A DNA stretch of 64,000 nt, taken from contig NC_135170.1 in NCBI RefSeq assembly GCF_041146795.1, positions 20,640,033-20,704,032 on the forward strand, read 5' to 3'. The translations under genes and the position numbers were made by a program. Positions 1 to 64,000 of the stretch are shown in pieces; positions within the stretch are counted from its first letter, which is position 1, and every line of letters starts with the position of its first letter. The notes under the pieces are model-generated. The model made no database searches. It worked only from the letters and a program-made list of their open reading frames with translations, and was not told the DNA's origin. This stretch comes from Maylandia zebra. Its lineage: Eukaryota > Chordata > Actinopteri > Cichliformes > Cichlidae.

Positions 1-82
1 GGAATGATTGACTTTCGAGAAATTGAAATAAAATCCCAAGAGGCTGTTGACGAATAAAGAAAAGAGCATTTTAAGCACATAC

Positions 83-3000
83 TGTTTTTCTGGGCTGCCA
101 TTTTAAGAGTCATGTTCTCTTGTTTGAGCTTCTGGTTAGTCTGCTGCAGGTAACGGATGTAGTCGATGGCTTTCCTCAGTACTGCAGATTTATTGAGCTA
201 GAAATGAAAGAAAAAGACCAACCGAATTATTAGACCTCTGCTGTTCATGAAAAAGACAACTGGACAAAAAAAGAAAAAAAGAATATGGCATAAAAAGCGT
301 GGGATGCTTGTAAATACGTGCTTCTTACTTTAGCATCAGTGCCAGCCACCAAGTCTTTCAGCTCCATGATTTTGTCATTGATGGAGGAGCGGTACCGCTT
401 CTCAATAGCGTTGTGGGCCGTGCGCTTCTCCCCTTTGTGTGGCTGGCCAGCCGGCTTACCACTGATAGCGATGCGGTTGATGGGAAGCTTTTCAGCATCC
501 ACCATGACAGGCACTGTAGTCAGGAAAGTACCCCCACCCATGAATGCCTGAGAAAACAGGATGATGTAAGTGCCAGGGTTAACAGCGTGGGTGTAAACTC
601 GACAGCGGTGCACTGTGTGACTTCAGTATTAGGTTTGAGTTCATATTGTGCATCTACCTGCAGCGAAGTGCTCTGTGCTGGGGTGGTGGTGGCCAGGGAC
701 GTGGGAGAAGCTACAGTAGTGACCATGCAGGGGTCAGGCTTCAAAGTGGTCAGCAGTAGACTCTCGGCCTTGATGAACTGGGGCTGAAGCAACACCTGAG
801 GACACCAGGGCAGATAGATGCACCGAAAATTCATTTACGTAAACGAGGACTGCAGTGCATTCGTTTTTAAGTCCATCCAGGCTCGCTCAGAGAACACCTT
901 CACACACTTACAGGTACTTGCTGTACGTGGGCTGCGACAGTTTGAACCGGAGGGCTTGTTGACGTGGTCAGGAGAGGAGATGCAGTTGTCAGCCCTTGGA
1001 GCTGAGCCTGAATGGCCACTGGCTGAATGCTCGGCGGTGAGGATGACAAACTGGTGGCAGGAGTGCTCACACTGCTGGGACTGCCAGCTAGAAAAAAAAA
1101 ACAACATATTGATGCCAAAAAGACTTAAATCACACAGGTAAAATTTGAAGTAAAATCCGAGCAATTCCAACTTGAAAGTAACATTTTTATATGTTAAGTA
1201 TTTGATGGTTTGTGTTAAAATTTCCGTGATCATTTAACGGTGTAGTAGCACACTACCCATTTCAACATTTAAGCTTCCAAAAGAACCGCCAGCTTTAAAA
1301 GTAAAAAACACCTGAACTCTTAATTTCATCAAAACTGCATTAGTTTTAAGACTTTGTAGGCAAAAGGTGAACTATGGACTCATTATAAATGCGATACTCT
1401 CCAAATGATATGGCCGCTACTTTCGCTTATCTCCACCAAGCTTTAAGAGATATGGATAAAGATATGCACATGCAGTGGACTGTCTACTGTGTACCCACCA
1501 ATGTTCCACGTCTTGTCCACACACATAAATTTCATTTCACTTGCAAACTCTTACGCAGCTGACCAAAGTCTATGAGATTACGACATTAATTAGAAATCAT
1601 GCGAGGTTAAATGACCTAGTGTCCTGATAAATGCGATGCACGTGAACAGCAAACTTGCAGGGCACTGGGCATCAGCTGCTAGATTCCATGGTTAACACAA
1701 ATGTGCTTTATGTGAGCCACTAAAAACATCCTCAGCATTTAACAGAAATATAAATAAACACTTGGAGTTTTTTTCCTTCACAGATGACAATTTGTCATTC
1801 TCCCCTTTTTTTCCTTTAGAGAAAAATAACGCTGGTAAATGAGGTTATGTATCTCTATGAGATTCCATTTGTTTGTATTTGAAAAGTCGGTAAAACAGCA
1901 GTGCATGTATTGTTGAAAAGAAGTCTAACGACTGAAAGGTTAGCATCACATATTTTAATCAAATCACAATTGACAAAAATGAGACATTAACATTTTCCTT
2001 AATAACCCATTTTTTCCCCCTCACTGAATACCTGACACAAGAGGTTTGTCATTTTCACTGCGCAAAAAAAGGTTCAAAAACCTTGAACTTTAACTGTAAA
2101 TTACAGAACAAAATAAACTGGTTAAGCCAGGTTAATGAAAGTTGTAAAAAGCTAAAGACAGCAGGAAGCTTGCTGGTCAACGATGCAGACAGAACTGGAT
2201 TAGAAAGATCCAACATCAGACATGCAAAGTCAAGGAACTTGTCTCTATGTGAAGAAACACACTACAATAACATCACAGTTTTATTTTCATCCTTTCCCTT
2301 AAAGGTTTTATTTTTAAAGCACAGTTTGATACCCCCTACCATCTAACTCGCACATAATCTATGACTCAATCATCACCATCAGAGAGGGCTTACCTGTGTA
2401 GCTGTTTGGGCTGCTGTAGTTGGTCCGGGCCTGAGGCTGTGTCTGTGTCTGTGGTGGAGTCTGGGGTGCAGGAGAGGTGAAGAGTGCCTGAGGCGTTGAG
2501 CTGAATGCTGGGTTTGGTCCTGGGGAGCCATTAGGTGAAGCTGCCTGGGAAGGAGCAGACGGGCTGAGAACTGGTTGGGGTTGCTCCACTTGGGTCTGTC
2601 TGATGCTTTGAGCTTGTTGTGGGGAGGATGGCTGCTGCCTCTGGGTGGAGCTGGGTACCTGGGCCAGGGGAGACTGCTGGAAGGTGGGAGGCTGGAAGGC
2701 TTTGTCTGGGCTGGACGAGCTACGAGTAATAGGAGGGCCCAGCAGTGCATCCAGATGGGGGTTACTGCTTAGGATGGAAGATGAAGATGGAGGTGTGGTA
2801 GTGGTGGTTGGGGGGGAAGCTGAGGTGATGGTCTGAGTCAAACCATGAATCTCTTGTATGGGAGGAGCCGTGGTGTATGGAGGGACATCAAAGAGTCCTC
2901 CAAACTCCATGTCCTGGTTGCTGATGAGCTGGAGCATGTCTAAACAGGAAGACAAATCACAGCCACTGTGAATGTTATTGTTCAAGTAGAAAATTTATAG

Positions 3001-5898
3001 CAATTTGCCAGCTTTAAACAATTAAATATGGACCAAGATCAAATCTATAGGAACTGTAAATTTCTCGAGAAAACTTGTTTAGAGATTGAATTACCGTACT
3101 ATCCATTTCAGTAGCAAACTGCACTTTAATTACCAATTAATCAACCCACATGTGCTGTGACTGTTTATGATCAAACATCACTGGCAACAATTTCAGTCAT
3201 GCTAAAGAAAATAAAAACGCAAGTTATCATATATCTAAGTATTATTATTAATATATAATTGCAGTGTAGAGTGGGAATGCATAAAAATGGATAAGGCCAA
3301 TGTGATGCTCAAATAGAAAGGAGCATCACCTTGAAGCGTGTTTTGGTATTGGGTTTAAAAAAAAAAAATTAAAAAAAAAAGCTAAATGGCAACAAACAAA
3401 GTTGCATTAAAAAGAAGGTTTTAAAGGGGCTTTATGCAGTCCTGTAAAAAAAGTTTCGTTCAGACCTTTGCAGGCATTCGTTCATGCACAGCTCGTTTAA
3501 AGTCTCCCCGCGGCATTTTCTTACCGCGTTGATGTCTGGACCTCAACTGGGTCACTGCAAGACCTTGACTGTTTCCTTTTTCAGCCACTATCTTGTACAT
3601 TTGCTGCTGTGCTTGGGAGCATTGTCCTGTTGCATGACACAATTTCGGCCAAGCATCGGACAGATGGCCTCACACTTAACTCTAGAATACTTTGAAATAC
3701 AGAGGAGTTTATGTCAACTCAATCAATGCAGGTTGTTCCAAACACAACCCCCAAGTCATCACCATTCCATCGCTATGCTTAACAGTTGATATTAGGTGTT
3801 TATACAGATATGCTGTGTGATGTTGTGCATTATGAATTATTGCTCTAAAACTGTTCTGGTTTGTTTAGCTGCAACTTTGCTCCTGCATGTGCTTTTTAAA
3901 CTTCAACCCATATTTGTGTTCAGTCTCTTTCCAACTTTACTGTCATTAATGTTAAAATTTAATATGCTGTAGATTATGTAGCTCATGTGTTTTTTTGAGG
4001 TTTCTCTGACCGTGAGGTGAATTTGGGACTTCCACAAACCCATGTACTGCGAACCAGAAAAACTTCTGCTTTTATAGAGTCCATTCTTTTCACATAACTG
4101 TAAATGTAGTACATCACATGTACTTATGACTACAGCAGTTTAAAATTGCTAAAAACTAAATTTTGTTTTGTTTCATCACATTTTCCATTAACACTCAAAG
4201 AATTACTAGAAAACTACTTTAAAATATCCAAGCAGGAGATGGGGTGTCTTACGCAGTTTAAAAAAAACACACTTTACAAGAAAGACTGCCTCTTGTTGCG
4301 TTAGAAAACACAGCAAGAAATACCAGGTACAGGTATACAGTACATTTCACACTTTAAGTTTATCAAGCCATTCATCATGTGCGTGCAGCTGTAGGTCCAA
4401 GAATCCAAGTGGTATATTATTAATGAGTTATTAATCTTAATTTGTGCTCGTGCACATATGGACTTGTAGGTTTTCATTAGCATGATCTAAAAGATATAAA
4501 ACATTTTAATATGTATCTTTTCCAGAAGATTTGCTAATTACAAAGATTTAAAACTGACAAAAAAAAAAACTTTACATGGAAAAAAGTGAGATGGCACGTG
4601 TTCACTAATCATTTTTTATTCTAGGAAGCAGTGTGCTCTTGAAAGACATAAGACACTGAAATAATTTTCACAGCATTTTTTACAAGGACAGTTGACCGCG
4701 TTTAATTTCTCTGTTAAGTGATTCTGAGTTCATGTTGTGACTGCAGTATAAAAAAAGAAAAAAAACGAGCAGCCTGGATTTGTGAAGCAGTGTTGTGTAT
4801 GAGGTGATCGCTCTTGGCCAATCAGAGCGCATCTCGGAGACTTGCTATGCCGATCAGCCCAAGACAGGAAAAGAGAGGGAGAGCTGCCTGTGGCAATGAG
4901 TGTGAGGTTACCATCGAGCAGTGTCACAGAGGGTTACTGTCGGTCAAAGTCAGAGAGATGGAGAGCACGGCCGCAGGATATGAACACTGTTTACGCAGTG
5001 CGTGTTATCTTATTTACACTTCGCCCCCTATTACAAAACACATACTGGCCAATTTAAGAAGACTGACAGAAAACTCCAAATCTTAACAATGCTCGAAATA
5101 CTCTTGTGATTTCGATTGAAGGCTTAAATTGTTGCACGAATTTTATATATGAATCATACTATATATGCTGTTTGTTTTTTGCAAAAACGGGCACGTGGAT
5201 AGCACTATATTCGCAAGAAAACAAATAAAGTCGTCCACAGAGCATATGGCTAGATTAGTTTTCAACCGATTAATTTGGCATACATAAATACATAAATATT
5301 TGTCAAATCGGTCAAGTGAGGCTCTGTGAACCCAAAAAGAGAGGAATGAACGACAGTAACCCCGGTCTATGGAGCACGCTGGGGGCGGGGCGCACACGAA
5401 GCTAGCTGTACGTTAGTGTCACATATTCGCCTCATGAAATGCGCTTCTATTTTTCTATTGAACAGTAAGACACACAGACGACTTCTGATATTGCAAGAAT
5501 CATCGTTATAAATTACTAACAAAACATCCCAAATATCACTTCCGGCTAGCCTCCATATACTTGCTCACTGATAGTTAGCATGTAGCTAACAGTGGATGAT
5601 GAAAGCTAGCTCTCAGCTTTTAAAAGCTTTTATTTAAAAGATGTCTTTGTATCGAATGTCGTTGTAAGTGATGTTGTTAGTGTGATTATTACATGCAGAA
5701 CACTTAAAGATACGAAAAGGAATGATAACACGTACGGTGTTACCGGTTTTAGCAACTGTTTTAAGCCAGCAGCAACCATTATATTTTCTTACCATCAATG
5801 TCGCTTAGGAGGGCCGTGTCAATATCACTGGGGTCGTTAAGCGACAGTGTTGGATCCAGATTATCCAACGAATGATCGTCAAAAGACAGGCTGTTCAT
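83..5898 (-). CDS. srebf1: srebf1, sterol regulatory element-binding protein 1 (5' six coding exons, partial)
   Basis: SREBP-1 is an ER membrane bHLH-zip transcription factor. Its N-terminal half is released by Golgi proteolysis and activates lipid and sterol synthesis genes. Visible coding exons in transcript order: 5898-5793, 2939-2394, 1087-912, 795-658, 547-329, 197-83. All have GT-AG junctions and phases agree, giving about 433 residues; the membrane and regulatory half lies off the left edge. Exon 1 (35 codons) is an acidic activation segment ending DTALLSDID, followed by [18 protein letters not shown], which fits SREBP-1 and not SREBP-2. Residues about 40-320 are Ser/Pro/Gln-rich. The bHLH starts near residue 363 ([19 protein letters not shown]) and has the Tyr (about 374) typical of SREBPs. 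The zipper continues in exon 6 ([19 protein letters not shown]). The long acidic first exon corresponds to the SREBP-1a form. The start is the first ATG of that exon; no upstream coding exon was seen. Confidence 0.95.
3440..4085 (-). mobile_element. Degenerate Tc1/mariner-like transposon fossil
   Basis: This part of srebf1 intron 1 is a decayed Tc1-type transposase in antisense orientation. Near 3600-3660 the minus strand reads [10 protein letters not shown]-like codons, matching the QDNDPKH catalytic motif of Tc1 transposases. The same block recurs at 12530-13095 with shared stretches such as 'gttgcatgacacaattt'. No intact frame or clear terminal inverted repeats remain. Boundaries are approximate. 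Confidence 0.6.
4799..4822 (-). promoter_or_regulatory. CCAAT box next to SRE-like site in srebf1 intron 1 (candidate 1c-type promoter)
   Basis: On the minus strand, ATTGG (4822-4818) is followed 9 nt later by ATCACCTCAT (4808-4799), which resembles the sterol regulatory element ATCACCCCAC. The pair lies about 1.1 kb downstream of the first coding exon, inside intron 1. In mammals the SREBP-1c promoter sits in the equivalent intron and combines NF-Y and SRE sites. I could not find a convincing 1c first exon with an ATG and a phase-1 donor downstream, so this is inference. Confidence 0.4.
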
Positions 5899-7446
5899 CT
5901 TTACTGTCGTGTCTGGGCTTTCCAGTGTAGACTTGACTGACTGTCGGCGAAATCGGAAACTTCTGAGTCCTTACATTTGACAAAAGGACCAAGATCCCTG
6001 TCCTTTCGTCACATGCGCAACGCGAGCTGCAACTTTTCTTATTTTTGTAACTTTTGTGTCAACTAACTGCTCACAACTAGCCCCATCATCATCCTGGGAA
6101 ACTTGTCAAACCAAGCCAAACACCGACGCTCATTCACTACTAACGTGCTTATAGCGGTAGCCAGAGAAACCCATCCAACCGATGATGATTGACAGTTGCC
6201 CCAGCCAATCACCCTCCTTTGAACTAGATTCCCACGTCCCTGTTTCTCAGGCTTGTTTTGATTGTTTGAGTAAATGAGTGAGGGCATGTGCAGTATACGG
6301 CCACGATCTAACACAATTTATACACAAAAATCAGATAATGTACAAAAAACAACAAATAATTACAGTAATCGAAGAAGTGATGCCGTGGCTAGAAAATATT
6401 TATATGGTTACATTTGATGGGTATGTAAAAAAAGCTAACTACAGCATAAACGAGTTAAGTTATGATTCCAGAGCAGCTTAATACAGTTCTGAATATCTTT
6501 TATAATATTGATTATAAATAAATATATTTTTTTCTCTTTGTATACAGCATGGACATGTTTATTGTGGGCTTGCCACCAATAGCCAATTATAATCGTGTGG
6601 GGCGTGCGCTTAGCGACAGCCAAGCTTGTTTGACTCGAATTAGCGACTCCTCCTGTAGAACCAGTAAAACCGTCCAATGAGAAGCTCAGAATCAGAGTGG
6701 GGTGATCTGACGTTGCATCTTTGGGTCTAGCGATTACATCATGTGTTTCGCTCCTGGAATGATGGAAGCAGGAACAGCAGGAGGAAAATAAACTGCACAA
6801 CTACATGTAGCCAGAAGGGAAAAAAATGAGCACGTGTATTTTAACAAAAACAGTTCCTGCAACTCTTCGTAATGGTGGTTTACATTACATTTTTTCTCCC
6901 TCTCCTATAATAATTAGTAACGTACAAACAGGCAATGCGGGTGTTTTTGTTTGTTTGTTGTATCCCTAAGACTTCATTTGAAACACAATCTTTCACAATG
7001 TCTATGTTTAACGCACTGTTATAGTAACACAAAAGCAGAACCCCACAACGGTATTGTAGGAAAATAGGTCAGTGACCTAGAGTAGCACTGCTAAGTTGTC
7101 AGTAAAGTTTGGTAAGCTTATATAAAGTCCAGCATGGTTGGTGGTCAAGTGTGTAACAATAAGTCTCGTCCGTTTGTTTGCCGGAGTTTGTAAAGATGGC
7201 TAGTCTTGGTCCTCAGGTAAAGGAAGGAAAAAATGATTCTTTTAAGGATCTATGTTGTGCAAATGCCCATAAACAACCACATGTGAGAGGGTGAAAGGCT
7301 CATTTCACAATGAATGACCAGTACAGTACAAGATTGAGTCTGGGTTGCATCAGCATGTACATGAGAAAAGAGAGACTAGTCACAGATCCCCTAAGTGTAA
7401 AATAACCACAAACAGTTATGAGGTAGAGGTCACACACTGCTAGTGT
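5899..7446. other. srebf1 upstream region and intergenic spacer
   Basis: This spacer holds the srebf1 5' leader (TSS not identifiable by eye), CCAAT boxes near 6200, 6570-6590 and 6675, the SRE/NF-Y module listed separately and an E-box at 6831-6836. Open frames here are short and show no domain. From about 6900 to 7446 I see nothing beyond unremarkable AT-rich sequence. Confidence 0.5.
6674..6706 (-). promoter_or_regulatory. Perfect SRE-1 plus CCAAT box upstream of srebf1
   Basis: The minus strand carries ATCACCCCAC at 6706-6697, identical to the classical SRE-1 of the LDL receptor gene. ATTGG follows at 6678-6674, 18 nt away. SREBP needs NF-Y at a nearby inverted CCAAT box, and a gap of roughly 16-20 nt is typical of sterol-regulated promoters. 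More CCAAT boxes and a GC-rich GTGGGGCGTG lie at about 6570-6610, and an E-box CACGTG at 6831-6836. The site is about 0.8 kb upstream of the srebf1 start codon, consistent with autoregulation (inferred). Confidence 0.55.
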
Positions 7447-9839
7447 TTTATTGGGCAGTTACATACGTGCATTAGGTCAAATACAAATCTGACCATTAGT
7501 AATGGCAGCAGACAGCACAGCCAGAGAGACATGGAGCACCCACCGATAGAAAACAAGCCTCAATTCCATGTCCACGAAACACAAGCTTAAATATCCCGCT
7601 TCGCGGGTATTAAAGACATTCAGTTACCACTTTAAAGATAGCCAGAATTTAGAGGAATACATGTTGCAACCAGGACTTAAGCTTCATAAGAGCAAGTTAA
7701 CACAATACACTCTGTTACAGATGCAAAGTTACAGAACACACAAACACAGAAAACTGTCAAAGTTCCCTTTAAAGAATCTCCTGTTACAGTTTTAGTAACC
7801 GTCCTTGTTCAACTTGCATGGTAGATGTTTTTATATTTGTTATCTGGCAATGATAATAAACCCTCAAAACCAAGTGTAACCATACAGCATGAAAGAAAAT
7901 TAAAGCTCATTATCATTATTATTTTTTTTAATCTAAAATACATTGATTACACAAATACATTTTTAATGTCACCTTTGCATCTATGTTAGCAAGAAGCTTT
8001 ACAACTGAGGTGCAAATGGGCTGCCTCTGATTAACAAGGCTTTTGGTCTTAAATGGACTGAAAGGAGAAAAAGAAAATCTGTTTGAAGTGCAGTGTTAAA
8101 ATGAACTGGAAAAAGAGCTGCAAATAAGACGGGTTTTCTATTTTGCCTCGGATCAAAGACAAAACCTTTCTCGACAGAGCAACTCTGCTGAAATCAGTCG
8201 GTCATAGAAATGCTTGGCAGCAGCTCCAATGAGAGCAGATGAATCATAGCAGGTTGAAAATGCACAGGAAATAAACTGTAATGTGTTTGACTGCACGAAA
8301 TCAAAGAACGCAAAATCGTGCTTGCTTTCCGCACGGTTCAACCTCGGCCTCAAAAACATCAGTTGTTCGTTTCCCCTTTGTTGTTTTTTTAACCATGAAT
8401 TATAAAAATACAGAAGGGGAAAACAAAATAATACTTTCAGTGATCCTGATATTATTATGACCCAATAGATTTTTTACAGAAACCACCATTTCTGTATTTT
8501 GAGGTATATTGATTAAATACTATGGAGTGTGTGAAGATTTGCCTGTGTGAATGCATCTGTTACCACAGCACACTTGTCTTGTAGATGATTATGATGCCAG
8601 TGCTAAGCTGACATTATCATTTAAATCTTTATTTCTGTGTTGCATCTTTATGGAATTTCCAACAGTCCAATGGTCCATCTATCCACTTGTTAGGCAAACA
8701 AGCGCACTAATTACATAGTTAGAAAAGTTATGTGCAAAATGAACTCATTCTTAAGATCATTTCCCATCCCCTAGAAAAATAGTAAGCATCTTGTAAACAC
8801 AAAAGGACAAAATACAGATTTTTCTTTTTTTGCTTCAAAGTGCACAGACATTAACGCGGCGGGGGGAGGAAAATTTTGACAATCCAGCAACTTATTTTGA
8901 GCGTGTGAATGTCACTATTTTTCGATTGGTAAAATGAAGAACTAGTTTGTCATTAAAGCATCAATATTCTTTGGAATGGCTTAAAGTGTTTGCAGTTTGC
9001 GGCACTTTTCTACATTAACTTCTTGTAGCTTTTCAATGAGCATCTTCCTTCCCCTTAGCTATCTGAAATAGATACGAGATAAGAGTGAATCCTAACTAGT
9101 ACATTTTTTGATTTTTATTATTCTTAATTCCCTTTGGTTAGAGGAATGCTGGCATACACATTTTAAAGAGATTAGCTAATATTATAATCTTAGTTTGCAA
9201 AATTAGCCTGCTAACATGAAACTGTTCATTACAGTGCCTTAAGCAAACTGGGTAATAAGAGGCGCTGCCCTGCCACGAATATCTCAGTATTAAGCATAAC
9301 TAGAAATCCACAACTCTTAACAAATGCACTGATCGATCAGTATATAACACAAAAAAATAAAACAATTAATGCATAAATAAGCATTTAGCCGAAATGTAGT
9401 AAAATAACACAATATACTCCTAATAAAATGCTTCCATACTGACTCTGTGAGTAGACCTTCAGAGAGATTTCCCAGTAATCTCACAGTCAGGTGTCACATT
9501 TTTAAACCACATGTCAGTTAAGTGAAGTTGTTCTCCTTTGGTGGCGAGTTATGGAATGAGATGCGGGGCTGCGAGCAGTACATCCCACACTGACAGATTA
9601 ATACATCCATATACAGTAAAACATAACGCAGTAATGTGCATTAAACTTGTTGGACCTCTGATGGTTAGAGCAACACTCTGGCAAGATAACAACAAGGAGG
9701 TGGAGATCAGTTGCTACACCAATGCCAGTCAGCAATGAAATGGGACTAGGAGGATTGTTTTGGAGGGTGGCGGGTGGGGTCATTTTGGGCCAAGACCTTT
9801 AGATGCCCTGGAGAGAAACCGAGGTCCTCTGAGAACAGT
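7447..9839 (-). other. Probable 3' UTR of tom1l2
   Basis: About 2.4 kb of AT-rich sequence follows the tom1l2 stop codon on the minus strand without any credible coding frame. Candidate AATAAA signals on the minus strand lie at 8633-8628 and 7452-7447. The distal limit is a guess based on the last signal; human TOM1L2 also has a long 3' UTR. The short ORFs inside have no recognisable domain. Confidence 0.4.
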
Positions 9840-12800
9840 CTACAAGGCAAAGAGGGCATCTTCCGTCCGTTCAGTCTTCTTATGGGAGCCACTCGGGGCA
9901 CGGGCGGGGTGGGAGAGGTTAGCAGGGTTAGATCCTGGGGGAGATGGCAGAGTGTCTGCAGCCTTAGCTCGCTCCTCCAGGAACTTATCAAATTCTGAAA
10001 GAAACAAATTGATTTGTCAGAAACATGGAAGCTGAGGGTCACAGTGTTAAGACTCTCAATCATTCCCACACACATTTGAGCGAACAGAACACACCCATAG
10101 GTGTGAATCAACTGACTATACCTTCACTAGTTACCCCTTCTTCAGCAGCATCACCTTTCTATTAAGAAGAAGAAGAAAAAACATGACATAAGACACAAAT
10201 TTCTATAGAAAACTATCAAGAACGGAGTTAATTAATGTGAGTGTAAAATCGACAGCACAAGCGGCACAAGTCAGCTGCCTGTAAAGTTCCCACAAACTCC
10301 AAACCCAGTGGCTCATGAAGGATCCGTCTGTCATGCATCCTCCCCACATTTTCCATAATGAGAAACCTTCTAGAGCACCACCACAACCACCACATGCACA
10401 AGTTAAAGAAGACCATTGCAGCTGCTTTAGGTTAATTATCATTAGCACTGTTTCCACATATGTCTCACCTCATGGCAAACAGTTATGTAAGTGATTGCTG
10501 GAAATGATTAAGGTGAATGATTACGGTAAAGATTTTAAGGAAAAAGAAAACCAAGGTCAAATGTATGCAGTTATAAGAAATGGTTGGATGAAAAGTGCTT
10601 TAAGGGTGGAAAAGAGGGAGAAAGAGAGGGTAGAAAAACAAAAATGTTAATCAAGGTTAAAAAAAAAAAGAAAAATTAAAATCTCACCACGTCAGTACAG
10701 AGCCACTCCTCTATGTCATCCATGACAGAGGACTGCGATACTGGGATCTATGGAGCAAAGCCATGGACAACAACGAGGGGTAGCAACAAAGCCACACGAC
10801 AACAAAAACAACGTAACACACGCACACACACAAAAACAAGAATCACCAGAGGCTCAGGAGAAAAGATAAAAAGAAAAACAATAATAATAATAAAAAAAAT
10901 GCTTGAAAGACACTCAACCTCTCTTGATTCTGTGCCATTATTGTTTTATCATGTGCAACGACCTGCTGCCGAGCACTCCTCTGTATAAGAAGAGGACTTG
11001 CCGGCCTGTGTATTGTTCTCATTAACTCTGTACTGCTGACATGGCTTAACAGCTGCCGACTAATGTCACACACAGCCGTGCTAATTATTCCGCATCATTA
11101 GTTAATTAGCAAATCACTTGAACGTGATTAAGAGATTGATTGGTTGGAAAAGGCTGAAAGCACAGGGACTGTCGAGAGGCACGGGAACCCTGCACACCCA
11201 CCCACACACACACACTCAAAAACACAGGGCGCACAGAGCATGAGCATCGCTGCATGGCATGTAGTGACACTGGTGATGGAAGCCATGTCAGACTGGATGG
11301 TGTCCATTTGTGTTCAAGATTGTGTGAGCACCAAATAATCAGAGTGATTAAGGAGTTTGAGGCATTACAGGAGAAGGCGAAGGTGAACTTTAACCGTGAC
11401 TCAAGAAACCTCCTCTGAGGAGTAACTGGTAAATTTTTTAAAAGTTACTTGAACCCTTTAAAAATTAAAGTCTGCAACATTAATTTCATCTATTTTGACA
11501 AAGTTAAAGACCATCGCCCAGTCTCAAAGTTAACTAGAGAGAACAAAACCCATTTCCTAAGGCCTTTACAGACACTAGAAAAACACTGGTGGGGTTTCCT
11601 TGTGAGATCACAGGTTATGCATATCAAAAGATTGGCCAAGGCAGAGTGGCAGTGAAAAAATGCATGCAGCTGTGTGAAAAAAGGGAGGATAAAATAGAAA
11701 AGAGCACAAAAAGAAGTCTGTCCTCATTATGACTCACAACAATAACACTGATATAACTTCACAGTGTATAACATTGTGCTGAACATTTATAAAATCAACA
11801 TATCATCTTCTTCTACATCTACTGCTTCATCTGTTAGTTGGTTTATGTGTTAGAATGTGAGGTAATAGTGAACTGTATAATATCTAAGATCCACAGACCA
11901 TTAGAGGACAACTGACTAAATACTCACCACTACACAGCAAACCACAATCACTTTTAATAATTCTCTTATGCTTGGCTGATATTTCATGAGTACTTGGATT
12001 CGCTGATTGGATTTTGCTGTGTAGCAGGAGCATCTCTACTCCTCCGCTTTTTTAGTGAGTGACCGTTAAATGATGATGGAGCTTGGTCAAAGTTCCTAGC
12101 GACCCATCAGCCTCATTTTAACATCCATGGAGGGGTTAATGTGAGCACCAGTAATGAGTATAGTCTTTAACGCTTGGGTCAACAGAGTACAATAGAGGTG
12201 GGCAGTATGGATAAAAGAAATTCTGTATTAATATGCCAACCAATTTGGGAGCTACAGTCAGGGTAAAAAGAAAGTACCCCTTTGTCAATTTTACAGTTTT
12301 ACATACAAAGTTATAATAAAAAACAAACAAAAAAAACCATCTGATTCTTAGCATCTTCTAAAATGATTAAATTTGATTTAAATTTAAATTTAACAACCGC
12401 CAGTGCTACTCCTCCCTCAGCCTCCTGGTGGAGATGCTATCAATTTCAAAATCCTACATTGCCTTCAGAAAGCTTACTCTGACTTTGAGGTCAAAGTCGC
12501 TGAAAATCAGTTTGAAAATTCTACGTCACCTTGTTCTTGAGTTACCGAATTCACAAACTTGGGTGCCCACGCCATTCTTTTTCAGTCATTTTTTGTAGAT
12601 CTGCTGCTGTGTTTAGGATCACTGTGCAGTTGCATGACACAATTTGGGCCAAGCTTTTAGTTGTTGTCCTCATATTTGACTCTAGAAAAGTGACTGCAAG
12701 GTGTTTATATCCTGTGGCTGCAAAACAAGCCCAAATCCTCACCACTCCACCACTGTGCTTGACACTTTATTTGAGGCGTTTTTGTTGATATGCTGTTCGG

Positions 12801-15800
12801 CACTTTGAATTATAGCCAAATATCTCCACCTTGGTGTCATCAGTCCAAAGGACACTGTTGCAGAAGTCCTGTGGTTTATTCAAATGCAGTTTTACAAACA
12901 CGCTGCTGCATGTTCTTTTTAGAAAGAAGACACTTTATACTATAAACCACACTTGTTCAGTCTTTTTCTAATGGATTTAACATGCTAACTGAGGCCTGTA
13001 GCTCGTGAGTTTTTTGCAATTTCCCTGAGCATTGCACAGTCTGACCAAGAGGTGAATTTCCTGGAAAGTGACACAGTGTAATATGCCATGTTTTGTACTT
13101 GAGGCTGTATTTACCTCATTTTAAGACTTGCTAGTTGTTTTTTTTTATGGCCTGTTATGTAAAAACTTCCAGCTGAAAGAGGGTGTGTTTTCTTTTTATC
13201 ATGACTGTAAGTGTAACTCAGAAGAAGCAGATTCCAAAATAAGCCCTAGTTTAAATATCTGTAATGACATATTGCCCAAGACTACAGTACAATATCTAAA
13301 CTAGGCATGGACATGGATGTTCTTAGAAGGAAAAGCCACTTGGAAGTAGGACTGTTGGGAAGATTTGGGAAAAAGGTGAGATGAGGCTGAAAATGAAGCG
13401 CAGCTCATGAGGATGATGGACAATGCTGGAGGAGGCTGACATGAGGTGGACATGAGGGAGGGGTAGGAGGACACACTGTGGATAGAGTCCTCACCATTCC
13501 TTGGGTAATAAGCCAGCTGTCTATGGGCAGCTCCTGATCTGCTGGGTTATCATCCCCTTTAACCCTCAGCTGAATCAACAACAGAATAACACCTTACACA
13601 AAAGAAGAAAGGCCCCACCACCACAGCATAGCACAAAGTGCAGAGAGAGAAAGACAGAGAAGAAGTCAAATGTGCAAAAGACGACTGAGAGAGGAGGGAA
13701 TAAATGAGGCCAACATAAGAAAATGGCAAAGGATCACTGCATAAAGATGAAAATGAGGAAAATAAAGAAGGAAAAAAGAAGAGATTTAAAACTCAGTGAA
13801 GTATACGTTCTAAACAAGGAATAAATCACCTAAGGCAACTAAAGAATGGTGCCACCTTTTTGTGTATGTGTACCTAGAGATAGCCAAGCAAATATACTGC
13901 AATGTGTGCTCAGAGAGAATGACTAAAAATCTTGAAGCTAGTCAGTGATTTAGAGTTTCTGTGAGCACTGACTTTAGAGATGAGCAGATTAAAGGAAGAA
14001 GAAAGACATCTGCTTTGAAGAACGAGAAACCTAAATGCATGTTTTTTTAATAACTGGGAGAAGTGCTGACACTAATGGCTAAAAAGTACCAGTGGTTCAG
14101 ATACAGTATAAAAACTCCCAGTTAGACTTTGCTCCCATCTTCTGTACATAAAACTCATTTATATGCTTATGACTGGCATAGACACTATAGACAACAGCAC
14201 TATATTTGAGGTATTCAAAAATGAGAAAACCTCAAGCCTCTGTTTGGTCAAAGTTCAAGAAGCACTTCATCAGGACAAATGTCACTGTAAAGTATTCAGT
14301 GTTACAAGCCATCACATGCAGAGAGCTAAAAAAGCTCGTCAGCCATGCTTATTTGTACTCACCCCTCCTGTATTCTGTTGTCTAACACCCAAAGCAGAGG
14401 CCAGGCCACCCAGAGCCTGAGGGTCTTCATATTTTACACTGTGTACAAAACCAGAAACAGATTAAGAAGAATTAAGCTGTATATAAAAAGAATTAGGAGC
14501 AAAGATGATGTCTGACAGCTTTTTTTAATATCATCTCTGTCCAAAGAGAAGACAAGCAAGACATTTCTTCCTAAGAAAGAGAAGAATAAAGTGCAACAAA
14601 AGTCTTCAGTTCTGTCCAAACTAGGGATTTTGTTGATTCATGGCATAGACCCTTGAGCTAAAACACACCCCAGTGGACCCCTTTGTTCACAACTTGCATA
14701 AACAAAAAACACAGTAACATTCAGGTAGTGGAAAAAAAATGGGCAAACATACTTATTTATTCACAGTGAGTAGCCAAAAGTAACACAATAAACTAGCCGC
14801 AGGGAGAAAATACCAGATTAACATCCAGCCTGTCCCGATAGGAATTCAAAAGGCACTCCAGGAAATATAACCGGATATCAAGCATTTCAGAAATGTAGTG
14901 AGCACATTACAAAGAGCTATTTGTCAAAATAAATTACATTAAGGGAGCTAAATTAAATGTAGACCTACTTTTTGCGCTGTTCAGCCAGAGAGCTCCCCCT
15001 GGTCTGTGCGAACATGTCAAAGTCGTCCGGGTTCTGGGCCGATTGAGACGACGGGGTGCCGCTCGGGCTTTCTGAGCCTACATCTGGATCAAGAGGGTGG
15101 CAGGAGACAGCAGAACATGGAGAAGAGCAAAGATTAAAGTAAAATGAAAGAGGATGAAAGAAGTGGCACAGAGAAATTAATTTAAAATTAATGCAGCAAA
15201 GTTTAAGACGTCCTAATTATAGACCAGACTTACAACACTCCAGTTTGGCAATGTGTAATTACCATATATTACTGCACAAAATATAAGAGGTAATCCCTCT
15301 AAGGTTGAACCACAACACTTCAGTGAATTTTACTGCAATTAGTTAAAAACAATTAGCTACAAATTTAACTTTTGTCATGTAAGAACCAGCAAAGGTCTGC
15401 AGGGATTTGAGAGGACAGGAAGCTCCAACAATTTCTAAAAACATGCTTTTACTTTGTCTGTATGGATCTCGAATGGATTATTAGGAAAATTTTAATTTTA
15501 CAACAATAAAAAGGTGCTTCTTGTGCACCTTTTATTATCCTAAAAAATAGATTTCATTATGTTTTATCCTTACCAAGTCCAGCTAGAGCACTGGATAGGG
15601 ATGCTGCAGTGGGGTTGCGGGCAGGAGAAGCCATGGCTCCAACAGTGGAGCTAGGTGGAGGGCTGGATGTGATCCTGGGTGTTACCACAGCTGGGGATCC
15701 TGGGCCCAGGTCTATCAGGTTGTCCTCTGTGGCTTCAGTTAACATCTGAAAAGAGGAGAGCAAGTGAAATATACTCGTTAACTACAAATATAAAACAATG

Positions 15801-18800
15801 CAACTATGCAGCATTTGTGACACCAAGTAAAAGATTAAATTATTGCTTTTTCTCCTTTTTTTTAAATGAGAAGAAATGCTTCTAGCTGCAGAAATGCTAC
15901 ACAATTTCAGACAACACTCTAAACCAGCAGTCATGGATTGGCAGCTATGCAAAGGAGCAATAATGGAGCCGAATAAACAGCTGCAAGAGATTACAGATGT
16001 GTGAGAAGGAACACCATGATAGGTGGAGGGAAGGAAATAAAACATCTAGTTTCAAACAGTAGAACCAGTGTTCACACATCACAAGGCTCTAAACACGAGA
16101 TTCATATAACAGACGTTTTGACAGTCATCACTCAGTTCATCCCAGCACACTGGCTTGGACTGAATGTGGTCGTGGTGTTATACTTGCCTCCATCAGCTAG
16201 CCACAACACAAACAGACAGAGCACACGGAAAGATCAACAAGCTGCAAACACAAACAGCTATGTGGGATGTAGTGAGAGATGGCCCAGTCCATTGGCAAAT
16301 GTCTCAAACTGGCAAATGTGCACTTTTTAATGGAAGTTTGGCAGCGCTCAGCTCGTTCAGTTTTACAAAGCACTAAAATGCATTCCACTTGCATTACAAA
16401 TGAATGCTGCTATGGTAAACAGTTGAGGGGGATTATTAGTTCAGATAATGTTTGAATCATCTCTCACAGCATCCATAATGTTAGGCAAAGGTATATGTAG
16501 TGAAATGTGAAAAAAAGAATAGAATAATGATACGTGCAAAAAGAAAACATGCAATTTCAGCCAGTAGGCCTCTGTTCTTTGTTTCTACTCTTTGTTGATG
16601 GTACTCACCCCATTGTTCTGTGCAGCTCTACCTGACCTGTACCTCTCATACCTGTGAGCAACATGAAAAAAAACAAAAAACAAAACAATTAACACTTTGC
16701 CACATGCTCTCTGAGCTTAAACGCTCTTTTAACACAAACACGATGAAAGAAAAGTTTTAGCATTAAGAGCCCACAGAGCACATAAACAATGCACAGTGCT
16801 TTACCGTGCAATATTTGGACAATCGCAAATCTCGATTCATAATGATTCAGTTATCTTAACTGATCTGACCCACTTATGTAACCTTATGAAGTACAGTGAG
16901 TCCGTTTGACCTGTTATATCGCGATCTGTGTCATGCAGGTTTTTCTTTTTCAAGAAAACCTGATAAGCTTAGGTCTAATGATATCTAGAGAGTCATCTTT
17001 TAAATTGTGCTCGAGATCTTGCCAAACCAGAAAAGCAAAAACTAACAAGCACTAGTGATCGAGGTAGTAACCAAAATACACAAACAAGTATTTCTTTTTG
17101 TGACACTAATGCAGTTTGATTGAATTCACCTCTCGTATCGGAGGAAAATGTTGTTGAGGTCATCATTTGCGTGTAGGAGCTCCTCGGTCACTTCCTCATT
17201 AGAGACGCGCGAAATCAGCTCGACCACTCTCTGCTGCATAGCTCGGCATGTTCTGTTCAGCTCCTTGACAGAGTGTCACATGAACAGATTGATCAATATA
17301 TTAAGTTATAAATCAATTTGAGAAAAAGTGAGCTGTAAAGAAACGGACAAGCTGACACATACTCAGACAGTCAAGCGTGTGTTTGTCTGTCTACTGATGA
17401 CTCAAAAAACCCTCTATAAACCACTCCATTTGCCAGTACATAAACTGTTATGCTGCTTATTTATGACTCACGAATGGGTGGAGAGCTTTCTATAAATATA
17501 ATACAAAAGGCTTTTAGTTTTAAGCAAGTCAAAAATATTTGTTAAACTAAATTCTGTTACAGTTTTCTCTACATTACCTGAAATAAATAGCAAAGTGAGT
17601 CAGGTACTACATAACAATTACACTGGCACAGGCTCTTTAGCCCGGGGCCAGATACTTGGAGCTGATACAAATACCTGAGGGGTTTCTGGCCTTCAAAGAT
17701 TAAAATCTGCATGAGCTTGCATGAGAAAATGTTGCGATTTGACCTGCTTAATTGCCAGTTTAAGGAATTTTACCACAGAAAAATGGCCCTTGGCAGGTTA
17801 GCATGAAACTTAGCCCATAACACCCCCTGGTGGCTGCACAAAATTACAACACTTGGCAGTTAAAAGCAGTGTTGGAAAGAATTTGGCTTTCTGAATGCAC
17901 ATCATGCATGGGGGTGTATATAAAGAAAAGAATTCACAGGAGCCTAAAATAAATCTTCTGATAAGAAAGAATGTGACAGAAAAATCTGTGATCTTTAAAG
18001 ACTTGTTCTTCAGAATGGCAAATGTCTTCTGATATGCATTAAGAATTGAATTAAATTTATGCCAAGTTGGGTTTTATTTTGTTTGGATTTTTATTCTTTT
18101 TAACTACAATGAAGTTGTACACAACACAGGCAACTACTGAATGCATTATAGTGAAATTCATAGTGTATTAATCTAACCTGAAGCAGTTCTAGATCAGAAG
18201 CCTCTTCCTGACCTGGGACCATCTCAGTTAACATCTCCGACATGACTTTGACGTTTCCTCGCACTACGTCCAGCTCACTACGCAGCCGGGCAATCTGAAA
18301 GCACACAAGATCAAAGGTCAATGAAAAACATTTGGACTAATTTGGTATCAGCGGCACAGCAGCGTAAGTTGAAACTGTACTTAAGTTTTAAACTCACTAA
18401 ACACTGAAAAAAGCTTTTTTTATTCAAAAATTATTTAAAAAAAAATGCTGTGTGAATTAATTTAGCTGAACAAAGGTTGGTGTCCCTCACCTGTTCAGGA
18501 GTTGCTGTGATGGGGTTGGGAATTTCAGGGGCCTGTGTGGCAGGGGGAACGGGTGAGGCAGGTTTAGGAGTCGTGGGATCAGGTGAGGTTGGGGCAAGGT
18601 ACTTGACCATGGCTGGATCTACCTCTGGTGTCCCCTATGATAAAAATAAATACATAAATAAATAAAACAAAAACCCCAAAAAGCAAAACTCTAGGCCAGT
18701 TTATTAGGTGCACCTGTTCAATGGCTTATTAACACAAATAACAGATCGGTCAGGGGCAGGAACTCAACTCAGACATTAAATCCAAGAAGGGATGGTCGAC

Positions 18801-21800
18801 CTGCTAAAGTTCAAACCGAGCATCAGAATGGGGAAGAAAAGTGATTTAATTGACCTTGAATTTGACACTTGTTGTTGGTACCAGACAAGATGGTCTGAGT
18901 ATTTCAGAAACAGCTTATCTACTAAGTCCGGCATTTACAGAGAATGGTCTGAAAGAGAAAATATCCAGCAAGCGTCAGTTCTCTGGATAAAAATAGACGC
19001 CTCGCAGATGTTAGGGGTCAGAGGACAAGGACCACACTGCTTTGATCTGACAGGAAGGCAACACTAACTCAGATAACCATAAGCATCTCTGAACACAGAC
19101 TACATTTAAACATGAAATTGATGGTCTAAAATAACAGAAGAGCAGTGATGCTACAGTTTGAATGGGCTCACCAAAATTAGACAACATAAGATTGGAAAAA
19201 TGTTGCCCCTTCTGTTGGAACATTCAGATGGTAGGGTCAGCATTTGGGATAAACAACATGAAACAGGAGAGTCCCATCGTGGATGTGCAGCTGACAAATT
19301 TGCAGCAACTGTGTGATGCTGTTATGTTCACATGAACAAAGAGGAACGTTTCCAGCACCTTGTTGGATTTATGCTATGAAGAATTAAAGCAGCTCTGAAG
19401 GCAAACATTGGTACAACCCAGCACTAAAAAAAGTGTACCCAAAAAAGTGAATGAATGTATTTGTGTATTTCTTCCCTACCCTCTGTGGTGTGTGAATCGG
19501 AGACAGTGCATCCAGGTCTGCCATTGGGAACTCAACACCTTTCCTTTTCAGTTCCTCATAAATATGCACCACCCCAGTTAGATCAGGACTACTCCTGAAG
19601 GCATCTGCCCAGGCCTGTCAAAACACAGACAAATTATTTAGTATGCTCTCAATTCTTGGTATTAATAAAACCAACTAAAAAAAAACAACAACAACAACAA
19701 CAACTGAATGAAAGCACGTAACATTACTAGTACGGACATTATTTTGCTCCAATGCTTAGGGAATTTCTTTTTTTTTTTTAAATTAGTCAAATATCTCTAC
19801 AAGAAGGCTATCCACAGGATCTCCTTCAAAACGTTCCTATTAATATTTAAGGGAGCGCAAAAAAGAGAAATGGAGAACACCATCTGTTGGCTGAGGTGAC
19901 CTCAGGTAACCAGATAAAATCACAAAAGGCTGAAGCTGTTGTGCAACACGTGTGAAGTGGCGCATGTTGTGCCCACCTGATTTAAAATTCTGCAATGGAG
20001 TGTGTTGGTAAAAGCAAAAAGAAAAAGAAAATATGTTGCAAAAGAATTTTATCATTTAAAAACAGCAAATACAGAGAGCGCTCCAATACCTGTATAAGAG
20101 ACAGCACTTTGTCTTGTACGATCGTTGGGGGGTTGGCTTTGGGGGAGATGATCTTTACCAAAACACCATCAATAAAATCTCTGTTGGCCACCTGGACATG
20201 AAACCTGTGACCACAGTTCTTCACACATGTCTCCAATACCTACAGGAAGAGAGAGGATTAAACAAAGATGCTTTAAAAAAGTTTGTGTGTGTGGGGGGGA
20301 GCAGCAGAGAAAAGGCAGACTTAGTCAGTATTTTGCTGCACACAGGGCCTTCCAACTAGCAGAGCTATCAAAGATGTGGGAGGACATAAAGACAGCTCAA
20401 AGGGCATAGCCACTGTAAACAAATGGAAAGAAGAGGCAGAAAAACACAGGCCATGCAGTGGAAGGCAGAGGATGACAGAGCAAAATAAAATGACCAGGAG
20501 CACAAGATCAGTAGTGTTTTCCCTTTAATGTGACATTAAAAACCTACACACTGAAAAGCATCAACACCATGGGCATGGCCCAGTGAGTCATTTTTGTCTA
20601 CCAGTGCCTTGCTCATATATTCAGCGACTTTATTCCTAGTTTTGCAATATAGTTCCAAGAAGAAGTATGAACTTACGGTTAGTGCGAGCATAACTTCTCT
20701 GTAGTTCTTGTTGCCGCTCAGTCTCTTCTTCAGTGCCCGCATGGCATCTTTTGGCCTAGACAGGAACAGCAGAAAGTTACAGCTGCACAAAGTACCCTCT
20801 GCTTATAGTGAGCGTAACGTCACCGACTTTGATGGAATAAACTCTCCTGTGTGCCACAATAACAGATGCGATTCAAGTCCGTCAGCATATCTATTTGACT
20901 AAAACAGAGAAGTACTGTCACACCATCTGTCTCACTCTTTTCTCTCTGTGTGACTATACTGTAAGTCTGTCCCACAGCAAGATCAAAAGCAGCCCATGCA
21001 TGAAGAGTTCAGATTGGCTGTCGGCCTAACATTGTCCATCTTCATTGCAGATGAGACGGTACGCTTTTATGGACTACCTACTGAGCTACAGTACATTTAA
21101 AGAGTGAAGGAGCTGAAACAGAGAGAAATGGAGGGAAGCATATTGTCTTATATATATATGGTCCCAGACAGCCCTCTGCACATGACTGAGTTTATTGAAT
21201 ATAATCTACCCTGCATTTCTGATTCTCTCCACAGTTCCCTGTTGTTTCCTGTACATGTATTTTCGCTATATCTTGATTTAGTCCTTACCATCTGCTGTCA
21301 AACTTTCATAATTAAATGCACACATTAGCATGTGTTAAAATGTCGCACAAATGTTTGTGCTGCATTTCAAAGTCTGGAATTAAGGAGACTCGATCTATCT
21401 AGCTAAACATCTTGAAGACAATAAGTTCTGTGAAGCTGAACTCCCTCTCTCATGCCTTCTGTTTTGCAAGCGTGACCCAGAGAGCGCCTGTGTCGCATGT
21501 CAAGACAATGAGTGTGTGTAGGCATGAAGAATGTAAAAAATAAAGTAAAAGGGGAAGCAAAAAATACATTTAGCTATTTAACAGAAAATGGAAGTGTCTG
21601 ATTATCATGCATCAATGTCTGTAACAGGTTAAGACTTTTTCCTGAGATAAGACGTGATCAAACTGTTCTGTTAAAAAAAAAAGTACAAAAAAGGTTTTCT
21701 ATTTATATTAGACCAATAAACCCTTCAAAATGGTCTTTTCAACTGTTTCATAAAAGTACTGTCATCACCATTTTCTATGCCCTCCTTGAATTATTTTTTT

Positions 21801-24800
21801 TAACCACTAAATGGGGAAGAAAGGTGATTTACGCGACACTGAACGTGGCAATGTTGTTGGTGACAGACAGGCTGATCTGAGTATTACTACTGCGATTTTC
21901 CCACATAGCCATCTTTAGTGAATACAGAGAATGGTCTGAAACAGAGAAAATATCCAGTCAGTTTCAGTCTTCTGGGTAAAAATGCCTCGTTACAACTAAG
22001 GTACGTAAAACAGCATTTCTGAACACACGTGTCAAACCTCAAAGCAGATCAGCTTCTGCAGCAGAAGAGTACACCAGGTGCCACTCCTGTTGGCTAAGAA
22101 CGGGCTCAGCAAAATTGGGACAGCAAAGGACTGGAAAAAACACCGCCTGGTCTGATGAGCCTCAATTTCTGCTATGACATTCAGATGGTAGGGTCAGAAT
22201 TTGGCATAAACAACATGAAAGAGTGGATCCATCCTCCCTTGCATCAACCGTAATGTGTGTAATGGTGTGGGGGATATGTTTTCTTAGTCCCTTCCTTAGT
22301 ACCATTTGAACTTCATTTAAATGCTACCCGACAATTGTACGCTACCGAGTTAACCATGTGTCCCTTTATGAACACAGCAAATAAAAGTGTAAAGCAGAAG
22401 TAGTAAACCTCAAATTATAACAAACCAGTTTCTTGAAAAGGAAAATGAGTTCTCTTTAGCTGAATGAGAGACAACCATGAGGGGAAGCTTGTCAAAAAAA
22501 TGTCAATGCGGTTAGTAAGTACGGTTTCAGCTTTTTTGAGGAATCCTGGAACTTTCTGATCACACCTTGTACACTAACTACGAGCCAGTGTTTTGTGGTA
22601 ATTAATTCTGATATTATGGGCTTTTCTGCATGGCAGTTATAATCACTATATTATGCAAAGTAGAACCCAATTAATAACAATATTATTAGTGCATTCTGAT
22701 TAAAACAGTCATTCAGATTTACTTATTTGTGGCCAAAGGTCTAACTCAGGGGTCAGCAAAGTTTTTAACTTCTTTTTAAAAGAATCCACAGAGCAACTAA
22801 AGTGTGTTGCTTATGAAATCCATGAAGTGCTACAGAGAAAATTTTATTTTATTTATGTAATTAACACATTTTGAACTCTTAAAAAAATATAATAAAAAAA
22901 AAAGGAAAGACACTCAGCTTAACTAAAATCATCCATGTAGCAACAAAAACTGTTGTGAGCCGCCACCCTTATATCGCCTTTGGGCTTTTGGAGCGTTGAC
23001 CTGACTTTTAAAAAGTAATTGGAAAAAAAGCACTATGCTGCTAAAAAATGAAAAATAGATATTTGCAAAATTCTGCCTAAATATGTATTTTACCTGGTTA
23101 ATGTGTGTGGCGGGGCGTGGTCTGCAGCGCCGCTGCATGGGAGTCGGACGCACCTGAGCGGCACCCGCAATCACGCCTCGCCGCCTTAAAGTCTGTGCTC
23201 TTTCTGCTGTTGTGTTGTCGGGCTGTGAGCTGAACAGCTACAGCCAGCTGTATGTACAGCAACTGTGTGTGAAAAGTGGTCAATAAAGAGATGCTGAAAA
23301 GCAGCGGGTCTGCCGTGGTATGTTTTCAATGGAACTTCTGCTCCTGAACCTCTGCGCACAGCGTCTGCAAATCGGGGCTGTACGAAGTCACTTTCATCTT
23401 TACGCAGGACTGTAAGCTGTCATCTGTGAGGCGTGAGCAGTGTTTGTTTTTAACATACGGTAGTTCATGGTGGAGAACAGCTGCCAACATAATGTGGATC
23501 CGAAGATCAATAATTGGCCTACCTGGGTTTGAAAGTCTCGATAAATGCACGGCGTTTCGGCGGGTACACCGGCTTCCGCGAGTATGACGCTTATTTTGAG
23601 CGATGAAAAATAATAAAATTATTTTATTTTATATTTCAATATCACAATAATCTTCCAATTTAGAACTACAAGTTAAAAAAATAACTAAACACAAATAAAA
23701 TACACTTCACCTAAATATTTCTAATTTATTTTCCCAAACCACCCGGAGCCGCAGAATTTCTCCATGCCCAGATAAAGCTTTCCATGTTAGTAATAATAAA
23801 CAAAGATTTGTATAAGCTCAATAAAATAAATGCCAATCGTCTGGTTTTATGGCTGCAAATCTATATAATTTGGGAGACATGTTCACCAAGTGCAGGCTTG
23901 GTATTTTTCAGTGTGGGAGGCTGACATGAGAATCTATTCATTCATTCACTCATTCATTTATTCAGACAATAAGACAGTTGGTCAGTCATACCTAAAGAAA
24001 CAAAAGGCCATGTGTAGTAGAGTGTCTGTCAGCAAAGAACAGTGGGCAGTGTATTATTTGCTCGAGCCTCTCAGTTAGCCACTGTGTGATAAAACAATGA
24101 ATGTTTCATTACAAACCACAGCAGGAACTTGAGTCATTTTGGGTTAAATACCCTTGCTAATCCCACTTGATAAAGCAAATTATAACCTAATAATAATAAT
24201 AATGAAGGCGCTTACCCTTCATCGGTTTCATTTATGATATCGCAGATCTCCATGTTGAGGGTCCAGTCCTCATTCTGTAGGCCTCCATCTGTTGCTCTCT
24301 CTGGAGGAAAACACAAAGAGTTCAACTGTTATGTTAATAAGCTAACTGCAGTGTACGGTCTATGCAAAAGGCAAAGTTTGAGTGACACAAATTATGATTG
24401 TTAGGATGTCAGTTAAAATCAGTTACCACTTATAACAAGAGACACATCAGTATATACAATAAGTTCAGACTCAGTTGTGCAACGACACAAAATGTGACTA
24501 TTGCAGAATAATAAGTTGTGGACATTAACCAGCGCTGGGGCTGCACCCAACGAAATGTTACTTTTGATAGAAAAATTCATGGTTTGCACAATGCCAGCTG
24601 TCTCATGTGTTACCATGGTGCTGCATTTTAGCCAGGCTCAGTTGTTCTCAAGCTAAAGCACACTGATTAAAGCAACCCTCATTTACATAACATCACAAGC
24701 ACACTTGTGTAAATAAGCCAGCATGTGGTCGCAGACTTGTCCATCCATCAATCTTCGATTGCTTATCTGGATCTGTCACAAGGCAGCAGTCTAGACATTC

Positions 24801-27800
24801 CTCCCCCAGGGAAACCTCCTCCAGTTCGTCTGAGGGTTTCCAAGCCAGCCGAGAGATATAATTTCTCCAACATGTCCTGGTTCTGCATTGGAGCCTCCTC
24901 TCATGCTTGAAAGACCTCACCCTCCACAAGGCATCCCAGTCAGATTGCCAAAGCACCTCAACTGGTTTCTTGCAATGAGGGGAAGTAGGCCATATCCTGA
25001 GCCCCTCCCGAATGACCATGCTGCTTAACCTAACCCCAGCCACCTCGCTTGTTTGCATTCAATTCAATTTCATTCATGTAGTGCTAAATTAGGGCTGTGC
25101 GATATGACCAAAATCTCATATCCCGATATAAGAATTCTATCGTCCCAATAACGATATAAATCACAAAAATGTAACATTTTCTGTAAATTCTGTGAATCTC
25201 GGGCAGCTCGACTTGCGGGAAGTGTTTCCAGCTGCGCGTCATGTACCTGGAGTCGAGTGTTTTAACCGATGCATGAAACAATACATTTTTAGACATAAGT
25301 TGTAACAGCCGCCGTTTTCTTTGTATTTATTACACAGGGTGCTGCGGGGAAAAGCCTGTTCTAACGTTTGAGTCTAAGGTCTATTTTTTTTAGCACCTGG
25401 CGGCTCTTTTTTACTTCTCATCCGTAAATAATCTGCTCTTTCGCGTGATTCAGTTTATTTTGAAAAGTCTCAACAGGATCTTGAGCTTTATTGTGAAAGG
25501 TTTATGTGGAACATAAACAAGCGGACACGCGATGGTGTTACCGTCGTTGTTGCTAACGACAACGCATAAAAACAGGCGCTTGTTTATCAGTAGTGTGGTT
25601 ATATTCAATATAAGAGAAATAGAGAACTTTAAGAAATTAATATAGCCACTACAGTGACCATCAAAACGATGAAAAAATATTGCCGTAAACAGTTTATTTT
25701 GCAACACCACAAAACAAACACAGCTTAAAATGATATCGTTATATCGAACAGCCCTATGCTAAATCATTACTACAGTCACCTCAAGGCTGCAATCTCATTC
25801 TTTCATTCAGAGCTCATGGCTCATATCAGTAGAAATATAGATTACTGAAATAATAAATAGACCAATGGAAAATGTGACAAGATTTAACTCAGTACTACTT
25901 TTAACTGTTTGTTTTTGCAATTATAAATACAGATGAAAAAGCTATTAAGTTCCCTTTTTGAGATGTGAGCACTGTGTGCAAGCAAGCGCCATAAATATAG
26001 CCAAACGTAAGAGTAATCTTTGTAAGAAGAGGTTTGGATGAAGTCTTGGATCCGTAATCACCAGACTACCATTCTATTTCATTTTCACAACGCTGCAGTT
26101 TCCAGCTGTCACGGTAAACCCAAACATGCAATAAAATTTTGCCAAAAACATGCTCCTCCAAAGCCTCCAACGCCAGTAAATTAACTGAAAAGAGCCAAGA
26201 AGTCAGTTGGGAAGTGGAAAGCCGAGATCTCAGAGGGAAAGCCACACTGACTGACAGTGAGTGATCCAGCTGTGTACTCAGTTTTAACTATTACAACATG
26301 CAGAAAAACAGAAGTTCCAATGACCGGCTCTCGCCTTCACACTCCACCCTTTCATTTAATAGCATTTTGGCTACAAGGAGGAAATAAGGAAGCCAGACTG
26401 TGAAAGCTGACAAAGATGAACTGGCTCTGCATTCATCACTGTTCCCGCTCCATCTCCTTCTTCCTCAGCAGCCCTCCAAATCCATCCATCCTGTCTGTGG
26501 AAGCTGCCGTTTTATAGAAACACAGAGACTTAGAGCAAAATTTTTAAAAAGAAAAAAGATTTTCTACTGAAGCAAAATACGATACAGGTTCTGACTGCAT
26601 AGATCGTCATTAGATGAGTCCTGAGTGTAGACAGGAGATGTTCCTCTGCGGGAAGCTCAGAGGCCCTTAGCAGGATGTCATGCCAGAGCCAGGGGTCTCA
26701 CGGGGCCATGCAACCACTGGACATGCCTCAAAACCATGAATTATTCATGCTTTAACTCCCCTCTCAAATCAACTTTTCACAGGCTGGGCAGCTTCAACAA
26801 ACCCACTTATCTACAAAAATAAAAAGGCATGCAGTGAATTCAAACATGAATAACACTTAAAAACACCTCTGAGTCCACCTTCTGAGTCTACAGCATCCAG
26901 AGCATGAGTTTGAAAGATTTAACCAGCTACTTCTTCTGGGATAACCCATGTAATCTCCTCAAGTGGATTGTCATGTTGTGGTAGGGCAAAGCACGGGCAG
27001 CAGAGGACAGAAGGAAGGGACGCCCCCCTAAAACTCCGATCTATTCGTGTGAGACACACTGTAAGGACACTGAACATGAGCCTACTAATGGAGTTAAATG
27101 CCTGCTAAGTGCATTAATTCACGGTGTTGTGTCAAAGCACCCACCCCAGCCCTGAGAACTGACACCACACAAGTGAAACCAGTCGATCACATGGCTTTAA
27201 CAGAGGCAAGCTGTGCCATGCACTTGGCAACAAAGCCACAAAGTCCTTCTCTGGCTACAAAGTGAACTTTTAAGACTCTTCTTTAATTCCTGCCTTTCGT
27301 TGTCTCCACTCTCACATATATCCTATTTGTCCCATGCGTTTGTCTTGATATTATTCGATTCATTTCCTCTCATACATGTGCCATGGTCATAGTAAGAGCT
27401 GCCAAAGGTTGGTTGTCTTTATTAAATATGGACACAAATTGTGGTAATGCATCGGGCTCTTACAGCAATTAGATTTACCACACATCTCCACTGTCAGGCT
27501 TGAACTCTCACATTCCCTTTGTGTCTGGTAAGATGATACTTTGCCCCTCCACTGAGGTGTACAGATCACTACCGCTGCAAATGACAGCTGGGTGTCAAGC
27601 CCCAAACAGTGCAGCAGCTCAACCGGAGAGATCTGGCAGGAGACAAGGCCAATTCTGTGATGGAAGGGGGGATGGTGGTCCAAGACATGCTGCATGCAAA
27701 AACAAAAATGCATCTGGTTCTGCCCAGTCGAGAGCTTGATTAAAGCACTACATGGCTCTGCAGAAAGTAAAAACATGAGTAATTCTGACACTTAACCAAA

Positions 27801-28691
27801 AAAACAGCAGCTGTTGCACTTGGTCAAAGGCAAGCACAAACAAACAGTGGGAGAAATTAAAAGTCTCGCACACATCTGTTTTGCAGGAGTAGTTTGCCAA
27901 AACATTAACTCTTTTTCACAAAAACGGCGAAAAAAAGTAAAGTTCAATGTACCTACGGCACCTACAGTACACTCCTACTTTCACATTCTTCAAGTAAACA
28001 TAAATTCTTATCTTTATACTTCATAAAACAGCTGTTGTCAGTAGCCGGCTCATTGTCAGTTATAAAGGCATGGTCAGGCCTTGGTACCAACTATTATGAA
28101 TCTCAGCTTGCTTTGAAAAACAAAAAGGGAAATGCAAATATTGATGCAACTACACCAAAGGGATGCTGCAGCTCACGTATATGCCCCCCCTGGGGAGAAA
28201 AAGCACCACACCGTATCGAGACTGGAGGGAAAAAACCTCCAGGCTGACCGCACAGTTTGGTCAACTATTGTTCAGAAACTAAGGAAGTATGGAAGTTATC
28301 TGGGTCTCTCTTGAAGACACTTTAAGTCATGTCAATACAATAGCGTCAATTTCAGTTAACCTGATTTGATCTTCTTAAGCTGCAATCAGTGTCTACACAT
28401 ATGCATTGTTATTCAACTTAATGCATTTCTTGTGATTACACCGGACTAAGTTATGGGTTAGCTGGCTAACATTAGCTGAGAGCCCATTCCAGGCAGATGA
28501 CGTTTGCTACGATGACACCCGTTAGCTCGCTATTTCCACCTTTGAGCCCAGTAGTAAACAATATATGATGGCCCACATTCAAAGTACGTTGGGGGAAGGA
28601 AGCAGCAAGCCTTTAAAAATAATTTCAGGTCTAACGTACCTATACACTGGCCCACGGGAGTACTGTACGGATTTCCAAGTAAGAACTCCAT
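9840..28691 (-). CDS. tom1l2: tom1l2, target of Myb1-like 2 (VHS-GAT endosomal adaptor), complete
   Basis: TOM1L2 is a cytosolic adaptor of the VHS/GAT family that binds ubiquitinated cargo, Tollip and clathrin on endosomes. Coding exons in order: 28691-28640, 24300-24216, 20755-20677, 20239-20090, 19614-19480, 18634-18491, 18294-18178, 17263-17130, 16651-16609, 15745-15574, 15083-14969, 14438-14363, optional 13569-13495, 10747-10688, 10158-10122, 9994-9840. All are GT-AG and in phase: 542 aa with the optional exon, 517 without (human 507). VHS is about residues 1-150 (MEFLLGNP start, [14 protein letters not shown]), a Pro-rich linker follows, and GAT is about 216-300 ([25 protein letters not shown]). 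A clathrin-box-like LIDLG sits at about 323-327, and the end is DALFAL. VANRDFI and [18 protein letters not shown] favour TOM1L2 over TOM1. Intron 1 (4.3 kb) and intron 2 (3.5 kb) are the longest and hold the repeats listed separately; 25757-28639 shows no other element. Confidence 0.96.
12398..12529. repeat. Dispersed repeat, copy 1
   Basis: The run 'cagtgctactcctcc...cctcctggtgga...atcaatttcaaaatcctacattgcc' recurs in diverged form at 63341-63430 ('cagtgctacctctcaacc...tggtatcaatttgaaacttccacattgcc'). No coding capacity or class signature was seen. Family not assigned. Confidence 0.5.
12530..13095 (-). mobile_element. Degenerate Tc1/mariner-like transposon fossil
   Basis: This lies in a tom1l2 intron, in antisense orientation to the plus strand. 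A minus-strand frame at 12745-12551 reads [16 protein letters not shown], close to the [16 protein letters not shown] region of a Tc1-like transposase. The block is a diverged relative of 3440-4085. Frameshifts and internal loss make it inactive. Borders are approximate. Confidence 0.65.
13495..13569 (-). other. tom1l2: Candidate in-frame cassette exon of tom1l2
   Basis: A 75-nt phase-0 segment is bounded by a pyrimidine-rich acceptor (tgttgattcag) and a GT donor (ATG|gtgagg). It encodes 25 residues including [19 protein letters not shown] between the GG of the preceding exon and [16 protein letters not shown] of the next. The frame stays open whether it is used or skipped. I do not recall it in the main human isoform, so it may be alternatively spliced. 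Confidence 0.6.
18692..19455 (+). mobile_element. Degenerate Tc1/mariner-like transposon, internally deleted
   Basis: The left end 'ccagtttattaggtgcacctgttcaa' and the right part 'gcagctgacaaatttgcagcaactg' are typical of a common teleost Tc1-like family. The plus strand keeps scraps of the transposase DNA-binding region ([13 protein letters not shown]) and later blocks, but the central catalytic portion is missing. It lies in tom1l2 intron 5. A second relative is at 21805-22475. Confidence 0.65.
21805..22475 (+). mobile_element. Degenerate Tc1/mariner-like transposon fossil
   Basis: This shares diagnostic blocks with 18692-19455: 'atggggaagaaaggtgattta', 'tacagagaatggtctgaaa' and 'cattcagatggtagggtcag'. 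It also reaches further into the catalytic half ('ggtgtgggggatatgttttctta'). Multiple indels remove the reading frame. It lies in tom1l2 intron 2. Confidence 0.65.
23102..23320 (+). mobile_element. Possible solo LTR of a retrotransposon
   Basis: GC-rich sequence starts with TG ('tgtgtggcggggcgtgg') and contains a polyadenylation-type 'caataaa' at about 23281. Its composition is clearly different from the AT-rich intron around it and resembles LTRs of fish Gypsy-type elements. No internal coding region or clean target duplication was found, so both class and borders are uncertain. Confidence 0.35.
24715..25040 (-). mobile_element. LINE 3'-end fragment, copy 1 (antisense)
   Basis: Read on the minus strand, the block contains 'caggacatgttggagaaat' and 'tatctctcggctggcttgg', ending with 'gataagcaatcg...gatgga'. 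This is a common non-LTR retrotransposon tail in teleosts. A plus-strand relative lies at 63445-63775. It is a truncated fragment with no reverse transcriptase. Confidence 0.5.
25090..25756. mobile_element. Non-autonomous hAT transposon, 667 bp, with 8-bp target duplication
   Basis: The element begins tagggctgtgcgatat and ends atatcgaacagcccta. It is flanked by perfect 8-bp duplications tgctaaat at 25082-25089 and 25757-25764, the hAT hallmark. Imperfect inverted termini rich in 'cgatat' are visible. No transposase frame is present. It sits in tom1l2 intron 1. Confidence 0.85.
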
Positions 28692-29548
28692 CTTGACAAC
28701 AAACGATCCGCCCGGGAATGACAGGCTTCGGCCCAGAGGCAGTACTATCAAGTCCCGCCTACCAAGGAATTCTATTGGTTCAAAAAGTTGGACACGTACA
28801 GAGGTTTTTGGACACGTGTGGCTACAATCGATGTCAGTCACAGTCAGTAACTAAAGCTATGTTCAACAAACCTTTTCTACGTGCATGCATTTAATTATTA
28901 CAGAGGGGAATAATAACTCTAAACAGCTAATAAAAACAATGCAGACAAGGATTAAATCCTTGGAATATAAAAAATTAACGTTCATTGTTGTTGACTATAA
29001 ATAGCTCATATCTTGAAAAAGCTACCTACCCCCCAAAAAAATTCACAAAATGTGTGATCCCAACTAAACACAATTTCGACTTGTGGTGCTTTTATGAATA
29101 TAAGACATACATGTACATTACAAGATAACCTCAGACTTAAAAGACAGAATTTATGGTTAAAGCAAAACTCTTACAGAGTCTTGTCTCAGGTTGATGCCTT
29201 TTTCAACGGGATCAAGTACTTGAATGCAGCTTAAAATGAACCTGTTGCTATGTAACTGAGCGTAAACAACAGGGGTAAGTAGCGGCATACTGAATTTATC
29301 GATAACACCAGCTGGTTTTCTGTATTTTTAAGCGTTTTACGGTGACAAAAACAGCAGTAGTTAGGTTTGGCTTTGGCTAAATTCATTTATTTATTTCTTA
29401 GAGAGCCAATGACGGTGTTTGGCAGTATATTCAGAGCAATATCCTCAAATTTGCATACAATGATGTGAAAAAGCATTTACCCCCTCCCTGGTTTCTTAAG
29501 TTTTGTTTGTTTTTAATGACATATTTTTCTTTTTTCTTTTTTTATCAG
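28692..29548. promoter_or_regulatory. Divergent promoter region between tom1l2 and drc3
   Basis: The two genes are transcribed away from each other from this 0.9-kb interval. A non-coding first exon of drc3 probably ends at 29274 (GGG|gtaagt) and joins the exon starting at 29549 after a pyrimidine-rich acceptor. At 29244-29256 GTTGCTATGTAAC resembles an RFX X-box (two GTTGCY/RGYAAC-like half sites with two departures), a motif common in ciliary gene promoters. A short transposon terminus lies at about 29455-29520. Confidence 0.5.
29455..29520 (+). repeat. Tc1-type terminal fragment
   Basis: The text 'gatgtgaaaaagcatttaccccctccctggtttctt' resembles the left terminus of the element at 33549 ('gctgtgaaaaagtatttaacccctttctgatttct'). 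Only this end is present. It lies in the inferred 5'UTR intron of drc3. Confidence 0.5.
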
Positions 29549-29593
29549 AGTGTAAAGTGATGCCAAGTCTGTCTCCGGTCACAAAACAGCAGC

Positions 29594-32500
29594 ATGAGCT
29601 CGGAATATATTATCTCTGAGCCCACGTCGATGGACAAAGAGATCCTGCAGCATGCTGTGCATGAACAGTTTAAACCAGATCACATCCTGCGTTTTCCAGA
29701 TGCGAGCCAAATCCACTTTAATGAAGTCCAGAAATTAAGACTGGAGTACAAAAGTAAGGGGAAATCATGAAGGTGATGAGGAATGTAGCAATGTTTAGCA
29801 TGCTGATTTTGTTTGAGTGAGAGGATGCTTTTTTATACATTTTCAGACATCCTGAGGATTGATCACTTATGGGACTTCTCATCTTTGTCCAAACTTGAGT
29901 TAAATAACAATGCTATAGAAAAGATCCAGGGACTGGACCATCTGATTAATCTGACGTGGCTTAGTAAGATACAAAGTTTGTTCTTGTTGACCAAATGATG
30001 TGTAGGCACTGCCATCTTATATCAGCTCAGAATCTACTGGTAATGATGAGAGTCATTTCGAATGTGTCCCTCAGATCTGTCATTCAACCAGATTGAGAAA
30101 ATAGAGGGTCTGGAGTGTGTGCAGAAGCTTGAAGTGCTGAATCTATCCAACAACAAAATCTCTGTCATTGAAAATATGGACACACTTGAGAACCTAACTC
30201 ACTTCTTCATTTCAAACAACCTAATTGGGCAGTTGGATAATGTAAGAAACGTTTCTGCATTTGCCATGCAAGTATGGGGAAACATTCATGTGATACTGTT
30301 TAATTAACCTAATGCATTTCAAAGGTGCTCTACCTCAGGAAGTTCAAGAACCTGGCAGCGTTCAACCTGTTTGGAAATCCTTTCCTAAACGAGGGTGATT
30401 ACAGATTTTTCATCGCTGCCTACTTTCCAAAGCTGATGTTCCTAGACTCCAGAATACTTGACCAGAAGACAGTAAGTGCAAACCCAATCTACATTTTGTT
30501 CTGCGCTTACCTTTAAAGTAGCATTTACATACACATTTACAGAGTATGAGTATACCCAAGCCTAGGACATGTATGAGGACAGTGAGACAGTGGTGAGGTG
30601 TGCAGAAGGAGTGACACATTAGTTCAAGATGGGGATAGGATTACACCTGAGCCCCTTTTTGTTTGCAGTGGTGATGGACAGGTTGACTACGATGTTTGCA
30701 GATGAAAATGGGATCCGTAGTGAGAGTAGCGAGCAGGTGGAAGAGAGTCTGGAGAAATGGAGGTGTGCTAGAGCGAAGAAGGAAGGTCAGCAGAAGCAAA
30801 ACAGAGTATGTGTGTGAATGAGAGGGAGACAGATGTAACAGTAAAGCTGACTGTACCCAAGCTTGTTTGAAAGTCATCCTCATGTGCATTTATGAATTGC
30901 TGGTTGATGCAGAGTAACAAAATTTTATTTCTGTGTACATACAGAGAAAGGAAGCATCTATCAAATATCACTATGTCCTTGAGAAAATGAGACTTGAAGA
31001 GCTGGAGCTACACCAGGCTGATGAGGCTCGACAAAGACACGAAGCTGAGCTAAAATTACACCGAGTACTATCTTTTTTTGTGACTCATCTGTTGATTTGT
31101 ATACATACAGTCTGACACTTATGTTTTCTTTTTTGTTGTTTTTTGTGAAGGATGCCTTTGTGGAGTTCCTTAATGGCTCTTCTCTGTTTAAGACCATGTT
31201 TAAAGATGATCCAAAAGCACAAACACTGCACTGTGCACCAGGAGTGGATTCTCTGATTCAAAGATATCTTTTATCATCCTGGTTTCCTGATCCATGCGTG
31301 CATTGTTATTATTGTCATAGTACAGGCTAAACCAATCATTCCTTTTGGTTCCTTGACCTTGCACTTACATTTGAGCACCAAATGGGGGAGCTGTGTACAC
31401 AGTTATTTGAAAGGGGCTTGGCTGAGCACAAACGAAGGGAGACAGAGGTGAAGTCTTTCTTCAGTTGCCAAGAAAAGGCTGTGACAGACTGCCAGGAGAA
31501 GGCGTCGCAGATGTTAGCAAAGTTTAATCATGAACACAAAGAGGCAAGCAGGGAGCAATCGCCTTTTCCGTGTGCACAGTGATTTACATGAATGCAGTGA
31601 CTCAGCATGAGATGATATTTTGTGTTTTCTCCTTTAAAGCGGACAGAAGAGTTGCAGCAGTTATCAGACCCAGAGGTACGCAAAGTCAAGATTGACCACT
31701 GCAATGGTGAAATTAACCGGCTCTGTAAAAACCTCATGACACTGGAGTTTCAGCTGGTCAGCGAGATGGAGGTTAGTGTATGCTAGAGTTTGTACACTTG
31801 TATAATTTGTAAAATATCTCAATGAAATCTCATGAAATTTCTTATTTTATAAATTATGTTAAAATACTTGATATGTCATGAGACTGTATGTCTGTGTTTC
31901 ACATTTAATCAAAGTGATGCTGCTTGGTCATTTTAGGAGAAGATCAAAACTTTTGAGAGCAGAATCTCAGACATGGTTAGACACTTCAGTGAAATCGCAC
32001 AGGGGATATATCCTTTTTTTTTTTTTACAGGAAAATAACAGAACTGCCTCAAAAACATTCTAAAAACACTCATTACTGTATGCTAGTAATTATATAGTCA
32101 TGAGCACTCCAACTCACTGGTGACCTGTCCCTGCAACCTTAAACTGGATAAGCAGAAGAAAGTGGTTCATCAACTCACCAGAGTGTCGTAGCACAAATGA
32201 GGGTTTAATGGGGTTTAATCAAACAGATGTTTTCCTGTGTGAGTGATTTCTTTAACAAAACAATACGTTCTCCCACTGTCGAGATCTTGAAGATGACTAT
32301 TATCAGAAGATGCAAATAGTTGCTGCTAAAATCTTGCAGACAGTGGCCAGAGACGCCCGGAAGGAGGACTTGCCAGATGATGTTATAATGGTCAGTGTCG
32401 TCCTTTATAAGCCAAACTGGTATTACAAAATATATGGTTACAAATATATGGCTGAAAAAAAAACCCCTGCAAGTTTCTGTCTCTGTTCTGGTCTTTGTTA

Positions 32501-33406
32501 ATCTAACAGATAACTGTGCATGAATAGAGGGTGCAGATCATTGCGTGTAGTTTTCAAAGAGTGAAAAAAGAAAAAGAATCAAAGAAAATACAAAAACTGC
32601 ATTATATTTTTTTCAATTCCAGATCAAGTATAATATATTTCTTCAGGTGAGTTTAAAACATGGTGCGCTAACAGTATCAAGGCCTCATTCTGTCACTCCT
32701 ATGTTTTATATTTTAGCTGTTTGAAGACAGAGATGCAGTGATAGATGCACTGGCCACAGCCCACAATAACCACCTCCTGAAGATCAATGACCGAGAGACT
32801 CAGCTGACTACAGGCATCAGTGCCTGGAAGGAGGCCCTCATTAAGGGGGTAGAGAACTGAAATTACACTAAACAAACGGTCTAATGTAAAGTCGACATAT
32901 AAATCTTGTACTTACCGTCATTTCTTTATATGTTGCTTCCAAGTAACCAAATCTTTTTGTATTTTTTAAGTGATCTTGAGCAGTAGTTCTGTAGGATTTC
33001 CAATAGTGTTTCTTGAGAGAACAGAATCCAAAGAAGAGATTTGAATGTCCTTCAACTATTCCTGAAAACTACGACTAAGAGAGTTCAAACTGTTGAAGAA
33101 TAAAGGTGGACATAATAAATACTGATTTTCAGGCTCTGCTTTGTTTTCCAGTTGTTTTTTACGCCTTTCAATAAATCACTGCATGCATTTCCCATTTTCT
33201 TAGCAAAATATAAAGAAATGAGAGGGGGACTCAAGACCTTTGCACTCTATTTTAATATTTCTTTGATCAAAGACTATTTATTTGTTTGATGGCTTTGTTG
33301 CTTTTTACAGATACGAGATGAGGAACTGAAGCGGAACCGCATGAACATCTCAGACATCCACAGATATGTGGATAATTTGAGGGAGCAGCTGGAGGAGTTG
33401 ATATAG
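29594..33406 (+). CDS. drc3: drc3 (lrrc48), dynein regulatory complex subunit 3, complete
   Basis: DRC3 is a leucine-rich-repeat and coiled-coil subunit of the nexin-dynein regulatory complex in motile cilia and sperm flagella. Coding exons: 29594-29753, 29847-29963, 30075-30241, 30325-30471, 30945-31064, 31151-31263, 31369-31543, 31640-31771, 31937-32007, 32267-32390, 32717-32848, 33311-33406. They total 517 aa (human about 523). LRRs span about residues 55-195 (LSKLELNNNAIEKIQGL, LEVLNLSNNKISVIENM); the rest is coiled coil, with CRDLEDDYYQKM and EDLPDDV matching the human C-terminal region. Introns 31264-31368 and 32008-32266 are AT-AC, and 31544-31639 is GC-AG; the frame closes only with these boundaries. 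The start is the first in-frame ATG after the acceptor. An upstream out-of-frame ATG at 29560 opens a short overlapping uORF. Confidence 0.95.
30590..30830 (+). mobile_element. RTE-type LINE reverse transcriptase fragment
   Basis: The plus strand reads LSPFLFAVVMDRLT, then MFADENGIRSESSEQVEESLEKW. These match the reverse transcriptase core of RTE-type LINEs, where the catalytic box is normally FADD. About 30 nt between the two blocks are missing relative to the usual spacing, and the second Asp is replaced by Glu. It is a dead fragment in drc3 intron 4. Confidence 0.7.
31264..31368 (+). other. AT-AC (U12-type) intron 6 of drc3, 105 nt
   Basis: The intron begins ATATCTTTTA (U12 donor consensus ATATCCTTT, one mismatch). 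It contains TTCCTTGAC at 31349-31357, matching the U12 branch site TTCCTTRAC with the branch A 12 nt before the end, and finishes in AC. Removal joins ATT CAA AG to A TTT GAG, keeping the DRC3 frame. Read-through meets a stop at about 31328. Confidence 0.9.
31544..31639 (+). other. GC-AG intron 7 of drc3
   Basis: The exon ends AAAGAG and is followed by gcaagc, a good match to the GC-AG donor consensus AG|GCAAGT. The intron ends ttaaag before CGGACAGAAGAG. No GT donor nearby restores the frame; read-through stops at 31580. Confidence 0.8.
32008..32266 (+). other. AT-AC (U12-type) intron 9 of drc3, 259 nt
   Basis: The donor is ATATCCTTTT, a perfect U12 AT-type site. The branch site TTCTTTAAC lies at 32248-32256 with its A 11 nt upstream of the terminal AC. 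Splicing joins GGG AT to G TTC TCC, giving AQGMFSHCRDLED, which aligns with the human NVQSLMAQCRDLEN segment. No GT lies at the exon edge. Confidence 0.9.
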
Positions 33407-33548
33407 TGGAAACCACTTGGTGGCCTCAAGAACACTTCAAAAACCACTGTCAGTGAATACAGTTGTATTCACAAATGAGGGTTCAAACACTACCGCTAAA
33501 AGAGAAAAAAAGATACAGAGCAAGAACCTATACTTGGGGCATGAGCTA
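33407..33548. other. Short 3' flank of drc3
   Basis: The drc3 3' UTR begins here. I see no AATAAA before the transposon boundary at 33549, so the transcript end is either non-canonical or lies within the inserted sequence. No atpaf2 coding sequence is visible between drc3 and gid4. Confidence 0.4.
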
Positions 33549-33614
33549 CTGTGCTGTGAAAAAGTATTTAACCCCTTTCTGATTTCTCTGTTTTGTGTGT
33601 GTGTATTTATCACA

Positions 33615-33720
33615 GTGGCTCTGTGATGTACTTGCACACTCGTTCTGCAAATGAAAGGTTGCTGGTTCAGTTCCAGGCAGAGACACAAATCCCCTTTGGG
33701 GGAAGGAAAGGCATCTATAC
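33615..33720 (+). mobile_element. tRNA-derived SINE-like sequence
   Basis: 'gtggctctgtgatgtacttgcac' resembles an A box, and GGTTCAGTTCC at 33664-33674 resembles the pol III B box GGTTCGANTCC. The spacing fits a tRNA-related SINE head. It is degraded and nested in the composite element. Confidence 0.5.
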
Positions 33721-33949
33721 AACCACCTCTGCTCACAACAAAGAAAACTGCAGTTCACTACAAACAAATTCAGATAAGACAACATCAATTGCCCTGAATT
33801 TCTCTGTAAAAGATTCATTTATTGGTGAAAAGGCCAAAACGACCAAGGAAAGATAAGCAAAACGGTGGAGAGTAAACAAGGAATCTTAAAATCCAAAAGC
33901 CCTTGAAGAAGTGAAAAGTGGAGGTCGTAGGTCAAAGAAATTTAATAGA

Positions 33950-34495
33950 AAATAAAGAGAAGAAAGTTATAAGTGCAAAGCGGGAAGTGCTGAATGTCAA
34001 GAAAGCACAGAAAGGGAAGAAAAGGAGAAAGCAGCAAGCAAAAATACAAAACAACTGTTGGAAGTGCAGAAAGTATTTGAAGAGGAGAAAAAAAAGAAAT
34101 GATGGCAAAAAAGAAACTTCAAAACACAAAACGGGAAGCGGAAAATCCCAAGAAAGAATTACAGGAAGTCCTTAAAGCGCTTGAAGAGGAGAAAAGTAAA
34201 AGGCAGGAGGCAACAAACGAACTGGAGAATGCAAAGAAGGAAGCTGAACAGCTAAAGAAGGAGTTATTGAATGTCCAGAAAACACTTGAGGAAGAAAAGG
34301 GGGTAAACAGGAGGCAAGAAATGAGACTGAAAATGTAAAGAAGGCATTGTTAGAAGCTCAAAAAGCACTTAAGAAGGAGAAAAAAATGCAAGAGACAGCA
34401 AAGGCAATGCAAAATACAAAGAATGTTGAAAATATAGAGATCAAATTACAGGAAGCCTGGAAAGCATTGGAAGAGGAAAAATGTAAGATAAGATA
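33950..34495 (+). pseudogene. Frame-broken coiled-coil repeat coding relic
   Basis: At least five variants of an EVQKALEEEK-type unit recur: LLEVQKVFEEEK, LQEVLKALEEEK, LLNVQKTLEEEK, LLEAQKALKKEK, LQEAWKALEEEK. They are interleaved with QEATNELENAKKEAEQLKKE-like segments. The unit is about 90 nt but lies in different frames, with stops after KKKK and after MRLKM. The pattern is a decayed Lys/Glu-rich coiled-coil coding sequence. I cannot name its parent. It is not an extension of drc3, whose stop at 33406 is clear. Confidence 0.55.
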
Positions 34496-34969
34496 AACCT
34501 TTATTAGTCCCACACGTAGAAAATTTTGGTCAGTGTGCAATGCAGTAATGTATTCACAAGTTTGTTTGTTGATGTTATTTTTTTGTCAGAGACTGTTTGC
34601 AAACATCTCTTGCTTTCATCCCCCTGACCCCCACCCCTACCCCTGCCCCATTTCTTTCCACCACCCTACATCATCCACTGATATTCCTGACTTAGGAAAC
34701 ACCCAAGTGGACATTTTTTTTACATAGAACCAAATGTACTGATGAAGACATCACGGCCACAAGCTGCCCCAGACCATCCACACTACCACCACCATGTTTG
34801 ACTGTTGGCATGAATAAACTAATATATTGGTATAAATCAGAAAGGAGGAAAATAGTTTTTCACAGCACTGTAAATGAGCATTAGTCTAGAAAAGACGGTG
34901 GTGTATGTGAATAACGTGTCTTCTTTTTTCCATCATGGATGTTTAACCTGTATTTGTGGACGGTACAGC

Positions 34970-35300
34970 AAATTATGTTTTTTTGGGAAGCGTTCCTGAG
35001 TCCATGCACTGGAATAGCACCTGTGTGTAATGCAGTGATTTTGAGCCTTGTCTCTTAGGCAGAGATTTTCTCTGAATCTTTTGATGATTTTATGTGCTGT
35101 AGATGAAGAGATATTTAGTCTTTACAATTGCATGTTATGGAACTGAAATTGTTACACAATTTGTATACACTGTTTTTTTCCAGATTGGTGAGCCGTTGAC
35201 CATTCTGCTCTTTTGTTTACCTAATTATGTAATTGAACTGCTGTGAATTAACCTTAATTGATCTCAACACTTTCTAAAATATTGTATGATTCTATGTGTG
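34970..35300. repeat. Unclassified DNA-transposon fragment
   Basis: Blocks such as 'tgctgtagatgaagagatatttagtctttacaatt' and 'ccagattggtgagccgttgacc' are related to sequence at 39950-40110. Both look like pieces of one abundant teleost DNA-transposon-derived family. No frame remains. Confidence 0.4.
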
Positions 35301-35399
35301 ATTTCAGCACTTCAGCACTAAATCATGCAAACGTGAGTTGGTCGCTGTCTGTGTTAAAGTGTATAAATAAAGCTACTGTTAAAAGAAAAAAATCTTGAA

Positions 35400-35690
35400 C
35401 TGCGTGAGATTTGAATACAATACCCAGAACAACTTTCGGTGCCTTTTCCAATAAGAATCCAGCTGAAGCAGCCGCGCGCCAGTTCCCAGCCAATCAAATT
35501 CAGGGAAGAGGCGTTTGGCAGAAGCGAGTTCTCGGACTAGGTTTTCATTTGAGCGAAGTTTTGGAGCTCTGAGAATTTACGTAGCTGACAGGCCCTCCTG
35601 TCTCAGCACCCACTTTTTCTCTCTGCAACTGCGGTGTTCCCGGTGACAAAGCTCATGACGGTTGCTGACGGTGGCACCTTATCGCTCGTC
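35400..35690 (+). promoter_or_regulatory. gid4 proximal promoter and 5' leader
   Basis: GC content rises sharply here. A CCAAT box (35490-35494) lies about 200 bp upstream of the proposed start codon. Two further in-frame ATGs (35634 and 35655) precede it without a stop, so a slightly longer N-terminus is possible. Confidence 0.45.
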
Positions 35691-38600
35691 ATGCCTGTCC
35701 GAGCAGAGTACCGCGGCACCATCCGATCGGCCTGCCCATCCTCGGCCTCTCTCGTCCCCCCTGCCCCGATCAACACCCACCAGCCGGGGGTGGCCACCTC
35801 GCTTCTGTACAGCGGCGCACAGTTTCGTGGATACCAGAAGAGTAAAGGCAACTCGTACGACGTTGAGGTGGTCTTGCAGGTAATTTTGTGGTCCTGTATA
35901 GTTATATACAAAGTCTGCATATGAGTAGACTCTGTGCATCCATAGTTGCTAACTTGCTATCTTTCCAGATGTTAGCTTCATTAGCTCATTTTTTGTTTTT
36001 TGTTGCTTTTCCTACATGTTGAGCAAATTTTGAGCTAGCTTAATGACCTTATGTCTTCTTTTGGAGTTTGAATTTGGGACAACTTGGCTTTAAAAACCGA
36101 TGTTTCACAGACAAGTTGGCGTTTAACCCCCCCCCCCCCCCCCCCCCCCTCAAAGCTACCTAAATTGCAGTATTAATATAGCAGCTGGTGTTGACACAGC
36201 TAATATAATATTTCCCATCTCAGTGAGCTTTCCCACCAACTTACAGACAGTTTTCTTGTTACCATGAAGGATTTTGTGCTCGTCATGTGGAACCATCAGT
36301 AAAATATGTGTTCTGTCTTTCTCAGCATGTGACTGTAGAGGACTCGTATTTGTGTGGCTACCTGAAAATCAATGGCCTGACTGAGGTAAGTCTCCCAGCT
36401 ACATCATGAGTAGTAAGACTGACCTTTATTCTTTTGAAGTCGTTCCACTGACTGGTTTCCACTCGCTTTAAGCAGACTGCAATGTGACAGAGTACATTAG
36501 ACCAGTGGTTCACAACGTTTCCACTTCAAAAGCAAAAAATCTTAAAAATGTAATCAATCAACTTATGAGTAAAAGAAGAGCCAAGTTTAACTTTAGTTAA
36601 ATAATGGCCAGCTTGGTTGCATCAACCAACTCCTTTTTTTTTTTTTAAACTTTCCCTAGAACAATCCCATTCATTCAACTTAAGCAAAGTAGATTTGGCT
36701 AGATGTGAGGCCTTTAGGGCTAACCACACATGCTTAAGCTCAAGTGTCAGCTGTATACCCATTACATTATGTAACATATGGAAGCAAAAAGGTCAGGGGG
36801 ATCTTGGGTTAAAGTTCAGCTTTGGCAGAGCGAGTGAAAGATGAGAAGTCAGGTTGTGAGTGAAGGAGTTGTATTAAAGCTCACCTGGTATCCATGAGAA
36901 AATTAAAGCAAGGGAGCATTCCTCTTAATGCTGCTTTATTATTTTTATATGTTATACAGTACCATATTTTAAGAAATTGTGAAAGCAGCCAGATGAAAAG
37001 GAATAATGCACTACATCTATTCTGCTGATCCTGAAGCTTAAGCCCTGCCCATCAACATGTAAATCACAGGAAATCTGGACATTTGAATAGGCTATTTGCA
37101 CAGTGCAGGATAAATGCAGTTTTAAAACGAGTACCAAATCACGTTGCGAACAGTCCCGTTTTATCTTTCCCTCCTAATTCATTCTGTGTCTGGCAGGAGT
37201 ATCCGACTCTAACAACGTTCTTCGCTGGAGAAATGATCAGCCGGAAGAGGCCATTTTTAACTAGAAAGTGGGATGCGGATGAGGATGTGGATAAAAAACA
37301 CTGGGTAAGTCGTGCTTTTAGTTTTCTTCATCATTGATTTTTAAGTTTTTGGACATGTGTCAGTTTTCTCTAGCTTGGAAAACTGGATACCATGACACAG
37401 CTTTTTCTCAAAAGGGCACAGTTAAAGTCGCCACAGCTCCTTATCTAACCAGTTTGAGGGCAGTTTGTGTCCTCATGTCTTTCAGGAAAGCCTTTCCTAA
37501 TGTTGTGTGTGGAGGTCATTGCTTCGCCATTCCTGATTTTTCAGCTAACAATGGGTGTTAAATAACACCTATTGTGTTATTTAACACTTATACTACTTTA
37601 TCCCCTACTTTATCTTCTACATGGCAGAAGATAAAGTAGGGGAATCAAACAAAGCCTATTTCACAACAGTTTTGTTTTTTTGTTTTTTGACCTGATATTA
37701 AGGAGTATGAGTAGCACAGGTGTTACTAATGATGCAGTGCTTTAATTAATGTGATTGCTGACACCTGTTTACCAACTCTTTTATATCCAAATGGTTACTG
37801 TCAGAAGATCTGTTGCAGATGTTGGTATTTATTTCCTGCTCTTCTGTTTTGTCACCAGAGCAAGTTTAAGGCTTTTTGCAAATATGCCAGGAACTTCAAC
37901 TCTGATGACTTTGACTATGATGCACTGGAAAACAGTGACTATATCTTCATGAGGTGGAAGGTTGGCACTCTGTCATTCATTTTAGCTGTGAAATTAATTT
38001 GTGCATGTTCTCAGCTTGGGGTCAGACTTTAACCTCCGCTCTTGTTGTGCATTCAGGAGCAGTTTCTAGTTCCAGACCACACGATCAAAGATATCAGTGG
38101 TGCCTCCTTTGCAGGTTTCTACTACATCTGCTTCCAGAAGTCCACAGCCACTATTGAGGGTTACTATTATCATCGGAGCTCAGAGTGGTAATTACTAATC
38201 ATTAAAACAGTTTTCACACATGCACCTCAGCCGCGTGACTTTGCATCCATGTGTTTGTTGGAATGTTGTGTAAAATTTTGCAAATCGTAAACTTTTATTC
38301 ACAGTAGTACAAATAAAACGATCAAATGTACAATTTTAAGAAAAATATTAACTCATTTGTAATTTGACGCCAGAAACGCGTCTCAAAAGTTGAGAAAGGG
38401 CTGTGTTTACCAATGTGTAGCCTCCTATTTTCTTAATCTTCTATAAACTACCTGGAACAGACAAGTTCAGCTGCTGGGCTTTCGTCTTCATAGAATTGTA
38501 GCTGCCCGAGTTGGCTTTGTTGTACGTTTTGTTTCACTATGTGCCAAATGTTTTTAGTTGGTGAAAGGTCTGGACTGCAGGCAGGCAGTTCAGCACCTGG

Positions 38601-41275
38601 ACTCTTCAACTATGAAGCCATGCTGCTGTAATTGATGCAGTATATGGTTTAGCATTGTCTTGCTGAAATATTGAAGGCCTCCTGTGGGGAGAAAAGACTT
38701 ATGGATGAGAGGATATGTTCTAAAACCCGCATATACCTTTTAGCACTGATCGTTAGGGATGGGTATCGTTTAGGTTTTAGCCGATACCGGTGCCAAATCG
38801 GTACTTTTGAAACGGTGCCGGTGCTCAAACCGGTGCTTAAAGAATGGAGAACACAAAATTGGTCCAAAAACCTCTCATGTTCAGCTGTTTTTTGTAAAAA
38901 GATAACAATGTTAGCCTTTTCTGCAGCTATGGGGCATATATGGTATCACTCTTGGCTGGAAGCAGTGCTTAAACAATGGAAAAAACACAAACTTTGTCCT
39001 AAACCTCTCATGTTTAACTGTTTTCCACTTTTTCTTTGGTCATTTTAGCCTTTTTAGCCAGGGTGAAGGGAGTATCTGCCATCAAACAAGAGGACAGCCG
39101 CATGTAGCTATGATGATGTTTGCTAGTTCACCTTACATGCATTAATGTAATAACGTGGTTAGCCTACTCAACGTAAATTAGCTACTCACGCAGAGAAGAA
39201 CGGCTGCTGCCACCATCATCCGTCATCATTTCTGCTACACTGGCAGGGCTAGGGGCCAGGACTCTCCTCTTCGTGTTTTTGGGGGATGTTGCATAACAGG
39301 CAACCCGCCTGCAGTAGATGTGCTCGGTGTGAGGTCTCGCAGCAAGCTATCAAATACGGCGCATTTCTGGGCTTTTAAAAAAAACGCTATGCGTCGCCAG
39401 GTGTTTCATCAGATTTGAGGTGTTACCTCCTTTGACAGTATCACAGTATCAGCTTAAAGCACTTGTTGCAGGCTGCTGAGTTTGCATATTTTGCTATGAA
39501 GTACAGCCAGACTTTTGACCGCTTCGCCTTGGACATTTTTAATCTGTAGCTCTGCTCTAACAGAACGTACGTACCTGGCCCCGCCTACTATCCTCGGAAA
39601 CGTAAAATGATTGGCTAGAATCTAAAGTGTATCACAGCTCAGGAAAAAAAAGCACCGAAATAAAGCACCGAAATGTGCGCTGCTTTTCGGTCTGGTTACT
39701 ACCGTTTATGTCAGAAATGGCACCGGACACCGGTACCCATCCCTACTGATCGTGCTTGTTCCAGATGTACAAGCTGCCAATTATAGGCACTAATGCACTC
39801 ATATACCAGAGAGATGCTGGCTTGTTAGAGTATTGCCAACAACAAGGTGGTCAATCTCCTTTTTTGTCATAAGGACCAGCTTTCTTATTTTTCAAAAGGT
39901 ATTTCAATTTCCTTGACCTTCAACACAATCTGAATCTGAATTAGAGAAGCAGAAACAAATGAATTGATGATTTTTAGTCTTGTGTGCTGATTTCTTCAGA
40001 TTCTCAGTCTTTGATATGATACTGTAAATCAGATATTCAGTCTTCACAATTCTGTGTTATGAAACGTTTTTCTGAATTTGTTCAATAGTTTCTAGATGCG
40101 GTTTCCTGTCGATTGCTAAGCTCCAACCATCCTTGCTTCTGGGAAACTTTGCCTCTCTTAGATGAACTTTTCAGACATGTTGTTACATCAACTTCAAAAT
40201 GAGTTAAAGTATTTAAGTGTTACACTTGTGCAGTTCAAACATTTTGTTCTGAAATTTACAAATCACTGTTTTTATTCATTTGTACAAGTTTTTTGGTATT
40301 GGGATTGTAAAGGGGAAGAGTAGCAGTGGTAATAAATGCTTTGCTACTGAAAATAAGCCAGGACTATATGGTGGCTATAATAGCAGAAAAATATAAATTG
40401 GGAGGTGGTGCAAAGTGGGAATAAATTGGAACAGTATCAGGGTTATTATGTATCACTAGAGGGAGTCATCCCAATTTGAATAGGTGTACTCACACAACAT
40501 TGATATAATTCCTGAAGGTAATAATATTTCCTCATGTTTCCTTAAGTTTTAAATTGCTTTCAACAGTCCTTTGTATTCTTTTCTATAACTTGTTATGGCC
40601 TCATATTGCTGTCATTTCACTCATGTTACTGCCTGAAAGCATTGTAAAACCTGCACAAGTTGTAATGTTTCTAATCTCTCTGTGTGAAGCACATTTACTG
40701 TACTTAGAATTAAATGTGCTATATAAATAAAAATTGCCATTTGTACTATTAACTCAGTCAGCCGAAGGACTGATGGGCTTATTCCATCCCAAGGCATCAG
40801 TCACCCACAATTGACAAAAATGACTCCTCCTCCTACAGGTTTAGAAAGAATTTAGTCAAACATGCAGACAATGATCACTGCATGATTCTTTACCCAAACC
40901 ATGCTTGATGTTTAGGGCATAGCTGCCATTTTACAGGCGAAATTCTTAAACGCTGATACATTGTGGTATAATGTGCACAATGTTTGGCTTAATTATTGCA
41001 GCAGATGAGATCCTATCAGGAATGTTTCCAGAAGTGTCTCTCTCTTTGCCAGTTTACTTTTTCAAATTAAAACTGAATCTGCGCCATTTGCAAAAACTTT
41101 GTTTTCTGAGTCTTAAAGTACCCAAGTAGCGCCGGTTACTTTAAGTTTGCAGTTTTTCACATGAACACATGTCTCATGATTGGTTTTGTTTTTCCAACTT
41201 ATTTCCTGCAGGTACCAGTCTTTAAGCCTGAACCATATTCGAGAGCACAGTATGCCTATTTATGAATTTCGGTGA
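35691..41275 (+). CDS. gid4: gid4, substrate receptor of the GID/CTLH E3 ubiquitin ligase, complete
   Basis: GID4 is the beta-barrel substrate receptor of the GID/CTLH ubiquitin ligase; it binds Pro/N-degrons and, in yeast, drives degradation of gluconeogenic enzymes. Coding exons: 35691-35879, 36326-36385, 37197-37304, 37859-37960, 38057-38187, 41212-41275. All are GT-AG and in phase, giving 217 aa. Near-identity to the human barrel is visible: [87 protein letters not shown], ending PIYEFR. The start MPVRAEYRG matches the conserved MPVRTE; the long N-terminal extension of human isoform 1 is not apparent. The last intron (38188-41211) is mostly nested transposons. Confidence 0.96.
36127..36149. 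repeat. Uninterrupted C23 homopolymer
   Basis: Twenty-three consecutive C residues lie in gid4 intron 1. Exact length is prone to sequencing error. Confidence 0.9.
37555..37587. repeat. Perfect 14-bp inverted repeat, 5-nt loop
   Basis: gtgttaaataacac (37555-37568) pairs with gtgttatttaacac (37574-37587) in gid4 intron 3. It lies immediately before a second, longer hairpin. Confidence 0.85.
37601..37643. repeat. Perfect 18-bp inverted repeat, 7-nt loop
   Basis: tcccctactttatcttct (37601-37618) is followed by acatggc and then its exact reverse complement (37626-37643). The role is unknown. It could be the core of a small palindromic element. Confidence 0.85.
38270..40315. mobile_element. Old DNA-transposon-derived repeat interrupted by a younger hAT
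   Basis: The flanks 38270-38753 ('tgcaaatcgtaaacttttattcacag', 'cgtctcaaaagttgagaaag') and 39754-40315 ('cctgtcgattgctaagctcc', 'ggtattgggattgta') look like two parts of one widespread teleost repeat. The 992-bp hAT at 38754-39745 splits it. The outer family is unassigned and its limits are approximate. Confidence 0.45.
38754..39745. mobile_element. Non-autonomous hAT transposon, 992 bp, with 8-bp target duplication
   Basis: It starts tagggatgggtatcg and ends ggtacccatcccta. It is flanked by identical ctgatcgt at 38746-38753 and 39746-39753. Sub-terminal 'gccgataccggtgc' palindromic motifs recur. No transposase frame was seen. It is inserted in the older repeat in gid4 intron 5. Confidence 0.85.
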
Positions 41276-42691
41276 CGTGGCTGCGCAGGGATGTGGAGTG
41301 ACAAAAGAAGGTTCATGCTGCCCTGTGCTTAAACGGGATGGAGAATCCTTTAATGCCAAGAATGGAGGTGACCCATTTTCCTCACTGGCAAGGAAAAACA
41401 CAGCTGGTCAGACACTCTTCTGCTGGACTGCTAGAAAGAAGGCACAGATGAAGAACCATAAGGAAGATCTGTGAGACGTGGAATTTTCTCACAGTTGCTG
41501 CGGCAGATTGAAATTTGTTTTCTGGTTTTGTTTGTTTTTCCTGCACTTGTAAAAAAAAAAAAAAAAAAAAATTCCTCAGTAGTTCAAAACAGATTTCCTC
41601 CATTTGTTTCTGTTAAGACAAAGTGTTGCTTTTAAGAGTTGGGGAAAAAAAGAGTAAAGCTTAATATATTTATCTTATTTGAAAGATACAAAATCTTTGA
41701 GGACCTGTGATGATTAACGAGTTAGACGCGCAACAAGCAGAGATGCATGAGAGCTTTTATGCAGGTTCTATATGATCAGGGATGGTATGCTGCTGTAATG
41801 TTCAGGCAATATGTATTTTAGTAATCCTGATATGGATGAGCTGGAAATGAGTGAAAACCTTGTTTGTAAAAAGCTGCAGCTTTTTGAAAAATCATCTCAA
41901 CTTTGTAAAGTGTTTATCTATGCAAGCCAAAGATTAATAATGGGTCGAATTTCTTACACCACTTAATTTTAGTTTTTATTTTAATTTTCAGATCACTTCT
42001 GTTTAAGGGAGATTTATTTATTTTAAATCAGGAGTAAAATGTAGGGGGGGGGGGTTAATTATACTAACCATCAACCTGAAGCACAGCAACTGTAACCAGT
42101 GACTCATAATCTAGTTGAGATTGAAAGTTTTTTGGGGGGTTTGTGCCAAGTAAAATATTTCTGGGAAGAGTTTGGAAAACTTCAGATTGAACACAAGAAA
42201 ATGAACGCAGAGCTCTGACTGCAGTGTAACAAATTGGAGAATCAAATAATGTGTTGCTGTAATGTTTAAAAGCACCTGTGTGTGGTTGTGAAAGCTTGAT
42301 GGAAAAAGAATAAAACCACCTTTGATGCTTTAGGAAAAACCTGCTGCCTTACAATTTTAACTGTAAAGCTCCTGTTGTTTTTAAGATGGGTGACTAGTTT
42401 AATGTTGCTTTATTTGAAATCATGAACATTTAATAATATGAGAGAAACTGTGTGTTATCTGGCTAAGCTAAAGGTCAGACCTCGGGTATAAGTTGATGTG
42501 CGAATGCTATTCACACTACAGTCTTTTAACTCAAGCGAGGAGATCGCAGATATTACTATCCTAATGACTCTTGTTACATGATTAACAAAAAACTGTAAAA
42601 TGTGCAATGTAGAAGAAATGTTTATTTTGGAGTCTGTAATTAAGTTTTATGAAAGATGGTGTATTCTAACTCTGCTGTGAGGAGAAATAAA
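41276..42691 (+). other. gid4 3' UTR
   Basis: AT-rich non-coding sequence follows the stop codon. AATAAA at 42686-42691 is the best terminal signal; earlier candidates occur near 42309 and a later one near 43046. An A21 tract lies at 41551-41571. The 70-codon frame running through the start of this region is a shadow. Confidence 0.5.
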
Positions 42692-43938
42692 TAACTTTGA
42701 TACATGTTTGTATGGTTGGCTGCTCTTTAAAGAGTGTTTTATAATAACAGCAATTACTTGGTACATTCTGAATCACATGTAACAGCAGCTAGCAGTAGCT
42801 GACCACACAAACCAAACTGCTTTTCTCTTGTGACCATCTCAGCCGATATCAATACTGTTGTTTAGCTGTTTGGGCAATAGTCCCACTTTGTAGTCCCTCT
42901 AACATGCTGGAAGTGCTGAAAAGTCAAAGTTAGCCATTGTTTGAGTCTCACCTCTGTTTCAGCCTGAACTGAATGAGGAAGTAGTCACTAATGCTAACTC
43001 TGTATCACAGTGACCATGAGAAAGCTATTTATCAAGACTTGGTCAAATAAAAGAGTTTTGCATTGTTAAACATTTCACTGGTTTGATCTTCCTTTAGTGT
43101 TAAATGCTAAGAGAAAATAAAATATATCTATGTTGAGCTGCTTCAGCTTTTATTTTATTTAATTTTTTTTAAACAACATTTAACCGAATGAAATGGGCAG
43201 AGACTAAATGAATATTTTTGCTTTGGGGGTTATCCGCAGGCTGCTGATGACAGTCAAAGAACATAAAAGTCTAGAAAGAAAACAAAAATTGTCACCACGT
43301 TGGCCTACGTGCCACAGATCAAAATTCCTCAGAAGACAGGAAGAAATATTTACGGCCCACAGAAGGAAAGAGATGCCATTTCCCCCCCCACTAACTTCCT
43401 CATCTGGCTTTAACAATGGTGGTTTCTTTCTTAAGAAATTAGTTATGAGTAGTTGTTTGCAGCAATACTTTATGGTCTTTGGTTTTAGACCAACAGCAGG
43501 AAATCCAATAATTACTCACACAAAAAAAAACACTTTCATAGGCGTGCATAATAAATCCATATTTATATATCAGAATCAAAGCTGTATGGATTTAAAAGAA
43601 GTGGTGCTCTATATTGTCAGGTATTTTTGTAAATTAATAAAATAAACTAGCAACGCTACCATTACAAACACTAGTTGTTCTTTTCATTACACCACATGTG
43701 TCATTTGTGCTACTTCATTATCTTCATGATCATGCAAATTGATCCTCTAATATATAAAAAATATTTTTGATCATTTCTGTGTTTAATTTATTCTACTTTT
43801 TTTCTTCTTGTAAAAGAAAAGTGCTACACAGAACGAAACATCACACAACATATTATCAAACAAAATTAACATTAAGCTTTACATTTGGATTAGACAAAGT
43901 CTCCAGGAAATGAATGTAAATCACTGTCATGGAAATAC

Positions 43939-43941
<3 letters not shown>

Positions 43942-44021
<80 letters not shown>
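43942..44021. repeat. (TG)n microsatellite, about 80 bp
   Basis: Uninterrupted TG dinucleotides. Short CA runs follow at about 44126-44205. Confidence 0.95.
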
Positions 44022-44023
<2 letters not shown>

Positions 44024-46449
44024 CTTGCTGATCTCACACACAGCAGCACTGGATGTTTATGGAAACTCGTTGAGGACTTGGGAAACTGGACCCTCAGTGC
44101 ATTATACATCAACCTTCTTCTATTACACACACACACACGTATACTGACATAACCACACACTTGCAGTCCCATCTGTTTGTTACACACACACACATGCACA
44201 CACACCTTTTATACACTTAAATGGTTTTGGGATGACTGCTCTGGTTGTTTGCACGTGCCAGCGGTTCCTGTGAGGGAATGGTGGCAATATTAATCGAATG
44301 AAATCAATCAACATGTGAGATTTTTAGCGTTTACTTCAACTTCCATGTGCCCGCAATACTATGCAGTAAAACCTGCCTTTGACATAGTTTTCTGCTGCTA
44401 TTATCGATGGATGGTTCTGGTTGAGTCAGCAACATAGAGGAAGGTTTAAAATGCACTTCCAGCATAAAGTTCAGATTTTTGGTTTGGCAAATAAGGAAGT
44501 GAGAAGTAGTAGGATTTCAGGAATATACGTTGCACGAGTGTGCAATTTAGCATCGAGGGAATTTCTAGTAGTAGCCTAGTATAGATCAAAAGTCACGCTG
44601 CTAAGTGCTGTCATTTGCCAGATTTACATTGCATCAGAAAATGGTGACATAAAGTTTCATAAAGCCACTTCTATTTGTGTCAACATGTGGCTTCAAGAGC
44701 TGACCATTTCTCATCCTGCTTCCGATAACTGCTGCAGTGTGTTATTTTAGTTTAGTTTTTGCAGATTATAAGAAGCTGCTTACTTAAGAAGAGCCAGGCT
44801 TAAACCCCATGGGTCTGATCGTGCATTTGTTTGCTTTGGATGAAACTGGAACTGTTTTCCTTGGCAAAGCGCTCCAAAGACATGCTGCAGGCTTGGATCA
44901 GGAATTCTATGGAGCAAGTATTCACGCGCACATCCTCAAATACCATCACACTAAGCGCACAATGGTTTGACAGGTGTTCAGAGTGTGTGCGCGATCATAT
45001 TTGACTCCACATTATAAACACAGGTGGATTCTTCTATTACATAAGCTTGAAAAAGCACTGTAATAACATGGATGAATGCCGTCTCAGGCTTAAAGAGAAA
45101 GACTCGAAAATCGGAGTCAAAAGGCAGCCTTCTTTCAGATTTGATTTGATTTGATCTCTGAATGTCGTTGAACCTCTGTTAACTGTGCTTATTCTTTCCT
45201 TCATCTGAAAGGTCCTAATTTGCATTGGAGTCTTTTTTTTGTGCCTGCAGCTCAACAGATACCTTGCGGTAATGACATTTTTATCTTCTGAAATTAGCTG
45301 GTGCCTCTAAAAGGTGTAGTGTGATTTAGACACACACGCATGCAGCAGAGAGAAAAGAGAAGGAGTTCTAACTATATTTGGATGTGTGACAAGACACAAA
45401 GTGGTTGTGTGCTCTCTTGATTGTTGACTTTATAGTGAGTGGTTCTCACTTGTGGCACTATTCTGGCTGTCAGCTCTCAGTGAGTGAGAATAACTCGCCT
45501 TATCTACACGGTGTTAAAGAGAGGGGACCTCTTCACCTTTCTTGTCTGCTTGTACTTTTTTCGTTTTGTTTTGGGGTTGTTTTTTTTTCTTTCCAGTGTT
45601 CCTCAGTTTTATTGCAGCGGCTTTTTCTCTCTCGCCCCATTTTCCACTCCACAAGATGGTTTTGAGGAAGAAAGGGAGAGAGGAAAATACCAAGCGAGGG
45701 AGAGAACGAGAGAGAGGCCTTTGCATATCCTTGTCTTACCTGTAAAACCAGTCCAGACTGAGCTGTACACCAGTACAGAATAAAAGAATAGAAGAAGGGA
45801 GGACTCAGATGTAAGGGATTACCCAAAATCACTTGCTGTGGGAAGGACTCCTTGTCTCTCTCTATCAGTCACACACATCTGGACGCACCCATTTGAATTT
45901 CATGTTGTCTTCATTGAGGACATGCACCTAATCTACATAATCTGCCTGATAATTCAGCACATTCCCAACGGTTTCTGCAACTAGGCGAGCAGTATCGTAC
46001 TGCACCCTTGGTAATTTTCATAATGACACACTGACACTCCCACACGTTCTCACTCGCACAAACACACTCACTGAATGTAAACCTCTCAGTTGAATTTGTC
46101 TGTCTTTGTTTCACAAAGAGCTTAGCTGTGTGTCACCGTTAAATCCAAATTTCAAAATAAAACGTAACCTATTACAGTGTTAGGTATGTTGAAGTTTTAA
46201 TCTTGGCAACAAGAAGTCTTGGAGTTCTGTGCACATTTAAACACACAGAGTAGTTACTTTGTTACCCTTGACTGGAAGATGTGGGCACCGTTTTGTTTTA
46301 GTATAAAAGTCTGCCGATGCTGAATGCACGACCACGTTGTTTTCTGAATGTTGGTCTCAGATTTAGTGTAAGGCTAAAAAAAACACATTAACAAGAAGCA
46401 CAGCTCACTCTCTGGGCAGTATTTACTGTTAAGGAAACAGTACTATCGT

Positions 46450-46450
46450 T

Positions 46451-46547
<97 letters not shown>
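46450..46547. repeat. Compound (TA)n(TG)n microsatellite
   Basis: About 12 bp of TA pass directly into about 85 bp of TG, roughly 350 bp upstream of noxo1. Such alternating purine-pyrimidine tracts can adopt Z-DNA. Confidence 0.95.
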
Positions 46548-46549
<2 letters not shown>

Positions 46550-46894
46550 CAAAGAAAGAAAGAGAGAGAAAATCAGGAGTAAATTCTGTTCTTTTTTCAA
46601 AAATGAACACTAAAAAAAACAAAAACTGCAGTTTTATATAAATATCAATATAAATTCAACTTTTTTGTGAAAATATATTTTGTGTGATATGCACCAAAGC
46701 TAATTTGCAAGAATTTCCAGCATGTACACAACTGCAGATTTTCCCCCTCTGGTTGCCTACGTAAACCAGAGCCACACCTGCTCCGGTGGAGGAAGCATAA
46801 ATTCACCTGCAGAGCCTCACTGCTTCAGTCACATACCTGGGAAAGGCTGAGCTAGTTTGACTGCAGCTCCCAAGCACCCATCTGTGCTGTCATT

Positions 46895-49713
46895 ATGGAG
46901 GCTAAGCAGTATCCCATAAGCATCCATCTAGTTGGAGTACTGCAGAAGGAAAAGACCAAAGTAAGCAGCAAAGGATTTTTCACTTTCCTGGTTCTATGTG
47001 TGGGTATTTTTATTAAATAAAATGCGTGCCTCTCCTGAGAAAAGCTGCCTTTTCTTTTCCAGTTTTACAAGACTTCTGTGCTTTGGTCCGACGAGAGCAG
47101 TGTTGTGATTTACAGACGTTTTCGAGAATTCATGAAAATGCACGTGAGTATAAAACACCTTCTTTCTTTTGTTTTTTCCAAGTTGCACATATCCAGGTAA
47201 CTTTTGTTTTGTTACTCAAATTATTTCTCACAGAAACAACTGAAGAAAGCATTCCCACCTGCAAACAAGCTGAGAAAATCTGACAGAATTGTCCCCAGAT
47301 TTCGAGGTATGTTCGGGTCATGTAGACCACACTTGCTGCTTTACAAGAATCGCATGGTTCACTTACAGACCGATGGGATTGTAACTAAAATCGTTCTCTG
47401 GGATTTCAGAGGGGAGGGTGAAGCAAAAAAGTCGAGGGAAAGCCCCAACCAAGTCACTGGTGCGCTTGAAATATTTGCAGAAATATTGCAATGCAGTCCT
47501 GTCCTGTGACCAGCGAGTGACTCAGTCTGCAGAGCTCATCCAGTTCTTGAACCCTAAAGACCAGGACCTGCAGCCGGACTTTGCCAAAAACGGGTACGGC
47601 TAAACATTTATTACACAATAAATGTTTTATAATAGCTTTTAGTTAAAGTTACCCACACAGATCTAATTTAGGGACCGTAACATTTGCAAAATCTTGTATC
47701 TGCAGGTTCAATCTTCTGAGTGCACGAGTACATAAATAAATATGTATAATGCAAGATGAATGCATGACTCTGACATTGTGCACGTCTGTGTTGCTCTTCC
47801 TCCTCAGCATCATCATCATGCCCCCGGAGGATGAACTCAGAAGCGAAGGACTTCACGCAAACGCCGGTGAAGTGACCCAGCCGTTTATCACAGAAGCATA
47901 CACGTGTGTCGCCCCGTATGACACCAAAGACTCCAAGAACAAACCTTTGAAAGTAGCCAAGGGTGACAAACTCGATGTGGTCATCAAAGACAAAGGAGGT
48001 GAGCCGACAGCTTTCAGTTAACACGGATAACTCAATGTGAGCAGTAAAATGCATGTTTCTGGTGATTCAGGATGGTGGCTGGTGGAGACTGAAGACAGGC
48101 GGATGGCCTGGTTTCCTGCACCCTATCTGGAGAGGACAAATGATGATAATGAAGATCATGAGGAGATTCCTGAAAAAGGTACACATAGCTACAGTTTTTC
48201 TTGTACCCTTTCTCACGACATTGCACTCTCATTATGTATTTCCTTATTCAGTGAATATCATTCATATTGCAAAGCATTATGTCTAATCCTTCATTCTCTC
48301 TCCAGGAGCACTCTACACTGCAGTCAAGAGCTACAAGGCCACCAAAACTGACGAGGTGACCGTAACCATAGGTGCTGTGGTGGAAGTCCTGCAGAAGTCT
48401 GAAAATGGCTGGTGGCTCGTCAGGTATTCTAGCCTGGGCTGAAACTTTTATTTCAAGTTATTTTGTTACAGATTCTTGCAAGCCATGAGAGTTGCAGCCA
48501 CCCAGATCTTTCTCTGTGACTGCCAAAAAGCCAGAAACACAGGTTGGGTCGCATGAACATTAGTACGCAACGATGAACAGCTGATAAAAGAAAAGACAGG
48601 CTCAGTGAGTGTCACTGCCCTGTCAACCAATCAGCAGAGGCAACTCAAATGAGATGAATAATCTATTTTAAGCACAGACAGTTAATGACCGATTATGTTT
48701 TCATGGTAATTTCCTTTGAAAAAGAAATTTAAATCTCTTCCGAATTTAAAAAAGAATAAATAGAAGAATTTTGTACCATAGCGCAGCCTGATTTAACTGG
48801 ATTTCTTTCATAACATCGGTTGTCATGGCTTAAAGTTTCACAAAAGGCCTGACACTTGTTATGTAGCCATGTATGTGGAAATAAAAGAACGATGCATGAT
48901 TTCCAATTTTAAATTACTTTGATTTCTTCATTCTTGTCATCTAACAGATCCAGTGGGAAAATGGGTTACATTCCCACCATGATACTGCAGCCCCACCGCT
49001 ACCCTCATATTCATAACACTTCCCATCACCTGGATCAGCGCCGCCACACTTCCCTTCTCGTTCCATCCTCGAATCTGGAACAGCACTCCCAACTGAGCCT
49101 CTCCCAAGGAAGCCTGCTGCAACATCCCCCCGTAAGGTCTTCGTCACCTCTCCTGATCCTGCCGGAGAGTAGGCAGAGGTCTGCGTCTCTTGAGGTTTTG
49201 TCTGAACAACCTCATGCACAGCCTGCTGCAAACAGTACCAGTGCTGCTACCGATATCTCCACTTCACCCACCTCTCCCTCTCACCCTCCTCCGCCCGTGA
49301 TCACGGTGAAGATGGATGGAGAGGACGAAGAACGCGTCCTCTCCAGGAGTCAGACGGAGGATAGTGAGGATAGCTTTATGAGCGACAGCACCGACTTCAG
49401 CTTCAGTGACGACTCCAGCTTTAACTCGTCCCTGAACCTGAGCCCCACTGCCAATGATGAATGGCTGCGTCTCAGCCGCACGCCTCCACCGGGGACGAGC
49501 AACACCCTCAGCCCAACGAGCGGCCCAGGGGGGAGGCTGATCTCGAGTGTCTCTGATCCCACGCTCTACAAATCACCCAAAATACCCAAGGTGCCACCCA
49601 GACCGAGCGCCCAGGAGATCCTCTCCCGGTGTACTTCTGTCACCCGCAAGAATGCAGCAAAAGGTGCTCTGTCACCCAAGCTGAGATCATCAGCCGATAA
49701 AGTTCCTGTTTGA
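46895..49713 (+). CDS. noxo1: noxo1, NADPH oxidase organizer 1, complete
   Basis: NOXO1 is the p47phox-like organizer that tethers NOXA1 and the NOX1/NOX3 oxidase at membranes. Coding exons: 46895-46960, 47063-47143, 47234-47306, 47410-47593, 47808-47998, 48071-48178, 48306-48423, 48948-49713. All are GT-AG and in phase, giving 528 aa. PX domain is about residues 1-130 (RRFREF at 40-45, [28 protein letters not shown]). SH3-A is about 160-218 ([16 protein letters not shown]) and SH3-B about 236-290 ([28 protein letters not shown]). A long Ser/Pro-rich tail includes an acidic [12 protein letters not shown] stretch and a late proline-rich [21 protein letters not shown], which corresponds to the p67phox/NOXA1-binding PRR of p47phox and NOXO1. 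The tail makes it about 150 residues longer than human NOXO1. The whole tail and end of SH3-B lie in one exon. Confidence 0.93.
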
Positions 49714-50121
49714 AAAGTAAAGCTTTATTTTTGTCACTGTTGAAGTGATAAAAGTACAGAAGAACAACTGTTCTTTTGTTTTAGATGATTAGATGAATAT
49801 GTGATGGCTCCTGTATCATCACCACTTTGACCAATCGATCATTTAACATGCCTCGTTTTATTTTCCATACTGGAAGCCTTGTGTTGTGCCTTATATGCAT
49901 ATAGTCTGTGTAGATTCCACAAACGATGGCTCTTCTGCTCATTTTGACTGCAGGAAAAGTAAATGTTTGTCTGCATACCAGTGTGTGGAAGTTGTTTAAA
50001 TTCCTGTTGAAAAACCTTCGCAGCCTATCCCGCCGCCTGCGCGTGCGGATAGTCAACAAACACACACTTCATTATCTGATCTGGGTGCACTCGTGTTACT
50101 GAGTAGCTGAGAGCAAATAAA
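49714..50121 (+). other. noxo1 3' UTR
   Basis: Non-coding sequence ends at AATAAA (50116-50121). The minus frame 50065-49781 shows no domain. Confidence 0.5.
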
Positions 50122-50682
50122 AGCATTTTGGGGAACTCAACCTGTTTGTTTTGGCATGTTTCACATCTAAACCTTGTTTCAAACACATGAAGTTAGAAGG
50201 AAAATGTTGCAGTTCGGTTTTGAATGTCATAAAATCAGAGGCTTAGAGGACAATCTCGCCCTTGCTTGGGTTTCCTCCAAGAGCGCCGGCTTCACCTGTC
50301 ATTTAAAAGCATGATAGGTTTACTTCTTGATTCCAAGAGTCAACTAGGGTTAAAACTCTAGTTGAGCTGGTTTATTCAATACTGACATTTCCCATAATGG
50401 AACTAATAATACACCTTTAGACATCCTGCTTTTGCTTTCATACCTTCAGCTTGTTTTACACTTTCAGGGGCCTGTGCTGCAAAAACCTGGATGAACCAGG
50501 AAGATAAAGCTGTATCTAAACTAAAGGACATTTTTCAGCCGTTTTCCATGCTGAGCATGAATCCTCAAGAACTGCAGTCCTTATCTAAAGCCTGCCAGGA
50601 AACCACAACTCGTGCTGGCGCTCACTCACATAGCAGATGGTCTGGTTCTTGTGCATTTTAGGCACTTTATAAAACATGCCTC

Positions 50683-50730
50683 ATTCACCTATTGACACAC
50701 ATTTGTATGAATGTGTGTCAATGGGTGAAT
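50683..50730. repeat. 21-bp hairpin between convergent noxo1 and tbl3
   Basis: attcacctattgacacaca... (50683-50703) pairs with ...tgtgtgtcaatgggtgaat (50710-50730) around a 6-nt loop tgtatg. Only one position deviates, and it could form G-U in RNA. It lies between the poly(A) signals of two tail-to-tail genes. Confidence 0.8.
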
Positions 50731-50846
50731 TGACACTTTTTTCTACGCCTGTGCATCAAGTGAATGCCATGGGTTCAAATTTAATTTACTCCCTTTGTAG
50801 CTATTTTATTTTAATAAAAATGTGACTCCTTTTAAATCAAACATTG

Positions 50847-51222
50847 TTTATTTTATTAACATTTGCAGAGAAGACAAAATACTCCACGGTTATATGAGGA
50901 AACTGCTGTCTGGGTTACATAAAAGTGTGTTCATTTAGTTGAGCTGGTAGATCAGGACATTGCACTACTGCAGAACAACACAATGGCATGTGGTGAGTGT
51001 GAAGATGGTCCAGGTTTCCTCCTCCTGCGCGTCCCCTTTTCCTCTTTTTTGTCTGAAGAAGTCAGGGTCATTAAAATCTGCATGGAGGAGCTGATGCTTT
51101 GGCACATGACTTAAAGTCTGTAGAGAAGCCGTCCTAACAAATGTTATCATTTCACATCTGAACTGTCTCCAGCTGCCAATAATCTGAGATAAGAAAACCT
51201 ATTGTTTCCAAACTGATTCCTG
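50847..51222 (-). other. tbl3 3' UTR
   Basis: After the tbl3 stop codon the minus strand has no credible frame. It reaches AATAAA at 50852-50847 and an overlapping second signal nearby. Between this and the noxo1 signal about 0.7 kb holds only the hairpin. Confidence 0.5.
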
Positions 51223-54200
51223 TCAGCTGGCAAAAGTCTGGCACTGTTGAGCCGAAGAAACCGGGAGACCTTTTGTCTTTTTAACTGTCGTTTCCTCCTC
51301 CTGGTCTTCCTCTTCAGAGCTCTCCTCGCTCTCAGAGTGGTGCTTGCCGTTAGTTTTGTGGCTTGCTCCGTTTTCCACTCGCCCGTTGTCGGTGGAGGCT
51401 TTGTTGGTGGCACTGACATCCTCGAGCTCCTCTTCATCTTCAACACAGGAATCTGGATCTTCGTCTTGTTCACCGTCGCTGTCGTTGCCTTCGTCTCGTC
51501 TCTCGTCGCTGCCGCTCTTTTTCTCCTTGTCAATCACAAAGAAAGGCTGAGCCTGTGCCAGAGGTGTCGTATCCATGTCTTCATCTTGGCCCGTACTGGA
51601 GAAGATATAACAGCATAAATTAGGCTGACAAACTAAAAATATTTTCATTTAATAACCTCACATAGCTAATTACACATAGCATGTTTCCAGCTTTGGTTTA
51701 AGGCTGCTCCTGCACTACATTTGGAGAGCCAAACGGTCAAATATGCTGTTAAAAGTTGACACCTCATTCATGTCAGCGGGTCTTCATTCTAATTAGATTG
51801 GAAAACAAAACAAACACAAACTTAAATCTGATTTTGTGGTGAAATTTTCCTTTAATATAACAATTTGCTTTGAAACCACAAACAAGCAGCACGAGAGTCA
51901 ATATTAGAAAGGTGCCAGTGTTGTTTCGGAAACACCGGGATTCAGTCAACATTCAGCGTGGTGATTTGTCAAAGCGTTCAGAGCAGAGTCTCACCTGGAC
52001 GGCGCTCCGGCCACTCTCATTTTCTGCCACATGTAGTTCAAGAACATGGAGGCCTGCAGCAGACGCCCAATCCTCTGCATGTGTCTCTCTGTGGGGAAAA
52101 TGACCATAAATAAATAAAAAAGAAAGTAAAAAGTCTGTTAATTTACAACAGTTATTTTTTCCATGTAGGAAAATTGATTGTACTCATGTATATCATGTTT
52201 AATAAACATGGCATAAAGACCAAAACATCCTTTTTTCTATTGTCTATCCAGTTTCTCTAATTAACCACATACTACAATCAAACCCCTGCAGTCTGAACTC
52301 TTTACATAACATTGCACACACCTAATTTTCACAGAACGCTACAAGGAAAGGGTCACACTTTCAGTTTTCATTCCTTTAACTCTAGTGTTCTATTCCGTAT
52401 ATGAGACACTTATTTGTACGTTTCTGAGTGTTTCTAAAGTTTAGATCAATCTGTGGCCACTTTGAGTAAATAATCAGAGTAAAAGCTTTTTCTTCTTTTT
52501 TGTCTGATGCAGTTTTGGTCTCTGTTCGTCAAAGCACTCGTTCCCCCTCCTAACCTGTGTATGGAATGAGGCCCTCAAGGTGTGATCGGGCTCCCTGGTA
52601 CTGCAGCAGCTCTTCGGGGGGCAGGTGTGTGAGGAGCACCTGTAGGACAGCCTGGGCATTCAGGCAGTTCCTGGCGTTGGTGTTCCACACCACACAATAG
52701 CGCAGAACTGACTCTGAGTGGATCCAAGAAAACAGAGGAAAGAAATAAGGAAACTTCTGTATCACTGTCTGAAATGACAGGTATTAGTATTGTGTAAAAA
52801 CACAGTCATTCTCTTTTTAACAGGCTACCTTTTTGATCCTGTCGAAGCTTCAGCAGCGTCTTTTCCAACAGCTCGGAGCTATTCTCTCCTTCACGGATCG
52901 CTGGAAGCAACATGGGACAACTAGTCAGAGTCAGCAGACAGTCTGTTCATATAGGGTCTGACACATGGACTCAGCAAACTCTCTCCAGAGTCCATCCATT
53001 CAGCTGTGTCGATAGCTCAATGTTTGTCTCACTTACGGCTGTTCTTGGCAATGGCACAGTTTTGTCTGGTGCCATCTGAATGTCATGATTTCTCAAAAAA
53101 ACAAACTTGCAGCCAGTGACATGAAGACACCTCCAAAGCAAACTGTGAAACACCAACTATGAACCATTTTATTTTTGTCCAACTATCCTGGTGTGTTCAA
53201 ATTATACTATAAACAGTGGAAGGATTAAACTACCAAACAAACCAAAAAACTCCTTCTGTGGAAGCCAATCAAACATGGTGTGAAAAATGAGCATTGCTGT
53301 TACAAAACAGGACATTTTCTTCCATTTCGATGAAATTGCTTTGTACTAACACAAATAAGTAGTGCAGCAAATCCAAAATACTGAGACGTTACAGCTTCAG
53401 ATTAACAATATGTCACTGCAGTTTTAACTACATGTCACTGAACAAAAGAGAGTGAGCGCAGAAACGAGGTGTGTGTTATTATATGTTCACAGACCCACTG
53501 TTTGCCAGAGCTGCATGTGTCAGTGCTCGAGTGACTCAACGTTTAAAACAAAGCAGCCGTACAGAAGAAAAATAACAACATTCCAGGTAACCACAGGTGA
53601 AAAGCTAAAGGACAGGCGTAGATGAGCATCTAATTTGGACTTTACATGCACACAGCTAATCAAAGTCAGACACTAAAGACCAAAGTGTGATAGATCCGTG
53701 TGACAGAGTCGGTACCTTTGATAACAGTGAGCACGGTGTGAGGCTGGTCCAGTGAGATGGCGAGACCCAAGGCCTTCAGATATTTCTTCCCGTGGAGCAG
53801 ATTGGACAGCTCTTGCTGCCTTCAGACACAACAAACATACAGGTGTGGGTTCGTAGGCAGAGACACAAACACACACGCACACACCTGTACATACTGCAGG
53901 GAATTTGTATCATGATCACTTACTGACAGCCTGTAGGCCTCTTTTTCCCCATCATAACAGAAAAAGTTATTATAGCTCATTGCACAGACTATCCATTTAC
54001 CGTGGACTCACTAATGGTGGAAACATAGAAACTTTCCTGTCATTTATTTATTTTTCTGTCAATTACTTTGGAGTAATATGAATGGAAATGAGGGTGGGCA
54101 GTCTGTATCAATAGGGAACGCTGTAAAACGTAATAAAGAAAGAAAATATAGTTAAAAATGATTGTTTCAGATAGTTGATGAACTGTGGGCCGGAATTTGT

Positions 54201-57200
54201 GGGAATCATGCAAAGCTACTTTAGCAAGAATAAAAACATGGAGCTGAAATGTACTCTTTAAAAGTGCAAATTAACATTTAATACAGAAATAAATTCTTTA
54301 TTGTTTCACATACTGCAAACCTAAAGTTTTTTGTGCTTATCAGAACAGCAAAGCACGCACTCCCACACTCATACTTTACTGACAGCTTTGACCTGCGAAC
54401 CTCCACAGCCAAGCAAATCACAAAAACCATCTGAGGGACTTGCTGACAGGCAGGATGTCAAAACAGATGGAAAAACAAAAGCAGATCATGTCTGAGTGAT
54501 GTTGAGTGATCCTTTCCACACGCCTAAAAGCAAAACAAAGAGTGTGTCCACCCCTGCAGACGGAGTGGAGAGGAGGATGGATGGTGCAGGTGTGCCTGTT
54601 CTACGATAGTAAATCCCTCTTCTTGCTGTCAGAGATGTCGTGTGCAACTTACTTGAGTATCTGATCTTCCTGTTTCGCCTGCTCCTCTGCCAGCTCTATT
54701 TCAGTCACATCCTAGATGTGCACAACAGAGAAAACTGTAGATCTACTGAACACACATTTTTTTTTAAAACACAGAAAGGGAAAATAAATTTTAAAAAAGC
54801 AAACATTACCACCTAGATAAGATGTGCACTGAATCCCTCTTAAGGGATACTTCAGAAGGTAAACTCCCTACTGTCACAACAACACAGCTACCTGACTGTA
54901 GGGCTGCACGATTAATCGTTAGAAAATCGCGATCTCGATTCATACTTATGTGCGATCTCATTTCCAAATGACAACGATTTAATAAAAAAGAAAAAAAAGA
55001 AAAAAAGACGACGACGATTGTACCGCATTTTGATCCGGGACGTAATCTGCATGAAAACAAGCGCTCACTCTTCCTGCTCAACAAATGACAAGGGCGGAGC
55101 CTTATACCACGTGATACAGAAGCTGTGCCGTGTGACGCTAAAATTAGCAGGGAAAAAACAACGGAGAGCACGTCAGGGATGACGAGAAAGTGACAGGAGA
55201 AAATCCGTCCCGGTCAACCACCCAAACATCAATAATGGGAACCTTATACAGCGCTTCCCTATACACGTCGGACTTCCGCAGGCACAAAGAAATTACGGAG
55301 GCTATCACTTATCACCTGACCAAAGATATGGCTCCCATCAACACTGTGCAAAACGAGGGATTTAGGAAAATGATCAACACCCTAGACAAACGCTACACAG
55401 TGCCGTCCCGCAACTATTTTTCTATTGTTGCACTACCTGCTCTATACACGCAGCGTCGAGCAACGGTGGAGACGGAATTTCAAGCAGTACAACATTTTGC
55501 AGCAACAACAAAACGTGAGACATTTATTGTTTTTATGTTTATTTATTGTTTTTATGTTCAGTCTCAACTGTTACGAAGTTGATGTGCAGTTAATAAGTGC
55601 AATAAATGTTTATATTGGAAAAGAAAATCGTGAGAGAATCGTGATCTCAATTCTAAGCCAAAAAATCGTCGTGATTCTCATTTTATGCAAAATCGTGCAG
55701 CCCTACCTGACTGATCACTTTGTGCAAATGGTGATTAAAAAAAAACAACCAAGGAGTGAAGTTAAGTGCCTGCTGAACATGGAAAGTATTTATTAACTGT
55801 TAAAAAACCCCAAAACAATTCTTCAAGTTACGGTAAAACTTCCTCTCATTGTCCATTTCAATCTTTATTTAACTTTGTGGATTACACCATGAAATCCATT
55901 GTATAATTGTGACGCAGTTTTTAGGTTAAGTCATAGAGAAAATAGCAACACTAATGGAAAAACAAGTGAAACTCTTCGTTTTGGTGGTCAGTATTTGTTT
56001 AGAAGACTGACTGCTAAGTGTTTAAGGCCAAAGTTACCTTCCCTTCTTATTCCCTATCCAGCTGGAGGCTAGCAGCCGAATGCTACTTACCGACCACACG
56101 GTGATGTTAGAGTCTGCTGAGCCAGTAACCATCTTGTCATCCTTGCGACTGGCGTGGAGACCCCACACTTTGTCCTGGTGGGCATCCAGTGTCTTCACAC
56201 ACTCATTGGTCTTGATGGTCCACAGCTTCACTAAACCATCGGAGCCACTATGGAAAACAATTATTAATTACTGTGTGGAAACCAGACACAGCATGAAAAA
56301 CTGGCATAGCTACCATTATGTCATTTGTTGGGTTTCCACAGTCATGCTTTGAAGCCTTGAAATGAGCATATCCGCTGTTGCCACAATCAGACCACGGATC
56401 AGGATACGTCTGACTGTGAAACCACTGTCTAATGATTTGTTGATTACAAGTCATTCACCAATGTATTTATAATATGTGATCCTCCTTTATGAAACAATGT
56501 GATCCTCCTTTATGAAACATAGTATGACCAAGATTTAAGAGACAAGCTAGATTTTTTTTTTTGTCATTTTCTCCCCGTTTCCCTTCCTTAAAAACAGCTT
56601 CTTGACACTCTACCCTTCCACTGACCATTTCTGATGAGACTTCAGTGAACAGTAGTTGGATCAACAGAAAGGCCAGTGCATCTCACAGATCCCGTCTCCC
56701 ATATTTGCTGAATTTTTCCCTCCCCTCATCGACCTGACTTTCAGATACTGCAAACCTGCTGTAGATAGATTCTTCTGTCCTCCACTTATTTCCTCACTTT
56801 TTTAAGGACTCACTGCAAATCACAGCAACTTTTTTAGCTCATAGCACTTTGGAAATAAACTTGTTGGTGCAAAAGCACTTTTCTTTTTTTTTTTTTTTTT
56901 TAAACGTGGTATTATATTGGTTCTCTATTATCTATTGGATATAATTATGAGTTAGGTGTCATTTTATGCTTGAATTATTCATTAGGTCAGTGTACCTGTA
57001 CTCTATTCTGATTTCTTGTACTCTTGCAAACAACAGGGAACAATAAAGATGGAAACAAAGATACAATTAATGGTTCCCATAATTTTCTCAATCTCTGCCA
57101 TCTATAAACACCAAACCTCTGAAAGATATTTCTCACTGAGACACAGACAAGCCTCTTGACCTTTCAGCTTTGGTTTTAAATTACAGGGTTTGTTTCATTG

Positions 57201-60200
57201 TCTTACTATAAATGAGGAAGCTTTGCAAACTACGACAGATTCATATCTGAAATAAGATGAGAAACAAAGCCATGATTTTTAAAGTCTGGATTGGGCATTC
57301 ACATCGATCCGCAGCGTGGGCGTGTATTTGGTTTCGTGTTCGGTGCGTTTACCTGGTGAGCAGCTGAGTGCCTCGGCTCACAAAGATGACCTTAAGAACC
57401 GATGCATCGTGGCCCTCAAATGTCTTTAAAAAAGTAGTAAGAACAGGGGGAGAAACAATGAAGCAATATAGCTACAAATTAGACCTCACTAATGTCTGAA
57501 CATGATTACTTTTATGCAACACCATAAGACTGCTGTGATTCTGACACGTGGACAGTAAATGTCCCACCTTGAGGCAGCTGAAGTCTTGCAGGCTCCACAG
57601 CTTGGCTGTGCCGTCTGCAGAGGTGGTGGCCAGCACTTGGTCCACAGGAGAGAAGCAAACGGCCCAGACGCCACGGCGGTGGCCCCGAAACACCCCCAGC
57701 AGGCTCACTGTTCCCTCCCCCGTCAAGGACCACAGCTTGGCTGTGCGATCCTGGGAACCTGAAGCCAGCAGCTTGTCATTGGGTGATACGGCAACACTGT
57801 TTACATCCTGGAGACATGACGTGGAAGGTAGAGGAGAAAAGGACCAGACGTTTTAACAAAACTGATGCGCTTCCTATAAATGAAGGTTTGAATGAGTACA
57901 TGTATTTTTTTTTTAAAAGACTGAAGTAATAACTGAATTGGGATCAACTAATGTGATAAAGTTTCCAAAGAAATTCATGATCTCCACTCCTGTTGCCACA
58001 CTGCCTGCAGTTCCACCTTACTCTTGAGTAACCAATATCCTACTTCGGTTTAACCGACTATTAACTGACTTTTAATTGCTCTATTATGCTGCCAAGTAAG
58101 ATGAGGGCAGGTGTAGCAGGAAAGATTACTTTCCAGCATCGTCCTGGAAATCAGATCCACGATCAGATTTTTCTGCATTTCCTTATCAGAAGAGGCCAAC
58201 TAGCTTAAAGCTGTTTACATAACTGGTGGCTGACTCACACATCTGTGTGTCTTATTATACACAACATCTGTGGAGTTATTTAAAAAAGAAGCATCATAAT
58301 CTAAATTCTTCTTGTTTTAAATTATATTTAAATAACAGTTACTGACTCGCAGTCATATGGCTCCTCTAACCTTCCTGAGTCAGGTGTTTTGCAGAATATG
58401 AAGATGCCACAGTGAAGCCTTTAAACAAAAAGAATTCAAGGGATGAGTGGGTAAGTGGGTAAATAAGACATATTTACCCATTAGTCTAATACAGAGAGAT
58501 GGCCAGTCTTTACTCATGTTTTCTTGGCTTCCTGCAACTATGAATGCTTGTTATAAGTCACAGTAATTGACCAAGTCAAAATGTTGAGTGACTAAAGTTA
58601 AAATTGTACTTCTCAGGGAACCAGACAAATGAAATTTTATTTTGGGCAGTCAGCAAACCCTTCAAGCATTTTTTTATAAATCAGATTTGACTGGTGATTC
58701 TTTACATGTGGTTTTTATATCCTAGAGACCACTGATTATGACTCTCTCCTTAATTTATTTAGACCTAAGCTGTTCCCAAGATGGCAGCTACACGGTGACC
58801 GTGAACCTGTCCTGCAACTTTAATGTGCTGGACAAAATGGACAAGATCTTCTTGGACTGTGACCAGAACGTTCTGCCTTGTACCTTATCATGTGCTTTCT
58901 CTGTGGCGCGGGCAGTTAGCTGATGGATGCCTCCTTCTGCAGAGCAGTCTGCAGGTAGATCCCACACCTTCACGGTACAGTCCTGACTACCAGTCGCAAC
59001 GAATGATGCCTTCATCCTAGGCACAAGCACAAAGACAAGGGCAGATGCACATACAGTCATTTCCCCCTTCAATTTGTATCTGTGTTGTCACGTGTGTAAA
59101 GAAAACCAGCTTATTAGACGGCTTGCAGGCAGAGTGTTACCTGGAGCAGGAGATGGAGCCCACAGCGTTGGTGTGGCCGGAGCCCTGGGCCACACATCGC
59201 ACCTGACCACTGTCACTGTCCATATGCCACACACGCACTGACCTGTCCTACAGATGCAATATACAAATGTTACTGCTGACCTAATAAAGGGGGGATAGCA
59301 GCTTTTGGTCACATATAATATATAATTCTTCGTTCTTTCTTTTAACCGTACCTTTGCACAACTTGCAAAGAGAGATCCTTTTTTGAACACATCCAGTGTG
59401 AGGACCGTATCTGAAAAAGATAAGCAGATAAAAAAAATAAGCAGAGATAAAAATCTACCAACCTGCTCAGCAAGTCCCAAAGCTGAGACAACCACATTGT
59501 GTCACCTCTGAATTCTTGCGCAAAAACTTGGCAGGAACTTCATTTCTGTTCTTCCAACCTTACTTTAAAAACAGCTGTCCTTAGACTTTTACTTTCTTTT
59601 TATTATTAGATTTTGTGCTATACTACATTACGTACATTGTAAGTCTGTTGCAGTTACATCCCCTACAAATAACTATGATGACTTGTTGGCATATGGCAGA
59701 GATGTTAAACATAACTGAGTCCTACAGTTGAAATTACAATTATTTATCCTATAATAAGATACCTCAGGAATTAAATGTTTAGTTAAACTTAATTTACATT
59801 GAGAGAAAGAGCCGTTTCACTACTCAGGCCCACTCATTGTGGGCTATATGTGGCCCATCATGTAAAATGAGTTTGACATCCCTGCTTTAGTGCTTCTCTA
59901 ATTCCATGTGGTTGCTGCAGCCTATCACAGGCTGCATCCTAAGCAGGTCATCAGCCAATCAAAGGCTCAACACAGAGACCGACAGCTGCACACTCACAAT
60001 CAAACCTACAGCCAATTTAGAAACCCCATTTAAACTGACATGCATGTCTCTGGACTGTAGTTTGCTGTACATGAACACACATACTGTAGGTGTTTCCACA
60101 TGTAAGCATACACACACACTGCCCTCTGCTGGCGACTCACCTGTGTGTCCATAGAGGATCTGGCAGCTGTTGGTGAGCAGCTCAAAAACCTTCAGCTGGC

Positions 60201-63200
60201 AGCTGTTGGTGGCCACCACGATGTGACTGTCACCTTTTCCCAGAAACTTCACGTCCAGCACCTCGTCACTGTAGCCCACAAACTGAAGCGGGAGGGTGAA
60301 TAGAGCAACCGAGGAGAGAGTGACCGTTAATTCTAATACGCAGATACACAGAACAGCAAAAAATAGAAACATAGTGAACCTTCTGAGATGATACCAATGT
60401 TTAAAATAACAATTACATAGCTGGTGATGATATATTTTATTATTTTTGTAAGATTTTTTTTTACTTCTCTCTTTCTGTGTACCAGGGAAACAAACAATTC
60501 CATAAAAAATGATTTATTTTTAATGTGTATGTAAAAGTAAGAAAAAGAAACAACTAACAGATGTTTGAAGCTGTAGTGTGATGTCATGTAAGTATTGGAC
60601 CTAAGCAGTCCACTAAGACGTGACCCCAGTACCCACTTGCTGCTGTGTGGTGAGAGCAGGCAGCTGATACAGCAGTATGTTGTGCTCTGCAGTGACTGTG
60701 GCCAGTCTAGCTGAGGCGGGCAGGTGAAACAGGTATGTCAGACTGCGGGGGTTGTCGTTCTCATCCTCCTCAGAGGCAGAGGGGAGGGTGGAGGGAAGGG
60801 TCTGCGTGTAGACACAACGTGCCGTGCTGGCCTCCCACACCCTTAATACACCTAGGAGAAAGAAAGGAGAGAAGATGAGTGACACAGAGGAGATAAAGGA
60901 CATTTATATAAATATTTGAGGTACCGTATTTTCACGACCATAAGGCGCACTTAAAAGTCTTAGATTTTCTTCAAAAAGTGCGGCGCGCCCTATAGCGCGG
61001 TGCGCCCTATGTGTTGTAAGGAGGACGTAGTAGAGAACACCATGAGAACGTTAAAGGGTGAAGTGTGGGCGTTGATCGTATATACCGGGACAATCACACA
61101 TACCTGTATAAAAGGACAGGTATGTGCATTATGTGGAACATCGTTGTTTTAACAACCCTGAAAATGGCAAAGAGACACGCTTACGAAGCACAGTTTAAAC
61201 TGAAGGCCATCAGCTACGCGGAGGAACATGGAAATCGAGCAGCGGCGAGAGAATTTAAGATAAACGAATCGATGGTTCGCAAATGGAGGAAGCTGGAAAA
61301 CAAGCTCCGGCAGGTCAAGAAAACGCAGCTGAGTTTCCGCGGACATAAGGCGAGGTGGCTCGAGTTGGAGGAAAGACTCGAGCGGTGGATCATCGAGCAA
61401 AGAGCGAGCGGGAGAAGCGTTTCGACGGTCACCATTCGGCTAAAAGCAGTTTCACTAGCTGAAGAGATGAACATTGAACATTTCCAAGGAGGTCCGTCTT
61501 GGTGCTTTCGTTTTATGAAACGGTGCCATTTTTCCATCCGGACCAGGACTACGGTAGCGCAGCAACTTCCAGCGGATTATAAGGAAAAGCTGGCCATCTT
61601 CCGCTCCTACTGCAGCAAACACATCGGCGACAAAAACATCCAGCCCAGCCACATCACTAACATGGACGAGGTGCCGCTCACTTTCGACATCCCGGTGAGT
61701 CACACTGTGGAGAAGAAGGGGACCAGCACGGTAGCGATACGCACAACGGGGTATGAAAAGTCTTCTTTTACTGTTGTGCTTGGCTGCCATGCTAATGGAC
61801 AGAAACTGCCACCTATGGTGATTTTTAAGCGAAAGACTTTGCCTAAAGAGAAGTTTCCAGCAGGAATCATCATTAAGGCAAATGAAAAGGGCTGGATGGA
61901 TGAGGAAATGATGAAAGAGTGGCTGAGGGAGGTGTATGTAAGGAGACCAGGTGGTTTTTTCCACGCATCACCATCGCTCTTAATCTGTGACTCTATGCGT
62001 GCCCATCTCACAGCCGATGTGAAAAAACTTGTGAAGCAAATGAACTGTGAGCTTGCTGTCATTCCGGGAGGCCTGACAAAGGAACTCCAACCGCTGGACA
62101 TCGGTGTGAACCGCCCGTTCAAAGTAAGGCTGCGAGCGGCCTGGGAGCGATGGATGACCGGTGGAGACCACAGTTTCACTAAGAGTGGAAGGCAGCGCCG
62201 GGCGAGTTACGCCACAATTTGCCAATGGATTGTAGATGCTTGGGCTAACATGTCTGCTGGCACTGTTGTTCGAGCTTTCGCAAAAGCCGGCATCATTTCC
62301 GAGGAGCCGCACGGCACGGAAAGTGACTCTGACGGTGAAGAAAGTGAACCTGGCATGTTTGATGGAGATTTAGCGCAGCTGTTCAATTCAGACACAGAGG
62401 ATGAGGACTTCCATGGGTTTGATTGATGATAAAAATGTGAGTACCAAACTTTGTTTTGCTCCTGCTTTATTTTTAAATACGCACACTTGTATGCTTGTGT
62501 GTTGTTGATGATGACGATTACCGGCAATAGAAATGTGAGTAAGGTACCGAATTCAGGTTTGCTCCCGCTTTATTTTTAAATACGCATACGGTACTTGTAT
62601 GCGCCCTATGGTCCAGTGCGCCTTATGTGTGTGTTAAATACAGTAAGGGCACACATAACTGAGACTGCGCCTTTTAGCACAGTGCGCCTTATGGTCGTGA
62701 AAATACGGTATTTAGCAGCCAGACCTTTGCTTCCAGCTGTGATGAAATGCAAGTCCTTGCTCTTTACTCTGATCTCAGCCAAGTCTGTACTTCCAGGAAG
62801 AATTACAACACCCTCCACAGCCTGTAAGATCACATACACACAAATAAAGCTCCAGTTTTCTCCCCAAATGAAGAGCACAAAATGTATTTAAGTTAAAATG
62901 AATCTAAATTGACGAGCTTACCTCATAGACTGGAACAGTTCTCTTGGCTTTGCGAGTTTTCAGGTCCCAAACTGTGCAGATCTTGTCTCTGCCAGAACTG
63001 AAAGAGCACAGGACTTTAACACACAGCGCTACACAAACAAAAAGGAGTCTGAGGTTGATTTAAAATATCACAGTACCTGACCATGGCGTTACCATCGGGA
63101 CTGAAGCTGAGAGATGTCACAGCACTGTAGTGGCTCTGCAGGACACACACACACTGGCTGGAGCGCAGGTCCCATATCCGGATGCCACAGTCCAAAGAGG

Positions 63201-63905
63201 AGGAGAAAAGCTGCAGCAGGTCGGTATTTGGGTGGAACTGGACCAAACTGCACAAAGACACAAAATATTTCCTTTGTTTCTAGTTTCTTCATATTATTGT
63301 TAAATCCTGCTACATATGAGCATTTGTAAAAAATACTGGCAGCCACCAGTGCTACCTCTCAACCTCCTGGTAGATAAACCCATTGGTATCAATTTGAAAC
63401 TTCCACATTGCCTCTTTTAAGTTATCACATTAAAATAATTGTGAGTCCAGTTCATGAGAGAAGGAAGAGCTGAGTGGAAGACTGACAGATGGACTGGTGC
63501 GGCAATAGTGTCCATCACAGACACTGTACCAATCTGCTGTGTAAAAGAGTGCACTGAGTATAAAAGCCAGTTGAGGTGGTTTGGGCAACTGATCAGGATG
63601 GCATTTCCAATCCAGATGAGAAATGTCATCTCTCCAGCATGTCCTGGGCATGTCCTACTGGGAAGAAGGAGGCCCTGAGACAGGCCCAGGACATGCTGGC
63701 TTGGAAGCGCCTTTGTACCTGTTTAGTTTCCTGCCCCTGCAGCCCAGACCCAGATAAGCAGCAGAAAAATGGTATGATATACGAATATACATCATTTTAA
63801 GATGAGAGCCTGAGACTTACTGTACAACACCAGATGACCCTTTCAGGTTATGAGTGCAATACTGCTTCACCACATCCCAAAGTTTTATTGTGCCATCACA
63901 GCCAC
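51223..63905 (-). CDS. tbl3: tbl3 (UTP13 homologue), WD40 U3 snoRNP protein, 3' 18 exons (5' end off the window)
   Basis: TBL3/UTP13 is a nucleolar WD40 protein of the SSU processome (UTP-B) needed for 18S rRNA processing. Exons in order: 63905-63821, 63247-63077, 62997-62922, 62821-62725, 60851-60637, 60282-60141, 59410-59352, 59247-59141, 59016-58884, 57807-57568, 57423-57353, 56247-56091, 54711-54653, 53819-53716, 52900-52829, 52713-52555, 52088-51995, 51595-51223. Phases agree and all are GT-AG, giving about 804 residues. The first visible exon starts near human residue 125. WD repeats show SSGRDKICTVWD, VATGSQDCTVKVWD, LASGSQDRTAKLW, TTSADGTAKLWSLQDFSCLKTFEGHDASVLK and DKVWGLHASR. The Utp13 C-terminal helical domain follows (QQELSNLLHGKKYLKALGLA, VLRYCVVWNTN, MQRIGRLLQASMFLNYMW). 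The last exon adds an acidic Ser/Glu tail of about 120 residues not seen at the human C-terminus. Introns carry a pogo element and a hAT element. Confidence 0.95.
54899..55705 (+). mobile_element. hAT transposon, 807 bp, 8-bp target duplication, with transposase remnant
   Basis: It starts tagggctgcacgattaatcg and ends aaaatcgtgcagcccta. It is bracketed by identical cctgactg at 54891-54898 and 55706-55713. Inverted termini with cgat-rich motifs are evident. Between them a plus frame keeps part of a ZBED/hAT-type transposase. The element is too short to be autonomous. It is inserted in a tbl3 intron. Confidence 0.88.
55190..55516 (+). pseudogene. hAT (ZBED-like) transposase fragment
   Basis: The frame reads KEITEAITYHLTKDMAPIN, TVQNEGFRKMINTLDKRYT and VPSRNYFSIVALPALY. 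This is the region after the BED finger in hAT/ZBED transposases (usual form: ITEAI..FIAKDM.PISTVE..GFR.L...LDPRY..PSR). The BED zinc finger, the DDE core and the C-terminal dimerisation region are absent. It is a deletion derivative, useful for classifying the parent element. Confidence 0.7.
59770..59885. repeat. Dispersed repeat fragment
   Basis: 'caggcccactcattgtgggctatatgtggcccatcatgtaaaatgagtttgacatccctgc' resembles a frequent teleost repeat tail ('gtttgacacccctg'). Class uncertain; it lies in a tbl3 intron. Confidence 0.35.
60924..60950 (+). repeat. Left terminal inverted repeat of the pogo-like element
   Basis: Twenty-seven bases, identical in inverted orientation to 62682-62708, directly preceded by the TA target duplicate. 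Confidence 0.95.
61164..62426 (+). CDS. pogo-like transposase, 420 aa, apparently intact
   Basis: This cuts and inserts the surrounding transposon. The ATG at 61164 starts MAKRHAYEAQFKLKAISYAE, a Brinker/Psq-type helix-turn-helix (residues about 1-45, VRKWRKLE) like that of the host protein POGK. An HTH_CENPB-type domain follows at about 60-135 (RWLELEERLERWI, PSWCFRFMKR). The DDE_1 core has catalytic Asp at about 168 (NMDEVPLTFD), 276 (ICDSMRAHL) and 312 (LQPLDIGVNRPFK). The tail is acidic (DSDGEESEPG, DTEDEDFHG). There is no stop or frameshift. An in-frame ATG 99 nt upstream exists, but the homologous motif begins at the chosen Met. Whether it is expressed is not visible. Confidence 0.92.
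   Translation: MAKRHAYEAQFKLKAISYAEEHGNRAAAREFKINESMVRKWRKLENKLRQVKKTQLSFRGHKARWLELEERLERWIIEQRASGRSVSTVTIRLKAVSLAEEMNIEHFQGGPSWCFRFMKRCHFSIRTRTTVAQQLPADYKEKLAIFRSYCSKHIGDKNIQPSHITNMDEVPLTFDIPVSHTVEKKGTSTVAIRTTGYEKSSFTVVLGCHANGQKLPPMVIFKRKTLPKEKFPAGIIIKANEKGWMDEEMMKEWLREVYVRRPGGFFHASPSLLICDSMRAHLTADVKKLVKQMNCELAVIPGGLTKELQPLDIGVNRPFKVRLRAAWERWMTGGDHSFTKSGRQRRASYATICQWIVDAWANMSAGTVVRAFAKAGIISEEPHGTESDSDGEESEPGMFDGDLAQLFNSDTEDEDFHGFD
62433..62602 (+). repeat. Diverged 98-bp tandem duplication in the pogo 3' region
   Basis: 'aaatgtgagta' followed by 'gctcctgctttatttttaaa' and 'cttgtatgc' at 62433-62494 recurs 98 bp later at 62531-62602 with small changes. The block lies just after the transposase stop. 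Confidence 0.75.
62682..62708 (-). repeat. Right terminal inverted repeat of the pogo-like element
   Basis: Exact inverse of 60924-60950, followed by TA at 62709-62710 and, 14 nt further on, by the tbl3 donor site. Confidence 0.95.
63341..63430. repeat. Dispersed repeat, copy 2
   Basis: Diverged partner of 12398-12529, sharing 'cagtgctac', 'cctcctggt' and 'atcaatttgaaa...ccacattgcc' in the same order. Confidence 0.5.
63445..63775 (+). mobile_element. LINE 3'-end fragment, copy 2
   Basis: 'ccagttgaggtggtttgggcaactgatcagg', 'catgtcctactgggaagaagg' and 'cccaggacatgctggcttgg' followed by 'cccagataagcagcagaaaa' are the tail of a teleost non-LTR retrotransposon. An antisense copy is at 24715-25040. 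No coding sequence is retained. Confidence 0.55.
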
Positions 63906-63927
63906 CTGCAGGTAAATAAATAGAAAC

Positions 63928-63928
<1 letters not shown>

Positions 63929-63968
<40 letters not shown>
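63929..63968. repeat. Compound (AT)n(AC)n microsatellite
   Basis: About 30 bp of AT followed by about 10 bp of AC in a tbl3 intron next to the right edge. Confidence 0.9.
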
Positions 63969-64000
63969 GTAGCAGATATCAGGGAGAAGCTTTTCTTTTT

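Follow-up and report, generated by a model that had tools for sequence, protein, structure and literature searches.

Two predicted U12-type AT-AC introns in the axonemal gene drc3

Introns of the minor, U12-type class tend to occur together. They cluster in the same genes in 21 of 21 genomes tested (PMC7367187), and in human and in mouse 50 genes hold two minor introns and 3 hold three (PMC6717393), genes with two U12 introns being commonest among voltage-gated channels (PMC3584512). One survey puts the AT-AC share of U12 introns at 22% in zebrafish, at 25% in mouse, at 26% in human and at 12% in two pufferfish (PMC7367187), and another puts the AT-AC share of minor introns at about 24% in mouse and about 22% in human (PMC6717393). 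Moreover, minor introns are biased away from phase 0 (PMC10639083), the optimal distance between the branch site and the 3′ end of a U12 intron is 11–13 nt (PMC3584512), and 91% of human minor introns are conserved in zebrafish (cited in PMC10639083). An earlier note on the DNA described here called a pair of AT-AC introns in one gene unusual, which is right in that AT-AC introns are a minority, and overstated in that this minority reaches 22–26% in zebrafish, mouse and human and that 50 human genes already hold two minor introns. A gene with two AT-AC U12 introns should still be rarer than one with two U12 introns of any kind, and we found no count of such genes in the main texts of open-licence papers.

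The pair studied here lies in drc3, the orthologue of LRRC48, within a 64-kb stretch of DNA (the window) that corresponds to positions 20640033–20704032 of contig C4 in a 962-Mb genome, which to judge from sequence, size and gene order is probably that of a ray-finned fish. Splicing by reading frame gave a coding region of 12 exons from the ATG to the stop codon (Table 1). The predicted protein matched the DRC3 chain 8j07_3 over residues 8–516 (E 2.6e-114) and the DRC3 chain 9fqr_Qv (E 2.6e-113), the former from what we take to be a human axoneme structure, and the Pfam leucine-rich repeat families LRR_9, LRR_4 and LRR_8 were found over cut-off. When the protein was compared with the whole genome, 12 of the 17 matches were the 12 collinear exons on contig C4, each matched once, and the remaining five were partial, within residues 45–168 and at 33–41% identity; drc3 thus appears, as judged from these matches, to be present as a single full-length copy. 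Relatives of the 280-aa C-terminal part were confirmed neither among prokaryote contigs (0 of 17 pattern matches) nor among viral contigs (0 of 1). A GID4-like gene follows on the 3′ side and the left end of the window holds a bHLH exon, an order similar to SREBF1-TOM1L2-DRC3-GID4, which is presumably the human one. Between 33840 and 34480 (+), 3′ of the drc3 stop codon, there is a lysine- and glutamate-rich, coiled-coil-like stretch, seemingly frame-broken by eye, that is perhaps a decayed exon or gene, and elsewhere in the window a stop-to-stop frame of 454 aa (61062–62426, +) resembles a transposase of the pogo/Tigger type, its DDE_1 and Tc5-type DNA-binding domains scoring above the Pfam cut-offs. 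The 11 introns of drc3 comprise eight GT-AG, one GC-AG and two AT-AC introns, with phases 1, 1, 0, 0, 0, 2, 0, 0, 2, 0 and 0 in order, so that phase 2 is confined to the AT-AC introns 6 and 9, in keeping with the phase bias of minor introns. Within 31065–31076, the major donor of intron 5, GTACTATC, is weak (score -2.2), and from 31068 the sequence CTATCTTTT differs at a single position from a U12 donor; no branch-like site of this intron scores above -1.0.

Table 1. Positions of drc3 and of the introns discussed, numbered within the window (U12-type assignments are predictions)
Feature	Positions	Strand	Class and phase	Details
drc3 coding region, ATG to end of stop codon	29594..33406	+		12 exons, 517 aa; spliced frame, full-length DRC3 match, collinear exons
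Intron 6	31264..31368	+	AT-AC, putative U12-type, phase 2	105 nt
Intron 6, putative U12-type 5′ splice site	31264..31272	+		ATATCTTTT
Intron 6, putative U12-type branch site	31349..31357	+		TTCCTTGAC; branch A 12 nt before last base
Exons 7–9 with introns 7 and 8	31369..32007	+		between the AT-AC introns; three exons together 378 nt
Intron 7	31544..31639	+	GC-AG, phase 0	between the AT-AC introns
Intron 8	31772..31936	+	GT-AG, phase 0	between the AT-AC introns
Intron 9	32008..32266	+	AT-AC, putative U12-type, phase 2	259 nt
Intron 9, putative U12-type 5′ splice site	32008..32016	+		ATATCCTTT
Intron 9, putative U12-type branch site	32248..32256	+		TTCTTTAAC; branch A 11 nt before last base

The junctions read CAAAG/ATATCTTTT ... 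CTTAC/ATTTG for intron 6 and GGGAT/ATATCCTTT ... ATAC/GTTCT for intron 9. The second of these donors is identical to the U12-type AT-AC consensus, ATATCCTTT, and the first differs from it by a single change, T for C at +6; the branch sites are both close to the consensus TTCCTTRAY, and both distances from branch site to intron end fall inside the 11–13 nt optimum. The coordinates of both introns, their AT and AC ends and branch sites 11–12 nt from the end are all as the earlier note had claimed. We then asked how often such an arrangement arises by chance. A joint model, consisting of an ATATCYTTT donor and a TTCYTTRAC branch site with its A 9–14 nt before a terminal AC at a total length of 60–400, matched exactly two places on both strands of the 64 kb, which were introns 6 and 9, and at least one match was present in only 2 of 500 dinucleotide shuffles (mean 0.004). 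Taken singly, the donor motif had 4 occurrences in the window where 1.82 were expected, and 11 of 100 shuffles reached that count; the branch motif had 8 where 4.02 were expected, and 7 of 100 shuffles did as well. Single motifs in the window are therefore within chance, whereas the joint pattern is beyond it. With log-odds weights that were hand-set from recall and untrained, the 5′ sites of introns 6 and 9 scored 8.4 and 13.9 compared with -11.0 to -19.2 for the other nine drc3 introns, and their branch sites scored 13.3 and 11.5 compared with at most 3.4. When the window was scanned more broadly, for U12-like pairings of 60–3000 nt, eight were listed, namely the two introns, four others that start from one or other of their donors and two weak pairings at 4497 on the minus strand, the gene model having been built for drc3 only. 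As a control, two 20-kb stretches around NYD-SP28 family matches, which we take to be drc1 and drc2, contained 5 donor-like motifs in one and 1 in the other, and neither showed a complete U12-like pairing on the plus strand, scanned without gene models. Motifs, spacing, protein alignment and the rarity of the joint pattern all bear out the earlier proposal of two U12-type AT-AC introns in drc3, and we consider introns 6 and 9 to be, with high confidence from their sequence, ordinary minor-class introns of the AT-AC (A-type) subtype. Because minor introns are well conserved among vertebrates, the DRC3 genes of other vertebrates probably share them and they may already be catalogued; on the strength of this general conservation, old inheritance would be likelier than recent gain.

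The two introns are 639 nt apart, where about 640 nt had been claimed. A GC-AG intron was said to lie between them, and it does, as intron 7, but the GT-AG intron 8 had been omitted. At 32014–32030, 13 consecutive T and then ACAG form a look-alike of a major-class 3′ site, which begins at position +7 of intron 9, where it overlaps the U12 donor motif, and it could compete as an acceptor for intron 8. If exons 7–9 are skipped together the frame is kept and a protein of 391 aa results, whereas skipping exon 6, 7, 9 or 10 singly loses the frame. It might be supposed from this, and from the shared phase 2, that introns 6 and 9 form a regulated unit, in which a shortage of minor splicing would lead the intron 6 donor to join the intron 9 acceptor, and exons 7–9 would be dropped. 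Exon skipping around minor introns under inhibition of the minor spliceosome is indeed described in mammals (PMC8034651), but as described there it is the major spliceosome that skips the exons adjoining minor introns, not a joining of U12 donor to U12 acceptor. Moreover, one block of exons in three would keep the frame by chance alone, and omission of exons 6 and 7 together or of exon 8 alone (132 nt) keeps it equally. We thus regard a regulated unit as a long shot.

A second alternative accepts the AT-AC ends and assigns their removal to the major spliceosome. Major-class (U2-type) AT-AC introns are a known rare class, of which 85 were analysed in PMC8280824, and two of our measurements are compatible with it. 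The pyrimidine fraction before the 3′ end was 0.78 and 0.56 for introns 6 and 9 and ranged over the same 0.56–0.78 in the other nine, so that pyrimidine content, by which U12-type introns would show no distinct polypyrimidine tract, does not set the pair apart. The second measurement concerns pairing with the RNAs of the minor spliceosome, which we located in the genome over Rfam cut-offs as one match each for U12 (127.9 bits), U11 (122.3 bits) and U6atac (133 bits) and two for U4atac (88.4 and 84.1 bits); no Rfam family matched at gathering cut-offs within the 64-kb window, and the CCDC84/CENATAC family had four genome matches, together on contig C12. The two U4atac matches (C16:27634247-27634378 and C22:22260945-22261073) differ from each other. 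Pairing energies with U11 were -5.5 and -6.1 for the donors of introns 6 and 9 versus -8.0, -5.8 and -8.2 for three other drc3 donors, and those with U6atac were -4.8 and -7.1 versus -4.0, -3.4 and -5.7, so that U6atac pairing sets apart intron 9 only and U11 pairing neither intron. U12 RNA paired with the two U12-type branch sites at -7.1 and -5.6 kcal/mol, values that were computed for these sites alone. Because neither pairing energies nor pyrimidine content separates both introns from the rest, assignment to the U12 class rests on motif match and spacing. On these counts both the 5′ sites and the branch sites fit the extended U12 motifs and are spaced as in U12 introns, with scores far from those of the other nine introns, and removal by the major spliceosome is very improbable.

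With introns 6 and 9 removed, the protein aligned gap-free across both junctions to 8j07_3 and to 9fqr_Qv. We then took all in-frame, stop-free cut pairs within set ranges (for intron 6, donors 31200–31300 and acceptors 31301–31420; for intron 9, donors 31960–32060 and acceptors 32160–32320) and scored the resulting proteins by alignment with segments of the two DRC3 chains. Among 3010 pairs for intron 6, the AT-AC pair scored 189.0 and was the best of 22 AT-AC, 8 GC-AG and 7 GT-AG pairs; registers of the same length (105 nt) reached 193.0, but with termini such as TT-TG. Among 1715 pairs for intron 9, the AT-AC pair scored 163.5 and was the best of 14 AT-AC, 5 GT-AG and 2 GC-AG pairs, tied by two registers with other termini. 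Since other registers score equally or higher, the exact cuts rest on protein length and splice motifs together. The claim that both boundaries are forced by frame and alignment consequently holds for intron length, while the exact cut also needs the motifs. That the real junctions should be nearby GT-AG or GC-AG pairs, with the AT-AC signals present by chance, is hardly credible, because, although the in-frame GT-AG and GC-AG pairs just counted are available and exon 9 contains, at 31976, a GT donor with a score of 4.4, above three of the eight GT donors that drc3 itself uses, the best GT-AG pair for intron 6 disrupts the DRC3 alignment (174.0 versus 189.0), the 12 best pairs for intron 9 include neither GT-AG nor GC-AG ones (the twelfth scoring 122.0 versus 163.5), and the full U12 pattern at both introns is not chance-like.

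If introns 6 and 9 are U12-type as we propose, U11 would recognise their 5′ sites and U12 their branch sites, after which U4atac/U6atac would take over, and each productive drc3 mRNA would need two separate minor and nine major splicing events. Were intron 6 retained, the frame would end at 31328, after 296 residues; were intron 9 retained, it would end at 32036, after 410. In human cells, CENATAC depletion affected 92% of A-type and 24% of G-type minor introns, and A-type introns are described as having relatively high basal retention (PMC8280824). Since human cells splice A-type introns inefficiently and need CENATAC to do so, and since retention of either intron leads to an early stop, a limiting minor spliceosome or limiting CENATAC would be expected to lower drc3 output. 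The drc3 mRNA should accordingly respond to the capacity of the minor spliceosome, and most of all to CENATAC, and, both introns being A-type, we infer that drc3 should be a CENATAC-dependent target in the motile axoneme. It is much more speculative, and in our estimate improbable, that drc3 senses the capacity of the minor spliceosome in motile-cilium and sperm cells, in which limiting CENATAC or U6atac would cause either intron retention or, by pairing of the outer U12 sites, in-frame loss of exons 7–9, and so tune N-DRC assembly. Were this so, DRC3 without exons 7–9 would keep its repeats and lose 126 residues of its C-terminal part.

Loss of DRC3 function has described consequences. Infertility was seen in two men carrying DRC3 frameshifts and in Drc3-knockout mice, the mice without other signs of PCD (PMC9832115), and mice with a Drc3 missense allele had hydrocephalus, laterality defects and sinusitis as well as male infertility (PMC4978901). 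Hydrocephalus is mentioned in PMC9979489 for minor-spliceosome disease and, separately, for Lrrc48 mice, and abnormal Lrrc48 splicing in hydrocephalus is mentioned in PMC9720143, where the passages concerned leave minor introns unmentioned. Effects of the minor spliceosome on cilia are also in print, for loss of ZCRB1 in work that cites SCNM1 and RNU4ATAC (PMC13216214); DRC genes are not mentioned in its main text. In searches of the main texts of open-licence papers, we did not find drc3 named as a link between minor splicing and motile cilia. Genes with two U12 introns have been described before, as has a connection of minor splicing with cilia, and what may at most be new is drc3 as a CENATAC-dependent target in the motile axoneme. 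Knowledge of minor introns as such is unchanged by this finding. If confirmed by RNA, drc3 would be a clean reporter of A-type minor splicing in motile-ciliated cells, because it has two AT-AC introns, is apparently single-copy and meets an early stop when either intron is retained. Moreover, it would become testable whether defects of the minor spliceosome or CENATAC harm motile cilia via an axonemal gene, beyond their effects on primary cilia.

Compared with known U12 AT-AC introns, the drc3 pair shares the ATATCYTTT 5′ site, the TTCYTTRAC branch site, the spacing of 11–12 nt, the AC end and phase 2, and none of the sequence features tested distinguishes it from them; the donor of intron 6 has T for C at +6. 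Like the known genes with two U12 introns, drc3 would hold its two among major introns; unlike these genes, of which channels are the commonest, it has two introns that are both AT-AC and is a structural gene of the N-DRC in the axoneme. With the cilia effects of ZCRB1, SCNM1 and RNU4ATAC it has in common that a ciliary gene relies on minor splicing, which for drc3 is predicted, but the ZCRB1 work, in the text of PMC13216214, concerns primary cilia and ciliogenesis genes, whereas drc3 encodes a protein of the N-DRC, the loss of which causes male infertility (PMC9832115).
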